A DNA stretch of 64,000 bases. Origin: Flavihumibacter solisilvae (GTDB lineage: Bacteria; Bacteroidota; Bacteroidia; Chitinophagales; Chitinophagaceae). The notes under the pieces are model-generated. The model did no database searches. It was not told where the DNA came from and saw only the letters and a program-made list of their open reading frames with translations. Made by a program: the position numbers and the translations under genes. Where the stretch lies: the NCBI RefSeq assembly GCF_000814475.1, contig NZ_JSVC01000019.1:124001-188000 (forward strand), in the 5' to 3' direction. This document shows, piece by piece, positions 1-64,000 of the stretch. Positions within the stretch are counted from its first letter, which is position 1, and every line of letters starts with the position of its first letter.

Positions 1-1
1 G

Positions 2-58
2 GATCATTTCGGACTTGAAGAAAAAAGAAAAGACTACGACAGGCTAAAGAACCTGTGA
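2..58 (+). CDS. C-terminal end of an unidentified protein (cut by window start)
   Basis: An open frame enters the window at position 2 and ends at a TGA at 56-58, giving an 18-residue, highly charged tail that looks helical (DHFGLEEKRKDYDRLKNL). It overlaps the convergent 3' end of the gluconate permease gene by 15 bp. Such short convergent overlaps recur elsewhere in this window, which makes a real gene end plausible. The family cannot be recognised from so little sequence. Confidence 0.4.
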   Translation, partial: DHFGLEEKRKDYDRLKNL

Positions 59-1348
59 CAGCAGCAGTACGAGGATCAGTCCGCTTACCGACACGATCGA
101 TTCCATGATGGTCCAGCTTAAGACTGTCTCCTTTACAGTAAGGCCAAAGTATTCTTTGAACATCCAGAAACCGGTATCATTTACATGCGAGCAGAATACG
201 CTTCCCGCACCTACTGACAGCACCATCCATTCGGGCGAAACGCCGGTCGCCACTACAAGTGGCGCCAGCACGCCGGCAGCAGTGAGGCCGGCGACAGTAG
301 CGGAACCAATAATGATCCTGATGGCTGCCGCAACCAGCCATCCCGCGACCAGTGGCGGAAACTGGTAACCCGTAACGAAAGCGGCCACTTCTTTTGCCAC
401 ACCCGTAACCGTGAGTACTTCCTTGAATGCACCACCGGCAGCAATAACCATCATGATAAGCGCAATGCTTTCAATTGCGGATCCATAGTGACCCATTATT
501 TCTGTAACCGTCATTCCCTTTCTCAGTCCCAGGAAATAGCCGGCGGAAAGTGCTGCAAGCAGCATCGCGAAAACCGGTTCACCGAGAGCAAGCAAAACTT
601 TTAGTATAACAGAACTGTCCGGCAAAACGGGCACGAGAGCCGCGGGCAGGGCTATAAGTAAAACGGGCAGTAAGGCAACTAAAATACTGGTTGAAGCAGA
701 AGGCAGGTTTTCCTCTTCCGGGGCAACAGTAGTAAAGTTTACCTTGTTTCCAGTCCTGATAAAGCGCCTACCGAAAAGTATGCCCGCAATGCATACTACT
801 GGTACGGCAACGATCAATCCATAAAGAATCGTTTTTCCCAGCGAAGCATTGAACAGCGAGGCCAGTCCAACAGGTCCGGGGTGCGGCGGCAGGAAACCGT
901 GGGTAACCGAAAGCGAAGCGGCCATTGGAATAGCTACATATAGTAGAGGCACATTTGCACTTGCCGCGATGGTAAACACGAACGGTACGAGTATTACGAA
1001 GCCGGCATTGTAAAACAGTGGAATGCCAACCAGGAAGCCCATCAGGAGCACAGCCCATTGCAGGTGGCGGACGCCAAACTTTTTCATCAGGTACCTGCTG
1101 ATGACCACAGCGGCACCGCTTTTTTCGAGCATCCGGCCCTGCATGGCACCGAGACAAAGAATAAGCGCCATACTACCGAGGATATTGCCGACCCCGGCCT
1201 GGATGGTCTGCATGAGCTTACCGAATGGAAGTCCATATGCCAGTCCCACCAGCAGGGAAACAACCAGCAACGCAAGAAAAGGGCTCACCTTTTTTATCGT
1301 AAGGAAAAGCAGGATCAGGATGGCGGCAATGATGATGACGATCGACAT
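44..1348 (-). CDS. gntP: GntP family gluconate:H+ symporter
   Basis: Inner-membrane permease that imports gluconate or a related aldonate with protons. The 434-residue protein is almost entirely hydrophobic and is near the usual GntP length of about 440. It carries GntP-family stretches: the FYNAGFVILVPFVF region near residue 115 and the HGFLPPHPGPVGLA segment near residue 150. The start ATG lies inside the 3' end of the upstream kinase gene (34-bp overlap), so the two are probably translationally coupled. Pairing with a gluconokinase supports gluconate as substrate, although GntP paralogues can carry other sugar acids. Confidence 0.9.
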   Translation of the reverse strand: MSIVIIIAAILILLFLTIKKVSPFLALLVVSLLVGLAYGLPFGKLMQTIQAGVGNILGSMALILCLGAMQGRMLEKSGAAVVISRYLMKKFGVRHLQWAVLLMGFLVGIPLFYNAGFVILVPFVFTIAASANVPLLYVAIPMAASLSVTHGFLPPHPGPVGLASLFNASLGKTILYGLIVAVPVVCIAGILFGRRFIRTGNKVNFTTVAPEEENLPSASTSILVALLPVLLIALPAALVPVLPDSSVILKVLLALGEPVFAMLLAALSAGYFLGLRKGMTVTEIMGHYGSAIESIALIMMVIAAGGAFKEVLTVTGVAKEVAAFVTGYQFPPLVAGWLVAAAIRIIIGSATVAGLTAAGVLAPLVVATGVSPEWMVLSVGAGSVFCSHVNDTGFWMFKEYFGLTVKETVLSWTIMESIVSVSGLILVLLLSQVL

Positions 1349-2775
1349 AAGTGAAGAAAGTATTGGTAGTTTTTATCGTAAGTCATTTTCGTGTGGGCAG
1401 CAGGGTTATATACCTGCGTTGCGGGAGTATTCAACAGGTCCCAGTTACTGATGATGCCTGCCGATTTTAACGCAATAGCTATTGCCCCCATCGCAGAAGC
1501 GTCCCTTTCATCGCCCGGCAGAACCAGCGGGCGTTGAAGGATATCGGCCATCAGCTGCACCCACCATTTGCTTTCGGTAAAGCCGCCGCTTGCCATGATC
1601 TGCCGGATCGGTCCATGCGCTGCTTCGAGTTTTTCAAGCAGTTGCCGGAAGCTGAAACAGATTCCTTCCACGAGTGCCCTTTTAAAAGTTGCGTGGGTAT
1701 GACTGATCTTAACTCCGCCGAAAGTGCCGGTTGCGGTCGCATCCCAGACCGGCGAGCGTTCGCCTGCGAACCAGGGCACACAGGTCAGTCCATCACATCC
1801 CGGCTCAACAGAAGCCGCATCGGCAGCAAAAGCTTCCATTATCTCAGCACTGTTTCCTTTTGCCTGCATCACTTCCTCCTGCCACCACCTTGTAATGATT
1901 CCGCCATTGTTGATTGCAGCTCCACAAACAAAATGATCCGCATCGATCATATAGGTAAAGAGCTCCATGTTTTCGTCTGTCCATAACCGGGGTAACATCA
2001 CCCGGATTGCCCCGCTGGTGCCGATGGTAAGTGCTGCCGTGTCGCTGTCAGTGGCTCCGCTACCGATTTGTGCTAGTCCGCCATCACTTCCCCCGATGAC
2101 CCAATTAACCGCGTGGATTTTTGAGTCGACTGTATAAGAACCGGTAATGTTATGGGTCACTGCCACAGGTGTTGAAAGCTGGCGGGGTGCTACACCTGCA
2201 ATCCTCAGCGCGTCCGGGTGCCAGCTGACAGTGCGTTGTGAAAACAGGCCCGTTGCTGCGGCAATACTGTGGTCGACCTGCCACTGGCCGGTGAGCCGAA
2301 ACCATACAAACTCCTTGATACCTACGCATTTCGCCGCTGTTGCAAGCATTGAAGGCTCTGACTCTTTGATCCAGGCCAGTTTGCAGAAAGGAGACATGGG
2401 GTGCAGCGGGGTACCGGTTTCGCTGAATAACTTTACAGCCATGGGATCCTGTCTCAACCTTGCCATAACAGGCTGGGCGGAAGCATCAGCCCAGGTAAAG
2501 AGTGGTGTCAGGGGAATGGCGTTGCCATCAACCAGCACCAGGCTGTGCATGGCAGAACTGAAACTTACGGTAAGATTATCGTCAGCCTTAAGGAAAGTGG
2601 AAAATACTTCCTGAAGCAGGAGATTTACATTGTCAAGTATTTCAAGTGAATCAAGCGTCGCCCCCGCCCCTTTTACATAGGGGCGCTTCGACTGGAAATA
2701 AACTGTCAGTGCCTGGTCGCAGATAACAATTTTCGTATGTGTGGTACCGATATCCAGTCCGGCGAAATAATGCAT
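1315..2775 (-). CDS. gntK: Gluconokinase, FGGY carbohydrate kinase family
   Basis: Cytoplasmic ATP-dependent kinase likely to turn gluconate into 6-phosphogluconate for the pentose phosphate or Entner-Doudoroff route. The 486-residue length fits the FGGY fold. The first phosphate-binding motif, GLDIGTTHTK, is at residues 6-15. The second domain has the GERSPVWD segment, and the ATP-site ASGGFTESKWW motif is near the C-terminus. This is the long FGGY type, not the short P-loop gluconokinase. The partner permease starts inside its 3' end. A nearby sugar-acid or pentulose substrate cannot be ruled out, but the GntP neighbour favours gluconate. Confidence 0.87.
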   Translation of the reverse strand: MHYFAGLDIGTTHTKIVICDQALTVYFQSKRPYVKGAGATLDSLEILDNVNLLLQEVFSTFLKADDNLTVSFSSAMHSLVLVDGNAIPLTPLFTWADASAQPVMARLRQDPMAVKLFSETGTPLHPMSPFCKLAWIKESEPSMLATAAKCVGIKEFVWFRLTGQWQVDHSIAAATGLFSQRTVSWHPDALRIAGVAPRQLSTPVAVTHNITGSYTVDSKIHAVNWVIGGSDGGLAQIGSGATDSDTAALTIGTSGAIRVMLPRLWTDENMELFTYMIDADHFVCGAAINNGGIITRWWQEEVMQAKGNSAEIMEAFAADAASVEPGCDGLTCVPWFAGERSPVWDATATGTFGGVKISHTHATFKRALVEGICFSFRQLLEKLEAAHGPIRQIMASGGFTESKWWVQLMADILQRPLVLPGDERDASAMGAIAIALKSAGIISNWDLLNTPATQVYNPAAHTKMTYDKNYQYFLHLCRSSSSLPPS

Positions 2776-2783
2776 AAGCAGGT

Positions 2784-3866
2784 TTACTGCACCGAATATA
2801 ATAAATCGGCGCGAGGTCCCTGGAAGCTGGTAATATCCAGCGGGAAATGCCTTGTCTTCCGCTTGTTCATGTTCAGCAGTTGTTTCAGATTGAAGGCTGC
2901 TGATTCAAGGTATCTTCCATCTTTGGAATCATAGTCATTCAGGACCAGGTCAGTTGCTTCTTTCACCGCAAGATCCGGTTCGTCGAGATAGTAATACATT
3001 TTCGCCAGCAGGTAATGCGATGCATATCTCAGTTTGCGGTCCGACTTGCTGCTGCTGTTGTATCGCTTCCTGACCTTTTCAAAATAGGCTACTGCTGGTT
3101 TTACTTCCTCCTTAACATCATCGACTGGTTCATTCGGGTTAAGGCGAAAAAGTGCGTTCTTGATGATTGCCCAGTTGGCCCGGAATTTTTCATATTCAGG
3201 GTGTTTCCTGCTGTCGAGGATCCACACCTGGTCGGTGACATTCAACTCTCCGTAACCATACTGCCGGCTGAGGGAATTCGTCAGCCGCTGGATATTGTCA
3301 TACAGCACATCGCGGCTCAGCGTGGTGGTAACGGTCATCATATTGAGCAGGATATTGGCTGCTGCCGACCTGCTGGGATATTCCGTGCCCTTATAGGTAT
3401 GCTGGGTTTCCCGCGACACCGCCTGGTATTGCTGCAACTGTACACCCTTATGGTCCTTTACGAGTACCCGCGCTGCGTACGTATAGGTCAGCAATGGCGC
3501 ATACCAGTTGCGCTTGCCGGTTACATTGCCGTTCTTGTCTTTCAGTGTCTCCTCACGCTGGCTCACATCCGATTTCATGATGATGATGTCTTCCATCCGC
3601 AACTGCACGGTTATATGGGCACCGGTGGTCAGCCTTCGCCAGCCTTCGATCTCGAGGGCTTCTTCCGGGCGATCCTTCATAGTGCTTAATTTCATGAGCG
3701 GACCTGCATCCCAGTCGAACTGGAATGTATGGAAGGAAGTATCAATTTCCACGGAAGGCAGACTGCGGTATGAAACCGAAAAAGAATACCTGTCAAGGTC
3801 CACTTTCTGGGCCAACAGGGTCGTCGTAAGAAGAAATGCCGACATCAGGGCGAGGCAATTTTTCAT
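2784..3866 (-). CDS. Secreted protein of unknown function
   Basis: A 360-residue protein with an N-terminal signal peptide of about 20 residues ending near LLAQ. The middle part is rich in beta-strand-like alternation. The C-terminal third (about residues 255-340) is helical, with a TPR-like run around KLRYASHYLLAKMYYYLDEPDLAVKEA. I do not recognise the family. It lies 8 bp upstream of the gluconokinase gene on the same strand and downstream of an outer-membrane-type protein, so it may be co-transcribed with either. An envelope or periplasmic location is the only supported statement. Confidence 0.75.
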   Translation of the reverse strand: MKNCLALMSAFLLTTTLLAQKVDLDRYSFSVSYRSLPSVEIDTSFHTFQFDWDAGPLMKLSTMKDRPEEALEIEGWRRLTTGAHITVQLRMEDIIIMKSDVSQREETLKDKNGNVTGKRNWYAPLLTYTYAARVLVKDHKGVQLQQYQAVSRETQHTYKGTEYPSRSAAANILLNMMTVTTTLSRDVLYDNIQRLTNSLSRQYGYGELNVTDQVWILDSRKHPEYEKFRANWAIIKNALFRLNPNEPVDDVKEEVKPAVAYFEKVRKRYNSSSKSDRKLRYASHYLLAKMYYYLDEPDLAVKEATDLVLNDYDSKDGRYLESAAFNLKQLLNMNKRKTRHFPLDITSFQGPRADLLYSVQ

Positions 3867-3881
3867 AACAGGGGATAATTG

Positions 3882-3905
3882 GACTTTCCCTATAACGGGA
3901 AAGTC
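3882..3905. terminator. Intergenic hairpin, possible weak terminator
   Basis: A perfect 9-bp inverted repeat (GACTTTCCC and GGGAAAGTC, loop 3891-3896) lies in the 53-bp gap between two minus-strand genes. Neither side has a clear T-run, so a classical intrinsic terminator is doubtful. It could be an mRNA-stabilising or processing hairpin. Confidence 0.35.
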
Positions 3906-3919
3906 GGCAATTTAGTCTG

Positions 3920-4744
3920 TTATCGCCGTTTGCCAAACACATTCAGGAAAGATCGTTCTACGCTGATAAAGTAATTGTTCCGGGCCAGGCGGTTCATATC
4001 CCCGGTGGCTTCAAACCTCGCGCCCAGGTTCACCTTGGTATTGCTGGCGAAGATCAGCTGCAGTGCCGGTGCTATGTCCACGTAATACATGCCATTCTCG
4101 AATCCTTTCATTCCAAGCATCTCCACATAAAGGTTCAGGTTAACCTGGTCGTAGTTGTCATAGCTGCGGGGAAATAACAGGTAACCCGCAGAAAGACTGT
4201 AATTAAATCCAGTCTGGTCGTGCATGTCGCCGTGCGAAGTTTTGAATTTCTCATCCCAGATGCGCATAACCCCGGCCGTTCCGGAAATGGCCAGTTTATT
4301 GATCAGCTGGGTGCCGATGATTCCGCCCTGGATCCCGCTGTTATCGCCATCCAGGTTCATTTCGTCATATACCAGGTCATTTTTGGAATAGGAACCATCA
4401 ACAAAAGCCGCCATCCTGAAATGGGAGTGAATGCCATCACTGGACAGGAACCGCCATTTGAGATATCCTTTTACGGACTCCCACTTCATGCCGGAAGAAT
4501 AAAAATCAGAGAATGTGGTACTTGCCCGGAACATCAGTTGCTTGCTCAGCCCGGCTGTTAACTCAGGCATATAACGCTGGTTCAGTTTCTGCTGGCTGGC
4601 ATTGTCGGCCAGTCTTGCCGTGATCTTTGCACTCAGCGATTTTGCCGGTACATTGCTGGCGGGTTCGGAGAATACGTATAGCTCCTGGCCCCGGACGAAT
4701 GTTGCGAACAACATGCACCCGGCCAGTAATAGTTTGTTTTTCAT
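3920..4744 (-). CDS. Probable outer-membrane beta-barrel protein
   Basis: A 274-residue protein with a signal peptide (cleavage likely after the VRGQ region, about residue 20). It is followed by many amphipathic strands with aromatic ends, such as YLKWRFLSS, FRMAAFVDGSYS and YSLSAGYLLF, and ends in a strand-like SVERSFLNVFGKRR. No known family is recognised. Its gene begins 5 bp after the TlpA-like thioredoxin gene ends, on the same strand, so it is probably part of that periplasmic thiol/metal cluster. A role in metal or small-molecule passage is only a guess from the neighbourhood. Confidence 0.65.
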   Translation of the reverse strand: MKNKLLLAGCMLFATFVRGQELYVFSEPASNVPAKSLSAKITARLADNASQQKLNQRYMPELTAGLSKQLMFRASTTFSDFYSSGMKWESVKGYLKWRFLSSDGIHSHFRMAAFVDGSYSKNDLVYDEMNLDGDNSGIQGGIIGTQLINKLAISGTAGVMRIWDEKFKTSHGDMHDQTGFNYSLSAGYLLFPRSYDNYDQVNLNLYVEMLGMKGFENGMYYVDIAPALQLIFASNTKVNLGARFEATGDMNRLARNNYFISVERSFLNVFGKRR

Positions 4745-4749
4745 CTTGA

Positions 4750-5229
4750 TTAGTTTAAAGCCTGTTGCAGGTAGCGCTGCAACTCAGTTGGACTGGGATC
4801 AATAGAAATGATTACTCCATGCCTGTCGACCAGGAATGAAGTGGGTAACTGGTCAATCTTCCAGGCGAGGGCAGTTGCGCCGTCCCAGCCACCTGGTTCC
4901 AACATCTGCCACCAGGTCATCTTATCCTTTTCTATCGCATGTTTCCAGGCGGACTTATCTGTATCCAGGCTGATAGCGAAGATCTCAAACCCCTTTTTCG
5001 CAAACCGGTTATAAATGGGGGTGACTTCCCGGATGCCTTTACGGCAGGGCATGCACCAGCTTGCCCAGAAATCGACCAGAACCACCTTTCCTTTTAGTGA
5101 AGACAAAGTGCGGGTTTTGCCGGTGATGTCTGTCATTGAGATCTCAGGTGCCTTCTGCCCTATTTTCGGTTGCGCGTAGCCGGAAGCGGCCACAAGCATG
5201 GCGCCTAAAATGAATAAGAAAGTTCTCAT
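4750..5229 (-). CDS. TlpA-like thiol:disulfide oxidoreductase
   Basis: A 159-residue exported thioredoxin-fold protein. A signal peptide covers residues 1-19 (ending SGYAQ). The AhpC/TSA-thioredoxin fold follows, with the active site WASWCMPC, putting the redox cysteines at 59 and 62, and a cis-proline region at QLPTSFLVD. The frame stays open 34 codons upstream, but the ATG at 5229 is the one that gives a proper signal peptide. Such proteins reduce disulfides in the periplasm, for example during cytochrome c or metalloprotein maturation. The neighbouring HMA proteins suggest keeping metal-binding cysteines reduced. A strong hairpin with a T-run ends only 10 nt before this start. Confidence 0.85.
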   Translation of the reverse strand: MRTFLFILGAMLVAASGYAQPKIGQKAPEISMTDITGKTRTLSSLKGKVVLVDFWASWCMPCRKGIREVTPIYNRFAKKGFEIFAISLDTDKSAWKHAIEKDKMTWWQMLEPGGWDGATALAWKIDQLPTSFLVDRHGVIISIDPSPTELQRYLQQALN

Positions 5230-5239
5230 ATAAGTGTTG

Positions 5240-5267
5240 AAAAAAACCCATCCCTGGCGGGATGGGT
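5240..5267 (-). terminator. Intrinsic terminator or attenuator before the TlpA-like gene
   Basis: On the minus strand a perfect 9-bp GC-rich stem (5259-5267 with 5246-5254, loop GCCA) is followed by six T at 5240-5245. It lies 9 bp past the stop of the upstream HMA gene and 10 nt before the TlpA-like start, too close for a separate promoter downstream. Read-through must therefore express tlpA, unless a promoter lies within the upstream gene. Confidence 0.75.
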
Positions 5268-5276
5268 CGGGAATGA

Positions 5277-5822
5277 TCAAATAGTTACGTGGTAAATACG
5301 GGTTTCTGCTGAAAGGCCATCTTTCCGGCAACAGTCACCTGCCTTGCCGGTCTGAACACAGCTCATTTTGCTGGAAGCGCTGTATTTTTTAAAGTCTTTC
5401 GCCTGGACAAAATTCTTATCTACCAATGTCAGCTGCTGTTCACCGTCGAGCACACGCGGCTTCACGGAAAGAAAGTGAAATGCCTTTCCGTTGATTACCT
5501 GGTGGGCATCATTTTCAATGCTGACATTATTGAAATTACCGGTCAGCTGAAGCTTTGCCACAGAGAAGCCGGCGTCTTCCACTCCTTTCCGCAGGGCATC
5601 GATATTTACATCGGCGTCCTTTTTAAAAGTAATGCGGAAGGATGAAGTTTTGATATCAGCATTTACAGATTCAACAAAGGGAAGTTGCTCCAGGGATTTG
5701 TTGATCGCTTTTGTACAAAGCGCACAGGTCAGCCCGCTGGCCTGCAGGCTGGCACTGCTGAACTGGGCAGTGGCAACCATTGTGGACAATACAATGCCCA
5801 TCAATAATATTACTCGTTTCAT
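5277..5822 (-). CDS. Secreted heavy-metal-associated (HMA) domain protein
   Basis: A 181-residue protein with a signal peptide (residues 1-19, ending ATAQ) and an HMA ferredoxin-like fold at about 22-95. The metal-binding motif is GLTCALC (Cys33 and Cys36). The C-terminal half has three further cysteines near KMSCVQTGKAGDCC and is not recognised. HMA domains bind Cu(I), Zn or Hg, and an exported one would act as a periplasmic metal carrier or sensor. It lies 12 bp after the cysteine-rich HMA gene and is followed by a strong terminator-like hairpin. Confidence 0.75.
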   Translation of the reverse strand: MKRVILLMGIVLSTMVATAQFSSASLQASGLTCALCTKAINKSLEQLPFVESVNADIKTSSFRITFKKDADVNIDALRKGVEDAGFSVAKLQLTGNFNNVSIENDAHQVINGKAFHFLSVKPRVLDGEQQLTLVDKNFVQAKDFKKYSASSKMSCVQTGKAGDCCRKDGLSAETRIYHVTI

Positions 5823-5834
5823 GATTGTTGTTTT

Positions 5835-6356
5835 TTATTGCTTTTTGCAACATGCTTTACCGGAGCCGGCGGATTTGTCCTGGCAGCACTCACCTGCATT
5901 TTTTTCGCAGGCTGCCCCGTCTTTGCATTTTCCGTCCAGACATTTTCCGTCTTTGCAACAGTTGTCTTTGCAGCTGCCTTCAGAACAACAATCGTTCTTT
6001 GAAGCTTTAGTAAGATCTGATGAAGCGGCCTTGCGCTCATACTGGCAACATTCATGAAGGTTGTCGTATGCTTTATTATCGGCTGTGAATTTTTCGGTGT
6101 CGTATCCGCTTGCTGCAATCGCCTGCTGGATCTTATCACTGCTGGTTTTTGATGAAGCGAAGCTTACCTGTAATTCTTTTGTTTCTGAATCCCAGCTGGC
6201 CTGTGAGGCACCTGCAGATTTTGCGGCGGTTTCGATTGTCTTCTTACACATGCCGCAGTTTCCCCATACTTTGATGGTTTCTTTCTTAGCAGATTTTGAC
6301 TGAGCAAATGAGAAAGTGGAAACAAGTACGAATAAAATAATAGATAGCGTTTTCAT
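5835..6356 (-). CDS. Secreted HMA protein with a cysteine-rich tail
   Basis: A 173-residue protein: signal peptide 1-19, an HMA domain at about 25-95 with the binding pair in GNCGMC (Cys34 and Cys37), then a low-complexity tail from about residue 102. The tail holds 14 cysteines, many as CC pairs, in Lys/Asp/Gly-rich spacers (for example CKDNCCKDGKC). It looks metallothionein-like and could sequester several metal ions outside the cytoplasm. The tail is too repetitive to assign by family. The gene sits between the HYC_CC_PP gene upstream, separated by an inverted-repeat element, and the second HMA gene 12 bp downstream. Confidence 0.75.
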   Translation of the reverse strand: MKTLSIILFVLVSTFSFAQSKSAKKETIKVWGNCGMCKKTIETAAKSAGASQASWDSETKELQVSFASSKTSSDKIQQAIAASGYDTEKFTADNKAYDNLHECCQYERKAASSDLTKASKNDCCSEGSCKDNCCKDGKCLDGKCKDGAACEKNAGECCQDKSAGSGKACCKKQ

Positions 6357-6374
6357 ATTGATGAAAAATAAAAA

Positions 6375-6479
6375 ATTAAAAATTAAAATTCAAAAGGGCG
6401 CATTTCGATTTTGGATAGCGCGCAGCGGGTCGCAGTAAAAAGTATGTTTACTTTTTACTTTTCAATTTTAATTTTTAAT
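6375..6479. repeat. AT-rich inverted-repeat element with inner hairpin
   Basis: Two 22-bp arms (6375-6396 and 6458-6479) are reverse complements with one mismatch. They enclose a GC-richer core, and inside is a second perfect 11-bp hairpin (AGTAAAAAGTA at 6434-6444 with its complement at 6449-6459). It fills nearly the whole gap between two minus-strand genes, and no coding potential is seen. It could be a small non-autonomous repeat or a strong transcript structure. Confidence 0.6.
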
Positions 6480-6480
6480 C

Positions 6481-6927
6481 TCAAATCCTGAAAACACAGA
6501 GCAGGCTCTGGGCCGAGGAAAGTTTGGGGGGCGGAGCGTTTGCACAATAGGCAGTAACGCTTTCCTGGCTGGTAATGGTTTCGTACCTGGCCGGGAGTGT
6601 GAAGCCAGCCAATAAAGTAACAGGCGCTTCAATGAGATATTGTATCGAACTGAACTTCTGGTCAGATGCGATCTTAACCTGCTTGTATTCGTCTTTACAG
6701 CAGTGTTGGGATTCTTTCCCTTTATCCATACCACACTTACCACACTTATCATTGTCGGCATGCGACGTGAATATGGTAAGCCCTGCATCTGCGATGCGAC
6801 CCATACAGTGATGGACCTCAACCAACAGCCCGCTGGAAATCAGCAGGTACATAAAGGCAAAAGATATGGCGAGAAACTTTTTCAACGTCGCAAAAATAGA
6901 AAACCTGCCGGTAACATGCAATAGCAA
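6481..6927 (-). CDS. HYC_CC_PP family protein
   Basis: A 148-residue protein with one N-terminal membrane segment or signal (about residues 17-36). It carries the spaced motifs of the small Bacteroidota family named HYC_CC_PP: a His-Cys pair in VHHCMG, a double cysteine in HCCKDE, and APPP near the C-terminus. The extra CGKCGM motif strengthens a metal-binding role. The family has no established function but often sits beside HMA or metal-efflux genes, as here. The start was taken at the first ATG; a start at the Met just before the hydrophobic stretch is possible. Confidence 0.7.
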   Translation of the reverse strand: MLLHVTGRFSIFATLKKFLAISFAFMYLLISSGLLVEVHHCMGRIADAGLTIFTSHADNDKCGKCGMDKGKESQHCCKDEYKQVKIASDQKFSSIQYLIEAPVTLLAGFTLPARYETITSQESVTAYCANAPPPKLSSAQSLLCVFRI

Positions 6928-6950
6928 CCTGTTAAAATCCTGAAAAAGAA

Positions 6951-8960
6951 TCAGTTAACAAATCCCCAGAAGATACCCAAACGTAACTGGGCGCCCGGGT
7001 AGGGATAGTACGGAGCAGCAAGGTTGTTGTTGGTAAAGCCAAAGGAACCATCTTTCAGGCGCATCGTATTCAGGTTCTCCAACCGGAAATAGGTGGTAAA
7101 GCTCCTGATCCGGAAATGGACATAAGCAGCAATATCCGGAAGCTTCAGGCTGATGGTCTGCGTATCCTGGTAAAAGAACTGGCTCTGCAGGGGAGAATAG
7201 TTGTCTGCTTTGTAAGAGGTATGATATCTGCCCTCCAGCCCGGTAGAGAACACCAGGTTCTTGAAACCCAGGTTGCCTTCATATCCGAAACGCTGGTGCG
7301 TAAAGAAGAGTGGCATATTAACAGGGCCATTCCCCACACGTTGGTTAAACTGGACATTCACCAGCCAGTGCCAGCGGCGGCCGACACGGAATGTTTTTTC
7401 AGCAGAGAGGTTAACCACGTTGAAAAGGGCGGTTGCCTGGTCGGCTTTGTAGTAGTCGTGGAAATAGGTGTAGTTGCTCACCAGGTAATAACTGGCACCG
7501 AGTTTCCAGCGCCGCTGGTCATTCTCCAGGCTGGCAAATAAACGGGTGATATTTTCCTTGCTGAAAGAAGGCTGCTCGCCCAGGCTGAAACTGCTGGATG
7601 TTTCATAAATAAAGGACGGAGTCCTGTTCACATTCTGCAGGCCAAGCTGGGCAAACCCCAATGTTTTGCTGAGATATCTTTTCAGGCTGCCGTACACATC
7701 AAAGTCACCGTTATTAAACCCCGTCAGGTAAAACTTACCCGCGGCTTCCATATCCCATTTCTTGTTCTTTGTCTTGTTCCGGTATTCACCATGGACAAAA
7801 ACGTTATAATATTTCCTCCTGCCCTCTTCGAATCTACCGGTAAGGTTCTGCAGCGAGATGCCGGCTTTCAGGAACTGCTGCGGATTCTGGTCGTCGGGAA
7901 AACTGTACAGTGAAAAATCGTTAACCATTTCCGACCACTTCTCTTCAATATTGAAACCATTGGCGGGTGTCAACAGGAAATCATAGTTCTTCCGGTAGTA
8001 CACGCTATCGGGCTGTGAATCATAGTACCTGAAGCGGTGGCCACTGTACTGGAAATTGTATTCCATCCTGAACTTGGGATAGAACAGCTGCACAACAGTT
8101 GAATCGGTAACCAATGAATCCCTTCTTCCCAAATCATATTGCTGGCGAATGAAAACGGTGCTTGACCGCTGCCGGTTACCGGTATTAAGGGTACTGTTAA
8201 GGAAGCCCTGTCCCGGCGGCACATAATCTCCCAGCTGCACAGGAATGGTCGTACGCTCCGAGAATGAAACCACATCATTGAGGTAATCATAGTCGTCTTT
8301 TATTCCTCCATTTTCATTGGCCTGCATGGAATTGCCCATGAAGATGAAATAGAGGCTGTACCGACGGTTCTTTGACTGGTAAAGAGAATTAAAGAGGTAA
8401 CGGTTGTGATTGGTATTCTGGTTCTTGAAAAAACCCGGGGCGTTGATCAGGTCATATTGGAACGCGAAGTTCCAGTTTGGCTGGATATTCTGCGTATGCA
8501 GAAGGTGGATGATCTGTTCAGATTTGCTACCCAGCAGGTATCCCAGTTGGGAAAAAGGCCTGGTGGTCTGGTAGAACTTGATCCGGTCGAGCCGCAGTTT
8601 ATAAATATCGAATGCATGAAAGCCTGGATCCCAGCCACTCACCATGCGGGGTGAAAATGCATAAGGCTTTGCCGCCAGTCCCAGGTTGCCCAAAAAGGTA
8701 TAGTCCATCGGCAACGGAAACCTTACCCTGAAATCAGTAACGGATGAATCAAGCATCATCAGCCTCGAGGTATCGAGATACCGGAAACGGATAGTAATGG
8801 AGTCTTCGGTATTGTCGCGCCGCTTAAGGCTGTCCTGCCCCGTACCTGTGCCCGAACGCATTCCCCTTACACCAGGAATCCTGTCGAGAGGATTCTGTGC
8901 ATAGAGGTTCACTGTTCCCAGCAGCAGGAATAACGAGAATATATATGCGATATTTTTCAA
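6951..8960 (-). CDS. Putative outer-membrane porin (Porin_10-like)
   Basis: A 669-residue protein with a signal peptide (residues 1-21, ending LYAQ), a short Ser/Arg-rich linker, and a long series of beta strands with aromatic girdle residues up to the C-terminus (LRLGIFWGFVN). Length and the early FLGNLGLAAKPYAFSPR region match the large Bacteroidota putative porin group (Porin_10). It probably forms an outer-membrane channel; the substrate is unknown. Its ATG follows the stop of purine nucleoside phosphorylase by one base, so the two are in one operon, which hints at nucleoside-related uptake but does not prove it. Confidence 0.7.
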   Translation of the reverse strand: MKNIAYIFSLFLLLGTVNLYAQNPLDRIPGVRGMRSGTGTGQDSLKRRDNTEDSITIRFRYLDTSRLMMLDSSVTDFRVRFPLPMDYTFLGNLGLAAKPYAFSPRMVSGWDPGFHAFDIYKLRLDRIKFYQTTRPFSQLGYLLGSKSEQIIHLLHTQNIQPNWNFAFQYDLINAPGFFKNQNTNHNRYLFNSLYQSKNRRYSLYFIFMGNSMQANENGGIKDDYDYLNDVVSFSERTTIPVQLGDYVPPGQGFLNSTLNTGNRQRSSTVFIRQQYDLGRRDSLVTDSTVVQLFYPKFRMEYNFQYSGHRFRYYDSQPDSVYYRKNYDFLLTPANGFNIEEKWSEMVNDFSLYSFPDDQNPQQFLKAGISLQNLTGRFEEGRRKYYNVFVHGEYRNKTKNKKWDMEAAGKFYLTGFNNGDFDVYGSLKRYLSKTLGFAQLGLQNVNRTPSFIYETSSSFSLGEQPSFSKENITRLFASLENDQRRWKLGASYYLVSNYTYFHDYYKADQATALFNVVNLSAEKTFRVGRRWHWLVNVQFNQRVGNGPVNMPLFFTHQRFGYEGNLGFKNLVFSTGLEGRYHTSYKADNYSPLQSQFFYQDTQTISLKLPDIAAYVHFRIRSFTTYFRLENLNTMRLKDGSFGFTNNNLAAPYYPYPGAQLRLGIFWGFVN

Positions 8961-8961
8961 A

Positions 8962-9783
8962 TCAGATAGCTTGGACCAGTTGACTGAAGATGGCCGTTAG
9001 TTTTGGTTCGGCTTCCCTTGCCGCCTCCAGTACTTCTTCGTGCGTGATGATATTGTCTTCCTCCCTGATCCCGAGGTCGGTGATCACGCTGATGGCAAAT
9101 ACATTCATGTTCATATGCCGGGCGGTGATCACTTCCTGAACGGTACTCATACCCACTGCATCTGCACCCAGTTTGTGCAGCATTTTATATTCGGCACGGG
9201 TTTCAAAAGTCGGGCCAGTGACACCGACATAGACCCCACGATGCACTTTGATATTTTTGTCAGCTGCTATTTTCACGGCTTTCTTAACGAGCTCGCGGCT
9301 GTAAGGTTCACTCATATCGGGGAACCTTGTTCCGAGTTCGTCTTCATTCTTCCCGATAAGCGGGTTTACCGCAAACAGGCTGATATGATCTTCGATGATC
9401 ATGAGGTCACCTACGGAAAAGGCAGCGTTCATTCCGCCGGCTGCATTGCTGAGGAGCAGGGTCTCCACTCCCAGCATCTTCATCACCCGCACAGGGAATG
9501 CCACGTCACTGGCAGAATAACCTTCATAATAATGGAACCGTCCAGCCATTGCAAGCACTTTCCTGCCGGAAAGCTCCCCGAAGATGAGTTTCCCCGAATG
9601 CCCCTGTACCGTTGATACCGGGAAATGAGGCACTTCACTATAAGGGATCTCAGCTTCCACCTTCATTTCAGCAACCAGGTTGCCCAGGCCACTGCCCAAA
9701 ACAATTCCCACTATTGGTTTACTGTTATAACGAGACCTGATAAAGGCGACTGTCTCATTCAGGCGGTCCATTAATGTTGACAT
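8962..9783 (-). CDS. punA: Purine-nucleoside phosphorylase (trimeric type)
   Basis: Cytoplasmic enzyme splitting purine nucleosides with phosphate into free base and ribose 1-phosphate (salvage). The 273-residue length is typical of the trimeric PNP family. Visible motifs are GIVLGSGLG (phosphate loop), HSGKLIFG, GRFHYYEGY, the LLLSNAAGGMN signature and VGMSTVQEVITARH near the base-binding site. The frame extends further 5', but the ATG at 9783 gives the family's normal N-terminus. A putative porin gene follows after one base. The upstream region is shared with the divergent lon gene. Confidence 0.92.
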   Translation of the reverse strand: MSTLMDRLNETVAFIRSRYNSKPIVGIVLGSGLGNLVAEMKVEAEIPYSEVPHFPVSTVQGHSGKLIFGELSGRKVLAMAGRFHYYEGYSASDVAFPVRVMKMLGVETLLLSNAAGGMNAAFSVGDLMIIEDHISLFAVNPLIGKNEDELGTRFPDMSEPYSRELVKKAVKIAADKNIKVHRGVYVGVTGPTFETRAEYKMLHKLGADAVGMSTVQEVITARHMNMNVFAISVITDLGIREEDNIITHEEVLEAAREAEPKLTAIFSQLVQAI

Positions 9784-9928
9784 AAACTGTGGCTTGACGT
9801 TAACATCTTTTTGAGAGAATTCCGCCGGGGCGGGGCGCAAATATAATGATCTGTCATTTTTAAATGTGGATTTCCGCCAATTCATGTCAAAACAGGGGCA
9901 TGGCACCAAACTTGACTATACACCCTTC

Positions 9929-9970
9929 CACTTCCTGCAGAATAAATAGTAGCTTGGAAGTGTTATTTTG
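9929..9970 (+). promoter_or_regulatory. Dyad and probable promoter region of lon
   Basis: In the 205-bp divergent gap between punA and lon, a 7-bp inverted repeat (CACTTCC at 9929-9935 and GGAAGTG at 9956-9962) is followed directly by TATTTTG, close to the Bacteroidota -7 element TAnnTTTG, about 20 bp before the lon ATG. This is pattern evidence only. The rest of the gap shows nothing recognisable. Confidence 0.35.
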
Positions 9971-9988
9971 TCATATCAACAGACGAAC

Positions 9989-12391
9989 ATGAATGAATCG
10001 AATTTTTTCCTGAAGCCTGAAGACGAGATGGATTTTATTCCTATTATTCCCCTGAATGAACATGAAGCAGATGACAGCTCGGAGATAGAGATCCCTTCTG
10101 ATATACCGGTTTTGCCCCTTAGGAATACAGTCCTTTTTCCCGGGGTCGTTCTGCCGATAACGGTAGGGCGCGACAAAAGCATCAAGGCGGTAAATGAAGC
10201 ATATAAAGCCGACAAACTTGTAGGTGTACTTGCCCAGAAAGACAGCAATATCGAAGATCCTGGAACTGCTGATTTGGAAAGCATTGGAACCATTGCCAAG
10301 ATCGTGAAACTGATCAAGATGCCTGATGGCGGCACTACGGTTATTATCCAGGGAAAGCGCAGGTTCAGGCTCACAGAATTCACCGCCGAAGATCCGTTCT
10401 TCCGGGCGCGGGTAGAACTTATTGAGGAGCAGGCTGCCCCCGAGGATGAAAATTTTGCAGCATACGTGGCTAATATCAAGGACCTGGCCACACAGATCAT
10501 CCAGCTTTCACCAAATATTCCTTCTGAAGCAGCCATTATACTAAAGAATATAGAGCACCCGGCATTCCTGATACATTTCGTATCAAGCAATCTGAATACG
10601 GAGCTTGGTGAAAAACAGCTGTTGCTTCAATCCAATGATATCAGGGAAAGGGCCGACCTCCTGTTGCAGCTGCTTCAGCGTGAGCTGCAGTTTGCAGAAC
10701 TGAAGAACAAACTGACCAACAAGACGAAAACAGAACTCGACAAGCAGCAACGTGAGTACTTCCTGCAGCAACAGATGAAAAGCATCAAGGAAGAACTGGG
10801 CGGCGACACCAACGAGCTTGAGCTGAAGGAGCTGAAGAAAAAGGCAGAACAAAAGAAATGGTCCGCGGCAGCAAAAGAAGTGTTCAAAAAGGGCATCGAG
10901 AAACTGGAAAGGATGCATCCTTCCACCCCGGATTATTCGGTTGTATACAACCATCTCGACCTGATGCTCGACCTGCCATGGGAACAATATACAGATGATT
11001 CCTATGACCTCGCCCATGCAAAGGAAGTGCTGGATCATGACCACTATGGCATGGATAAGATCAAAGAGCGGATCATTGAATATATCGCCGTGCTGAAACT
11101 GAAGGGCGATATGAAAAGCCCGATCCTTTGCTTTGTTGGTCCTCCGGGTATTGGTAAGACCTCACTCGGCAGAAGCATCGCCAGTGCTATTGGCAGGAAA
11201 TACGTGAGACTGAGCCTGGGTGGACTGCATGATGAAAGCGAGATCCGCGGTCACCGTAAAACTTATATCGGGGCTATGCCAGGAAGAATCCTGCAATCGA
11301 TCCGTAAGGTAAAATCATCCAACCCGGTACTGATCCTGGATGAGATTGACAAGGTTGGCGCAGATCACCGGGGTGACCCCTCTTCTGCCCTGCTTGAAGT
11401 ACTGGATCCTGAACAGAATAATTCCTTTTACGACAACTACCTTGAGCTGGAGTACGATCTCAGCAAGGTCCTGTTCATAGCAACAGCAAATAATATCAAC
11501 AACATTCAACCTGCTTTGCGCGACAGGCTCGAGATCATTGACCTCAGCGGTTATGCCATTGAAGAGAAGGTTGAAATTGCAAAGCGGCACCTCGTACCAA
11601 AACAGAAGGAAGCCCACGGACTTGCTAAAGTGAATTTCAGGATCAGTGATAAGGTGCTGGAAAAAGTTGTGGAAGACTACACGCGTGAAAGCGGGGTCCG
11701 CGAACTCGACAGGCAACTGGCATCGATCATGCGTTCACAGGCCAAGGAATTCGCCATGAATGGCAAAGTAAAGCCAACACTGAACGTGGCCGATGTGGAG
11801 CAGATCCTTGGCAAGCCGAGGTACAGTAACGAGATCTATAAGTCTGCGGCTATGCCCGGTGTGGCGGTTGGACTTGCATGGACATACGTAGGCGGTGATA
11901 TCCTGTTTATTGAAACGACGCTCAGTGAAGGCAAGGGTGAACTGCGCCTTACCGGCAATCTTGGTAACGTGATGAAAGAAAGTGCGAGCACAGCACTTAC
12001 CTACATCCAGGCAAATGCCCGCAAGCTCGGTATAGATCCCGAAATCTTCCAGAAGAAGAATATTCATATCCACGTGCCCGAAGGCGCAGTTCCGAAAGAT
12101 GGACCAAGTGCGGGCATTACAATGATGACCGCACTGACCTCGGCGTTCACCGGCAGGAAGATCAAGCCTTACGTGGCGATGACGGGTGAGATAACGCTGC
12201 GTGGACAGGTACTGCCGGTTGGGGGCATCAAGGAAAAAGTGCTTGCTGCAAAACGTGCGGGACTGAAAGAAGTAATCCTTTGCTGGCAGAATGAAAAAGA
12301 TGTTGCAGAGATTGATGAAGGATTTATCAAAGGCCTCAATTTTCATTATGTAAAAACAATGCAGCAGGTGCTGGATATTGCACTGAACTAA
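9989..12391 (+). CDS. lon: ATP-dependent protease Lon (LonA)
   Basis: Cytoplasmic AAA+ protease that degrades misfolded and regulatory proteins. From the ATG at 9989 it has 800 residues, the normal LonA length; a TTG 21 bp upstream is in frame but less likely. It has an N-terminal substrate-recognition domain ([14 protein letters not shown]), a coiled middle, the AAA+ module with Walker A GPPGIGKT and Walker B LILDEIDK, and the C-terminal protease domain with the Ser-Lys dyad at Ser707 (DGPSAGIT) and Lys750 (GGIKEKVL). All catalytic parts are intact. porQ follows 16 bp downstream. Confidence 0.97.
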
Positions 12392-12407
12392 TAAAAGTTG
12401 AATAAGC

Positions 12408-13406
12408 ATGCGGCATTTCGTTTTGCTGATCATTCCTGTATTCACGATCGTACTGCTGACCTGCAGTTGCGATATACAGGCTCAATCAGCAGGAGGAAAT
12501 GCCGTTTATAATTTCCTGCGTTTCCCGGCGAACCCGCTGGCCTCTTCCCTTGGAGATGAAAACATTACCGTGATCAGCAGGGAAGTGACGATGTCGTACC
12601 AGCAACCATCACTACTCAGGGAAGAAATGCATGGACAGCTGGGAGCTGTATTCACTCCCATGTTTGACGGGGTAAAAAACCTGCACCTGGCGGGAGCCTT
12701 CCACAGTAAGTCGCTTGCCACCACGTTTGCCGGAAATATCCGCTATTTCAGTTATGGAGAGCTCACGCAGACGGATGCTGCCGGAAATATTGAAGGAAGT
12801 TTCAAACCGAGGGATTTTGTGATCCAGGCCAATGCATCGCGCCGATATGGAGAAAGAATTTATTATGGCGCCGCATTGAAATATATCCAGTCAGATTATG
12901 GCATGTACAGGTCGGGTGCAATAGCGATGGACATTGGCGCAAACTACTACGACAGCAGTAAGCGACTACAGGTCGGGATCTTAATGAAGAACATGGGAAC
13001 GCAGTTGAAGAGTTATACGGGCCAGGGCTCCGACAACCTTCCGTTCGACCTGCAGGCCGGAATAACAAAAAGACTCGCCAGGGCACCTATCCAGTTTTCC
13101 GTTACGGTGCGTGAACTGCATAAACTGGTATTGTATGAAGCAGACAGTACCGGCACCTTCGATCATATCATGCAGCATTTTGTTTTTGCCACACAGTTCT
13201 TTATCGCGGATATAATTGAGATCAATGCAGGTTATAATCACCTGAAGAGAAAGGAACTCGGCATCCCCAATACGACCAACGGGTTAACAGGATTTGCATT
13301 CGGGACAGGTGTGATCCTGCCCCGGTTGCAGATCCGTTATGCCAGGAATTATTATTCGAACAGCAAAGCCATCAACCAGTTTGGCTTCAGCTGCACGTTT
13401 CCTTGA
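12408..13406 (+). CDS. porQ: Type IX secretion system protein PorQ
   Basis: A 332-residue exported protein with a signal sequence (about residues 1-25), the family-typical start of the mature part ([21 protein letters not shown]), and a PorV/OmpP1-like barrel with regularly spaced strands. PorQ is an accessory of the type IX secretion system, found with PorU, PorV and PorZ in the cell-surface attachment complex. This marks the host as a Bacteroidota member with a T9SS. It lies 16 bp after lon and its last 20 bp overlap the convergent 3' end of bioB. Confidence 0.85.
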
Positions 13407-14361
13407 AAGCTTCGCGCGGCTTGAGGCCGAGAAGCTGGAACATCATATTGTCATCGTCAAAAGAAGGGTTGGGTGTGGTCAGCAATTTTTCACCCGCAAA
13501 AATAGAGTTGGCGCCTGCCATGAAACAAAGGGCCTGCTCAGCAACTGTCATATCATTCCTGCCCGCGCTTAATCTCACCATGGAACCAGGCATCAGGATC
13601 CTTGCTGTAGCGATCATCCGCACCATATCCCAGATATCAATCTTCTTGTTGTGCTCCAGCGGCGTTCCGGCTACTGGTACAAGAGCATTGATGGGAACTG
13701 ATTCAGGGTGCTGGGGTAAAGTTGAAAGGGTATGCAGCATACCAATCCGGTCTTGATGCGTTTCACCCAGCCCGATAATTCCGCCACTGCAAACGCTGAT
13801 CCCTGCTTTCCTCACATTGTTGAGTGTGGAGAGGCGATCATTGTAAGTGCGGGTAGTGATGATATCACTGTAATGTTCTTCGGAGGTATCGAGGTTATGG
13901 TTATACGCGTAAAGACCAGCTTCCTGCAGTCTCTGGGCCTGGCCTTCGGTAAGCATTCCCATGGTGCAGCAAACTTCCATGCCCAGTTCATTCACTCCTT
14001 TCACCATTTCTATTACCCTGTCGAAATCGCGGTTGTCGCGAACTTCACGCCAGGCAGCGCCCATACAGAAACGGGTAGAGCCGGCATCCTTTGCTTTTTG
14101 GGCATAGGTAAGCACTTCCTCCGTTTTCATGAGGGCGTGAACATCAACGCCGGTATTGTACCTGGCGGCCTGCGGACAATAAGCGCAATCTTCCGGGCAA
14201 CCGCCGGTCTTGATGCTGAGCAGTGTACAAACCTGTACTTCTGCGGTATCCTGGTGTTCACGGTGTACAGTAGCTGCACGGTAAATCAGTTCAAGCAGGG
14301 GAGTATTATAGATTTCAGTTATCTCTTCCCTTGTCCAGTCATTTCTTCTCATATTACGCAA
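13387..14361 (-). CDS. bioB: Biotin synthase (radical SAM)
   Basis: Inserts sulfur into dethiobiotin to form biotin, using a radical-SAM [4Fe-4S] cluster and an auxiliary [2Fe-2S] cluster. The 324-residue length is normal. The radical-SAM motif CPEDCAYC is present near residue 55, followed by the family blocks [17 protein letters not shown] and SGGIIGLGE, and by SAGRNDM, which carries the conserved Arg of the auxiliary cluster. No other biotin genes are in the window. The gene starts 5 bp after the upstream membrane phosphatase-like gene, so it may share its transcript. Its 3' end overlaps convergent porQ by 20 bp. Confidence 0.95.
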
Positions 14362-14366
14362 TTAAA

Positions 14367-15869
14367 CTAGTGGCGAAGATACACTGCAGAATCTTTCAAC
14401 AATGGAATCTCTTCCTTGAAATACTTTTTCAGCACAACCCGGAAAGTATTAACAGCACTTATTGAATCGTACAGGTATTTATAATCCCCGTCGGGGAAAT
14501 AAACTGCAGTCAGGTTGTTGAATTCCAGGCAGGAATCTTTCTTTTCAATAAACGACCGGTAACCATGGTCACTCTGAAAAATTATTACCCTTGGCCGCTT
14601 CGCGTCATGCACAAGTGTAGTGCTGAGATCACGGATCCAGGTATTGGTGTGTTTAACTTGTTGAAGGTAACGGGTTGCTTTTTCCCGGCCATCAAAAACC
14701 ATCCACTCCTTTTTGGGAAATACATTACTTAAACTATCAAAATAGTATGGGTCGTGAGGCAGAACAAAGTGGCCGTATACAAAAACTGGTTCACTGAACC
14801 TACGTGCAGATGTCGCTTTGACAGACGAATAGTTTTTCACCAACTTTTCAAGATCGGTTTCCATAATGTCAAGCAGTTCTTTATTTGTCTTCCTGTGAAT
14901 CTTCACGAGCCAGTCAGGCAAATTAAAATTCCATCCGAGGTCATCAATCATGCAGTAGGAAAGCGTTTTTGCAAAGATGAGTTTTCGGCGGTCGTTTAGA
15001 TAGGAAAAATCCATCGGCGGTTTGTTCTCACCTTCCAGCTCAAAAATGGAATGATTGACAATACGGTATCCATGCTTTGCGAGAAATGAAGGAAGCACCG
15101 TGTGTCGGATATCCCGCGCAGCTGTCCAGAACATTCTGAAATTAATCGTGTCGGTCTCAATCTTCTTATAGTAATCAAGATTCAGAATACTGCCTATTGA
15201 CAACGGGGTAAAATTATAATTGCTTGTTGAAAGGTTTGCGTTATAATAACCTTTGGCCCTTAGAAACGTGTCTATTCCCGAATTGTCATATCCCCAATGT
15301 TCCTTCAACGTCCGGGATGCACTATAACCATCAAAAACAATGTAGTAAATATCAGGTCGCATCTTCATACTGTCACCGGCATCCAGCCAGGCAGGAAGCA
15401 ATACCTTCTGTTTTTGAAGATTCGCATTGCCAACCTGGAACACGGTCAATAAGGTCAGGATAGCCATCAGGGTATTGAAGTACAGATAAAGGCGGGGAGA
15501 CTTTCCCTGCATTCGGCTGCATTGCCTGAATAATGCAAACAACAAAACCAGCAGAACAGGCAACAAAACACTATACTTCGCCAGGCTGGGAAAAATGGAC
15601 TTCACCGAATCCCTGATGGGGTCAAAATACAAGTATATTATGAACACAACCGCAAATGCGACGGAATAGTCTCTCCCTTTTGGCCTGAACCAGGTGCAAA
15701 AAGCAAAGCAAAGAATCCCGGTGAAAACAAAAAAAAGCGATGCCAGCTCCAATAGGTGCCTGTAAGTGAAGAGTGGGTGGTAGTCTTCCACCAGGTACAG
15801 GAGATAGTAAACCGGTATCAGTAGAAGAAAATAGGGAGCTTTTTGGAAATGCGATACTATTTGCTTCAA
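14367..15869 (-). CDS. Membrane-anchored sulfatase-like (alkaline phosphatase superfamily) protein
   Basis: A 500-residue protein with about five membrane helices in the first 150 residues, then a soluble domain on the outer face. The domain starts with DIYYIVFDGYSASRTL, which fits the metal-binding Asp and nucleophile region of the superfamily, and contains STSNYNFTPLSIGSILN and a late IFQSDHGYRS metal site. The layout resembles LtaS or phosphoethanolamine-transferase-like enzymes that move or remove phospho- or sulfo-groups on envelope glycans or lipids. Substrate unknown. Its ATG overlaps the stop of the upstream gene by 4 bp, and it is part of the five-gene set at 14367-20110. Confidence 0.7.
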   Translation of the reverse strand: MKQIVSHFQKAPYFLLLIPVYYLLYLVEDYHPLFTYRHLLELASLFFVFTGILCFAFCTWFRPKGRDYSVAFAVVFIIYLYFDPIRDSVKSIFPSLAKYSVLLPVLLVLLFALFRQCSRMQGKSPRLYLYFNTLMAILTLLTVFQVGNANLQKQKVLLPAWLDAGDSMKMRPDIYYIVFDGYSASRTLKEHWGYDNSGIDTFLRAKGYYNANLSTSNYNFTPLSIGSILNLDYYKKIETDTINFRMFWTAARDIRHTVLPSFLAKHGYRIVNHSIFELEGENKPPMDFSYLNDRRKLIFAKTLSYCMIDDLGWNFNLPDWLVKIHRKTNKELLDIMETDLEKLVKNYSSVKATSARRFSEPVFVYGHFVLPHDPYYFDSLSNVFPKKEWMVFDGREKATRYLQQVKHTNTWIRDLSTTLVHDAKRPRVIIFQSDHGYRSFIEKKDSCLEFNNLTAVYFPDGDYKYLYDSISAVNTFRVVLKKYFKEEIPLLKDSAVYLRH

Positions 15870-17431
15870 TGTTCTGCTTTGTTTACAAAATGTATGGAAA
15901 AAATATTTATCGTTGAATCCTTGCTGTTTAAAGGTCCGGTCTTTTTACCACCATTCACTTTTGAGAAATACTCTGACAGTGCTTCCTTCGGACGGCCCCA
16001 GAACAATACTTTATCCGAACCAGGGACATCGCTAAAGGAGTTCAACCCGAAGCGCTGGAGAATTCGCCAGTGAAGGTTCATAAGAAAATGGTCGCTATCC
16101 AGGTAGTTTGGCAGCGGATACTCACGAGGATCAGACCATACGGGGACTGACTCTAACCGGAATGTCCCCATTGTGTTGATAAATAGATGTTCCGGGTATT
16201 TCTTATAAATACTATAATTCCTGCAAAATTCTTCTGCCCGAATATTGTTTCGGATCCCTAGCTTATATAATCGTACCGCTCCCCAAAGCATCAATATTGA
16301 AGTTGCAATTATGATCACATAGTTGACAAACCAGAAATCAATTCGCAACTCAAGGTGGATAATGGTTAACAGGGTAAAAACGAAGAGGCACGCAACAGGA
16401 AGATACTCCGGAAGTTTTGCGTGCACAGCAAGGAGCCAACAACCAAAAACCATTAATAAAGCGCTGATCATCACGACTAATAACCTGTTGCCATTTTTCA
16501 GACAAAACAATAAAACCAGCATCAATGCGGTAACAAAATACAGTCGGTTGTTTATCCAGAACCACTCCGACCACCCTTTTCGTCTGTTCTGCACCTCTTG
16601 TTCAATAGCTCGATTTAGCTCTAGAAGTTTAACCCTTGATATATATGCACTATCAGCGGGCAGCCCCATTCTCACCAGGTCCAGTTCATTCTGAAAATCA
16701 CCTCTCCTGAAAGATGTCGTTCCGGATTTGTTGTACAACCCATAAATGAGTTGACGGTAACTCTCTTCGTCTGACCATCCTGGGATATTCGAACTGTACC
16801 ACCATTTCTGCACGAGGCCCATAGCAAAAATTGATACAATTAACAGAAACAGGAAGGCCAAATTTCCTCTGTTGAATATTTTGTCTTTGAAGAATAAGTA
16901 AGGCAGCGCGATACCAAATAGGGGAATCATGACATGCAAACGAAATAATGAAGCGGCGACCAGGAATATAAAAGCGTACACCCGGTTCCGCCCACCTACC
17001 AACAAGGCGATGCCGGCAATGGTGAGTATTATTGCTACAGAAGTGAAACCAATATGCACCATTAACCACCCCTGGAATATAACCTGAATTGCGAAAAACA
17101 CCCACATTACTTCCCTTCTCCGCGTTCTTTCAAGCAGCACGGACAATATAGCTGCACCTGCAATGTAGTGCATTAGAAATAACGCAAAAGTATACCAGTT
17201 CACTCCTTCAAATACATCAAAAAATGTTTTCAGCACCACGTTGATCAATGGGCTCATTATATGGTTGTAATGAAGCAACACACTGGTAGGACTTCCAAAA
17301 CCGCCCCCCAACAGATAAAGGATAAAGGCATCTTCTTTCGAATAATAGGCAGGTTTACCGATCCATACTATAAATACAAAGACCAGTGAATAAATAAAAA
17401 AAGATATCAGACTTAACCTGTCTTGCTTCAT
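15866..17431 (-). CDS. Polytopic membrane protein, GT-C-like
   Basis: A 521-residue protein with about ten hydrophobic segments and a soluble C-terminal part of about 110 residues. After the first helix comes an acidic loop (SKEDAFILYLLGGG), the place where GT-C glycosyltransferases carry their catalytic acidic residues. Similarity to a named family cannot be shown by eye, so a lipid-linked-sugar transferase is only a suggestion. It begins 3 bp after the methyltransferase fusion gene and overlaps the phosphatase-like gene by 4 bp, so the products are very likely made together. Confidence 0.6.
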   Translation of the reverse strand: MKQDRLSLISFFIYSLVFVFIVWIGKPAYYSKEDAFILYLLGGGFGSPTSVLLHYNHIMSPLINVVLKTFFDVFEGVNWYTFALFLMHYIAGAAILSVLLERTRRREVMWVFFAIQVIFQGWLMVHIGFTSVAIILTIAGIALLVGGRNRVYAFIFLVAASLFRLHVMIPLFGIALPYLFFKDKIFNRGNLAFLFLLIVSIFAMGLVQKWWYSSNIPGWSDEESYRQLIYGLYNKSGTTSFRRGDFQNELDLVRMGLPADSAYISRVKLLELNRAIEQEVQNRRKGWSEWFWINNRLYFVTALMLVLLFCLKNGNRLLVVMISALLMVFGCWLLAVHAKLPEYLPVACLFVFTLLTIIHLELRIDFWFVNYVIIIATSILMLWGAVRLYKLGIRNNIRAEEFCRNYSIYKKYPEHLFINTMGTFRLESVPVWSDPREYPLPNYLDSDHFLMNLHWRILQRFGLNSFSDVPGSDKVLFWGRPKEALSEYFSKVNGGKKTGPLNSKDSTINIFSIHFVNKAEH

Positions 17432-17434
17432 TGT

Positions 17435-18829
17435 TTAATTTTTCGGCCAGGTGCTTTCTTCATTTTTTTTTATCAAATACAACACGCGATCTGAATGCAA
17501 CAGGGGAACTCTTTGAACGATTGAGAAATACCTGGTCAGGTGATGTTCAAAAGCTTCAAATGTATATCCGGCAAGCAGCGCCTTCTTTTCCCTGCTGATC
17601 TGCAAGACCTTTTCATCATGTGCAGGAATCATTTCCACAATGCAATATTTTTTTGAAAGCTTCGCCAGCTGCCTGGCGACGGATTCCAGTGGAATATTAT
17701 TGGTAAAATATAAATGATGAATAAGTGCGAGAGCCACCACAATGTCAGCTTTCCCCCTTTTGAGAAACGATTGATGCTCCTGGTTGTCCCAGCCAGTGCC
17801 CGGACTAGGATTAACCAGGTTTGTCACCATCGGATTTATTTTTGTATCATTTCGTGCCGATGCTGCGAGATACAACTCATTTACAGCCTGAGGGTCGGCA
17901 TCAACCGCTATCACTTTGAAGCCAGCTTCAGAAAGTATAAGAGTAAAATTACCGGTATTCGCCCCTAGGTCGATAGCAGTACCAGTTTCCAGCCCATTCA
18001 ACAACTTACGAAAAGCAGTTTCCTTTTCCCGGAGGTATTCACGACTTAAAATCGATTGCTGGTAGTATTGATTCCATGTTGAATTTCTTTTTCGATAACG
18101 CAAAGAACGAATAACCGATTCGAGGTGTTGCAGGATCTGTACCATTTTCGTTTTCGAAAATAGCACTTGTCGCTCTTCACCCTGATGGCGCATGGCAATG
18201 CGATTCTGCAGATGAACATGTAATGCCGGTCCCAGACTGAACTTTGTCCTGAAAGGAAGGAGTTCAGCCGTCAGCTGAACTGGTAGCCCATCATGATGAA
18301 GCTGCAGCCATTGTTGCGCTTCGATGCCTTTATAATGATTGATCAAAAGTGGAAATAGAAAATGCTGACAAAACTGCCGATAAGCGATCCAAGGCCTAGC
18401 AGCATCATAACTTTCAAATGAAAGTGTGTCAATAAAGACAGGCTGGCTGCCATCAAAAAGGATATTGTATGCACTCGCATCCTTGAGGATCATTCCGTAG
18501 TCTACAGCTTTTCGGTTGATCGCCAGCGTTAATAACGCGGCATCTTTCAGCATGTCAAAAGACCATTCATAAGGATAACTGTTGAACGGGATCTGTCTTG
18601 GGGCCAGTACGAGCCAGGCATTGCCATCTTCACCGGTATGACCAGGCAGTTCCTGGTGGTGCAATAACCATTTCTTTTCCCATAATGCCGTTAACAGGCC
18701 GGAATCACGCAATTGCGTATACTGGCCTGAATATTCCAGGTTAACTTGGCGAAGCAACCGGCCGTTTTCCATAAAAATATACCCGGCCGGATCTTTAAAG
18801 GAAGCAGGATGCCGCTCTCTATTTGTCAT
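17435..18829 (-). CDS. Kinase-like domain fused to SAM-dependent methyltransferase
   Basis: A 464-residue protein from the ATG at 18829, which overlaps the stop of the small upstream gene by 11 bp. The first half contains a kinase-like catalytic pattern: Asp117 and Asn122 spaced as DxxxxN, then Asp134 twelve residues after the Asn, as in aminoglycoside-phosphotransferase and kinase folds. The second half is a class I methyltransferase with motif I AIDLGANTGNF (about 285-295), acidic Asp310 and a VVALALIHHL stretch. It resembles the NoeA-like nodulation methyltransferase group. No Walker motif is seen. Substrate unknown; the neighbours suggest an envelope molecule. Confidence 0.7.
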   Translation of the reverse strand: MTNRERHPASFKDPAGYIFMENGRLLRQVNLEYSGQYTQLRDSGLLTALWEKKWLLHHQELPGHTGEDGNAWLVLAPRQIPFNSYPYEWSFDMLKDAALLTLAINRKAVDYGMILKDASAYNILFDGSQPVFIDTLSFESYDAARPWIAYRQFCQHFLFPLLINHYKGIEAQQWLQLHHDGLPVQLTAELLPFRTKFSLGPALHVHLQNRIAMRHQGEERQVLFSKTKMVQILQHLESVIRSLRYRKRNSTWNQYYQQSILSREYLREKETAFRKLLNGLETGTAIDLGANTGNFTLILSEAGFKVIAVDADPQAVNELYLAASARNDTKINPMVTNLVNPSPGTGWDNQEHQSFLKRGKADIVVALALIHHLYFTNNIPLESVARQLAKLSKKYCIVEMIPAHDEKVLQISREKKALLAGYTFEAFEHHLTRYFSIVQRVPLLHSDRVLYLIKKNEESTWPKN

Positions 18830-18995
18830 TGGGATCAGCCTGTTTTCCACTTTCTTTCTGCTTACGCCCAAAGATGGACCGGATTCGCGCCCCTATTTGC
18901 TTAAAGTAGAAGAGTCCACCCAGTGCAGCTGCGATCAGCATCTGCACCAGGTAGCTCCCACTTCCGGGATCGATATACAAAAGAAATGAATGCAT
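18819..18995 (-). CDS. Small membrane protein with IDPGSGS motif
   Basis: A 58-residue frame: a short N-terminal LLYIDPGSGSYLVQ segment, a single hydrophobic helix (about residues 15-33), then a basic region (RIRSIFGRK) and a charged tail. Its ATG overlaps the stop of the M42 peptidase gene in a TAATG, and its own stop overlaps the methyltransferase start by 11 bp. Both junctions are typical of translational coupling and argue that it is a real gene. Small proteins beginning with an IDPG-S/T-GS motif occur beside similar methyltransferase and sulfatase-like genes elsewhere, as I recall. Function unknown. Confidence 0.75.
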   Translation of the reverse strand: MHSFLLYIDPGSGSYLVQMLIAAALGGLFYFKQIGARIRSIFGRKQKESGKQADPNDK

Positions 18996-20110
18996 TACAG
19001 GTATTGAAGATTTGTTTTCGGAGTCAGTACCAGCAAGGTTTCATACATCAGCCTGATGGTGTTCTCGATGTCATCTTTGTGCAGCATTTCCACTGTGGTA
19101 TGCATATAACGCAGCGGAATGGAGATCAGTACGGAAGGACAACCATCATTCGCATAGGCAAAGGAATCCGTATCCGTTCCGGTACTGCGGCTTACAGTAC
19201 GCATCTGTACCGGGATCTGGTTCTTCGCTGCTACCTCTTCCACGAGGTGTAATAGTTTCACGTGTACTGCAGGTCCGTAGGCCAGTGACGGTCCCTTTCC
19301 TGTAGCAACATCACCTTCAATGATCTTGCTCACCATTGGCGTTGACGTATCATGGGTAACGTCTGTGATGATCGCAATATTTGGTTTGATCCGCCTGGCG
19401 ATCATTTCTGCTCCGCGAAGGCCGATCTCTTCCTGCACTGCGTTTACTACATACAGGCCGAATGGAAGTTTTTTCTTGTTTTCATTCAGTAACCGGGCAA
19501 CTTCCGCGATCATGAATCCGCCAATGCGGTTATCGAAAGCGCGGGCGATATAGTTGTTGTTGGCGAGTTCGTCGAATCCGTCCTGGTAGGTCACTACAGC
19601 ACCGATGTGGACACCGAGGTCCTCCACTTCTTTTTTATTCCGCGCACCACAGTCGAGGAACAGGTTGTCAACCTTTGGTGCCGGCTCTTTCTGGTCGGGG
19701 TTAGCAAGCCTCGTGTGAATGGCAGGCCAGCCGAAGACCGCTTTTACCGGTCCTTTTTTACCGTGGATGAATACCCGCTGTGCAGGCGCGATCTGGTGGT
19801 CTACACCCCCGTTTCTCTTCAGGTAAATAAGTCCTTCGGCAGTTATATAATTTACGAACCAGCTGATCTCATCTGCATGCGCTTCAATAACCACTTTAAA
19901 AGGTGCGTCGGGGTTTATCACTCCTACCACTGTTCCGTAGGGATCCACAAAGTGAGTGTCAACGTATGGCTTTAAATATTGCAACCAGACTTTCTGGCCT
20001 GCACTTTCGAAACCTACCGGTGACGGTGTATTCAGGTAATTACGTAGAAACTCGTGTGACTTGTCGGTAAGGATCCCAGCTGCCTTTTTCGTTGATTTTC
20101 CCTTGGCCAT
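18995..20110 (-). CDS. M42 family metallo-aminopeptidase
   Basis: A 370-residue cytoplasmic di-metal aminopeptidase or endoglucanase-like M42 hydrolase that trims peptides. Visible motifs are IEAHADEISW (first metal His-Asp), ARAFDNRIGGF (bridging Asp), NAVQEEIGLRGAE (catalytic Glu pair) and the C-terminal LRYMHTTVEMLHKDD with its metal His. The ATG at 20110 gives the normal N-terminus, with a Lys-rich leader and no signal peptide; a TTG further upstream is less likely. Its stop codon overlaps the start of the 58-residue membrane protein, tying it to the envelope gene set, although it is probably a housekeeping peptidase. Confidence 0.88.
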   Translation of the reverse strand: MAKGKSTKKAAGILTDKSHEFLRNYLNTPSPVGFESAGQKVWLQYLKPYVDTHFVDPYGTVVGVINPDAPFKVVIEAHADEISWFVNYITAEGLIYLKRNGGVDHQIAPAQRVFIHGKKGPVKAVFGWPAIHTRLANPDQKEPAPKVDNLFLDCGARNKKEVEDLGVHIGAVVTYQDGFDELANNNYIARAFDNRIGGFMIAEVARLLNENKKKLPFGLYVVNAVQEEIGLRGAEMIARRIKPNIAIITDVTHDTSTPMVSKIIEGDVATGKGPSLAYGPAVHVKLLHLVEEVAAKNQIPVQMRTVSRSTGTDTDSFAYANDGCPSVLISIPLRYMHTTVEMLHKDDIENTIRLMYETLLVLTPKTNLQYL

Positions 20111-20151
20111 ATGCGGTTTGAATTTTACTATGGTCAAAGATAGGGGGAAAC

Positions 20152-20607
20152 CTACTGATCGAGCAGCACGATCTGGCCGGAGATGGCGGTATCGCTGGTG
20201 TTGCCTGCGCGGTCCTGCAATACGAAACGAATGCGGATGGTGTCATTCTTGTCGTGCCCCGGTGTATTGTCGGCAATCTCTTTATAGTACAGGAAATGGT
20301 CGAGGCGAAGTTCGATTTCGCCGGATGATTTGTCGGGAAAATCAGGGAGGGGGTCTTTAACCGGAATATATTCACGCGGACCAACGGGCCTGCGAACATT
20401 GAGTAATTCAGGAAGGTACCAGATGGAATCGCGGGCAATATCACCTTCCTTATCGGTAAACTTTAAACGAACATATATTTGTCCATCCCTCGGTACTATA
20501 CTGCTCTCGTCTAGAACTTCCAGAGAAGGTTTGGTCTTGTATTTATCTTTGCTACAGGCGTAACAAACAGTCAGAATAAGCAGCGCGGGTACCAAAATCC
20601 TAATCAT
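20152..20607 (-). CDS. Predicted lipoprotein of unknown function
   Basis: A 151-residue protein with a type II signal peptide and a clear lipobox (LTVCYAC, modified Cys at 18). The mature part has alternating strands, for example IYVRLKFTDKEGDIARDS and IRIRFVLQDRAGNTSD, resembling one or two Ig/cadherin-like beta sandwiches as seen in many short Bacteroidota lipoproteins. It lies 41 bp upstream of the M42 gene on the same strand, and its start faces the divergent LuxE-like gene across 52 bp. No function can be given. Confidence 0.75.
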   Translation of the reverse strand: MIRILVPALLILTVCYACSKDKYKTKPSLEVLDESSIVPRDGQIYVRLKFTDKEGDIARDSIWYLPELLNVRRPVGPREYIPVKDPLPDFPDKSSGEIELRLDHFLYYKEIADNTPGHDKNDTIRIRFVLQDRAGNTSDTAISGQIVLLDQ

Positions 20608-20659
20608 ATACGATCTATCTTGTGAACGAATTTATCAACTACCCGGTGATTTACCTAAC

Positions 20660-21685
20660 ATGCGGAGCGAATTGATTCATAAAATTTTCCAGGGGAACGG
20701 CGTAATGGACGATGCCCTGGTCCTCGAAGTTTACCGTTACCAGTATGAGAACAATGAGGTGTATCGCAGGTTTGCGGATTGCATCGGGCGTTATCCCGAT
20801 GCTGTTAGCGAAGTAGCTGAGATCCCTTTTCTTCCTATCCGTTTTTTTAAAACCCACGATATCCGAAGTGGTCATTACGAGCCCGAAACCTGGTTTGAAA
20901 GCAGCGGCACCACTGGCATGACCACAAGCCGGCACCTGGTTCGTTCATTGGATGTCTATCGCGAAAGCTTCACCCGTGGTTTCCGGCATTTTTATGGTGA
21001 TCCTGCAGACTGGTGTATTATCGGGCTATTGCCTGCCTACCTGGAACGCAAGCATTCTTCACTTGTCGTTATGACGGATGAACTGATCCGGCTTTCGGGT
21101 CACCCCGACAGTGGTTTTTACCTTTATGAATTTGCAAAACTGTTTGAGGCGCTTTCATCGTTGGAGGAAAGGGGACAAAAAGTGCTGCTTTTGGGTGTCA
21201 CCTTCGCCTTGCTGGACTTTGCCGAACAGTTTCCCATGAACCTGAAATCGACAACCATAATGGAAACCGGGGGAATGAAGGGCAGGCGGAAAGAAATGAC
21301 CCGACCCGAACTGCATGCCCTGCTTTCGGAGGCATTTGGAGGTGCCCCGATCCATTCCGAATACGGGATGACCGAATTGCTGTCCCAGGCCTATTCCCAG
21401 GATAATGGGGTGTTTTTCTGCCCGCCCTGGATGAAAATCTCCCTACGCGAAGAAGATGACCCGTTGAAAATCATTGACTTACATTCACCCGACGGGTGGC
21501 ACCCGACGGGTGAGACCCGACGGGTGAAGAGCGGGGTGATCAATGTGGTTGACCTGGCCAATATCGATTCCTGCAGTTTTATTGCGACCGATGACCTGGG
21601 AAAAATCAGGGGGGATGGTGGGTTTGAGGTGCTTGGGAGGATAGACAATTCAGACATCCGGGGATGCAGCCTGATGTTTTTTTAA
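20660..21685 (+). CDS. LuxE-like acyl-protein synthetase
   Basis: A 341-residue member of the adenylate-forming LuxE/PaaK group, which activates an acyl group with ATP and passes it to a protein or other acceptor. The phosphate-binding motif ESSGTTGMTTS is near residue 87. METGGMKGRRKEM, HSEYGMTELLSQ and the C-terminal ATDDLGKI (hinge-like) blocks are intact. Acceptor unknown; homologues in Bacteroidota are usually single genes. An in-frame 14-bp tandem repeat adds about 14 residues (SPDGWHPTGETRRV) between two conserved segments. The gene is followed by a strong hairpin terminator. Confidence 0.8.
   Translation: MRSELIHKIFQGNGVMDDALVLEVYRYQYENNEVYRRFADCIGRYPDAVSEVAEIPFLPIRFFKTHDIRSGHYEPETWFESSGTTGMTTSRHLVRSLDVYRESFTRGFRHFYGDPADWCIIGLLPAYLERKHSSLVVMTDELIRLSGHPDSGFYLYEFAKLFEALSSLEERGQKVLLLGVTFALLDFAEQFPMNLKSTTIMETGGMKGRRKEMTRPELHALLSEAFGGAPIHSEYGMTELLSQAYSQDNGVFFCPPWMKISLREEDDPLKIIDLHSPDGWHPTGETRRVKSGVINVVDLANIDSCSFIATDDLGKIRGDGGFEVLGRIDNSDIRGCSLMFF
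21486..21527 (+). repeat. Three tandem 14-bp palindromic units inside the LuxE-like gene
   Basis: Three adjoining 14-bp units start at 21486, 21500 and 21514, each built on CACCCGACGGGTG (the third begins with G). Each unit is itself a mini-hairpin (CACCC/GGGTG around GAC). Total 42 bp, so the reading frame is kept. Confidence 0.9.
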
Positions 21686-21800
21686 TTATTTTTTAATTGT
21701 AAGCAGCATATCGAGATCTGCCGCAGTCTAATTTACCTGAAGGATTTATTTTCTCCTTTAACTGACCAGATCTTACTGCTTTCTTGCTTACCAGCCACTG

Positions 21801-21834
21801 AACCGGGAATTAACAATTCCCGGTTTATTTTTTC
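21801..21834 (+). terminator. Intrinsic terminator after the LuxE-like gene
   Basis: A perfect 11-bp stem AACCGGGAATT / AATTCCCGGTT with a 3-nt loop (21801-21825) is followed by a T-rich run to 21834 on the plus strand. It sits at the convergent junction and its right end touches the stop codon of the PQQ dehydrogenase gene, so the hairpin could also close that transcript, although no T-run follows on that strand. Confidence 0.8.
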
Positions 21835-24017
21835 CCGGGCTCCCCTGTCGAAGGCAGGGCGAATGCCACGTAGCTGTCACCAGACTTTGTCCTTAATTTT
21901 CCGCCGCCACAGGCGATAACTATATACTGCCTGCCGCTTACTTCATATACTGAGGGGGTAGCAAAACCGCTGGCCGGCAACGTAAATTCCCAAAGCAACT
22001 GACCGGTTCTTTTATTGAAAGCGCGCATTTTCCGGTCACTTGTAGCTGCAATGAATACCAGTCCACCTGAGGTCACCACCGGCCCACCATAGTTTTCAGT
22101 CCCGGTATGGTGCCCCTTTGCCTTCAGTTCCGGGATCTCCCCGAGAGGGATCTGCCAGACATGTTGGCCGGAGTTGAGGTCTATCGCAGTCAGGGTGCCC
22201 CATGGTGGTCGAATCGCCGGTTGCCCGTCTTTTGTCCTGAACTTGGTATATCCCGCACCCATGTAAGGGAGCTGGCGGAAAGTGTCCGGGGTCGAGGGCG
22301 GCACGGTAAACCGTTTTTCCTGGTCCGCCTTCAGGGAAAGGATATATGAAGCGATCGCTTTTCTTTCTTCTTCCTGCAGGTGTTGGAATGAGGGCATCAT
22401 CCGCCTGCCCGACAAAAGCAGGGAATCGAACTGCGGTTGACTGTACCGTTTTTCCATATTCAGGAGTGAAGGATAATGCCCCCCGCCTTTTGTGTCAACG
22501 CCATGGCACGACTGGCAATGCATGCCATACAATCTTTTGCCGGCCTGTAACCAGTTCTCTGATTTCGGCTGCTCGTTTTTTGCATCCAGCATCTGGAGGA
22601 TCCAGGGCATTTCATTGGCATTGACATAAATGATGCCGGTGGATGGATCAAAGGCCGGCCCGCCCCACTCCGCTCCCCCATCATAGCCGGGAAAGATTAC
22701 CGTTCCTTTTTTTGAAGGAGCCTGGAACATGTGACTATGGTTCAGCGTGGCGAGTTTCTGTTTCAGCTCGCGCTGCTCTTCCGGCGAAACCAGGTCATTT
22801 ATATCGTTTTCAGTAATTGATTGCCTTACAAAAGGTTTCGGCAGAACAGGAACAGGTTGTGTGGGATATACCTTCTCACCGGCAAGGTCCGTTTCAACAG
22901 GCACCGGTAGTTCGTTTACCGGAAACAGTGGTTCGCCTGTTTCCCGGTCTAACAGGAATATATAACCGGTTTTAGTAGGTTGCGCAACTGCATCTACATC
23001 TTTACCATTGTGCTTTACCGTAACCAGGGCTGGCGGGGTGGGAAGATCACGATCCCAAAGGTCGTGATGGATCTGTTGAAAATGCCAGCGTCTCTTGCCG
23101 GTGGCGGCATCGAGAGCAAGCACACAATCGGCAAACAGGTTTGCACCTTTGCGCATGCCACCATAAAAGTCGTAGGATGCCGAGCCGGTCGGGGCAAAGA
23201 CTATCCCCCTTTTTTCGTCGAGGGTAAATCCACTCCAGCAGTTTGCACCACCAATATATTTCCAGGCATTGGGGTCTTCCCAGCTTTCAAAACCATCTTC
23301 ACCAGGCTGCGGGATGGTATGAAAGATCCATTCCTGTTTTCCTGAACGCACATTATATGCCCGGATATGTCCCGGCGCTGCAACCGGTCCTTCGTCGACC
23401 CTGGATCCCAGGATAAGCAGGTCTTTGTACACAACCCCTGGTGAGGTATTGGTAATGAACATGCCGCTGACATCACGACCCAGTCCTTCATGCAGGTCCA
23501 CTTTTCCAAAGCGACCGAATGCGCTGTCAAGCCTGCCTGTGGTTGCATCAATTGAATGCAGGAAAGGACCTGCGGTAAAAAAGATGCGCTTTGCCTTACC
23601 GTCCGTCCAGTAGGAAAGTCCGCGCGTATTATTCATCACAAACCTGCCTTCATCGCTCTCAAGAGCTGAAAGCGGATCAAATGTCCAAAATTCCTTCCCG
23701 GTGGAAGCATCGATAGCAAACACTTTCTGTTGCGGGGAAGTGCCGTACATAACGGCATCCACGATGATAGGATTACACTGGATCTGGGAGAAATTTTCAA
23801 TGTCGGCATCGCCGGTATGGTATTCCCAGGCAACTTCAAGCTGGGCGACGTTTGACGTGTCGACCTGGTTGAAAGCTGAAAACCGGGTTCCTTCATTTGA
23901 ACCACCATAGACCTCCCAGCCCCGGGAGTGATCAGAGGTGGCTGCATGGTGCCCATTCTCACAAGCTGCGGTTAGTAATATCGAAATAACTGCGGCGGAG
24001 AATGAGATCTTTTTCAT
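21825..24017 (-). CDS. PQQ-dependent dehydrogenase with inserted cytochrome c domain
   Basis: A 730-residue lipoprotein (lipobox LLTAAC, Cys19) acting outside the cytoplasm. An eight-bladed quinoprotein propeller begins at GWEVYGGSNEGTRFSAFNQVDTSNV, and a cytochrome c domain with heme site CQSCH and a likely Met ligand in RRMMPSF is inserted at about residues 495-570. The last blades (WGTLTAIDLNSG, GLVFIAATSDRKMRAFN) follow. It probably oxidises a sugar or alcohol and passes electrons to its own heme. Its closest look is to quinoprotein glucose dehydrogenase, but the substrate is unproven. It is the last gene of the five-gene locus, 15 bp after the DUF2231-cytochrome gene. No PQQ synthesis genes are in the window. 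Confidence 0.85.
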   Translation of the reverse strand: MKKISFSAAVISILLTAACENGHHAATSDHSRGWEVYGGSNEGTRFSAFNQVDTSNVAQLEVAWEYHTGDADIENFSQIQCNPIIVDAVMYGTSPQQKVFAIDASTGKEFWTFDPLSALESDEGRFVMNNTRGLSYWTDGKAKRIFFTAGPFLHSIDATTGRLDSAFGRFGKVDLHEGLGRDVSGMFITNTSPGVVYKDLLILGSRVDEGPVAAPGHIRAYNVRSGKQEWIFHTIPQPGEDGFESWEDPNAWKYIGGANCWSGFTLDEKRGIVFAPTGSASYDFYGGMRKGANLFADCVLALDAATGKRRWHFQQIHHDLWDRDLPTPPALVTVKHNGKDVDAVAQPTKTGYIFLLDRETGEPLFPVNELPVPVETDLAGEKVYPTQPVPVLPKPFVRQSITENDINDLVSPEEQRELKQKLATLNHSHMFQAPSKKGTVIFPGYDGGAEWGGPAFDPSTGIIYVNANEMPWILQMLDAKNEQPKSENWLQAGKRLYGMHCQSCHGVDTKGGGHYPSLLNMEKRYSQPQFDSLLLSGRRMMPSFQHLQEEERKAIASYILSLKADQEKRFTVPPSTPDTFRQLPYMGAGYTKFRTKDGQPAIRPPWGTLTAIDLNSGQHVWQIPLGEIPELKAKGHHTGTENYGGPVVTSGGLVFIAATSDRKMRAFNKRTGQLLWEFTLPASGFATPSVYEVSGRQYIVIACGGGKLRTKSGDSYVAFALPSTGEPGKK

Positions 24018-24032
24018 GGGGCTTTCAAAAGA

Positions 24033-26177
24033 TCAATATATAAACATTTCATCAAAGAAGATCCATGTCTTGTCCCCTTTCTTCTGGTGCCATTTGGGCA
24101 AGGCCGCGAGTGGCCGCACTACCACCTTCATGTTTTTCACCATTACAGGTTTGATCGGAATGGCATAGGAAGTTTGGTATGCCGATGTATCTTTTGAAGG
24201 CTGTTTGGGAATAAGTTTACCAAGCAGTGTCATCTTGCTGCCGGTTCCGCCCCAGACCTGGATTTCCCCCGGGGGCATAATATGGGAACCGATATCCACC
24301 AGGCCCGTAAGCCAGATAGATGACAGTTCGATAGGGTTGTTAAAATCCATGCTCACTTCCAGGTTCCTGCCATGATAACCGATCCACTTTGGCGTTTTAA
24401 AATTCAGGTCGCCCTTATCGAAATCGAACAGGGTGGCTGCGCCATTTCCTTTGTAGGCAGGATCCGGTGCTGATGCCAGGCGGAAAGAATCCGGTCTTTT
24501 TCCCTCGAGGTAGAACGCCCGCGTCGTAACCGGGCTGGTGATCCAACCCTTTTTATACGCCTTTGATTTAACTACTGCGGTACTGCTGATTTCCGCACCG
24601 CTGTCATATTTGAGGGAATGGATACTGTCGGGCTCACTTCCATCCAGGGTATAACGGATCTCAGCGCCCCTGACATAATGTTTCAGCAGTAAAGGCGTGC
24701 CTTGTTTGATTACCTGCGCCGCGTTTTCCACGATAGGCGCATTCAACTGGATTTGTATAGTATCACCGTCGAAACCTGACTCGATCTTCCAGGCTTTGTT
24801 CCTGTGTTGAAGGCTTTTGATATCCGCCAACGTTATTCCTGTATTCCAGCAATATAATTGCTGTAAAGCAGGCAATGCGGAAAGCTTCTCCACTCCTTTT
24901 GCTGTAACCTGCGTTCCCGAGAGTGACAGCTGGCGCAGCCTGGTCAGTGGCTTTAAGAATGCCAGGCCGGAATCTGAGATCTGCGTGAATGAAAGAATCA
25001 ACTGCTGCAGGTTGGGAAACTGGGCAAGTACCTCAAGGTCTTTATTATTCACCGGCATCTTGTTCAGGTTCATACTGATCACCTGTTCTTTCACCGGCAG
25101 GATCTCACTGAGTTGCTTCGGGGTAAAATTTGCAGCACCGAAAAAATTAACCTCGAGTGCAGGCGAACCAGCGGCAAGCGGCGATATTACCCGGTAGTGA
25201 TTGTTAAGGGAAGCAACGGTTCCTTCATCCGCCGGATCAAATTCAAACACCGGTTCAGATGGTGTTGAAAATTTCATTTCAGCAAGGATCCGGAGACTGT
25301 CTGCCGGATCAAGCTCAGTCAATCGTTTGGTCGTGCTGCTACCTGAGCGGACCCAATGATAAAGGATCGCAATCTCTTCTTCAGTCAGTTGCGGTTTGCC
25401 TTTTGGCGGCATGTGCTTCCGATCTTCAACGGGCAGGTGTACGCGACGCAGCATCAGACCGTAATCCTTGGCTGTCGTATCCCACAGGATCCCGTTTCGG
25501 CCGCCTTTAAGCAGTCCTGCCGGGGACTCCATTATCAGGTCTCCTTTGGCTTTCTGTGAATTGTGGCAATTAATACATTTCGCCTCGAGCACGGGTTTCA
25601 CCAGGTGTTCGAAAACGAGCGCGTCTTCAAATGCAATCACCTGTTGCTGCTCATCCTTGCTGACCGGCGCAGTGAGGAACTGGTCACCATGCGTTATGGT
25701 AGCTCCCTGGTGCCCGGTAAAAATCAGCAGCACAAGGGTTGCCGCGGAAGTACTGAAATAAAGTAATCTTTTCTTTCTCAAAGAATCCCGTAACCCATAC
25801 CAGAACATGCAAATAACAGGCAACAGTATACCGCCCCATTTATGCAGCATTACCGTATTGCCTTCATACCCTTCTTCCCGGGAAAGCAGTAATCCCATAA
25901 TTGCGGTGATAGTGGACGTTACTGCGGTTGCCAGCAGCAATCCATCGCCGATGGAATCATACCAGTCTTTATCTGCATGGCGCCGGAAAATTCCAGACTC
26001 CCAGGCAATGTTAAGCAATAGGAGTACTACCGGGAAATGCAGAATGAGCGGATGCATCCTTCCGATAACCTGGAGCCAGGCCGGGACAACGATATACTTT
26101 TCTGCGGCAAGCAAAAAGAGCAGCAGGCAGTTACCGGCAAAAATGATATTAAATACAGTGTTCTTACGGATGGTCAT
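24033..26177 (-). CDS. Membrane cytochrome c protein: DUF2231, planctomycete-type heme, LRR and chitobiase-like C-terminus
   Basis: A 714-residue protein. About four membrane helices (residues 10-150) resemble DUF2231, followed by a planctomycete-type cytochrome domain with heme motif CINCH (about residue 205) and KHMPPKGKP. Then come leucine-rich repeats (PNLQQLILSFTQISDSGLAFLKPLTRLRQLSLSGTQVTAKG), a chitobiase-C-like segment (GAEIRYTLDGSEPDS) and a beta-rich end. The ATG at 26177 shares a TAATG with the NHL gene's stop, which fixes the start over the longer frame. It is likely an inner-membrane electron acceptor for the locus. Function unknown. Confidence 0.75.
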   Translation of the reverse strand: MTIRKNTVFNIIFAGNCLLLFLLAAEKYIVVPAWLQVIGRMHPLILHFPVVLLLLNIAWESGIFRRHADKDWYDSIGDGLLLATAVTSTITAIMGLLLSREEGYEGNTVMLHKWGGILLPVICMFWYGLRDSLRKKRLLYFSTSAATLVLLIFTGHQGATITHGDQFLTAPVSKDEQQQVIAFEDALVFEHLVKPVLEAKCINCHNSQKAKGDLIMESPAGLLKGGRNGILWDTTAKDYGLMLRRVHLPVEDRKHMPPKGKPQLTEEEIAILYHWVRSGSSTTKRLTELDPADSLRILAEMKFSTPSEPVFEFDPADEGTVASLNNHYRVISPLAAGSPALEVNFFGAANFTPKQLSEILPVKEQVISMNLNKMPVNNKDLEVLAQFPNLQQLILSFTQISDSGLAFLKPLTRLRQLSLSGTQVTAKGVEKLSALPALQQLYCWNTGITLADIKSLQHRNKAWKIESGFDGDTIQIQLNAPIVENAAQVIKQGTPLLLKHYVRGAEIRYTLDGSEPDSIHSLKYDSGAEISSTAVVKSKAYKKGWITSPVTTRAFYLEGKRPDSFRLASAPDPAYKGNGAATLFDFDKGDLNFKTPKWIGYHGRNLEVSMDFNNPIELSSIWLTGLVDIGSHIMPPGEIQVWGGTGSKMTLLGKLIPKQPSKDTSAYQTSYAIPIKPVMVKNMKVVVRPLAALPKWHQKKGDKTWIFFDEMFIY

Positions 26178-27202
26178 TACACCAGGGATAATTTGTACGG
26201 GTAAACTTTTCCTGAATTCCATTGGGCAACATATAGGTTCTCATCATCATCGACACATACGTCGTGCGGATACGAAAATATAGCTGAAGACTGGCCCATA
26301 TTCTGCAATGTGCCGCCAGTATAAGCGGGCTCAGTGCCACCGGGATTTGAAATCACTTTATCTGATTTGTCCAGGATGGTAATGAATCCTGACTGTTTCC
26401 ATTGGCGGTCGTTGGACTGCAGCACAGCTGCATAAAGGTTGTCGCCATGAATTACCGGCCTGCACACCCATGCACCGGGCATTGCGATAGTGCCCAGGTA
26501 TTTACCCATTAAGTCGTAACGCTTGAAAGCGTTTTCCATCCGCGAAGTAGCAATGAGGGTGGGATTGTTCTTATCACGCGCATCAAGGGCAATGCCGTGT
26601 GCATTAAGCAGGTTGGAAGGTTCGCTGCCCTTCCCGCCGAAATGGCCGAGATACCTGCCTGATGCATCATAGCGCAGGATATAGTCCTTGCCATAACCAT
26701 CCGCCACATAGATATCACCGTTAGGTGCAATGGCAGTTTCAGTCGGAACGTATTCTTCAGCCTTTGTATATAGCCCGCTTTCTTTCGGGTAGTCAAGTAC
26801 CATCAACTCACGGCCATCAATAGTTGTTTTGATCACCTGGTGACGGTTATTGTCACAGATGAACAGGACATCCGTACCATTTTCATTGAAGATGGTGAGA
26901 CCATGTGCACCAGGATAACTGTTGCCCCATGTGGAAAGCAGCTTACCCTTTTTGCTGTATATAAGAACGTTGTTCTTTGTTTCATTGGTCAGCAAAAGGA
27001 TGCGTCCCTTGCTGTCCTGCACCATTTCATGACAATCATTTACCGGGTTTCTACCTGCGTCGGCCTTACTCCAGGCTGTATCGATGCGGTATTTCTTTTT
27101 GCCATGACCGATGGTCTCCTTCCCGGAAAAAAAAGCTGACGGGTCAACAAAAGTGCCGGCCATTACAAGTGAACTGTTCCTGATAAATCCTCTGCGGTTC
27201 AT
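26177..27202 (-). CDS. Exported NHL/six-bladed beta-propeller protein
   Basis: A 341-residue protein with a twin-Arg-like start (MNRRGFIRNSSLVMAG) suggesting Tat export of a folded protein. Repeats of the NHL type follow: CHEMVQDSKGRILLLTN, GAHGLTIFNENG, ETAIAPNGDIYVADGYG, NAHGIALDARD, YPHDVCVDDDENLYVAQW. The fold is a six-bladed propeller, used by 6-phosphogluconolactonase-like, peptidyl-glycine lyase-like and binding proteins. Which of these applies cannot be read from the sequence. It is 12 bp after the DUF1501 gene and coupled to the next gene through a TAATG. Confidence 0.75.
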   Translation of the reverse strand: MNRRGFIRNSSLVMAGTFVDPSAFFSGKETIGHGKKKYRIDTAWSKADAGRNPVNDCHEMVQDSKGRILLLTNETKNNVLIYSKKGKLLSTWGNSYPGAHGLTIFNENGTDVLFICDNNRHQVIKTTIDGRELMVLDYPKESGLYTKAEEYVPTETAIAPNGDIYVADGYGKDYILRYDASGRYLGHFGGKGSEPSNLLNAHGIALDARDKNNPTLIATSRMENAFKRYDLMGKYLGTIAMPGAWVCRPVIHGDNLYAAVLQSNDRQWKQSGFITILDKSDKVISNPGGTEPAYTGGTLQNMGQSSAIFSYPHDVCVDDDENLYVAQWNSGKVYPYKLSLV

Positions 27203-27214
27203 ACCAATATGGTG

Positions 27215-28666
27215 TTATGCTTTAATAATATCGTTTACTACTTTTCCTGCGACGTCGGTAAGACGATACCTGCGGCCGAGGTGCTTGAAAGTGAGTTGTT
27301 CGTGGTCCATGCCCATCAGGTGTAACACCGTTGCATGAAAATCATGTACGTGAACGGGGTTGTTGATGATATTGTATCCGTATTCATCTGTTTCTCCGTA
27401 AACTCCCGGTTTGATACCACCACCTGCCATCCAGATTGAAAAGCAACGTGGGTGATGATCACGGCCATAATTTTCTTTTGTCAAAGCACCCTGGCAGTAG
27501 TTGGTCCTGCCGAATTCACCACCCCAGATCACCAGGGTTTCATCAAGCAGTCCGCGTTGTTTCAGGTCTGTAACCAGGGCTGCAGATGCCTGGTCGGTAT
27601 CCTGGCATTGGCCACGCATTTCACCTGGCAGGTTACCATGACTATCCCACCCCTGGTGATAAAGCTGAACAAAGCGTACGCCGTTTTCTGAAAGCTTTCT
27701 TGCCAGCAGGCAGTTTGCTGCATAGGTTCCGGGAACCAGGCAGTCGGCACCGTACAGCTTGATCACTGATTCGGGTTCTTTGCTAAGGTCCGTAACCTCC
27801 GGAACTGCTGTTTGCATGCGGTAAGCCATCTCGTACTGCTGCACTTTCGCACTGATTTCCGGGTCGCCGAACGTCTTGTAATTTTCATCGTTCAGGGCCG
27901 CGAGCTCGTCAAGCATTTTGCGGCGATCAGCCTTATCAATGGATTCGTGGTTGTTGAGATATAAAACGGGGTTCTCGCTGCTGCTGAACTGTACTCCCTG
28001 GTGGATGGAATCGAGGAAACCGTTGGTCCACAGTTTAGAGTAAACACCCTGGCCGTTTCCTTTTCCTTTAGACAGCAGCACGCAGAATGCGGGTAGGTTG
28101 GCATTCTCACTTCCCAGTCCATAACTCAGCCATGCACCCATGCTCGGCCGGTTACCGACCTGCGCACCTGTCTGGAAGAACGTGAGTGCGGGGTCATGGT
28201 TGATCGCCTCGGTGTACATGCTTTTGATGATGCACAGTTCATCTGCTATTGCAGCCGTGTGTGGCAGCAAATCACTTATCCATGCCCGTGATTCACCGTA
28301 CTGGGCGAAATCATAGAAAGAACCGGCAAGTGGGAATTTCGTCTGGCCGGCAGTCATACCCGTCAGCCTCTGCCCCATCCTGATGGAAGCGGGAAGGTCC
28401 TTTCCAAACTGTTCGCGCAGCAATGGCTTGTAGTCAAACAGTTCCAGCTGCGAAGGTGCACCGTTCTGGAAAAGATAAATGATGCGTTTTGCTTTTGGTG
28501 CAAACTGGGGCAGTCGCTGAAGCAATTCCTCCTGGTGATCCTTGGAACCGAACAGGTCGGGAATCAGGAGGGATCCGAGGGCAACGCTTCCGACACCCAG
28601 GCTAAGTTTAGACAGGAACCTGCGCCTGTTCATATTCAGGTGGTGCTGCAGTACTTCTTTTTCCAT
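27215..28666 (-). CDS. DUF1501 domain protein (Tat-exported, sulfatase-like fold)
   Basis: A 483-residue protein with a Tat signal (NRRRFLSKLSLGVGSVALGS, residues 12-31). The DUF1501 body has family blocks FLFQNGAPSQLELFDYKP, IKSMYTEAINHDPA, GNRPSMGAWLSYGLG, YHQGWDSHGNL and VIWGGEFGRTNYCQG, and a final GRDHHPRCFSIWMAGGG. DUF1501 proteins belong to the alkaline phosphatase-like superfamily and almost always sit beside DUF1549/DUF1553 cytochromes in Planctomycetes and some Bacteroidota, as here (2 bp gap). The reaction is unknown. Confidence 0.85.
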   Translation of the reverse strand: MEKEVLQHHLNMNRRRFLSKLSLGVGSVALGSLLIPDLFGSKDHQEELLQRLPQFAPKAKRIIYLFQNGAPSQLELFDYKPLLREQFGKDLPASIRMGQRLTGMTAGQTKFPLAGSFYDFAQYGESRAWISDLLPHTAAIADELCIIKSMYTEAINHDPALTFFQTGAQVGNRPSMGAWLSYGLGSENANLPAFCVLLSKGKGNGQGVYSKLWTNGFLDSIHQGVQFSSSENPVLYLNNHESIDKADRRKMLDELAALNDENYKTFGDPEISAKVQQYEMAYRMQTAVPEVTDLSKEPESVIKLYGADCLVPGTYAANCLLARKLSENGVRFVQLYHQGWDSHGNLPGEMRGQCQDTDQASAALVTDLKQRGLLDETLVIWGGEFGRTNYCQGALTKENYGRDHHPRCFSIWMAGGGIKPGVYGETDEYGYNIINNPVHVHDFHATVLHLMGMDHEQLTFKHLGRRYRLTDVAGKVVNDIIKA

Positions 28667-28668
28667 TG

Positions 28669-30990
28669 TCAGGATTTTACGATGGTTTCTTCCATATTGT
28701 ACATCAGGTTGATCACTTTCATCATCGCAGCGAGCCCGTCTTTATCGAGCTTTTCGTCATGAGCAAATTCTCCTACCCTGATTGTTTTTTCCGCGTTGAG
28801 TTGTTTGGCTTTGAAAGCCTGTAACTGGCTGTTGTAGTATTGATTCAATAATTCCAGTTCCTTAGCTGAAGGTTTCCGGCAGACGATCTTCCTGAAAGCG
28901 GTTTCCACGTTTGTTTCCGCATTAGCTCCGGTCTCAAGCAGGCGCTCGGCAAGTACCCTTGAAGCTTCCAGCACCAGTGGATCATTCATCATAGCAAGTG
29001 CCTGCAATGGCGTGTTCGTCTGAAGTCGTTTTACTTCGCACTGGTCGCGGTTGCTCGCATCGAAGATGATCATGGAAGGTGGTGGAACCGTCAGCTTGAT
29101 GAAAGTATACATACCGCGCCGGTACAGGGCTTTACCCGTATCCTGCTGGTAAGTTGCCAGTGCTCCGCGGCCTGAAGTGGCACTTTCCCAAAGCCCCTTC
29201 GGCTGGTAAGGCTTCACACTTGGTCCGCCGATCTCAGGTACCAGCAGTCCGCTGCTGGATAATACGAGGTCCCTCACCCATTCTGCTTTCAGTCTCTGGC
29301 GTGGCGCGTGCGAGAGGTAAATATTTTCAGGATCTTTTTCCAGGCTTTTCTTTGACACCTGGGCAGATTGACGGTACGCAGATGACATTACAATCTGTTT
29401 CACCAGGCGTTTGATGTTCCAGCCGTTTTCCATGAAGTCGACCGCCAGCCAGTCGAGCAGTTGGGGATGTGAAGGAAGATCTCCCTGCATGCCAAAATCG
29501 CCTGAAGATTTAACGAGTCCGCGACCGAAGAACTCCTGCCACATCTGGTTCACAAACACCCGGGCGGTGAGCGGGTTCTTTTCACTTACCGTCCACTTCG
29601 CGAGACCGAGCCTGTTCCGTGGCAACTTAACGGTGTCATATTCCATTACCGACTGAAGTGCTGCCGGTCTAACGAGTGCACCGGGCTGGTCATACACGCC
29701 CCTGTTGAGCACATAAGTTTTACGTACCGTGTCCATCTCACCCATTACAGATACCATCAGTGAGCCGGTATCCTTTTTATTGATATAGGGAAGGATGTTT
29801 TTGATCTCATCTTCAGTAATCGAAAGGACAGGTTTTTTGGCAGGCCTTGATTGCAGGATATCGCCCTCAAAACCCAGTTCATAGGTATTATTGAAGAAGG
29901 CGAACAATTGGAAATAATCCTTCTGTGAAATCGGATCATACTTATGATCGTGGCACTGTGCACACTCAGCGGTTAGTCCCAGGATCCCCTTACTGAATGT
30001 TTTGGTCTTATCAATGATATATTCGATCCGGTATTCTTCGGGTATCACGCCGCCTTCCTCAGTGTATTTATGGTTCCTGAAAAAGCCGGTTGCCAGGATC
30101 TGTTCTTTCGATGCTTCGGGCAACATATCACCTGCTACCTGCAGGGTGACAAATTCATTATAGGGGATATTTTTATTGAAAGCATGGATTACCCAGTCGC
30201 GCCAGGCCCACTGGGTGCGGACATTATCATCCTGGTACCCATAACTATCCGAGTACCGCGCCACATCCAGCCAGTGCACCGCCATCTTTTCACCGAACTG
30301 GGGTGCGGCCAGCAATTCGTCAGTCATCTTTTCGTAGGCGTTTGCTGATTCATCAGCAAGGTATTTGTCCATCTGCTCCAGCGAAGGCGGCAGACCCGTC
30401 AGGTCGAGCGACAGCCTTTTAAGCAACCTTTCCTTATCGGCGAGGGCGTTTGGCTTAAGGCCTTTCTCCTGCAATTTCTCCAGGATGAACTGGTCGATTT
30501 CGTTGGATGCCCATTCCTTGTCCTTAACTTTTGGCAGCGGGGCTTTTTTAGGGGTGGTAAATGCCCAGTGAGGTTCATATACCGCTCCCTGCTCTATCCA
30601 CCGGGTGAACAGTTCCACTTCATAAGGTGTAAGGGCGCCAAGGTGTGATTCCGGCGTAGGCATCTGGTAAGTTGGATCCTGCGAACTGATCCGCCTGATC
30701 AATTCGGAAGAATCAGGTTTGCCCGGCACTATGGCGTAAGCACCTTTTGTTTCTTTGAGCGGGGCGTAGGCAAATTGTGGATAGTCCAGCCGCAGGCCAG
30801 CTTCCTGCTTACTTACATCCGGACCGTGGCATTTAAAGCATTTGTCGGACAAAACCGGTCGGATGTGAAAATTATAGCTGACCTTTTCAGGCAGGGCAGT
30901 TTCATCTCCCGGGTTCTGGTTCAGGCAGGCGGCAAAGCCAATTACTAGGCTTGCAATTCCGGCAATGGCAATCAGTTGTTTTATTCTCAT
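28669..30990 (-). CDS. Planctomycete-type cytochrome c protein (PSCyt1-DUF1549-DUF1553)
   Basis: A 773-residue lipoprotein (lipobox GFAAC, Cys22). Domain order: a planctomycete cytochrome C1 domain with CFKCH at 51-55, DUF1549 (WASNEIDQFILEKLQ to about residue 370, including a second CxxCH as CAQCHDHKYDP), and DUF1553 (NPLTARVFVNQMWQEFFGRG to the C-terminus, with RGMYTFIKLTVPPPSM). It is the first gene of the locus and probably an extracytoplasmic heme protein working with the DUF1501 partner. Function unproven for the whole family. Upstream lie a possible promoter and, further away, a TPP riboswitch with terminator. Confidence 0.88.
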   Translation of the reverse strand: MRIKQLIAIAGIASLVIGFAACLNQNPGDETALPEKVSYNFHIRPVLSDKCFKCHGPDVSKQEAGLRLDYPQFAYAPLKETKGAYAIVPGKPDSSELIRRISSQDPTYQMPTPESHLGALTPYEVELFTRWIEQGAVYEPHWAFTTPKKAPLPKVKDKEWASNEIDQFILEKLQEKGLKPNALADKERLLKRLSLDLTGLPPSLEQMDKYLADESANAYEKMTDELLAAPQFGEKMAVHWLDVARYSDSYGYQDDNVRTQWAWRDWVIHAFNKNIPYNEFVTLQVAGDMLPEASKEQILATGFFRNHKYTEEGGVIPEEYRIEYIIDKTKTFSKGILGLTAECAQCHDHKYDPISQKDYFQLFAFFNNTYELGFEGDILQSRPAKKPVLSITEDEIKNILPYINKKDTGSLMVSVMGEMDTVRKTYVLNRGVYDQPGALVRPAALQSVMEYDTVKLPRNRLGLAKWTVSEKNPLTARVFVNQMWQEFFGRGLVKSSGDFGMQGDLPSHPQLLDWLAVDFMENGWNIKRLVKQIVMSSAYRQSAQVSKKSLEKDPENIYLSHAPRQRLKAEWVRDLVLSSSGLLVPEIGGPSVKPYQPKGLWESATSGRGALATYQQDTGKALYRRGMYTFIKLTVPPPSMIIFDASNRDQCEVKRLQTNTPLQALAMMNDPLVLEASRVLAERLLETGANAETNVETAFRKIVCRKPSAKELELLNQYYNSQLQAFKAKQLNAEKTIRVGEFAHDEKLDKDGLAAMMKVINLMYNMEETIVKS

Positions 30991-31013
30991 TCAGACAGAA
31001 GAAAATGATCCAT

Positions 31014-31034
31014 CAAATGTATATACATATATAC
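31014..31034 (-). promoter_or_regulatory. Possible promoter and near-palindrome before the cytochrome locus
   Basis: On the minus strand TACATTTG (31014-31021) matches the Bacteroidota -7 element TAnnTTTG, 24 bp before the first ATG. It overlaps a near-palindrome (7-bp arms GTATATA/TATATAC, 31019-31034). No clear -33 box is seen. If real, this promoter would bypass the riboswitch. Confidence 0.4.
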
Positions 31035-31204
31035 TTATAAAACCTTTTTTTCCTGTTTTTTTTTGGACCCGTATTTCCCCGGTTCCGGTAAACTGCCAAA
31101 AAAAGCAGGAATTGCCGGTTTCAATACTCTAAAATTAAGTTACATGTGGAAAGAATGAGACAACTGATTTACCAATAGCTGGTTGAAATTTAACAGAAGG
31201 TCAT

Positions 31205-31243
31205 AAAAAAGGGTAAAGCACTTGGATGAGCAAGCGCTTTACC
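31205..31243 (-). terminator. Intrinsic terminator of the TPP riboswitch
   Basis: On the minus strand a 13-bp stem (31231-31243 with 31212-31224, one G-U pair, 6-nt loop) is followed by one C and six T (31205-31210). It begins 4 nt after the last base of the riboswitch P1 helix, the usual place for an expression-platform terminator. Confidence 0.9.
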
Positions 31244-31247
31244 TGTT

Positions 31248-31359
31248 CACTATTTTTTCCTTCGCAGGCATTACCCTGATCAGGTAGTATGGGTGTTATC
31301 TCAGGTCTGAACAAACTAACCTAAAGTCAGTTTATTATTAAACCACCCCATAAATAGTG
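31248..31359 (-). promoter_or_regulatory. TPP (thi-box) riboswitch
   Basis: Reading the minus strand, all core elements of the TPP aptamer appear in order: P1 strand CACTATTT (31352-31359), GGGGTG (31344-31349), a P3 extension with its own hairpin, CTGAGA (31299-31304), ACACCC pairing back to GGGTG, ACCTGATC (31278-31285), the CAGG/CCTG P5 stem, TGCGAAGGAA (31257-31266), and the closing P1 strand AAATAGTG (31248-31255). P1 is a perfect 8 bp. A terminator follows directly, so TPP binding would stop transcription. The next gene on this strand begins at 30990, 214 bp past the terminator, and is not a thiamine gene. In the rest of the 611-bp gap (31360-31601) I see nothing but leader sequence. 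Confidence 0.93.
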
Positions 31360-31601
31360 ATTGTACCTGATATAGTGTCAAAACTGTGCCAGTTTTTCCT
31401 GCCGCTGAAATCCGGCCGTAGGTCCCAAAATTTGAGGAAATTTATGCAGTGGGTGTGGAATAGACTCAACAATTAAATTACGATCGGGTGATAGGTAAAC
31501 AGGTGAATCAGTGACAGGTTACGGTGCAACTGCGGATATGAGCAACCAATGGATGGCGAATCTACCGGCACAGAAATTTTATCTGGAGGCAAAAAAATCA
31601 T

Positions 31602-31724
31602 ATGAAAGATTGGCTGCGCACTTTACTTGCCGGATACGGCGCCTATAAATGGGGCGGCGGTTGCCTGGGAACGATAGTAGTTTTTATACTGTTGTACTGG
31701 TTACTGGGACAAACAGGATGTTAG
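31602..31724 (+). CDS. 40-residue single-helix membrane protein
   Basis: A short frame encoding MKDWLRTLLAGYGAYKWGGG followed by a hydrophobic helix (CLGTIVVFILLYWLLG) and a short QTGC end. A GGAGG lies 12 bases upstream (31585-31589), unusual in this AT-style translation context, and supports the start. It sits 26 bp before the AsmA-like gene on the same strand. The AGYGA-GGGC-helix pattern looks like a conserved small-protein type. Function unknown. Confidence 0.6.
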   Translation: MKDWLRTLLAGYGAYKWGGGCLGTIVVFILLYWLLGQTGC

Positions 31725-31750
31725 GTATGATTATTTTTTGAACCAGGCTG

Positions 31751-33439
31751 ATGAAAAGACTGGTGATAATAATTCTTGTATTGGCAGCAGTTGGCACTGC
31801 TGTTTATTTTGTTGCAAGGAAATATGTCGAATCTCCCGACCTGGCGCGGCAGCTGAAAGAACGGCTCGTGCAACTTGTTGCGGAAAAAAGCAACGGCCTC
31901 TACCAGCTGAGCATCGGTGAAATTAATATTGATGCAGACAACACATCGGCGGTATTAAAGGATATCAGGTTGCAGACAGATAGCGTGTTACTCGGGCAAC
32001 TTATCGAAAATCGTGTATCCCCTGCCGTTGTATATGATTTCTCCCTCGATAATCTCATCATCAAGAATGTTGACATTCTTTCTTTCCTGAATGAAAATTC
32101 GGCACGGTTAAAAACGATCACGGTCTCCGGCGGGAAGCTGGTAATCCGCCGGCTCGGCCGCGGAAAAGACAGTGTAGCCGTCGCCTCTGAGCCCAGGCAT
32201 GAAGTATTGAAATCTGTAAGGCGCTCCCTCCGTGAAGTAAGGATCGATACCGTTCACATCAACGATATTGATTTCCGCTATGTTAACCTGAAAAAACAGG
32301 AACAGAAACTAAAGAAATTACATATCGACCTCTATTCAATCGCAATTGACAGCACGGCATTGCATGACAGCACCAGGATATTTTTCGCAAAGCAGATCAT
32401 GGTTTCAATGGATAGCATTTCGCTGCCGGTAGCGAAAAATATGTACAGGCTGTCGGCAGAAAAGCTGGTCCTGGCTGCCGGTGAAAAAAGGATCACTACC
32501 ATACACCAATTGCGTTTCCTGCCGGTATCCGGCAAAAGCCTTGAAGCGCTTGCAGCGGAGACAGGCAAACAAAGAGATGTGTTCAGGTTAAAAGTGTCTG
32601 ATCTTACCATTCATGATTTTGATTACATGGCTTTACTGGAAGACAGCGCAATCGTAGCAGGATCGGTGATATTGAAAAAGCCTGTCCTGCAGGTTTTCAA
32701 TGATAAAAGCCAACAGCCACCCACAGAGAGCAAGGTGGGAAAATATCCCATCCAGCTTCTTGCAAAACTACCATATGGAGTAAGGATTCCCCGGGTGGAG
32801 ATTGAACAGGGCAGCGTCACTTACCAGGAAAAGAATGAGCAGGGAAACGATATCGGAAATATCAGTTTTGACCAGGTGAACGGAAGTGTTGGTCCTCTCC
32901 GGTTTTCGTCAGCAGGCACTTTCGCAGTGAAAGCGGAATTCCGGGCAAGGTTTATGTCCCGCTCGCCCATGCATGTCAGGTTCGACTTTCCCGTATCACG
33001 CAATGGCCAGTTTTCGGTCAGGGCCCGCTTCGATCCGTTTGAGGTGGAACAGCTAAACCAGGCAGCATTGCCCCTTGGCAGCATGAAGCTGAAAGAGGGG
33101 AAAGTAACACGGCTGGATTTTGAGATTAAAGGTGATAATACCAGTGCAACCGGGACTACCACCATGAACTACGAAGGGTTGAAAGTAGAAGTGATGAAAA
33201 GCGATGACGGTGAAGACTATAAGAAGAGAGGCTTACTGACATTGTTCGCCAACAAGTTCGTGTTAAACAAGGACAACAAACCAGGCGACAGGCACAAAGA
33301 CACCTACACTGCGTCGTACAAGCGCGTAACTACAAAATCCTATTTCAACCTGGTTTGGAAGACGCTCTTTTACGGCGTAAAAGCAAATACCGGAGTAGGC
33401 CTGAAAGGAAGAGATAAAGAAAGGGCCAGGATACATTAA
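31751..33439 (+). CDS. AsmA/DUF748-like envelope protein
   Basis: A 562-residue protein with one N-terminal membrane helix (about residues 4-21) and a long beta-rich body of repeating amphipathic strands (ITVSGGKLVIRRLGRG, VEIEQGSVTYQEKNEQG, NISFDQVNGSVGPLRF, KEGKVTRLDFEIKGDN). This is the pattern of AsmA, DUF748 and related bridge-like lipid-transport proteins that span the periplasm. Family membership is judged from pattern only. rpiA starts 10 bp downstream, so the genes are co-transcribed although the functions look unrelated. Confidence 0.55.
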   Translation: MKRLVIIILVLAAVGTAVYFVARKYVESPDLARQLKERLVQLVAEKSNGLYQLSIGEINIDADNTSAVLKDIRLQTDSVLLGQLIENRVSPAVVYDFSLDNLIIKNVDILSFLNENSARLKTITVSGGKLVIRRLGRGKDSVAVASEPRHEVLKSVRRSLREVRIDTVHINDIDFRYVNLKKQEQKLKKLHIDLYSIAIDSTALHDSTRIFFAKQIMVSMDSISLPVAKNMYRLSAEKLVLAAGEKRITTIHQLRFLPVSGKSLEALAAETGKQRDVFRLKVSDLTIHDFDYMALLEDSAIVAGSVILKKPVLQVFNDKSQQPPTESKVGKYPIQLLAKLPYGVRIPRVEIEQGSVTYQEKNEQGNDIGNISFDQVNGSVGPLRFSSAGTFAVKAEFRARFMSRSPMHVRFDFPVSRNGQFSVRARFDPFEVEQLNQAALPLGSMKLKEGKVTRLDFEIKGDNTSATGTTTMNYEGLKVEVMKSDDGEDYKKRGLLTLFANKFVLNKDNKPGDRHKDTYTASYKRVTTKSYFNLVWKTLFYGVKANTGVGLKGRDKERARIH

Positions 33440-33449
33440 CTTTATCTCC

Positions 33450-34127
33450 TTGTTATCAGCACAACAAATAAAGGAAACCCTCGGTCGGGAAGCAGCCGGG
33501 TATGTAAAGGATGGGATGACCATTGGCGTGGGCACAGGCTCCACTGCGTTCTGGTTCATCGCTGCATTGGGCGATCTCGTCAAAAGCGGGCTGGCCTGCA
33601 GGGCGGTACCCACCTCACTGGAAACAGACCGACTGCTCAGGCAGCTGAAGGTACCCGTTATATCACTCGCAGACACAGACGAAATAGACCTTACGATTGA
33701 TGGGGCTGATGAAGTGGACCACCAGATGCAACTGATCAAGGGAGGTGGTGGCGCGCTGCTCCGTGAAAAGATGGTAGCGTTTTCTTCCAGGAAAATGATC
33801 ATCATCGCAGATGAAACCAAACTGGTAAAAAAACTGGGCGCATATCCGCTGCCGGTAGAGGTGATTCCCTACGGGTACAGGCAGGTAAGTCTTCATATAA
33901 AATCAGAGTTCGGGATTGATCCCACACTGCGGATCAAAGACGGAAACCCGCTGCTGACCGATAACGGGCACTACATTATTGATTGTCCTTTCGGCGAAAT
34001 CAATGATGCTGCGGCACTTCATATTATGCTGAACAATACGCCGGGAGTGGTTGATAATGGTCTCTTCCTTAATCTTGCAGACAATGCCCTGATCGGGTAC
34101 AACGACGGAACAGTAAAACTCATATAG
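33450..34127 (+). CDS. rpiA: Ribose-5-phosphate isomerase A
   Basis: Interconverts ribose 5-phosphate and ribulose 5-phosphate in the non-oxidative pentose phosphate pathway. The 225-residue length is normal. It has the phosphate loop GVGTGSTAFWF, the DLTIDGADEVD active-site block, and KGGGGALLREK with the catalytic Glu. The start must be the TTG at 33450 (or a rarer codon just upstream), because the first ATG lies only a few residues before the GTGST loop. It follows the AsmA-like gene by 10 bp and precedes the GH43 gene by 4 bp. Confidence 0.93.
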   Translation: MLSAQQIKETLGREAAGYVKDGMTIGVGTGSTAFWFIAALGDLVKSGLACRAVPTSLETDRLLRQLKVPVISLADTDEIDLTIDGADEVDHQMQLIKGGGGALLREKMVAFSSRKMIIIADETKLVKKLGAYPLPVEVIPYGYRQVSLHIKSEFGIDPTLRIKDGNPLLTDNGHYIIDCPFGEINDAAALHIMLNNTPGVVDNGLFLNLADNALIGYNDGTVKLI

Positions 34128-34131
34128 ATCA

Positions 34132-35112
34132 ATGAAAAGAACACTTGCCCTGATTATCTCATTTGTACTCCTGGAACAAAGCTTCGCACAGAAAACAGAA
34201 AAAGGCACCTCGTCCGGGAACCCGATATTCCCCGGCTGGTATGCCGATCCGGAAGCAATCATCTTCGGAAAAACTTACTGGGTCTACCCCACTTTTTCTG
34301 CACCTTACAACAAGCAGGTATTTCTTGATGCATTCTCCTCCCCTGATCTGGTGAACTGGAAAAAACATGAAAGGATCCTTGACACCAGTGCGGTGAAATG
34401 GGCCAAACGGGCTATGTGGGCTCCGTCCATTATCAAAAAGGATGATAAGTATTTCCTATTCTTTGGCGCCAATGATATCCAGAGTGATGCAGAATCAGGT
34501 GGCATCGGGCTGGCAGTAGCCGATAAGCCGGAGGGTCCGTATAAGGATTACCTGGGCAAACCGCTGGTCGGTAAGTTTCATAACGGCGCGCAACCCATTG
34601 ACCAGTTCGTATACCGGGATGATGATGGACAGTACTACCTGATCTACGGAGGTTGGCGGCATTGCAATATTGCAAAACTCAACAATGATTTTACCGGGTT
34701 TACGCCATTTGAAGATGGCAGCACTTTCAAGGAAATAACACCTGAAAAATATGTGGAAGGTCCGTTCATGTTCAGGCACAACGGAAAATATTACTTCATG
34801 TGGTCAGAGGGTGGATGGACAGGCCCTGATTACAGTGTTGCCTATGCGATAGCAGATTCTCCGCTCGGGCCGTTTAAGCGGATCGGGACGATCCTTCAGC
34901 AGAATCCTGCAATTGCAACGGGGGCGGGACATCATTCCGTAATCCATCCTGACAAAGACAGCTGGTACATTGTGTATCACCGGAGACCGCTTACAGAGAA
35001 AGATGGCAACTCGAGGATGACCTGTATTGATAAAATGGAATTTGATGAGAACGGTTTGATCAAACCGGTTGTGATCACCAATGAGGGTGTAAAGAAAAGA
35101 AAAATCAGGTAG
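34132..35112 (+). CDS. Secreted glycoside hydrolase family 43
   Basis: A 326-residue protein with a signal peptide (residues 1-20, ending SFAQ) and the five-bladed propeller of GH43. The catalytic triad is recognisable: general base Asp39 (WYADPE), the pKa-modulating Asp157 (AQPIDQF) and general acid Glu209 (YVEGPF). GH43 enzymes act mainly on alpha-L-arabinofuranosides and beta-xylosides in plant polysaccharides. The subfamily cannot be told by eye. Its 3' end overlaps the convergent LacI-family gene by 8 bp. It may supply pentoses that rpiA helps to use. Confidence 0.88.
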   Translation: MKRTLALIISFVLLEQSFAQKTEKGTSSGNPIFPGWYADPEAIIFGKTYWVYPTFSAPYNKQVFLDAFSSPDLVNWKKHERILDTSAVKWAKRAMWAPSIIKKDDKYFLFFGANDIQSDAESGGIGLAVADKPEGPYKDYLGKPLVGKFHNGAQPIDQFVYRDDDGQYYLIYGGWRHCNIAKLNNDFTGFTPFEDGSTFKEITPEKYVEGPFMFRHNGKYYFMWSEGGWTGPDYSVAYAIADSPLGPFKRIGTILQQNPAIATGAGHHSVIHPDKDSWYIVYHRRPLTEKDGNSRMTCIDKMEFDENGLIKPVVITNEGVKKRKIR

Positions 35113-36130
35113 TACCGGTAGATTGCCGCACTACCAGTTCCGCTTCCATATTCACCTGTGTAACGCGAACACTGGAATCAAGGCCATCCAGAAGAATACG
35201 GGTGGCCTCTTTTCCCATTTCCTTCAATGGCTGGCGCAGGTAGGTCAGCGGGGCATAAAACAGGTCAAGACATTCCGTTTCATCGAAACTTACGAGTGCC
35301 AGTTGATCCGGCACTTTCAGGGATAAAGTGTTGATGTATTTAACCGCGTGTTCGGCAATCCTGTTGGAGGCAAACAACAAGGCATCCGGCGCAGGGTCGG
35401 CAGATAACAATTCCTTTGTGGCAGCAATAATCTCCGCGCTGTAACTCTTAATGCCCACCTGCCTGATCATATGCCTGCGTGCAGAAATGCCAAAGTACTT
35501 GCAGGCTTCCAGGAATCCGCGCTTTCTTTCATTGATGTGAAAAAGCTGGCTTTCGTAAGTGATCAGACCGATGCGCTGGCGGCCTTTTTCCGCGAGGTGC
35601 TGTACGGCCTTCCAGGAAGCATTGTAATTATCAAGACCGACATAATTGGAAGTGAGGCCCGGAAAATACCGGTCCACGAGTACGAACGGTACTTTTTGTT
35701 CCTGCAGCTGGCGGAGCTGATCTTCTGTACCCGCTGTGGCCGCGATAAGGAGTCCATCCACATTTCTGCCAGTAAAAGTTTCGATGAGTTTCGCAAACTT
35801 TTCCGGGTTTTCATCGGAGCTGCCGATGATCACGGTGTAGTTTCTTTTATCCGCTTCATCCTCGATGATACGTGCCAGTGAAGAAAAGTAAGGATTAGAA
35901 ATATCCGCGACGATCATACCAATGGTATCCGTACGGTTTGTTTTCAGGCTTTTGGCGATCTGGTTGGGCCGGTAGTTCATGAGCCTGGCGGCTTCCCGGA
36001 TCTTTTCTGCCACGTCCTTGCTGATACGCCCTTCCTTCTTATTGTTAAGGACGTAAGACACGAGGGCAGTTGATACGCCCACTTTCTCCGCAATGTCTTT
36101 CAGACAGACTTTTTTACCGTGATCAGCCAT
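35105..36130 (-). CDS. LacI family transcriptional regulator
   Basis: A 341-residue repressor. The helix-turn-helix is at residues 9-30 (CLKDIAEKVGVSTALVSYVLN), with the hinge RPNQIAKSLKTNRT at 54-67 and a periplasmic-binding-protein-like sugar domain starting IGMIVADISNPYFSSLARIIE. It resembles the CcpA/PurR half of the family. Two palindromes with the core TTAATCG-TTAAA lie in its divergent upstream region, one near its own start, so autoregulation and control of 36349-37981 are likely. The GH43 gene on the other side may also be a target, but no such site was found before it. Confidence 0.93.
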   Translation of the reverse strand: MADHGKKVCLKDIAEKVGVSTALVSYVLNNKKEGRISKDVAEKIREAARLMNYRPNQIAKSLKTNRTDTIGMIVADISNPYFSSLARIIEDEADKRNYTVIIGSSDENPEKFAKLIETFTGRNVDGLLIAATAGTEDQLRQLQEQKVPFVLVDRYFPGLTSNYVGLDNYNASWKAVQHLAEKGRQRIGLITYESQLFHINERKRGFLEACKYFGISARRHMIRQVGIKSYSAEIIAATKELLSADPAPDALLFASNRIAEHAVKYINTLSLKVPDQLALVSFDETECLDLFYAPLTYLRQPLKEMGKEATRILLDGLDSSVRVTQVNMEAELVVRQSTGTT

Positions 36131-36151
36131 GGCAAGAAATCGTTAACAATT

Positions 36152-36167
36152 ATTTAATCGTTTAAAC
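36152..36167. promoter_or_regulatory. LacI-family operator, site 1
   Basis: A near-perfect 16-bp palindrome, ATTTAATCGTTTAAAC, 22 bp upstream of the regulator's ATG. It matches site 2 in 14 of 16 positions. A third half-site-like sequence (AAATCGTTAAC, 36137-36147) lies between it and the ATG. Confidence 0.75.
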
Positions 36168-36278
36168 AAATTTATAGGAGATTTCAAAAAATAAAAAGTA
36201 AAAATTCAGAAACGGACAATCGTCAGGGCCAGATTGGGCTTATTTGAAGCTGTTTCAAGTGTTAAAATCAGGACATGT

Positions 36279-36311
36279 GTTTAATCGATTAAACAGAATG
36301 TGGTAATTTTG
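36279..36311 (+). promoter_or_regulatory. LacI-family operator, site 2, and promoter of the mini-Rossmann/MFS genes
   Basis: A perfect 16-bp palindrome, GTTTAATCGATTAAAC (36279-36294), is followed 9 bp later by TAATTTTG (36304-36311), a full match to the Bacteroidota -7 element TAnnTTTG. The palindrome covers the -33 region, so repressor binding would block this promoter. The ATG of the first gene is 37 bp further on. Confidence 0.8.
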
Positions 36312-36348
36312 TGCTGAATCCTGATTGATTAACCAAACACTTTAAAAG

Positions 36349-36645
36349 ATGACAACAACAACTAAAAATATCGGACTCGTTGCAGCAAATGCCACCGGTC
36401 ACCCACTTGAACTCCCTGTTTCAAACGCAGTAAATGGCTATCGCCTGAAAAAGGTATTTATCCAGGGTGATCTATCGGAAAGCCTGGCTAAGACCCATTA
36501 CCCCATGGCGGAAATAGTCGGCGACCTGCGCGATCTCATTCACGACGAATCCATTGACCTGGTACTGGTAGAAGCCCCCAAGGGCGCGGACCTCGGTATC
36601 GTCAAAGAGGTTCTTGATGCCGGAAAGCACGTCCGGATTCTATAA
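36349..36645 (+). CDS. Stand-alone Rossmann-like mini-protein (Gfo/Idh/MocA N-domain-like)
   Basis: A 98-residue protein whose second half (AEIVGDLRDLIHDESIDLVLVEAPKGADLGIVKEVLDAGKHVRIL) follows the N-terminal NAD-binding half of Gfo/Idh/MocA oxidoreductases up to the point where their CEKP motif would begin. The catalytic domain is absent, and the usual glycine-rich GxGxxG is not seen in the first strand (IGLVAANATGHPLEL). The downstream 14 bp hold no continuation in another frame, so it is not a simple frameshift. It sits directly behind a LacI operator and before an MFS gene. Confidence 0.6.
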   Translation: MTTTTKNIGLVAANATGHPLELPVSNAVNGYRLKKVFIQGDLSESLAKTHYPMAEIVGDLRDLIHDESIDLVLVEAPKGADLGIVKEVLDAGKHVRIL

Positions 36646-36739
36646 TTAAAAAACAATTATGCATAATCCCATATATCCACACATTTCAAAACGTAAGGCC
36701 TATGTGGCCTGGTCACCAAAAACCAATACTAAAGAACAG

Positions 36740-37981
36740 ATGAGCAAAACGGCAAATGACACAACAGACAGTCTGCAGAAACCAGCGAAGAAAAAAAAAA
36801 TGCTCGCAGGGCTTAAGCCCAGCCTGTTGACACTGACAATCGGCGGATTCAGCATCGGGATGACGGAATTCATGATGATGGGCGTTCTTCCGGATGTTGC
36901 TTCCGACCTTGGTGTCACTATTCCGGCCGCAGGCCACCTCATCGCGGTATACGCCCTCGGTGTGGTGATCGGCGCGCCGCTGATGGTGGCACTTGCCGGT
37001 AATTACCCGCCACGGAAAGTCCTGATTACGCTCATGGCGATGTTCGCTGTATTTAATGGTTTGTTTGCGATCGCTCCCAATTACGGGACATTAATGATCG
37101 CGAGGCTGTTTTCCGGCCTCCCTCACGGCGCCTTCTTCGGAATGGGCGCCGTTGTTGCAAGCAGGCTGGCCGAACCGGGCCGTGAAGCCAGGTCGGTATC
37201 CCTGATGTTCGCAGGCCTGACCCTGGCAAACATCATCGGGGTGCCCATGGGTACCTATATCGGCCACAACCTCAGCTGGCGCCTTTCCTTTGTCATTATT
37301 GCCGCCATTGCAGCCATCGCTGCCATAAGCATCAGGCGCTGGATGCCTGACCTGAAGGCGGAAGGAGGCACCAGCTTCCGCGACAGCCTGCGCATTTTCA
37401 GGAAACCTGAGCTCTGGCTCATAATTGGAATTGCCTCGATCGGTACGGGCGGGCTCTTTGCCTGGATCTCTTATATCGCCCCCCTCATGACTGAAGTTGC
37501 CGGTTTCGGCAGCAATGCGATCACCTATATCATGATCGTGGCCGGGGTCGGTATGGCGGCAGGAAATTATTTTGGCGGCAGGCTTGCAGATCGGTTTTCA
37601 CCCCTGAAGACAACAGGTTCCCTTCTCCTGCTCATGATCGTTTCACTACTCGTCGTAGCTACTGTTTCCCGTTTCCAGGTTCCCGCGGTGATCATGACAT
37701 TTGTCACCGGCGCAATTGCCTTTGCAGTAATCGCACCCATGCAGATGCTCATTATTAACGCAGCCAAAGGATCAGAAATGCTGGCGTCGGCCTCACTGCA
37801 GGCATCGGCAAACATGGGTAATGCCCTGGGTGCCTACCTTGGCGGAATACCGATCGCAGCCGGACTGGGATTCACCTCACCACAGTATGTCGGTGCCCTG
37901 CTGGCATTTATCGGCTTTCTTTTCTGCCTTTCACTTGCCCGCAAATCGGGCCGGAAAACAGCACTGGCGGCTACTGCCTGA
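36740..37981 (+). CDS. MFS transporter, AraJ/sugar-efflux-like
   Basis: A 413-residue inner-membrane carrier with twelve hydrophobic segments. Motifs of the drug:H+/sugar-efflux (AraJ, YdhP-like) group are visible: GFSIGMTEFMMMGVLPDVA in helix 1, the GRLADRFSP loop and the RLFSGLPHGAFFGMGAVVASRLA segment in helix 4. It probably exports a sugar, nucleoside or drug. An in-frame ATG at 36659 would add 27 poorly hydrophobic residues; the ATG at 36740 was preferred because it starts nearer the first helix. It shares the LacI-controlled transcript with the mini-Rossmann gene. Confidence 0.85.
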   Translation: MSKTANDTTDSLQKPAKKKKMLAGLKPSLLTLTIGGFSIGMTEFMMMGVLPDVASDLGVTIPAAGHLIAVYALGVVIGAPLMVALAGNYPPRKVLITLMAMFAVFNGLFAIAPNYGTLMIARLFSGLPHGAFFGMGAVVASRLAEPGREARSVSLMFAGLTLANIIGVPMGTYIGHNLSWRLSFVIIAAIAAIAAISIRRWMPDLKAEGGTSFRDSLRIFRKPELWLIIGIASIGTGGLFAWISYIAPLMTEVAGFGSNAITYIMIVAGVGMAAGNYFGGRLADRFSPLKTTGSLLLLMIVSLLVVATVSRFQVPAVIMTFVTGAIAFAVIAPMQMLIINAAKGSEMLASASLQASANMGNALGAYLGGIPIAAGLGFTSPQYVGALLAFIGFLFCLSLARKSGRKTALAATA

Positions 37982-38027
37982 CCGGCTTTTGCCCGTCACG
38001 GAATTTTGCCCGTAAAGCTTCATCGAA

Positions 38028-38067
38028 CCTTTATTTATACTTTTTTGTATAGATAAAGGTATTTTTG
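38028..38067 (+). promoter_or_regulatory. 32-bp dyad and promoter of the suf operon
   Basis: Inverted arms of 13 bp (38028-38040 and 38047-38059, one mismatch) surround a run of six T, and TATTTTTG (a TAnnTTTG -7 element, 38060-38067) adjoins the dyad. Size and position suit an Rrf2-type regulator covering the promoter; such a regulator is encoded at the end of the operon. The alternative is a transcribed hairpin, but it lies upstream of the -7 element. A direct repeat TTTTGCCCGT occurs earlier in the gap (37987 and 38004). Confidence 0.65.
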
Positions 38068-38106
38068 TAGCCGCAACGGGCTTTATCATTTTATCAATAC
38101 CATACC

Positions 38107-39552
38107 ATGAGTAATGAATTAAGCACGATCGAACAACACGTCCTCAGCGATTATAAATATGGGTTTGTGACCAATATTGAAGCTGATGAAGCTCCCAGGG
38201 GACTTAGTGAGGACACCGTCCGTTTTATCTCCGCCAAAAAGAATGAGCCGGAATGGATGCTGGAATGGCGGCTGAAAGCATACAGGCACTGGTGCAATAT
38301 GACCATTCCGCACTGGGCAAATATCAAATATCCGCCCATCGATTTCCAGGACATCATCTATTATTCCGCACCGAAACAAAAAGTGACGCCGAAAAGCCTC
38401 GACGAGATCGATCCCGAACTGCGCCGCACTTTCGAAAAACTGGGTATCTCCCTGGAAGAACAGAAGAGACTCAGCGGTGTTGCCGTAGACGCAGTGATAG
38501 ACAGTGTATCCATTGGAACAACATTTAAAGCACAACTTGCCGAACTGGGAATTATTTTCTGTTCCATGAGCGAAGCGATCCGCGAACATCCTGAACTGGT
38601 CAGGAAATACATCGGCTCTGTTGTGCCGATTACCGACAATTATTTCGCGGCTCTGAACTCTGCCGTTTTCAGTGACGGATCTTTCTGTTATATCCCAAAA
38701 GGTGTGCGGTGTCCGATGGAACTGTCGACCTATTTCCGGATCAACGCAGAAAACACCGGGCAGTTTGAACGCACCCTGATAGTAGCGGAAGAGGGCAGTT
38801 ATGTCAGCTACCTCGAAGGTTGTACCGCACCGATGCGTGATGAAAACCAGCTGCACGCTGCAGTTGTGGAACTCATCACAATGGATCACGCCGAAATAAA
38901 ATACTCCACCGTACAGAACTGGTATCCCGGTGACAAGCAGGGTAACGGCGGCATTTACAACTTCGTTACCAAGCGCGGCATTTGTAAGGGAAACCATTCC
39001 AAGATCTCGTGGACACAGGTTGAAACAGGATCGGCAATCACCTGGAAATACCCAAGCGTTATCCTGAAAGGTGATCACAGTACCGGTGAATTCTATTCAG
39101 TAGCCGTTACCAATAACCACCAGCAGGCGGACACGGGAACCAAAATGATGCACCTGGGAAAAAACACCCGGAGCAGGATCGTATCAAAAGGAATTTCTGC
39201 CGGAGTCAGCAATAACAGCTACCGCGGACTGGTTCACATTGGCAAGAACGCTGCAGACGCACGTAACTTCTCGCAATGCGACTCACTGTTGTTGGGAGAT
39301 AAATGTGGTGCGCATACCTTCCCATATATCGAAGTAAAGAACAACACTGCTGTTGTGGAACATGAAGCCACTACCTCCAAGATAGGCGAAGACCAGATCT
39401 TCTATTGCAACCAGCGGGGCATCGACACTGAAACCGCAGTGGCCCTGATCATTAACGGGTTCGCAAAGGAAGTGATGAACCAGCTGCCAATGGAATTCGC
39501 AGTGGAAGCGCAAAAACTGCTGGCCATCAGTCTCGAAGGCAGCGTAGGCTAA
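38107..39552 (+). CDS. sufB: Fe-S cluster assembly protein SufB
   Basis: Scaffold subunit of the SufBCD complex on which Fe-S clusters are built. The 481-residue length is typical. The conserved N-terminal part ([23 protein letters not shown]) and the beta-helix core ([67 protein letters not shown]) are all present, as is the late [19 protein letters not shown] with its conserved Cys. First gene of a seven-gene operon, preceded by the dyad-promoter at 38028-38067. Confidence 0.97.
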
Positions 39553-39604
39553 CCACAAGCGCAGTTCAACCAATTTTGAAATTTGAATTTGACTTTGAAA
39601 TATC

Positions 39605-40381
39605 ATGATAAAGATTAAAAACTTACATGCAGGCATTGAAGGAAAACAGATCCTTAACGGCATTGACCTTGACATCAGGCCTGGTGAAGTACACGCCATC
39701 ATGGGACCAAACGGTTCCGGAAAGAGCACGCTGGCTTCAGTGCTGGCGGGAAGGGAAGATTATGAAGTCACTAAAGGATCAGTTGAGTTCCTGGGTAGAG
39801 ACCTGCTTGAACTGAAGCCAGAAGAACGGGCAGGCGAAGGACTGTTCCTCGCTTTCCAGTACCCCGTTGAGATCCCCGGACTAAGCACCATCAATTTCAT
39901 CAAGACTGCGGTAAACGAAGTCCGAAAGTACAAAGGCCAGGAACCACTGGATGCCGTCGCCTTCCTTAAGCTCATGAATGAAAAGATGGCGCTGATGAAC
40001 ATGGATAAAACATTACTGAGCCGTTCACTCAATGAAGGGTTTTCCGGTGGTGAAAAAAAGCGCAATGAGATCTTCCAGATGGCAATGCTGCAACCGAAGC
40101 TTGCCATCCTTGATGAAACCGATTCCGGTCTCGATATCGATGCGATCCGCATAGTTGCCAATGGCGTAAACAAATTGAAAAGCAGCGACAATGCCATACT
40201 GGTGGTGACTCACTACCAGCGCCTGCTGGATTATATCGTACCTGATTTTGTACACGTACTGTACAATGGACGTATTGTTAAATCCGGCTCCAAAGAACTG
40301 GCCCTCGAGCTCGAAGAGAAAGGATATGATTTTATCAAGAATGAGAACCCAACAATAAACGAACCGGCATGGACACGCTGA
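39605..40381 (+). CDS. sufC: Fe-S cluster assembly ATPase SufC
   Basis: ABC-type ATPase that drives the shape change of the SufBCD scaffold. 258 residues, with Walker A GPNGSGKST at about 34-42, the SufC-specific signature GFSGGEKKRNEI, Walker B LAILDETDSGLDIDA and the switch histidine in VVTHYQRLLDY. Its 3' end overlaps sufD by 13 bp. The 52-bp gap after sufB is AT-rich with no clear signal. Confidence 0.97.
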   Translation: MIKIKNLHAGIEGKQILNGIDLDIRPGEVHAIMGPNGSGKSTLASVLAGREDYEVTKGSVEFLGRDLLELKPEERAGEGLFLAFQYPVEIPGLSTINFIKTAVNEVRKYKGQEPLDAVAFLKLMNEKMALMNMDKTLLSRSLNEGFSGGEKKRNEIFQMAMLQPKLAILDETDSGLDIDAIRIVANGVNKLKSSDNAILVVTHYQRLLDYIVPDFVHVLYNGRIVKSGSKELALELEEKGYDFIKNENPTINEPAWTR

Positions 40382-41670
40382 CCTATTTTAAAAAAAGATT
40401 TGAGCAGCTGGGCAATGCAAACGGGAATGGGCTGTCTGCCATCCGGCGGAATGCGTTTGACGCATTCTCCAAAATGGGCGTTCCTACTTCGCGACATGAA
40501 GAATGGAAGTACACCCGTATCAGTTCACTGTTCAATAAAGAATACGAGATTCCCGGGGAAACCGTGGAATCCGGCATCTCCCCTGCTGACCTGGATGGCA
40601 TTCGGCTGCCAGGATACGGGGAAGCCAACGAGCTGTTTTTTGTAAACGGAATTTATTCACCGGAACTTTCGGTGGTACGATCACCTGAGTTGCAGGTGCA
40701 GAACCTCGAGAAGGCTGCGGCAGGCGAACACGCTGCCTGGATCAAAGCACAATTAGGGCACAGCGCTACATACCTGAAAGATGGTATTAACGCATTGAAT
40801 ACAGCCTTTGCCCATGGTGGTGCATTCCTGAAAGTGAAAAAAGGAAGCATTACCGAACATCCTGTATACATCTACAATATCACTGACGCCCGGGGCAGGA
40901 ATATGTTATCGCAGCCGAGGAGCCTTATACATGTAACGGAGAATGCACAGGTAAGCATTGTTGAAACCTATGCAAGCTTCGGAAAGGAAGAAAGTTTTTC
41001 CAACCAGGTAATGGAAGTAGTGATGGAGAGGGATGCGATGCTGGAATACTATAAAATCCAGAACGACGAAAGCAGGACGGGACAGGTGAGTACCACGCAT
41101 ATCCGCCAGTCGGGCAAAAGTCATGTGCATGCAGTAACGGTTACGCTCGGTGGAAAGATGGTGCGCAATAACCTGAACATTGTGATGGAAGAGCAGCATT
41201 CCGAAGCGCATATGTACGGCTTTTATTTTCCGGAAGGTGATGCGCATGTCGACAATCATACCATTGTAGACAATGTGGCGCCGAACTGCTACAGTAATGA
41301 ACTGTACAAAGGGGTGATGAAAGAAAATTCAACCGGCGTGTTCAATGGAAAGATTTTTGTCCGGCAGCAGGCCCAGAAGACAAATGCTTACCAGTCGAAC
41401 AAGAACATCCTGTTATCGCCCGATGCAACAATAAACACAAAGCCGCAGCTTGAAATATTTGCAGATGATGTAAAGTGTTCACATGGCTGTACAGTTGGAA
41501 AGCTTGATGAAGAAGGACTGTTTTATCTCAGGTCCAGGGGTGTTCCTGAATCCATAGCCAGGTCATTGCTCCTGCATGGATTTGCACTCGACGTCCTGGA
41601 GCAGATCCGACCAGAACACATTCGAACCTATGTAGACAGACTCATTTCTGAACGACTAGAATTATTGTAG
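40369..41670 (+). CDS. sufD: Fe-S cluster assembly protein SufD
   Basis: Partner of SufB in the SufBC2D scaffold. 433 residues. The N-terminal helical part has the family motif PTSRHEEWKYTRIS. The beta-helix core carries VNGIYSPELS, FYFPEGDAHVDNHTIVDNVAPNCYSNELYKGVM and the late KCSHGCTVGKLDEEGLFYLRSRG, with the conserved His-Cys pair used at the SufB-SufD interface. It starts within the last codons of sufC and ends 1 bp before the sufS start. Confidence 0.95.
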   Translation: MDTLTYFKKRFEQLGNANGNGLSAIRRNAFDAFSKMGVPTSRHEEWKYTRISSLFNKEYEIPGETVESGISPADLDGIRLPGYGEANELFFVNGIYSPELSVVRSPELQVQNLEKAAAGEHAAWIKAQLGHSATYLKDGINALNTAFAHGGAFLKVKKGSITEHPVYIYNITDARGRNMLSQPRSLIHVTENAQVSIVETYASFGKEESFSNQVMEVVMERDAMLEYYKIQNDESRTGQVSTTHIRQSGKSHVHAVTVTLGGKMVRNNLNIVMEEQHSEAHMYGFYFPEGDAHVDNHTIVDNVAPNCYSNELYKGVMKENSTGVFNGKIFVRQQAQKTNAYQSNKNILLSPDATINTKPQLEIFADDVKCSHGCTVGKLDEEGLFYLRSRGVPESIARSLLLHGFALDVLEQIRPEHIRTYVDRLISERLELL

Positions 41671-41671
41671 C

Positions 41672-42916
41672 ATGATTGACGCACAAACAATTCAAAGCAG
41701 GTTTGATATTGACCATATCAGGAGCCAGTTTCCCATCCTCAGCCGGGAAGTGAAAGGCAAGCCATTGGTATACTTCGACAATGCCGCGACCTCGCAGAAG
41801 CCGCGGCAGGTTATCGATGCGCTGGTGCATTACTACTCTTACCAGAATGCCAACATCCACAGGGGAATACATTCCCTCGCGGAAGAAGCCACTGCCGCTT
41901 TCGAGGATACACGTGATGAAGTGAAGAGGTTTATCAATGCGGCACATCGTGAAGAGATCATTTTCACCCGCGGGGCTACTGAGGGTATCAACCTGGTTGC
42001 CTATACCTGGGGTCGCCAGAATATTTCTGCAGGCGATGAGATCATTATCTCCGCCATGGAGCACCATTCCAATATAGTGCCGTGGCAGCTGCTCTGCGAG
42101 GAGAAAGGCGCCCTGCTCCGGGTAATACCTGTTACCGGCAAGGGTGAGCTCGACATGGATGCATTCAGGAAAATGCTGACCGGGAAAACAAAACTGGTTG
42201 CTGTAGTGCATGTTTCAAATGCGCTGGGAACAGTTAACCCTGCCCGTGAAATCATTACCCTGGCACATGAGGCAGGAGCACTTGTCCTGCTCGATGGTGC
42301 GCAGTCAACCGTTCACCTCGATATCGACGTGCAGGAGCTGAACGTTGACTTTTTCGTATTCTCAGGGCACAAGATTTATGGTCCGACCGGCGCCGGGGTG
42401 TTATACGGGAAGAAGCATTTACTTGAAGAGATGCCCGTCTTCCTCGGTGGCGGGGAAATGATCAAAGAAGTGAGTTTTGAGGGTACTACGTACAATGAAC
42501 TACCATACAAGTACGAGGCGGGAACGCCTAATATTGCGGATACTGTCGCACTGAAAGCAGCGCTTGAGTTTATCCGCCACACGGGCAAGGAAAATATCCG
42601 CAGGCATGAAAATGAACTGCTTGCCTATGCCACGGAAAAACTGGAACAGATCCCCGGGGTACGGATCATCGGAACGGCGAAGGAAAAGATCAGCGTTATT
42701 TCATTTGTGATAGACAAGGTTCATCCCCAGGATGTCGGCATCCTGCTCGACAATCGCGGTGTAGCGGTGAGGACAGGCCATCATTGCGCGCAGCCGCTGA
42801 TGGACATCTTCTGCATTCCTGGTACGATCAGGGCATCCTTCGCGATGTACAACACGAAAGAAGAGATAGATGAAATGATCACCGGGGTGCAACGCGCGAT
42901 CAAGTTATTATCCTGA
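41672..42916 (+). CDS. sufS: Cysteine desulfurase SufS
   Basis: PLP enzyme that takes sulfur from cysteine as a persulfide for Fe-S assembly. 414 residues, group II type. PLP-lysine Lys234 sits in FSGHKIYGPTG, the cofactor-stacking His in MEHHSN (131-132), and the catalytic Cys372 in RTGHHCAQP. sufE, encoding its sulfur acceptor, follows 13 bp downstream. Confidence 0.96.
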   Translation: MIDAQTIQSRFDIDHIRSQFPILSREVKGKPLVYFDNAATSQKPRQVIDALVHYYSYQNANIHRGIHSLAEEATAAFEDTRDEVKRFINAAHREEIIFTRGATEGINLVAYTWGRQNISAGDEIIISAMEHHSNIVPWQLLCEEKGALLRVIPVTGKGELDMDAFRKMLTGKTKLVAVVHVSNALGTVNPAREIITLAHEAGALVLLDGAQSTVHLDIDVQELNVDFFVFSGHKIYGPTGAGVLYGKKHLLEEMPVFLGGGEMIKEVSFEGTTYNELPYKYEAGTPNIADTVALKAALEFIRHTGKENIRRHENELLAYATEKLEQIPGVRIIGTAKEKISVISFVIDKVHPQDVGILLDNRGVAVRTGHHCAQPLMDIFCIPGTIRASFAMYNTKEEIDEMITGVQRAIKLLS

Positions 42917-42929
42917 CAATAACCCGGAA

Positions 42930-43376
42930 ATGAAAACAGTAAAACCGATAGTGGAAACAGAACAGGAGATCATCGAGGAATTCGGCCTCTTTGATTCGTG
43001 GGATGAGAAATATGAGTACATCATAGATCTCGGCAAAAAGCTGCCCACGCTGGACGAGGAATACAAGCAGGACGAAAACCGGGTGAGAGGCTGCCAGTCG
43101 ACAGTGTGGCTCGTGGCCTTTTACCACGACGGGCAGGTAACATTCAAAGCCGACAGTGACGCTGTGATCGTGAAGGGGCTCATCAGTATGCTGATCAGGG
43201 TTTTGTCCGGCCACAGTCCCGATGAGATCATCAATGCACCACTCGGCTTTATAGACAGTATAGGAATGACCAGCCATTTGGCGCAGACCCGGTCGAACGG
43301 GTTGCTGGCCATGGTGAGGCAGATGAAGCATTATGCGCTGGCATTCAAATTAAAACACCAATCAGCCGCTACGTAG
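42930..43376 (+). CDS. sufE: Sulfur acceptor protein SufE
   Basis: Takes the persulfide sulfur from SufS and hands it to SufB. 148 residues with the sulfur-accepting Cys55 in the RVRGCQSTVW motif and the C-terminal LTSHLAQTRSNG-like region. Ends 1 bp before the next start. Confidence 0.94.
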   Translation: MKTVKPIVETEQEIIEEFGLFDSWDEKYEYIIDLGKKLPTLDEEYKQDENRVRGCQSTVWLVAFYHDGQVTFKADSDAVIVKGLISMLIRVLSGHSPDEIINAPLGFIDSIGMTSHLAQTRSNGLLAMVRQMKHYALAFKLKHQSAAT

Positions 43377-43377
43377 C

Positions 43378-43689
43378 ATGGAAACAACAGACTTAAAACA
43401 ACAGGTTATTGATTGCCTGCAAACGATATACGATCCGGAGATACCGGTAAGCATATACGAACTGGGGCTGATCTATGAAGTCGAAATTTTGCCGATAGGG
43501 AATGTCCAGATCGTGATGACGCTCACGGCACCCGGTTGCCCGGCAGCCCAGTCGTTACCCGTGGAAGTAGACCAGAAAGTGCGCAACATCCCGGGGGTAA
43601 ACGACGTACATGTGGCGGTAACCTGGAATCCACCCTGGAATAAGAGCATGATGTCAGAAGCGGCGCAACTGGAACTAGGAATGTTGTAA
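43378..43689 (+). CDS. sufT: SufT-like MIP18/DUF59 protein
   Basis: A 103-residue member of the MIP18 (DUF59) family, which helps mature Fe-S proteins. It has the YDPEIPVSIYELGLIYEVEI motif at residues 18-37, MTLTAPGCPAA with the conserved Cys54, and WNPPWNKSMMSEAA near the end. The position in a suf operon fits SufT; PaaD in phenylacetate clusters shares the fold but not the neighbourhood. Confidence 0.88.
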   Translation: METTDLKQQVIDCLQTIYDPEIPVSIYELGLIYEVEILPIGNVQIVMTLTAPGCPAAQSLPVEVDQKVRNIPGVNDVHVAVTWNPPWNKSMMSEAAQLELGML

Positions 43690-43699
43690 TAAGCATCAC

Positions 43700-44155
43700 A
43701 TGAAAATTTCAGCACAGGAAGAATACGGTTTGCGGATCCTGATCCGGATTGCGGGCTGCAAGTCCGCAACAGGCATGAGTATCCCACAACTCAGTGAGGC
43801 TGAGGGGCTAAGCCAGACTTATGTAGCGAAACTTACCCGCCTGATGCGCATTGAGGGATTCATCAACAGTACCCCGGGTAATAAAGGCGGTTATGTATTG
43901 GCGAGACCCGCTGAAACCATCGTCATCAACCAGGTCCTGAAAGCGCTTGGGGGAACGATGTTCGACAAGGAATTCTGCGGCTTTCATGCGGGCAATATGA
44001 ACCTGTGCACCCACTCTGTCGACTGCTCCGCCCGCTCACTCTGGCAGCTGATCCAGTACACGCTCGACCAGATGCTCGACAAAGTTACCCTGCACGATCT
44101 CGTTAATACGGAAAAAGAATCAGGAAAAATTCTTGCGTCAAAATTTTTCATTTGA
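43700..44155 (+). CDS. Rrf2 family Fe-S regulator
   Basis: A 151-residue winged-helix regulator closing the suf operon. DNA-binding part: ISAQEEYGLRILIRIA and SIPQLSEAEGLSQTYVAKLTRLMRIEGFI, followed by the wing TPGNKGGYVLARP. Three cysteines (Cys93, Cys103, Cys109) sit where IscR, SufR and RirA bind an Fe-S cluster. It probably senses cluster supply and controls this operon, perhaps through the dyad at 38028-38059. Autorepression is inferred, not shown. Confidence 0.88.
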   Translation: MKISAQEEYGLRILIRIAGCKSATGMSIPQLSEAEGLSQTYVAKLTRLMRIEGFINSTPGNKGGYVLARPAETIVINQVLKALGGTMFDKEFCGFHAGNMNLCTHSVDCSARSLWQLIQYTLDQMLDKVTLHDLVNTEKESGKILASKFFI

Positions 44156-44213
44156 TGATTTGTAAAAAAGAATTTAATTTAAAGGAACGATTAGCTCTCT
44201 CAAATTCTTTGCC

Positions 44214-44645
44214 ATGGATACCGTCAGAAATATCCTGCAATTAAAAGGAAACCTGGTTTATACAGTGAGTCCGGATAGCTCAGTGTATGAAGCCCTCGAA
44301 TTACTTGAATCAAAAAACCTGGGATCATTGGTCATCGTAGAAGATGACGGGAAGTTGGACGGAATATTCACTGAACGCGACTATGCACGCAAAGTCATTC
44401 TCAAAGGACGATCCTCGAAGGAAACATTTGTACGGGACATTATGACTGATGATCCGATTTTCGTAACGCCTGACACCAAGATCGAAGAATGCATGAAGCT
44501 GATGACTGAAAAGTTCATCCGCCACCTGCCTGTGCTGGAAAATAATCAATTGATCGGACTAGTATCGATTGGTGATTTAGTGAAGTACATCATCAATCAA
44601 AAGGATTTTATTATTGAGAACCTGGAACATTATATCTGTAGCTGA
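44214..44645 (+). CDS. CBS-domain protein
   Basis: A 143-residue protein made of one CBS pair (Bateman module): first repeat about 7-65 (VYEALELLESKNLGSLVIVEDDGKLDGIFTERDYARKV), second about 74-130 (TPDTKIEECMKLMTEKFIRHLPVLENNQLIGLVSIGDLVKYI). Such free-standing modules bind adenine nucleotides and act as energy or redox sensors. Placed between suf and nuo, on the same strand, 35 bp before nuoA. A role in regulating respiration is only suggested. Confidence 0.9.
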   Translation: MDTVRNILQLKGNLVYTVSPDSSVYEALELLESKNLGSLVIVEDDGKLDGIFTERDYARKVILKGRSSKETFVRDIMTDDPIFVTPDTKIEECMKLMTEKFIRHLPVLENNQLIGLVSIGDLVKYIINQKDFIIENLEHYICS

Positions 44646-44680
44646 AAAGGGTGCATTCATCCATCTATGAAGCTATTTAA

Positions 44681-45112
44681 ATGCCGGAACATCAAGCGTA
44701 TAGTATCCCGTTATGGCCGATGCTGTTATATGCAGGCATCGTGCTGATTTTGCTTTCCGCAATTCTTACACTCTCCTATTTACTGGGGCAGCGGCATAGC
44801 GAAAGGGCTACTGCAAAGCCATATGAAGGCGGCATTGAACAAACCGGTTCAGCAAGGCTTCGCTTTTCCGCGCAGTTCTACCTCGTTGCGATGCTCTTTG
44901 TGATCTTTGATGTGGAAGCAGTGTTCCTGATGTTGTGGGCCCTTGGTTTCTGGGAACTCGGGTGGCCAGGATATATCGGCGCTTCCATTTTCGTTCTGCA
45001 GCTTGTTGTCGTCCTGATCTATGAGTGGGGCACCGGCGCATTGAACATCGGCATCAATCCGAATAAATTAATGAAAGTGGTACGTGATCACCATAAAAAA
45101 TCACAGCAATGA
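44681..45112 (+). CDS. nuoA: NADH-quinone oxidoreductase subunit A
   Basis: Small membrane subunit of complex I at the quinone-channel junction. 143 residues, three membrane helices, with the family motifs [38 protein letters not shown] and the following ALGF region. First gene of the thirteen-gene nuo operon. Its stop overlaps the nuoB start in ATGA. Confidence 0.95.
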
Positions 45113-45747
45113 AATGGTGGGCCAGTAAAGCAGGTGATCCTGCAGGCAGGGTAAGCGGTAACGGCAGTATGGAAGAAGCCGTCAGCAAAAGCATTATGCT
45201 TACCACCGTGCAGGACCTCGTGGCGTGGGGAAGGAAGAATTCCATGTGGCCATTTCATTTCGGTCTCAGCTGCTGCTTCGTGGAAATGGCCACGAGCATT
45301 ACCAGCAAATACGATGTTGCCCGCTTCGGTGCGGAAGTAATTCGCGGCACGCCCCGCGAAGCAGATGTGATGGTGATCGCCGGTACTGTGTTCATAAAAA
45401 TGGTCCCCATCATCAAACGCCTCCATGAACAGATGATGGAACCACGATGGGTCATCTCCATGGGAAGCTGTGCAAACAGCGGCGGCATGTACGATATATA
45501 TAGTGTGGTGCAGGGCGTTGACAAATTTCTCCCGGTTGACGTTTACGTTCCGGGATGCCCGCCACGACCAGACGCATTCATGCAGGGATTGGTATTACTC
45601 GCCGAATCGGTCGGAAAGGAAAGACGGCCATTGAGCTGGGTGATCGGTGAACAGGGCGTTATACGGCCCGAACCCGAAAGCATGAAAGATCGCAAGCGCG
45701 AAGAAAGAAAGAACATGGTACACTTCAGGGGTATTGACGAAGTGTAA
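45109..45747 (+). CDS. nuoB: NADH-quinone oxidoreductase subunit B
   Basis: Carries the terminal N2 [4Fe-4S] cluster that passes electrons to quinone. 212 residues. Cluster ligands are visible as the double cysteine in LSCCFVEM, Cys in MGSCANSGG and Cys in [13 protein letters not shown]. Soluble, on the connecting arm. Confidence 0.96.
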
Positions 45748-45761
45748 TTAATTTTTATACC

Positions 45762-47510
45762 ATGCGGCCTGCGGATACCATATTACAGCAGCTGCAGCAA
45801 ACATTTGGTGCAGCCGGGTTTCACCAGCAGAACACTGTTGACGGGATAGCTACATTCTGGCTTCCCGCTGAACAGGTAATACCGGTGATCAGCCACCTGA
45901 AGACCTCAACCGGCCTCGCATATCGCATGCTGTACGACCTAACGGCACTGGATGAACGCAACAGGCAGATCCACAATGGCGTGCCGAGGTCTTCCTTTAC
46001 CGTTGTATATCATCTCTTCTCCTATGAGCGCAATGATTTCATCCGGCTGAAAGTACCACTCGATGGAGATTATCCTTCTTTACCAAGTATCACCGGAATA
46101 TTCCGGAATGCAAACTGGTATGAACGTGAAGTGTATGACATGTTCGGGATCCGCTTTAACGGTCACCCGCACCTGCAGCGACTGCTGATGCCACTGACAT
46201 GGTCCGGCCATCCACTCCGCAAGGAACATCCTGCACGCGCAACCGAAATGGGACCGTTCCGGCTGACTGATGAGAAGCAGGACCGCGAACAGGAAGCACT
46301 CCGGTTCAAGCCGGAAGAATGGGGAATGCAAAGAAAAAGTGACGATGCAGATTTCATGTTCCTCAATATTGGCCCGCAACACCCGGGCACCCACGGTGTG
46401 CTCAGGATCATCCTGCAGCTCGATGGTGAAGATATTGTTGATGCTGTACCTGAAATTGGTTTCCATCACCGCGGTGCCGAGAAAATGGGCGAACGCCAGA
46501 GCTGGCATACCTACATCCCCTATACCGACCGCGTCGATTACCTGGGTGGAGTAATGAATAACCTTGCCTATCTCCTTGCCGTTGAAAAACTCGCAGGAAT
46601 TGAAGTGCCGGACAGGGTGAAAGTAATCCGCGTGATGTTATGTGAATTTTTCCGGATCGCCAGTCACCTCGTATGGTTTGGCACTTTCGCCCAGGATGTT
46701 GGTCAGCTCTCGCCGGTATTTTACATGTTCACCGACCGCGAAAAGATCTTCGACGTCATAGAAGCTGTGTGTGGTGGACGCATGCACCCGAACTGGTTCC
46801 GCATTGGCGGCGTTGCACAGGACCTGCCGAATGGCTGGGACGTGCTCGTAAGAAATTTTGTGGAGCATTTCCCTAAGCAGCTCAAAGAGTATAACAACAT
46901 GGTGATGCGTAACAGCATCTTCAGGGCACGCACGAGGGGCATCGGCATTTACACACTTGATGAAGCGATTGAATGGGGCGTTACCGGCGCAGGGCTCCGT
47001 GCATGCGGATTTGACTGGGATTTCCGCAAGAAGCGTCCCTACTCAGGATATGAAATGTTCGAATTCGACATTCCCACGGCCATCCATGGCGACTGTTATG
47101 ACCGCTCTTATGTACGGGTGGAAGAAATGAGGCAAAGTCTTCGCATTATAGAACAATGCCTCAACAATATGCCTGAAGGAAGTTATAAGGCAGACCATCC
47201 GCTTACGACCCCACCACTGAAAAAGTATACCATGCAGGACATCGAAACCCTGATCACGCATTTCCTGAATGTGAGCTGGGGCCCCGTAATGCCGCCGGGT
47301 GAAGCAATGAGCTGTATTGAAGCAACAAAAGGTGCAAACAGTTACTATCTCACCAGCGACGGCAACACATCGTCATATCGTACCCGGATCAGGACCCCGT
47401 CTTTTCCGCACATGCAAATGGTTCCCTATATCAGTAAAGGATATACAGTGAGTGACCTACTGTCGATACTTGGAAGTGTTGACTTCGTACTGGCGGATAT
47501 AGACAGGTAA
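45762..47510 (+). CDS. nuoCD: NADH-quinone oxidoreductase subunit C/D fusion
   Basis: A 582-residue natural fusion. The N-terminal 170 residues are NuoC-like ([31 protein letters not shown]). A linker follows, and from about residue 195 NuoD-like ([52 protein letters not shown], and the C-terminal [11 protein letters not shown]) with the quinone-binding His and Tyr regions kept. Fusions like this occur in several bacteria; the linker shows no frameshift. Confidence 0.94.
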
Positions 47511-47531
47511 TTAAAAATTAAAAAAAGAAGC

Positions 47532-47996
47532 GTGCTGACAGAAGAAGAAATAAAAGCGATCGATCATGAAGCGTCGAGGGTGCCGCACAAGAAGGCGGCG
47601 CTGATTGATGCGCTCAAGATTGTACAGCAGCAACGCGGATGGGTAAGCGATGAAAGTGTGTCTGACCTCGCGGAATACCTTGAGATCAGTCCGGCTGAAG
47701 TGGACAGCGTTGCCACATTCTACAACCTGATCTTCCGCAGGCCGGTTGGCAGCAACGTGATCCTGTTGTGCGACAGCATTTCCTGTTACGTGATGCACTA
47801 CGAAGAAATTTATGCGTCGCTGAAAGACAAGCTTGGCGTGGCCTTCGGTCAGACCACCGAAGATGGTCTTTTCACTCTTCTACCCAATGCCTGCCTGGGA
47901 TGTTGTGACCGTGCCCCGGCAATGATGATCAACCATGACCTATATACTGACCTCAAACCTGAACAACTCGATACGATCCTTATGAAATACAAATAG
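47532..47996 (+). CDS. nuoE: NADH-quinone oxidoreductase subunit E
   Basis: [2Fe-2S] protein of the NADH-oxidising module. 154 residues, starting at a GTG (47532). The four cluster cysteines are in the CDSISCYVM and NACLGCCD motifs. The 21-bp gap from nuoCD is AT-rich. Its presence, with nuoF and nuoG, shows a complete NADH-linked complex I and not the shorter ferredoxin-type. Confidence 0.94.
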   Translation: MLTEEEIKAIDHEASRVPHKKAALIDALKIVQQQRGWVSDESVSDLAEYLEISPAEVDSVATFYNLIFRRPVGSNVILLCDSISCYVMHYEEIYASLKDKLGVAFGQTTEDGLFTLLPNACLGCCDRAPAMMINHDLYTDLKPEQLDTILMKYK

Positions 47997-47997
47997 T

Positions 47998-49284
47998 ATG
48001 GAACGTCCGCTAACCAAAAATATACACCCTGGCCGTCCGCCACTCAACCTGAAAGACTACGAAATGACAGGCGGATACTCTGCATTGCGCAAGATCATGG
48101 CCGGCATGAGTCCCAAAGATGTGCAGCAGGCCGTGCAGGACAGCAACCTGAAAGGTCGCGGGGGTGCGGGTTTCAACACCGGGATGAAGTGGAGTTTTGT
48201 GCCGATGGATGAAAAAGGCGGCCCCACAAAATACCTCATCGCAAATGCCGACGAAATGGAACCCGGCACATTCAAAGATCGTTTGCTGCTTGAAGGAAAT
48301 CCCCACCAGCTGATCGAAGGCATGATCATCGCTGCATACGCCATCCAGGCAAACATCTCCTACATCTTTTTGCGTTGGGCTTATAAAGCTGCTGCAAAAT
48401 GCCTGGAGGAATCGATCCATGAAGCATACCATGCAGGCTATCTCGGTGAAAACATCCTCGGCACCGGTTACCGTCTCGAGATGTATTTGCATACTGGTGC
48501 GGGAAGGTATATGTGCGGGGAGGAAACTGCCCTGCTGAATGCATTGGAAGGCAAGCGTGCCATGCCAAGGGCGAAGCCGCCATTTCCGCAGGTAAGCGGC
48601 TTGTTTGGGAAACCAACCATCGTCAACAATGTAGAGACCCTTTGCTGCATTCCCCATATCATCAACAACGGCGCAGAGTGGTTCAAGTCACTCAGTTACA
48701 GTGAGGATGGCGGCACAAAGCTCTACGGGGTGAGTGGCAAGGTGAATAAGCCGGGTGCGTGGGAATTACCAATGGGCGTGACCATGCGCGAACTGATTGA
48801 AGAATATGCAGGGGGAATGAAGAATGGTTACCAGCTGAAAGGTGTACTGCCGGGGGGCGCATCAACAGACTTCCTGACTGTACAGCACCTGGACCTGAAA
48901 ATGGACTTCAAATCGGTTGCCGCGGCAGGCAGCAGGCTTGGAACAGGCACCATGATCGTAATGGATGATGCTACCTGCCCGGTTGGTTTTGTCCATAACC
49001 TGCAGCACTTTTTTGCACAGGAAAGTTGCGGCTGGTGCACGCCCTGCCGTGAAGGGCTGCCCTGGGTGGAAAAGCTGTTGCTATCACTTGAAAAAGGCAC
49101 GGGCACTGAAGAAGATATTGACCTGTTGCAGCAGCATACACAATGGCTCGGACCCGGTAATACTTTCTGTGCATTGGCACCGGGCGCTATGGAACCATTG
49201 CAGAGTGCGCTGAAATATTTCCGTGACGATTTCGACAGGCACGTGAAAGAAAAAAAATGTCCGTATCACCATAACCATCATTGA
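47998..49284 (+). CDS. nuoF: NADH-quinone oxidoreductase subunit F
   Basis: NADH- and FMN-binding subunit. 428 residues with the nucleotide site GRGGAGFNTGMKWSFVP, the FMN region NADEMEPGTFKDR and the N3 cluster motif SCGWCTPCREGLPW, with another Cys further on in NTFCALAPGAM. 1 bp after nuoE. Confidence 0.96.
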   Translation: MERPLTKNIHPGRPPLNLKDYEMTGGYSALRKIMAGMSPKDVQQAVQDSNLKGRGGAGFNTGMKWSFVPMDEKGGPTKYLIANADEMEPGTFKDRLLLEGNPHQLIEGMIIAAYAIQANISYIFLRWAYKAAAKCLEESIHEAYHAGYLGENILGTGYRLEMYLHTGAGRYMCGEETALLNALEGKRAMPRAKPPFPQVSGLFGKPTIVNNVETLCCIPHIINNGAEWFKSLSYSEDGGTKLYGVSGKVNKPGAWELPMGVTMRELIEEYAGGMKNGYQLKGVLPGGASTDFLTVQHLDLKMDFKSVAAAGSRLGTGTMIVMDDATCPVGFVHNLQHFFAQESCGWCTPCREGLPWVEKLLLSLEKGTGTEEDIDLLQQHTQWLGPGNTFCALAPGAMEPLQSALKYFRDDFDRHVKEKKCPYHHNHH

Positions 49285-49295
49285 AAAAAAGCGGC

Positions 49296-51998
49296 ATGCC
49301 TACCATAATCATCGATAACATTCCTTACCAGGTAAAAGCGGGCAGCAACCTGCTTGAAGCCTGCCTGGGTGTGGGCATTGACCTACCCTATTTCTGCTGG
49401 CATCCTGCTTTGGGAAGTGTTGGTGCGTGCAGGCAATGTGCCGTCAAGGTATTCAAGGATGAACAGGATAATTCCGGCCGGCTGGTCATGAGCTGCATGG
49501 AAGCTATAAAGGACGGCATCCGGATTTCTGTGCAGGATAAAGGCGCAAAAGCATTCCGCGAACAGGTCATCGAATGGCTGATGACCAATCACCCGCACGA
49601 CTGCCCGGTTTGTGACGAAGGTGGCAGCTGCCACCTGCAGGACATGACGGTAATGACGGGTCACGATTATCGCCGGTTCAAATACAAAAAACGTACGTAC
49701 GTTAACCAATACCTGGGACCGCTTGTACATCATGAGATGAACCGTTGTATCCAATGTTACCGTTGCGTACGCTACTACCGCGACTATGCAGGTGGTCACG
49801 ACCTCAATGTCTTTGGTGCGCATAACCACGTTTATTTCGGCAGGGAAAAAGATGGAATCCTGGAGAGCCCGTTCAGCGGAAACCTCGCTGAAGTTTGTCC
49901 CACCGGCGTATTCACCGACAAAACACTTAAACAACATTATACCCGCAAATGGGACCTTACAAGTGCGCCCTCTGTTTGCCAGCAATGCAGCGTTGGCTGT
50001 AATATCCTGGCAGGCGAGCGGTATGGCCAGCTGCGGAATGTTTTGAATCGTTATCACAGCGAAGTAAATGGGTATTTCATCTGCGACCGGGGACGGTTTG
50101 GCTATGAGCACGTGAACAATGTAAACCGCATCCGCCAACCGATAATCCGGAATCTTACTGTGGAAGCTGTTGATGAAACTACGCTGCTGACACACCTGCA
50201 GCAGGTCATCAATAACCGTAACCTCATCGGGATCGGGTCACCGCGGGCATCGGTTGAAAGCAATTATTCGCTGATGCACCTTGTGGGAAAAGAAAATTAT
50301 TATTCCGGCATTTCAGAAGATGCCACATTTATCGAAAGAAAGATCGTTGACATCCTGGAGAACGGCGGCATTCATACTCCCTCCTTAAAAGAAATCGAAA
50401 ATGCCGATGCCGTAATTGTGCTGGGTGAAGACATCTGGAATACAGCACCTGTAATGGCCCTGTCGGTAAGGCAAAGTGTAATGAAAACGGCGGCACGTGA
50501 AGCCATGACACAAATTTCGACTCCGGCGTGGAATGATGCCGCAGTCCGCGAGCGGGTGCAGGAAGACCGAGGCTACTTCGCCAACCTGGCTATCACTGAA
50601 TCACCGGTCGATGAGTGGAGCACACATACCTACCATAGTGTTCCGGACAATATAGCCAGGCTGGCCTTTGCCATTGCTTCCAAATTGCGCCCGGAACTTC
50701 CGTTGCCTGAAGGCATGCCTGAAGCTGACCTGCAACTAGCAGAAAGAGTAGCAGGCGCGCTGGAAAATGCAAAGCATGTTGTGGTGATAAGCGGATCCGG
50801 CCCGGGGAGTGAAACACTGGTCAGGGCAGCATACAATATCGCGAGAGCGGTACAGGAAAAAGGCAAAACAGCGGGACTTGCATTCGTACTTCCCGAAAGT
50901 AACAGTATGGGAGCTGCAATGATGAAAGCGCCATCATTCGATAAGGCCTTACAGCGCATCCGTAAAGAAAACAATACCACTGTTATTATCCTGGAAAATG
51001 ATTTGTACCGGTATAATTCCACGACAGACGTTGACCAGTTCCTCGACACCTGCAAAAGTATAATTGCAATAGATTCGCTGAACACCTTAACTACCGGTAA
51101 AGCACATGTGCTCGTTCCTGCTGCAACATTTGCAGAATCCGATGGCACTTCCATCAATTACGAAGGCCGGGCTCAGCATTATTACCAGGTATTCATGCCT
51201 GCGAATCCCTGCATCAAAGAAAGCTGGAAATGGCTGTGGAAGATGAAAAGCTTAATGGCAGGATCCGCAAACGGACAGGAACATCACCCCGATGAAATAC
51301 TTAAGCAGATAGAGTCAAGTTATCCGCAATTCACCGGCATTTCAGCTTCGGCTGCACCAGCGGATTTCCGGATCTACGGCCAGCTGCTTCCGCGCGAACC
51401 GCACCGTTATAGCGGACGTACTGCGATGCTTGCCAATATCGGGGTAAGTGAACCCAAACCCCTGGATGATGGCGACAGCCCGTTTACATTCACGATGGAA
51501 GGTTACCAGGGCCTGCCTCCTGCCCCGCTCATTCCATTTTACTGGCGGCCTGGCTGGAACTCTGTACAGGCCCTCAACAAATACCAGCAGGAGATCGGTG
51601 GGCCGCTGCGTGGCGGAGATCCGGGAATCAGGTTATTTGATCGCAATGACAAGGTTGCATCCTGGTGGTTCAATGACACGCCAGAGGCTTTTGCCGGCAG
51701 AACGGGCAAATGGCTGCTGCTGCCGCAATACCATGTATTCGGCTCAGCGGAAATGAGCAGGTGGTCGGCGGCGCTTGACTTTCTTACACCGCAACCATGC
51801 ATCAGCATTTCGCAACAAGACGCTGCACAATTGGGCGTCTCAGAAGGACATATGCTTACCATTGAAACCGACAAAGAAAGATTTAGTCTGCCGGTTGCCG
51901 TCAGGAGTGACCTGGTACAGGGTGTTGTTTTGGCGCCGGCGGGCTTTCAATCAATTCCTTCATTGGCATGGGGTACATGGATAAAAATTATGGCATGA
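49296..51998 (+). CDS. nuoG: NADH-quinone oxidoreductase subunit G
   Basis: Largest soluble subunit, 900 residues from the ATG at 49296 (an in-frame TTG at 49281 overlaps nuoF by 4 bp and would add five residues). Clusters: [2Fe-2S] near [21 protein letters not shown], the His-ligated cluster [15 protein letters not shown]4/N5 around [16 protein letters not shown], and an extra [4Fe-4S] motif [10 protein letters not shown] molybdopterin-like domain without the cofactor fills the rest. Confidence 0.94.
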
Positions 51999-52954
51999 CC
52001 GTAATGCAACATATATGGATCGTTCTTGGCGTGCTCTTCGTGCTGCTGAATATTGCAGCAGGACTCATCTGGGTGGAAAGAAGATTGCTCGCACTCTGGC
52101 AGGACAGGCTTGGACCGAACCGGGCAGGCCCGCTGGGAATTTTTATTGTGCTTGCAGACACGCTGAAACTGTTTTTCAAAGAGGACTGGATTCCGCCGTT
52201 TGCCGATAAATGGGTATTCATCACTGCCCCCGCTATCGTTGCCGGAAGCGTGCTGTTAAGTTTCGTCATCATCCCTTTTGCCCCGGGAATCGTGGTTGCC
52301 GACCTGAATGTTGGCCTGCTGTTCTTTCTTGCCATGTCATCGCTCGGCGTATACAGCATTGTGTTGGGCGGATGGGCTTCCAACAATAAATATGCATTGC
52401 TCGGCGCCATGCGCGGCGCCTCGCAGATGATCGCATACGAAGTATTCATGGGGCTGTCGCTGATGGGCGTAGTAATGATCACCGGGTCATTCAATATGGG
52501 TGACATTGTAGACGCCCAAAAGAATGTCTGGTTCTGTTTTACGCAGCCACTCGGATTTATCATCTTCTTCATTGCCGGCGTTGCCGAAACGCATCGCCTG
52601 CCCTTCGACATCCCGGAAGCAGAAAGTGAACTGATCGCAGGCTTCCATGCGGAATATTCGGGAATGAAATTCGGGATGTTCTTTATTGGCGAATACCTCG
52701 GCATTACATTGATCTCTGCCATGACCGTGACCCTCTTTTTCGGCGGATGGCACGGGCCTGCATTTCTTCCACCGCTTGCCTGGTTCGCATTGAAGACGAT
52801 CCTGTTCCTTGGACTGTTTATCCTGTTACGTGCATCATTACCGCGACCGAGATATGACCAGCTGATTGAATATGGGTGGAAAGTACTGTTGCCTGTTGTG
52901 CTGGCCAACCTTATGATAACCGGAGCCATTGCCCTGTGGCTGAAATCAACATAA
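51995..52954 (+). CDS. nuoH: NADH-quinone oxidoreductase subunit H
   Basis: Membrane subunit lining the quinone channel. 319 residues and eight helices, with family motifs [35 protein letters not shown] and [18 protein letters not shown]. The start was set at the ATG overlapping the nuoG stop in ATGA; an upstream in-frame ATG at 51968 would lie inside nuoG. Confidence 0.95.
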
Positions 52955-52964
52955 AACAACTACC

Positions 52965-53480
52965 ATGTTAAGTAACCTGAGAACGATGTGGCTGGTTTTT
53001 GTGCACCTATTCAAGAAGAAGGCCACTGTTCAATACCCGGAAGAAAAGAACACGCTGCGTCCACGCTGGCGGGGAAGAATTGTGCTGACGAAAGACCCCG
53101 ATGGCGGAGAGAGATGTGTCGGTTGCTACCTGTGTGCAGCAGCCTGCCCGGTTGATTGCATCGCACTGCAGGCAACGGAAGACAAAGACGGCCGTCGTTA
53201 CCCCGAATTCTTCCGCATCAACTTTTCGCGCTGCATTTTTTGCGGCTATTGTGAAGAAGCCTGTCCGACTTATGCCATTCAACTCATTCCCGATTTTGAA
53301 ATGGCGGAATACAACAGGCAGAACCTGGTATTTGAAAAAGAAGACCTGCTGATCGACAGCCAGGGAAAATACCCCGGCTACAATTTTTACAAAGTCGCCG
53401 GAATGGATGCAGGCGTGAAAAAGAAAGGGGAAGGCGAAAATGAAGAACCACCTGTTGACATCTACAGCCTTTTACCCTGA
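52965..53480 (+). CDS. nuoI: NADH-quinone oxidoreductase subunit I
   Basis: Ferredoxin-like subunit with two [4Fe-4S] clusters (N6a, N6b), shown by [16 protein letters not shown] and [16 protein letters not shown]. 171 residues, soluble except a short amphipathic N-terminus. Its stop and the next start share TGATG. Confidence 0.96.
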
Positions 53481-54052
53481 TGGAAGTATTATTCTGCATA
53501 TCATCGCTGGTCGCCATCCTGTCAACCGTTATGGTGATCACGCGCCTCAACCCGGTGCATGCCCTGTTATACCTGGTAGTATCATTCATGTCGGTCGCCA
53601 TGATCTTTCTTTCACTTGGCGCACCATTCATGGCGGTACTGGAAGTGATCGTTTATGCGGGTGCTATAATAGTGCTTTTCATCTTCGTAACGATGATGCT
53701 TAACCTGGGAAAAGAAACGGCCGAACAGGAAAGAAACTGGCTGAAGCCAAGGGTCTGGGTTGGTCCTTCCCTACTCGCCGCCGTGTTGCTTGCCGAAATG
53801 ATCATACTGCTTACAAAAGGGCAACCCGGTTCAATGCAGGTGACAGTGGTGGATCCAAAAAAAGTGGCCTTGTCATTATACGGCGAATACATCATTGCGC
53901 TGGAACTTGTCGGTTTCCTGATGATCGCGGGAATAGTCGGCGCGGCACATATCGGCAAGCATCGCAAGAAAACATTTCACCGGTTCCTGGAAGATGAGGC
54001 TGAAACCGAACAACAATTAAAAGCGGATTACCATGATGTCCATACAGGTTAG
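53480..54052 (+). CDS. nuoJ: NADH-quinone oxidoreductase subunit J
   Basis: Membrane subunit of the proton path. 190 residues, five helices, with the motifs RLNPVHALLYLVVSFMSVAMIFLSLGAPFMAVLEVIVYAGAIIVLFIFVTMMLNLG and a basic C-terminal tail. It overlaps nuoI by one base and nuoK by 20 bp. Confidence 0.95.
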   Translation: MEVLFCISSLVAILSTVMVITRLNPVHALLYLVVSFMSVAMIFLSLGAPFMAVLEVIVYAGAIIVLFIFVTMMLNLGKETAEQERNWLKPRVWVGPSLLAAVLLAEMIILLTKGQPGSMQVTVVDPKKVALSLYGEYIIALELVGFLMIAGIVGAAHIGKHRKKTFHRFLEDEAETEQQLKADYHDVHTG

Positions 54053-54344
54053 TGCCGTACTGATCGTTGCCGCCATCCTTTTCGTGCTGGGATTCATTGG
54101 CGTGCTGACCAGGAAGAATATCCTGTTCATGCTGATTTCCGTAGAAATCATGCTGAACGCGGCAGGGCTCGCATTTGTTGCGGCTTCCGCGAAATGGCAG
54201 CAGGCAGACGGCCAGGTCATGTTCCTGTTCATCCTGGCCATGGCTGCGGCAGAAGTATCTGTCGGACTTGCGCTAGTGTTACAGATCTATCACCAGTACA
54301 AAACACTTGACATTGAAAAACTGAATGCATTAAAGGATGAATAA
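54033..54344 (+). CDS. nuoK: NADH-quinone oxidoreductase subunit K
   Basis: Small MrpC-like membrane subunit. 103 residues, three helices, with LFVLGFIGVLTRKNILFMLISVEIMLNAAGLAFV and the AEVSVGLALVL motif carrying the key membrane glutamates. Two consecutive ATG codons (54033, 54036) both lie inside the nuoJ end; either may be used. Confidence 0.95.
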   Translation: MMSIQVSAVLIVAAILFVLGFIGVLTRKNILFMLISVEIMLNAAGLAFVAASAKWQQADGQVMFLFILAMAAAEVSVGLALVLQIYHQYKTLDIEKLNALKDE

Positions 54345-56226
54345 CCTTTTAGCCTATATACCTGCCTTTCCCCTGCTGGGCTTTCTCGTCTTATCGATCG
54401 CGGGGAGAAAGATGTCGAAGAACCTGGTCGCTTTAACAGGCGCGGGAACCATTTGCATCTCCGCCATCATCAGCCTGGTAATTGCTGCCGGTTTTATTAG
54501 CTCGCCGCCAACAGAAGGTTTTATCAGCACGTCAGTCTGGCATTGGTTCACCTTGAGTGATTTCATTGTAAATATCGGCCTGCGCGCAGATGCGCTTTCG
54601 GTTGTTTTTATTTTCATCATCACTTTTGTGGGCGCCCTCATTCATATCTATTCAGCTGAGTTCATGCGCCACGATGAGGACTATGCGCGCTTCTTTGCCA
54701 GCATGAATTTATTTGTATGCTCCATGCTGTTACTGGTACTGGCAGACAACCTGGTGCTGTTATACCTGGGCTGGGAAGGTGTCGGACTCTGCAGCTACCT
54801 GCTCATCGGGTTCTGGTTCAAGGAACCCACGAATAATCACGCAGCAAATAAGGCCTTCCTGATCACGCGTATTGGCGATACTGCCATGCTCATCGGGCTG
54901 TTTTTGATCTTCCATAACCTGCGGACATTGAACATCCAGGAGATCCTGTTACTAGCACCCCAAAATTTCAGTACGGGCAGCAGCGAGATCACGCTGATAG
55001 CTTTGTTATTGCTGGCAGGCGGCATGGGAAAATCTGCACAGGTCCCCCTGCAAACCTGGCTTCCTGATGCCATGGCTGGTCCGTCGCCCGTGAGTGCGTT
55101 GATACATGCAGCCACGATGGTAACAGCAGGCGTATACCTGGTAGCAAGGATGAATGCAGTATTTGCCTTATCTCCACTGGCAATGTCAATAGTTGCGGTT
55201 GTGGGCGCGGTAACACTGCTGCTTGCAGGGTGCAGCGCAATGGTACAAAGCGATATCAAGAGGATCCTCGCATACTCGACCATCAGCCAGATCGGGTATA
55301 TGTTCCTGGCGCTGGGTGTGGGTGCCTGGACTGCAGCCATATTTCATTTCTTCACACATGCATTCTTTAAGGCCCTACTCTTTCTTGCTGCAGGTGTGAT
55401 CATTGAGAGCCTGCATCATGAACATAATATTTTCCGGATGGGTGGATTGAAGAAATCGATGCCGGTAGTATTCGTCACCTTCCTTGCAGGAGCGGCCGCC
55501 CTGGCAGCATTGCCATTGGTCACGGCGGGATTCTTCAGCAAGGATCCCATTCTTTGGTATGCGTTCAGTTCTGAAAAAGGGAACGCCTGGCTGTGGATGA
55601 CAGCCCTGCTGGGAGCCTTCCTTACTGCGTTCTATACAACGAGATTGATGATCGTTGTTTTCTGGGGAGAAGCAAAAACGGCGATAGGGCATCATCCGGG
55701 CAAGGCAATGATAATTCCGTTGATCATTCTGGCCATATTATCAGTGACTGCGGGGTTTGTTGAATGGCCACATAACATGATCCACCTTACCTTATTCTCC
55801 GATCTGCTTCATCAGCAACTGCCGGAAGTTGCACTAAAACCGGACCTCCCGGCGGAATCGTTATTCCAGCTGATTGCGGCGCTGACAACCTTTGCCGGGA
55901 TTGCCCTGGGGTATATGCTTTACTACCGGAAAACATACCTGGCGACATCCTGGCTGCAATCACCTTCTGTCGCGGGCGTGCACAACCTGTTTAAGAGTGG
56001 CTGGGGGTTTGATCATTTCTACCGTGCTGTTTTTGTGCAGCCATTCCTCTTTATTACCCGGATCAACCGCACAGATTTCTTTGACAGGATCTATGACGGC
56101 ATAGCATCACTGAACATTCAATTGAACAGGTTTTTGTCCCTTTCACAGAATGGCTCACTGCGATGGTATGTCGTGGGTGTGCTGGCCGGCGCACTATTTA
56201 TAATCACCTTACAGCTTTTATTATGA
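54337..56226 (+). CDS. nuoL: NADH-quinone oxidoreductase subunit L
   Basis: Largest antiporter-like proton-pumping subunit. 629 residues, about fifteen helices and the long lateral helix at the C-terminus. Motifs include DALSVVFIFIITFVGALIHIYS, LVLLYLGWEGVGLCSYLLIGFWF with its ion-path Glu, and the KSAQVPLQTWLPDAMAGPSPVSALIHAATMV Lys/His path. Overlaps nuoK by 8 bp. Confidence 0.96.
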   Translation: MNNLLAYIPAFPLLGFLVLSIAGRKMSKNLVALTGAGTICISAIISLVIAAGFISSPPTEGFISTSVWHWFTLSDFIVNIGLRADALSVVFIFIITFVGALIHIYSAEFMRHDEDYARFFASMNLFVCSMLLLVLADNLVLLYLGWEGVGLCSYLLIGFWFKEPTNNHAANKAFLITRIGDTAMLIGLFLIFHNLRTLNIQEILLLAPQNFSTGSSEITLIALLLLAGGMGKSAQVPLQTWLPDAMAGPSPVSALIHAATMVTAGVYLVARMNAVFALSPLAMSIVAVVGAVTLLLAGCSAMVQSDIKRILAYSTISQIGYMFLALGVGAWTAAIFHFFTHAFFKALLFLAAGVIIESLHHEHNIFRMGGLKKSMPVVFVTFLAGAAALAALPLVTAGFFSKDPILWYAFSSEKGNAWLWMTALLGAFLTAFYTTRLMIVVFWGEAKTAIGHHPGKAMIIPLIILAILSVTAGFVEWPHNMIHLTLFSDLLHQQLPEVALKPDLPAESLFQLIAALTTFAGIALGYMLYYRKTYLATSWLQSPSVAGVHNLFKSGWGFDHFYRAVFVQPFLFITRINRTDFFDRIYDGIASLNIQLNRFLSLSQNGSLRWYVVGVLAGALFIITLQLLL

Positions 56227-57695
56227 TTCTGATATGGCTGATCATATTACAACTGGGTGCCGGCATCCTCAGCTGGCTGCTGTCGAAGCGCGATAATCGG
56301 CTGGCGGCGGGAATAGCACTTACCGCGGTAATCGCTTGCCTGTTGCTGACAATTCAGCTATTTGCCCGATTCAGGCCTTCATTTGCTGGGGGTGGACAAT
56401 GGCTAATGGAATACCGGGCAGACTGGATCCCGGCTTTCGGTATCAGCTTCCATCTCGCACTTGACGGACTTAGCCTGGCGATGTTACTCCTGACTTTTTT
56501 CCTCGGGGCACTCGCAGTGTTATGTTCGTGGAAGGAGATCAGGCAACGTGCCGGCTTTTTTTATTTCAATCTTTTGTGGACGCTTGCAGGTATCACCGGT
56601 GTGTTCCTGGCAATTGACCTCTTCCTGTTTTACTTTTTCTGGGAAGTGATGCTCATCCCAATGTTCTTCCTGATCTATATCTGGGGTGATACCCGGCGAC
56701 GTTATGCAGCCATCAAATTCTTCCTCTTCACCCAGGCAGGCGGCTTACTCATGTTGCTTTCGATCCTGGCAATGGTCATTATTCATGCAGGCCAGGCCGG
56801 TCGTTATTCATTTGACTATGCCGATCTCCTCAATACGACATTATCGCCCGGAACAGCGAAACTGATCATGGGTGGCTACCTGCTGGCATTTGCGATCAAG
56901 CTGCCGGTAGTGCCATTCCATAACTGGCTGCCGGATGCGCATGGTGAAGCGCCGACAGCAGGCAGCCTTATCCTTGCCGGACTACTGCTGAAAACCGGTG
57001 CCTATGGCATCATCCGTTTCGTGATAACCATGTTTCCCGAAGCTGCTGCTTCTGTATCGTGGTGGGCCATGCTCGCCGGGGTAATCGGCATCATATACGG
57101 AGCTTTTCTTGCCTATGGACAAACAGACCTGAAACGACTCATTGCCTATACTTCGGTCAGCCATATGGGTTTTGTTATGCTGGGAGCTTTTTCGTTCAGT
57201 GAAATGGCCATGCAGGGCGTGGTTATGCAGTTGCTGACCCACGGCATCAGTACAGGAGCTTTGTTTGCGATTGCCGGAATGCTCAAGGAAAGGCTGCACA
57301 CCAGGGAGCTTGGCAGGATGGGTGGCATGTGGACCACCATGCCGCGAATGGGTGGTATTGCCATGTTGTTCACAATGGCTTCACTCGGACTACCCATGCT
57401 CGGGAATTTCATTGCGGAATTCTTTATCCTGATGGGCGCATTCCAGGCAAGCGTACCGCTGACTGTTATCGCCTCAACAGGACTTGTATTTGCCGCACTC
57501 TATTCACTCAGGATGGTGCAGAAAGTATTTCTTGGTCCACCATCAGTAGAGAATATAACCTTCGATCTTGATGCAAGAGAGCTCGTCGTACTCGGCGCCC
57601 TGAGTGTCAGTATCGTGTTGCTGGGCCTCTTTCCCCAACCGGTGTTCGACATGATAACAAATGTAATCAGGAACCTAAACCATACTTATGAATGA
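56223..57695 (+). CDS. nuoM: NADH-quinone oxidoreductase subunit M
   Basis: Second antiporter-like pumping subunit. 490 residues from the ATG that overlaps the nuoL stop in ATGA. Motifs are FLFYFFWEVMLIPMFFLIYIWG (channel Glu), KLPVVPFHNWLPDAHGEAPTAGSLILAGLLLKTGAYG and KRLIAYTSVSHMGFV. The rest is regular membrane helices. Confidence 0.95.
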   Translation: MILIWLIILQLGAGILSWLLSKRDNRLAAGIALTAVIACLLLTIQLFARFRPSFAGGGQWLMEYRADWIPAFGISFHLALDGLSLAMLLLTFFLGALAVLCSWKEIRQRAGFFYFNLLWTLAGITGVFLAIDLFLFYFFWEVMLIPMFFLIYIWGDTRRRYAAIKFFLFTQAGGLLMLLSILAMVIIHAGQAGRYSFDYADLLNTTLSPGTAKLIMGGYLLAFAIKLPVVPFHNWLPDAHGEAPTAGSLILAGLLLKTGAYGIIRFVITMFPEAAASVSWWAMLAGVIGIIYGAFLAYGQTDLKRLIAYTSVSHMGFVMLGAFSFSEMAMQGVVMQLLTHGISTGALFAIAGMLKERLHTRELGRMGGMWTTMPRMGGIAMLFTMASLGLPMLGNFIAEFFILMGAFQASVPLTVIASTGLVFAALYSLRMVQKVFLGPPSVENITFDLDARELVVLGALSVSIVLLGLFPQPVFDMITNVIRNLNHTYE

Positions 57696-59127
57696 GCTGG
57701 AACTACAGGCGCTGCTACCCTTCATGGTGCTGGCAGCATCTTCGCTGGTGGTGATCCTGCTGATCGCTTTCCGGCTGAGCCATACCGTCATCCAGATTTC
57801 CGGCTTCATGATGATGTGCCTGACCGTGATATGCATGTGGCTGGTTCGCGACACCCTGCCACGTGAAATTCCTCCCCTGCTGGTGATCGATGGATTTGCA
57901 GCATTCACTACAGGCCTAATTGTTTTTGTTGTACTGGCGGTTGGGCTGTTCTCCTATATCTATTTCGAAGAACGCGAAGAGAACCCGAAAGAATATTATA
58001 TCCTGCTGTTCCTTGCCACACTCGGGGCGGCCGTGCTAACGGTCAGCAAACATTTTATTTCGCTGTTCATCGGACTTGAAATCTTAAGCATCAGCCTGTA
58101 TGGACTGATCGGCTACCTACGAAACCGGAATAACGCAGTTGAAGCGGGATTGAAATACCTGATGCTGGCTGCACTTACCTCGGCATTCCTGTTATTTGGA
58201 ATGGCACTTGTTTACCTCGAGACCGGCAGCATGGATTTTGCCGTTATCGGGAGGCATGTACAGTCATCAGGATTTTCGGTGCTGATGATCCTCGGCATTG
58301 GCATTTTGCTGGTCGCAGTGGGCTTTAAACTAGCCTTCGTCCCGTTTCATTTGTGGGCAGCAGATGTGTACCAGGGTGCCCCGCCACCAGTAACCGCTTT
58401 TATTGCAACCGCTTCCAAGATCGGGGTATTTTCGGTGTTGCTGCGTTTCGGCCAGTCGCTCGGACTGCAAAATGAACAATTACTGCAGGGAATCTTTTCT
58501 TTCATTGCTATTGCCTCCATGATCGTGGGCAATTTGCTGGCATTGCGGCAACAGAACATCAAGAGGCTGCTTGCGTATTCTTCAATCGCACATTTCGGCT
58601 ACCTGCTGGTTGCCTTCCTTCCCGGCAATGACAATGGCGAAACTGCAGCGCTGTTTTACCTGCTGTCGTATTCCGTAACGCTGCTCTGTGCTTTCGGCAT
58701 CATCACCATAATGTCGGGTACAAAACAGGATGCAGAATCGGTCTCCTTCTACCAGGGCCTGTTCTGGAAACAACCCATACTTGCCGTGGTTCTTTCTGTT
58801 GCGATGCTTTCACTTGCCGGCATCCCGTTAACAGCTGGCTTCCCGGCGAAATTTATGGTCCTCGCCAGTGGAGTTGAAGACAGCAGGTGGATCCCGGTGC
58901 TTGTGCTGGTTGCCACAAGTGTTATCGGTCTCTACTACTATCTCCGGGTGATCGGGATCCTGTTTGAGAAGCCTGAAGAGGAAACAGCAGCAACAAAAGT
59001 GCTTCATCCTTTCTTTTATTATGCCACTTATACCTCGCTGACCGTGCTGATGCTGGCGATCTGCTGGCTGGGATTATTTCCCGGGAATGTAATTGATGGA
59101 ATCAGGCAGCTGTTACAGCTTGAATAA
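57688..59127 (+). CDS. nuoN: NADH-quinone oxidoreductase subunit N
   Basis: Third antiporter-like pumping subunit and last gene of the operon. 479 residues with LFIGLEILSISLYGLIGY (channel Glu), KLAFVPFHLWAADVYQGAPPPVTAFIATASKI and KRLLAYSSIAHFGYLLV. Overlaps nuoM by 8 bp. It ends 9 bp before the convergent TonB-receptor gene end, and no clear terminator is seen there. Confidence 0.95.
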   Translation: MNELELQALLPFMVLAASSLVVILLIAFRLSHTVIQISGFMMMCLTVICMWLVRDTLPREIPPLLVIDGFAAFTTGLIVFVVLAVGLFSYIYFEEREENPKEYYILLFLATLGAAVLTVSKHFISLFIGLEILSISLYGLIGYLRNRNNAVEAGLKYLMLAALTSAFLLFGMALVYLETGSMDFAVIGRHVQSSGFSVLMILGIGILLVAVGFKLAFVPFHLWAADVYQGAPPPVTAFIATASKIGVFSVLLRFGQSLGLQNEQLLQGIFSFIAIASMIVGNLLALRQQNIKRLLAYSSIAHFGYLLVAFLPGNDNGETAALFYLLSYSVTLLCAFGIITIMSGTKQDAESVSFYQGLFWKQPILAVVLSVAMLSLAGIPLTAGFPAKFMVLASGVEDSRWIPVLVLVATSVIGLYYYLRVIGILFEKPEEETAATKVLHPFFYYATYTSLTVLMLAICWLGLFPGNVIDGIRQLLQLE

Positions 59128-59136
59128 AACAGGTTG

Positions 59137-61668
59137 TTATCTGCCCTGGAAATACAGGGTCAAATAGTATAACCCACCGACATTGGGTCCGCCAAGGAAA
59201 GAAACATTGTATTGATTCAACAGGTTCGTTGCACCGACCCTGATCTTGCAACCAATCTTTGGCAGGGAATAATTCACCTGGGCATCAAGCGCATGAAATG
59301 CGGGCACTGTTCCATTTACAAGGAACGACTGCCAGTAATAACGGTCCTGCCATCGCCAGCTGATTCCTGCACCAAGATTTTTCCAGATCGATTCATTTGC
59401 CAGGGTCAGGTTGAACATCCATGGCGGTGTATTGAATCCGTCTTCCAGTCCATCATTCGCTTCTGTCTTGTTCAGTATTGCGTGGGAAGTGTTTGCATCG
59501 ACCAGGAAATTTTTTCCAGGCAGGTAACGCAACCGAAATCCAAAACCCCAGTTGTTGACGGTAGTAGCAGAGTTCGTCCACATCCGGTATCGTCCCTGCT
59601 TTCTCCGGTCATATAAAGCAAAAGCAATGGAATCGGGGTTTGAAGTTGAAGGCACACTCACTTCCACCTGTGCTATGAAGGAATTGTAATGATTGAAATA
59701 AACTTCACCATCCGCAAATAAACGTCCGTCAAAAAAGACCGCTTTATATCCGAACTCGAGTGACCTGATATGCTCCGGATCTAGGTAAGTGTAATAATTC
59801 TTTTTAAGCATGCTGCTGTTGTTCACTATAGCATCATTAACGGAGGAACCTGAAGTATTGACTTCCTTGTTTACGGCGGCCTGGAATGCATCGATCGATG
59901 ACTTCAGCCAGGAATTTTCAAAAATGCCGGACGACATAACCGGCAGTCCCCCCACTCTTTTCCCCCCGCCGCTATTCACATTGGAAAAAGCTTCAAAGAT
60001 GCTGGGGTAACGGTATCCGTCCTGGTACGCAAGCCTGAAATTATGTGCCGGGACAGGAGAATACACAATGCTGAAACGGTAGTTGATGGTTGGATCGAAA
60101 TAGTCGTTTTTATCAAATCTTAATACTGCGCCTGCGGTGAGTTTATCTTTGAACAATTTCTTTTCTGCAGAAAGGAAACCACCCCATCGCAGGTATTTAA
60201 GGTCTTTATCGCCCTTTCCCGCAACCGGGTTAATGAAATAGTTACCATCTGGTTCGATAAAGTAATAACGGCTGTCCATTCCAGCCAGGACTGTAAAGCC
60301 TTTTTGTTTCAATGCACGCCAAACTTCAGAAAGATCTGTGTGCACTTCACCATGCAGCAGCCTGGCCTTCACCATCAAGGCAGCACCGCTATCCCAGTTG
60401 TTGATATTCGCCAGCTTTTCCATTGCAGCATTGAAACCTGGCGTTCCCGGAACCGGCCTTTCGCTATCCGCAAAACTTCGGGCATTGCTGTGAGCAGATA
60501 CCACATCTGTACCAGTGGCAATGGAGTTATTGAATTGTGTGCTATAGGTGTTGAACCAGCTTTCGTCAGATTTCGAAACGCGATCCATATTTTCAGCCAT
60601 GGACCTTAGGTTATATGAATCGCCGGTATTTTCCGTATTGAGATACACTTTCGCTTTCAAAACGCGGGAGGAATAATTCAACCCGTGCTGTTGCATCAGG
60701 TAGTTTTCCAGCCGGAAGCGATTTGACCGCTGGTAAACCGTATTGATATCAGCAACCCGGTAAGTATAGCTCAGGCTGGATGACAACGAAGGCCGGAAAT
60801 AAAGACCTGCGTCAGCTTTCATATTGCGAAGGGAATAATCAGCAACTTCCTTTTCAAAATAGCCGGTCCGAGCCACCACGTAATTCTTTCCGCCCAGGTT
60901 CAGGGTGCGACGGTTTGACGATTCATTGCCGTATCCATTAACAGGATCTTTTGCCGGGTTGTCTGGCCCGGTAAGCCCGGTTGTCGCATTGGCATTGGGA
61001 TTGAGGTCTGTCCTGTCATCGGCAATCCAGTCGCTGCCTGCACTGAAGGCCGCATTGAATTTGAATGCAAACTTATTACTGACGACTTTAGCAAACCGGG
61101 CACTGGTTTCCGAAAACAAGGCAGCACTATTACCTGCTGAAGCGATCCTGTTGACACCGGTTTTTTGCATCACGCTCCATCCAGGCGAATCAAACGGATC
61201 TTTCGTGATAAAATCTGCCAGCCCGTTGATCGTGTTCATGCCGTATAACGCTGAAGCACAGCCTGGAATAATCTCCACAGAGTTGATGTCGAGATCGGTT
61301 GGTCCAAGCGCATTGCCGACAGGCGCCCCGATATGAGGTGACTGGATATCCATTCCATCTACCAGTTGGGAGAACCGCACATTGGTGGTATTGGTGAAAC
61401 CGCGGGTATTGATTACCCGGAAGCCAAGGCTGGGGGTGATCATCTGTACGCCTTTCAGGTTTTGCAGTGCATCGAAAAAAGAAGGTGCGGAACTGGCATT
61501 GAAATATTTCTCCCCGGCTTTTTCAACTGTTACGGGCGACCGGAGCAGTTGCCTGGGAACCCTGGTGGCAGTGATCACAATTTCATCTAGGGACCGCACG
61601 CGGGTGGAATCCTGTGCGCATACAGGAAGCGCCAGTAAAGCAGTTGCAAATGAAAGTAATATCCTCAT
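59137..61668 (-). CDS. TonB-dependent outer-membrane receptor
   Basis: An 843-residue receptor with a signal peptide (residues 1-18, ending VCAQ). A plug domain at about 25-150 follows (DEIVITATRVPRQLLRSPVTVEKAGEKY, LKGVQMITPSLGFRVINTRGF, SALYGMNTINGLADFITKD), and then a 22-strand barrel to the C-terminal GGLYYLTLYFQGR. It lacks the carboxypeptidase-like N-domain common in SusC proteins and has no SusD partner, so it is a classical single receptor. The substrate is not evident. Its start directly follows the stop of the CPA1 antiporter gene (TAA-ATG), so they share a transcript. Confidence 0.9.
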   Translation of the reverse strand: MRILLSFATALLALPVCAQDSTRVRSLDEIVITATRVPRQLLRSPVTVEKAGEKYFNASSAPSFFDALQNLKGVQMITPSLGFRVINTRGFTNTTNVRFSQLVDGMDIQSPHIGAPVGNALGPTDLDINSVEIIPGCASALYGMNTINGLADFITKDPFDSPGWSVMQKTGVNRIASAGNSAALFSETSARFAKVVSNKFAFKFNAAFSAGSDWIADDRTDLNPNANATTGLTGPDNPAKDPVNGYGNESSNRRTLNLGGKNYVVARTGYFEKEVADYSLRNMKADAGLYFRPSLSSSLSYTYRVADINTVYQRSNRFRLENYLMQQHGLNYSSRVLKAKVYLNTENTGDSYNLRSMAENMDRVSKSDESWFNTYSTQFNNSIATGTDVVSAHSNARSFADSERPVPGTPGFNAAMEKLANINNWDSGAALMVKARLLHGEVHTDLSEVWRALKQKGFTVLAGMDSRYYFIEPDGNYFINPVAGKGDKDLKYLRWGGFLSAEKKLFKDKLTAGAVLRFDKNDYFDPTINYRFSIVYSPVPAHNFRLAYQDGYRYPSIFEAFSNVNSGGGKRVGGLPVMSSGIFENSWLKSSIDAFQAAVNKEVNTSGSSVNDAIVNNSSMLKKNYYTYLDPEHIRSLEFGYKAVFFDGRLFADGEVYFNHYNSFIAQVEVSVPSTSNPDSIAFALYDRRKQGRYRMWTNSATTVNNWGFGFRLRYLPGKNFLVDANTSHAILNKTEANDGLEDGFNTPPWMFNLTLANESIWKNLGAGISWRWQDRYYWQSFLVNGTVPAFHALDAQVNYSLPKIGCKIRVGATNLLNQYNVSFLGGPNVGGLYYLTLYFQGR

Positions 61669-63282
61669 TTAATCGCTACCTGTCAGCTGTTTGTGCCTTA
61701 ACTCTTCAATGTCGAGCCGTGCTTCCATTTTACGGATCACATGGTCATCATAACCCTCATCGTTCCTCAACTGGAGCAGCACTTCCCGTTTCAATGTATT
61801 CAGCTCCTTAAAAATACGGCTGTATTCGATTGAGAGATCCCCTGCCAGAATATTCTTACCGTTGGCCTCCAATGTGCCGGAAGTGTTTCTCAATTCCTTC
61901 TCAAGTTCTTCACGCAGATCGGCAACAAGGTTATTCGCTGAAGTTACCATTGAATATTTTTCATCGAGAAGTTTCAGGGAGGCATTGAGCATACGCAGGT
62001 GAATATCGGCTTCCTGTTCGTGTTCCGGCCTCGGGCGATCAGGATCCTTCGTATGCAGCCAACTGATCACATAAGGGAGTGTTAATCCCTGGAATACCAG
62101 CGTAACCAATATTACGATAAACGTAATAAACAAAATGAGGTTCCGGTGCGGAAACGCGTCACCGCTTGGAAGCATCAGTGGCAGTGATAAAGCGGCCGCG
62201 AGTGATACCACGCCACGCATCCCTGCCCAGCCTATGATCAACGGACCCTTCCAGCCCGGCCGGGGATCATTGGTGCGGATATACCGGCTGATAAACATGG
62301 TAAACAATGAAGTGCCCAAAGCAGTCAGGATCCTGACGATGATCAGGATCACGGAAATGATCAGTCCGTACAGTATAGCCTCGCCAATGGAATAATTTTC
62401 CAGTCCACGTAAAACAACCCGTAACTCAAGTCCTATCAGGATAAACACCAGCCCGTTCAAAACAAAAGTCACGCTCGACCACATGGCGATCCCCTGCATC
62501 CTGCTGGCATGCGAAAGGATCAGGTGACTGCGATAGGAAACAAACAGGCCTCCGCTGACTACTGCCATCACCCCGGAAAAATGAAATGTTTCCGCTATGA
62601 TATACATGAGGTAGGGTGCCACAAACGAAATGGCCGTATCAATACTCGGAGAGGTCGGCAGCCATTTGTAGAAAGCATATACGAGAATACCGATTACAAT
62701 TCCAACAACGACCCCCATAACCGCCACCACCACAAAATTCCAGGCAGCCTCCCTGAACACAAAGGACCCGGACATTACCGCAGCAAGTGCAAATCGAAAA
62801 ATGATCAGGCTCGTTGCATCATTCACCAGGCTCTCCCCTTCCAGGATGGCGACGATCCGCTTCTGGATGTGAATGCGTTTAAGCACCGACGTGGCAGCCA
62901 CCGCATCGGGGGGAGAAACAATACCGCCAAGCAGGAAACCAAGCGCGAGGGTGAAACCAGGAATGATCAGGTAAGCCGACCAGGCAACAACAGTGGAGGT
63001 AAGAATGACAAGACCAAAGGCAAGCGTAGTGATCACCCGTCTCCATTTCCAGAAATCTTTCCAGGACGTGAACCAGGCCGCTTCATAAAGAAGGGGCGGC
63101 AGAAAGATCAGGAAGATCAGCTCCGGATCGATATGGATTACCGGAAGGCCCGGGATAAAACTGAGGACGATCCCTGCAACCACCAGGAAAATCGGGTATG
63201 AAACGTGCAATTTTTCACCCAGCATCACCAGCAGTGACATCACGACGATCAGAGTTATGACCAATAAAAGCGTTTCGAGCAT
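61669..63282 (-). CDS. CPA1 family Na+/H+ antiporter
   Basis: A 537-residue inner-membrane cation/proton exchanger. Twelve or thirteen helices carry CPA1 signatures: FLPPLLYEAAWFTSW, GGIVSPPDAVAATSVLKR, and ILEGESLVNDATSLIIFRFAL with the ion-binding Asn-Asp pair. A charged, coiled C-terminal tail of about 130 residues (from about residue 405) is cytosolic. It probably regulates internal pH or sodium. It is the first gene of a two-gene transcript with the TonB-dependent receptor. Confidence 0.92.
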   Translation of the reverse strand: MLETLLLVITLIVVMSLLVMLGEKLHVSYPIFLVVAGIVLSFIPGLPVIHIDPELIFLIFLPPLLYEAAWFTSWKDFWKWRRVITTLAFGLVILTSTVVAWSAYLIIPGFTLALGFLLGGIVSPPDAVAATSVLKRIHIQKRIVAILEGESLVNDATSLIIFRFALAAVMSGSFVFREAAWNFVVVAVMGVVVGIVIGILVYAFYKWLPTSPSIDTAISFVAPYLMYIIAETFHFSGVMAVVSGGLFVSYRSHLILSHASRMQGIAMWSSVTFVLNGLVFILIGLELRVVLRGLENYSIGEAILYGLIISVILIIVRILTALGTSLFTMFISRYIRTNDPRPGWKGPLIIGWAGMRGVVSLAAALSLPLMLPSGDAFPHRNLILFITFIVILVTLVFQGLTLPYVISWLHTKDPDRPRPEHEQEADIHLRMLNASLKLLDEKYSMVTSANNLVADLREELEKELRNTSGTLEANGKNILAGDLSIEYSRIFKELNTLKREVLLQLRNDEGYDDHVIRKMEARLDIEELRHKQLTGSD

Positions 63283-63348
63283 ACGAGGCGTTTGCTGTTT
63301 TACAAATATTGTGTTTTCCGGGCTAAATTTGAGTATAAATCATGGGCC

Positions 63349-64000
63349 ATGCAAACAGGTATCGTTGATATGTCGGAACGCATGCAGTTTCAATTTGACC
63401 TCGACACCATGATCAGCTTCAAACCCTTTATAGACTACCTGGGCCAGTGTGAAATGCAGGAAGGGTCAATAAAACGGGAACTTTATCAACGCGCACTCCG
63501 TGCCTTTTCCGCCTGCAAGGTTTATGACCAGGACATCCCGCTCGAAGCGGCAGCACAATACCAGGAACTGTTTGAATTTGTGTACGCCTGCGTAACCCCG
63601 ACACTTGAAAGTGAGAAAAAACTTTCGTGGGGATTATGCCTGCCGCTCAACCCCACTTTCTTTTACGGCACAGACAAACTCTATCAATTCTTCAGTGATG
63701 CATTAAGTAATCGTTATTTCAGCGACATGTTTGATAAAAAGGATGAAGCACTCAGGGAAGAACGCATGCGCACCATCTACCTGCTGATACTGGAAAAGTT
63801 ATACCACTTCAAACCATTTACCAAGGAACAGGCCCTGAATAACACACGTGATGCCCAACAACTGCCGTCGCATTTTATGGCCCGGATCGATACGCGGTTT
63901 ATTTCCGTCAGGCCCAAGCAGCAATTGCCGTCGCTCGACCTGCGCAGGGTCCAGGCCTTGCTCAACGAAGGCGGCGGGTATGAGATCTTCGAGAGGTTTG
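63349..64000 (+). CDS. Unidentified protein, cut by window end
   Basis: A frame open from the ATG at 63349 to the last base, so at least 217 residues. The visible part is soluble and mostly helical, with no signal peptide. Recognisable only as repeated Phe-rich stretches (SFKPFIDYLGQCEMQEGSIK, EFVYACVTPTLESEKK, LCLPLNPTFFYGTDKLYQFF). The arrangement recalls the N-terminal part of some Bacteroidota GAF-domain proteins, but this is a weak impression. The 66-bp gap to the divergent antiporter gene should hold both promoters; no element is clear. Confidence 0.65.
   Translation, partial: MQTGIVDMSERMQFQFDLDTMISFKPFIDYLGQCEMQEGSIKRELYQRALRAFSACKVYDQDIPLEAAAQYQELFEFVYACVTPTLESEKKLSWGLCLPLNPTFFYGTDKLYQFFSDALSNRYFSDMFDKKDEALREERMRTIYLLILEKLYHFKPFTKEQALNNTRDAQQLPSHFMARIDTRFISVRPKQQLPSLDLRRVQALLNEGGGYEIFERF

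Follow-up and report, generated by a model that had tools for sequence, protein, structure and literature searches.

The TPP sensor in the window (the whole 64-kb stretch of DNA that was analyzed) probably does not serve as a switch for the neighboring oxidation genes, but belongs to a small-RNA family of the Chitinophagaceae and their relatives. We consider it likely, from comparison with related genomes, that the unit, with a promoter, an aptamer and a terminator but no gene of its own, gives rise to a stand-alone small RNA of about 160 nt that binds TPP. Such an RNA would span about 31364 to 31205 on the minus strand and would be transcribed by the sigma-54 polymerase, most likely under a stress or starvation signal. 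It would act in trans, and TPP binding would decide what becomes of the RNA or what it partners with; in this way the RNA would report or buffer the TPP level.

Comparison of the predicted units showed a shared aptamer, a covarying terminator and a common GGCAY element, with no consistent downstream gene, and the units have by this measure the anatomy of a trans-acting small RNA with a putative promoter and a terminator of its own. An earlier, sequence-only reading of this DNA had left three options, namely control of the oxidation locus by thiamine, a relic of a lost gene, or a short regulatory RNA. The anatomy of the last is borne out, and the recurring aptamer, terminator and upstream element extend it from a single locus to a family.

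Aptamer and terminator in the window

At the gathering threshold the single Rfam match in the 64 kb was the TPP aptamer RF00059, which aligned with 31360-31240 of the minus strand over the complete model (positions 1-105; 59.2 bits against a gathering cut-off of 54.3 bits; E 4.5e-9). The sequence-only reading had recognized an aptamer and its P1 helix at 31248-31359 and proposed this search, and the match agrees with it, with P1 one pair longer in the minimum-energy fold, at 9 bp (31360-31352 with 31255-31247). The 13-bp terminator with six U residues that it had placed close behind P1 was also found, separated from P1 by a gap of 3 nt and with a C ahead of the T run. The 168 nt from 31195 to 31362 fold with -56.2 kcal/mol (z -5.46), a value equaled by 0 of 200 shuffles. 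The coordinates of the features are collected in Table 1.

Table 1. Predicted features of the TPP unit and of the promoter of the adjoining gene, in the order in which the minus strand is read
Feature	Position in window	Strand	Basis or remark
Sigma-54-like promoter element TGGCACAGTTTTGACA	31376..31391	minus	-24 box TGGCAC intact; -12 part weak
Predicted transcription start, A	31364	minus	inferred from purine/pyrimidine positions in related units
TPP aptamer, P1 to P1, extended P3	31247..31360	minus	RF00059 59.2 bits and fold
Intrinsic terminator, 13-bp stem and 6-nt loop (31243-31212), then C and six T	31205..31243	minus	
-7 element TACATTTG, PSD1's own promoter, outside the RNA	31014..31021	minus	comparison with relatives

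Two further RF00059 matches occur in the source genome. One, of 66.8 bits, precedes a gene that by eye resembles an outer-membrane (TonB-type) receptor, and the other, of 38.1 bits and below the cut-off, lies at a PnuC-family gene (L003 1501-1623), where the first ATG of the open frame falls within the aptamer match.

A family of units and the genes beside them

Two other members of the genus, G001 and Flavihumibacter petaseus (G009), carry a unit of the same form, and a model of aptamer plus terminator (R1) was built from these two alone, as a two-row alignment with the structure set by hand. The window unit, which was absent from the training of R1, scored 87.8 bits. A three-way MAFFT alignment was dropped as a basis for the model, the P1/P2 side being misaligned. 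Applied to 294 genomes of the family, R1 gave a run of high scores among the matches listed, and from the best 51, which were fetched, 42 were kept as units, while 9 that by eye were ordinary TPP leaders were put aside.

The 42 units were aligned by fitting to the model, which works in its favor, and R1 selects for a terminator; with this caveat, the terminator helix showed two-sided changes at 13 of 13 pairs, with 91.5% paired, cells changed on both sides numbered 254 against 66.1 in shuffles, and covariation over the whole structure reached 0.562, compared with 0.229 when shuffled and at most 0.174 when slid. CTGAGA is kept in all 42 units, and the aptamer core carries on average 1.4 bits of information per paired column and 1.2 bits per unpaired column. 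The linker carries 0.4 bits per column (three usable columns) and the terminator loop 0.5 bits; outside the aptamer it is chiefly the helices and the T tail that are conserved across units.

That little sequence is conserved beyond the aptamer, and that more than one unit was found per genome in G066, G156, G239 and G289 among the matches listed, would suit a particular form of the stand-alone RNA, a TPP buffer, in which an abundant RNA binds TPP and frees it on degradation and has no base-pairing target. Such a buffer requires the RNA to reach a level similar to that of free TPP, and we hold it only tentatively, with the balance against it. The stand-alone small RNA as such, whether buffer or not, is addressed by the distribution of the units and by their neighbors.

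A second model, R2, made from the 42 units, was rejected as a unit counter, ordinary TPP leaders also scoring with it, up to 89 bits for one (L192) that precedes a receptor-like gene; its matches in 298 genomes of the order and 392 of the phylum were for this reason not used for unit counts. Among 53 R2 loci inspected by eye, the form with element and terminator was seen in the window's family only, while a pattern scan for promoter plus aptamer found the form also in records labeled Parachryseolinea silvisoli, Rhabdobacter roseus and Cyclobacteriaceae. As sampled here, the predicted family is mainly one of the Chitinophagaceae, to which other Bacteroidota add some members.

Genes around the units were called with our own longest-ORF script, which is error-prone, and related species were counted apart, so that the orientation and element counts are not independent events. 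With these reservations, the gene downstream of 49 units (the 42 from R1 and 7 chosen by eye among the 53 R2 loci) lay on the same strand at 31 and was convergent at 18. For 52 ordinary TPP leaders the counts were 51 same strand, 0 convergent and 1 absent, the controls consisting of 43 loci with full flanks, out of 47 ordinary RF00059 loci, together with the 9 leaders set aside above. The difference in convergent neighbors, 18/49 against 0/52, gave 3.8e-7 in a Fisher test.

These counts bear on the reading as an ordinary cis riboswitch, in which TPP would govern termination at 31205 and read-through would feed the PSD1 operon or, elsewhere, nearby stress genes. It is favored by the position of the next gene on the same strand, here as at the 31 units just mentioned. 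In 19 of these 31 that gene begins under 100 nt past the unit, although 3 of the 19 genes overlap their unit and are possible false calls, so some units may have a cis role. The F. petaseus unit, which lies 22 nt ahead of an MFS gene (L067 10897-12464), looks like a cis arrangement, and some of the near same-strand genes bear stress names (Usp, Ku, erythromycin esterase). The best matches of the MFS gene in the other genomes of the genus reach about 34% identity at most. Against the cis reading stand the convergent neighbors, which recurred in a second sample. This comprised 63 loci found by promoter plus aptamer, with no terminator required, one of which was truncated and left out. In forty-six a terminator was recognized, 38 times by the script and 8 times by eye, with 22 same-strand genes, 20 convergent and 4 without a gene, a count that holds for the terminator-bearing subset because a terminator was the condition for keeping these loci. 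Seventeen of these were already in the first set; the 29 new ones had 11 same-strand and 14 convergent genes and 4 had none, and the new units with script-found terminators alone (n = 23) gave 8, 11 and 4. The 16 loci without a terminator had 14 same-strand genes, 1 convergent and 1 none, and by eye they are mostly ordinary leaders or chance matches. With 18/49 and 14/29 convergent neighbors, the family as a whole departs from the arrangement of a cis riboswitch, the leader of a same-strand gene that it controls. An antiterminator, as a cis switch might need, was also not detected in the 42 units, where the unit's own arm exceeded swapped arms in 20 and shuffled arms in 18, in a test that lacks power because the cis controls gave little (8 of 13).

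The identity of the neighbors varies. Of five units in one genus (g86), three (L122, L129 and L130) are followed by a response-regulator gene at a distance of about 640 to 840 nt, one (L126) has a convergent gene and one (L131) a different same-strand gene. Examples that we chose from the whole set, by gene names that point to stress or to TPP, include units near genes for Usp, Ku, erythromycin esterase, DUF72, DUF763 and DinB proteins, two near a pyruvate phosphate dikinase N-domain, one near a divergent transketolase gene, and one (L139) near a mechanosensitive channel gene.

The upstream element and sigma-54

The sigma-54 promoter consensus is TGGCAYR-N4-TTGCW. A GGCA element lies 25 to 42 nt upstream in 40 of the 51 best R1 matches, the window unit included, a frequency that is no evidence alone because GGCA was the search key of the script. 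When one rule was applied to the 42 units and to 43 ordinary TPP leaders, the strict form GGCAY-N5-TT was found in 33 units and 0 leaders, a looser form in 36 units and 1 leader, and GGCA alone in 40 units and 10 leaders, the two units without the element being L133 and L139. Of the 40 GGCA-bearing matches, 39 have T at position 11 and 35 have T at position 12; G stands at 13 in 8, C at 14 in 16 and A at 15 in 27. Counted from the T of TGGCA, 33 of the 40 have a pyrimidine at position 26 and 38 have a purine at position 27. The window element has a spacing one base short, missing the strict form and fitting the looser one. A strict TTKCA promoter pattern and a sigma-70 scan found nothing for the window unit.

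Sigma-54-type patterns in the source genome numbered 1 against 3 in a control, and 13 against 5 in the looser form, and are not clearly enriched. The rpoN gene was present in 39/39 and 80/80 genomes searched, and the source genome has three copies, one of which adjoins an NtrC-type activator and a PAS kinase. In one genome (G016) about 24 kb separate a unit from the second rpoN, and having a second rpoN is weakly associated with having a unit among hand-picked genomes (22/44 against 10/36, p 0.066). With so weak an association, and with genome-wide patterns that give little, sigma-54 control is something that we infer from the form of the element.

A second type of rpoN adjoins response regulators and kinases (L226 5815-10712; also L223, L225, L227 and L228). 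Pfam confirmed the activator, the rpoN and the PAS kinase at L226 alone, and in some loci amylase-like, lipocalin-like or Ku/LigD-like genes were noted nearby by eye. These loci are possibly a sigma-54 stress system.

The oxidation locus and known systems

The next minus-strand gene after the window unit (30990-28669) encodes a PSCyt1/PSCyt2/PSD1 protein and is followed by DUF1501, NHL, PSCyt1/DUF2231 and PQQ genes and by no thiamine gene, assignments that uphold the earlier description of an oxidation locus without one. This gene lies on the same strand as the unit but has a promoter element of its own. The possible -7 element marked in the sequence-only reading is present, and it has counterparts. 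Upstream regions of PSD1 were compared from the window, the genus (13), another genus (1) and a paralogue (1), and 15 of these 16 have the motif TAnnTTTR, which we take to be the Bacteroidota -7 element, no more than 95 nt from the aligned start (shuffled mean 2.1); in 9 of the 15 the motif stands at position -31 or -32. The window's element would allow transcription of PSD1 without the TPP unit.

The start of PSD1 is assembled in 13 of 14 genus relatives, and comparison of the gap, as the sequence-only reading had suggested, located a TPP aptamer at this site in G001 alone (matches with E up to 0.001); the other 12 had no TPP match at that threshold, and a permissive Rfam search of L053 and L060 also gave none. 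In G001 an opposite-strand gene sits between the aptamer and PSD1. Its 40-aa product is one that the window encodes too, but there the gene is found on the far side of the aptamer. Because PSD1 has its own element in 15/16 regions, 12/13 relatives are without a match and the G001 gene intervenes, control of the oxidation locus by thiamine is disfavored, and we judge the cis riboswitch an unlikely reading of the unit. That a thiamine riboswitch was left behind when its gene vanished from this gap is highly improbable: the 12/13 relatives without the unit and the ordinary TPP leaders elsewhere in the same genomes would fit it, but the unit, with its terminator pairing and a strict upstream element foreign to ordinary leaders, recurs in dozens of relatives, where no particular gene regularly follows it, and G001 retains it, its terminator arms altered yet pairing, despite a PSD1 protein at only 73% identity.

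The 40-aa membrane-like protein (MKDWLRTLLAGYGAYKWGGGCLGTIVVFILLYWLLGQTGC, window 31602-31724, plus strand) has counterparts of 77.5-90% identity beside PSD1 at the loci of 9 relatives and no Pfam match at E 0.001. Thirteen PSD1 loci of the genus were fetched, and 9 of them encode a counterpart of the 562-aa protein at 31751-33439 (plus strand), which has neither a Pfam nor an NCBIfam match.

Riboswitches are as a rule annotated as the leader of the next gene, and EutX is an example of a non-coding RNA that includes a vitamin aptamer. The window aptamer resembles the TPP riboswitch RF00059 over its whole length and above the curated cut-off, whereas the units differ in having no adjoining thiamine gene, a terminator right behind P1, their own GGCAY element and convergent neighbors. 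The stand-alone RNA that we propose has parallels among known RNAs. SreA and SreB of Listeria are described as SAM riboswitch products acting in trans, and SreA also leads an operon thought to import methionine (PMC8079631). Like them, the units suggest that a terminated riboswitch transcript may be a trans-acting RNA, but many units have no same-strand gene. Rli55, a protein-sequestering RNA controlled by a B12 riboswitch, likewise places a vitamin aptamer within a non-coding RNA, but there the aptamer governs read-through into the ANTAR-bearing RNA (PMC8079631), whereas only 3 nt part P1 from the terminator in the window unit. For Bacteroides, one study places TPP riboswitches before thiamine synthesis and uptake genes and calls their mode of action in Bacteroidetes uncertain (PMC5613172). 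The small-RNA atlas of B. thetaiotaomicron left out candidates overlapping riboswitches (PMC10994844), a filter by which RNAs like these units would be missed. No description of the family appeared in the paper listings on orphan, stand-alone or trans-acting TPP riboswitches or on those of Chitinophaga, which came mostly from outside the subscription journals.

The family suggests that bacteria use the TPP sensor also without an attached gene, and a following gene should not be assigned thiamine regulation by position alone. For the Bacteroidota more widely, we put at about an even chance the proposal that dispersed TPP-sensing small RNAs with sigma-54-type promoters, often beside stress-type genes, serve as a trans signal or buffer of TPP, independently of thiamine genes. 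If the reading is true, a vitamin sensor has here become a free small RNA, as the recurring unit of promoter, aptamer and terminator would indicate, and a trans readout or storage of the TPP level by RNA would become testable.
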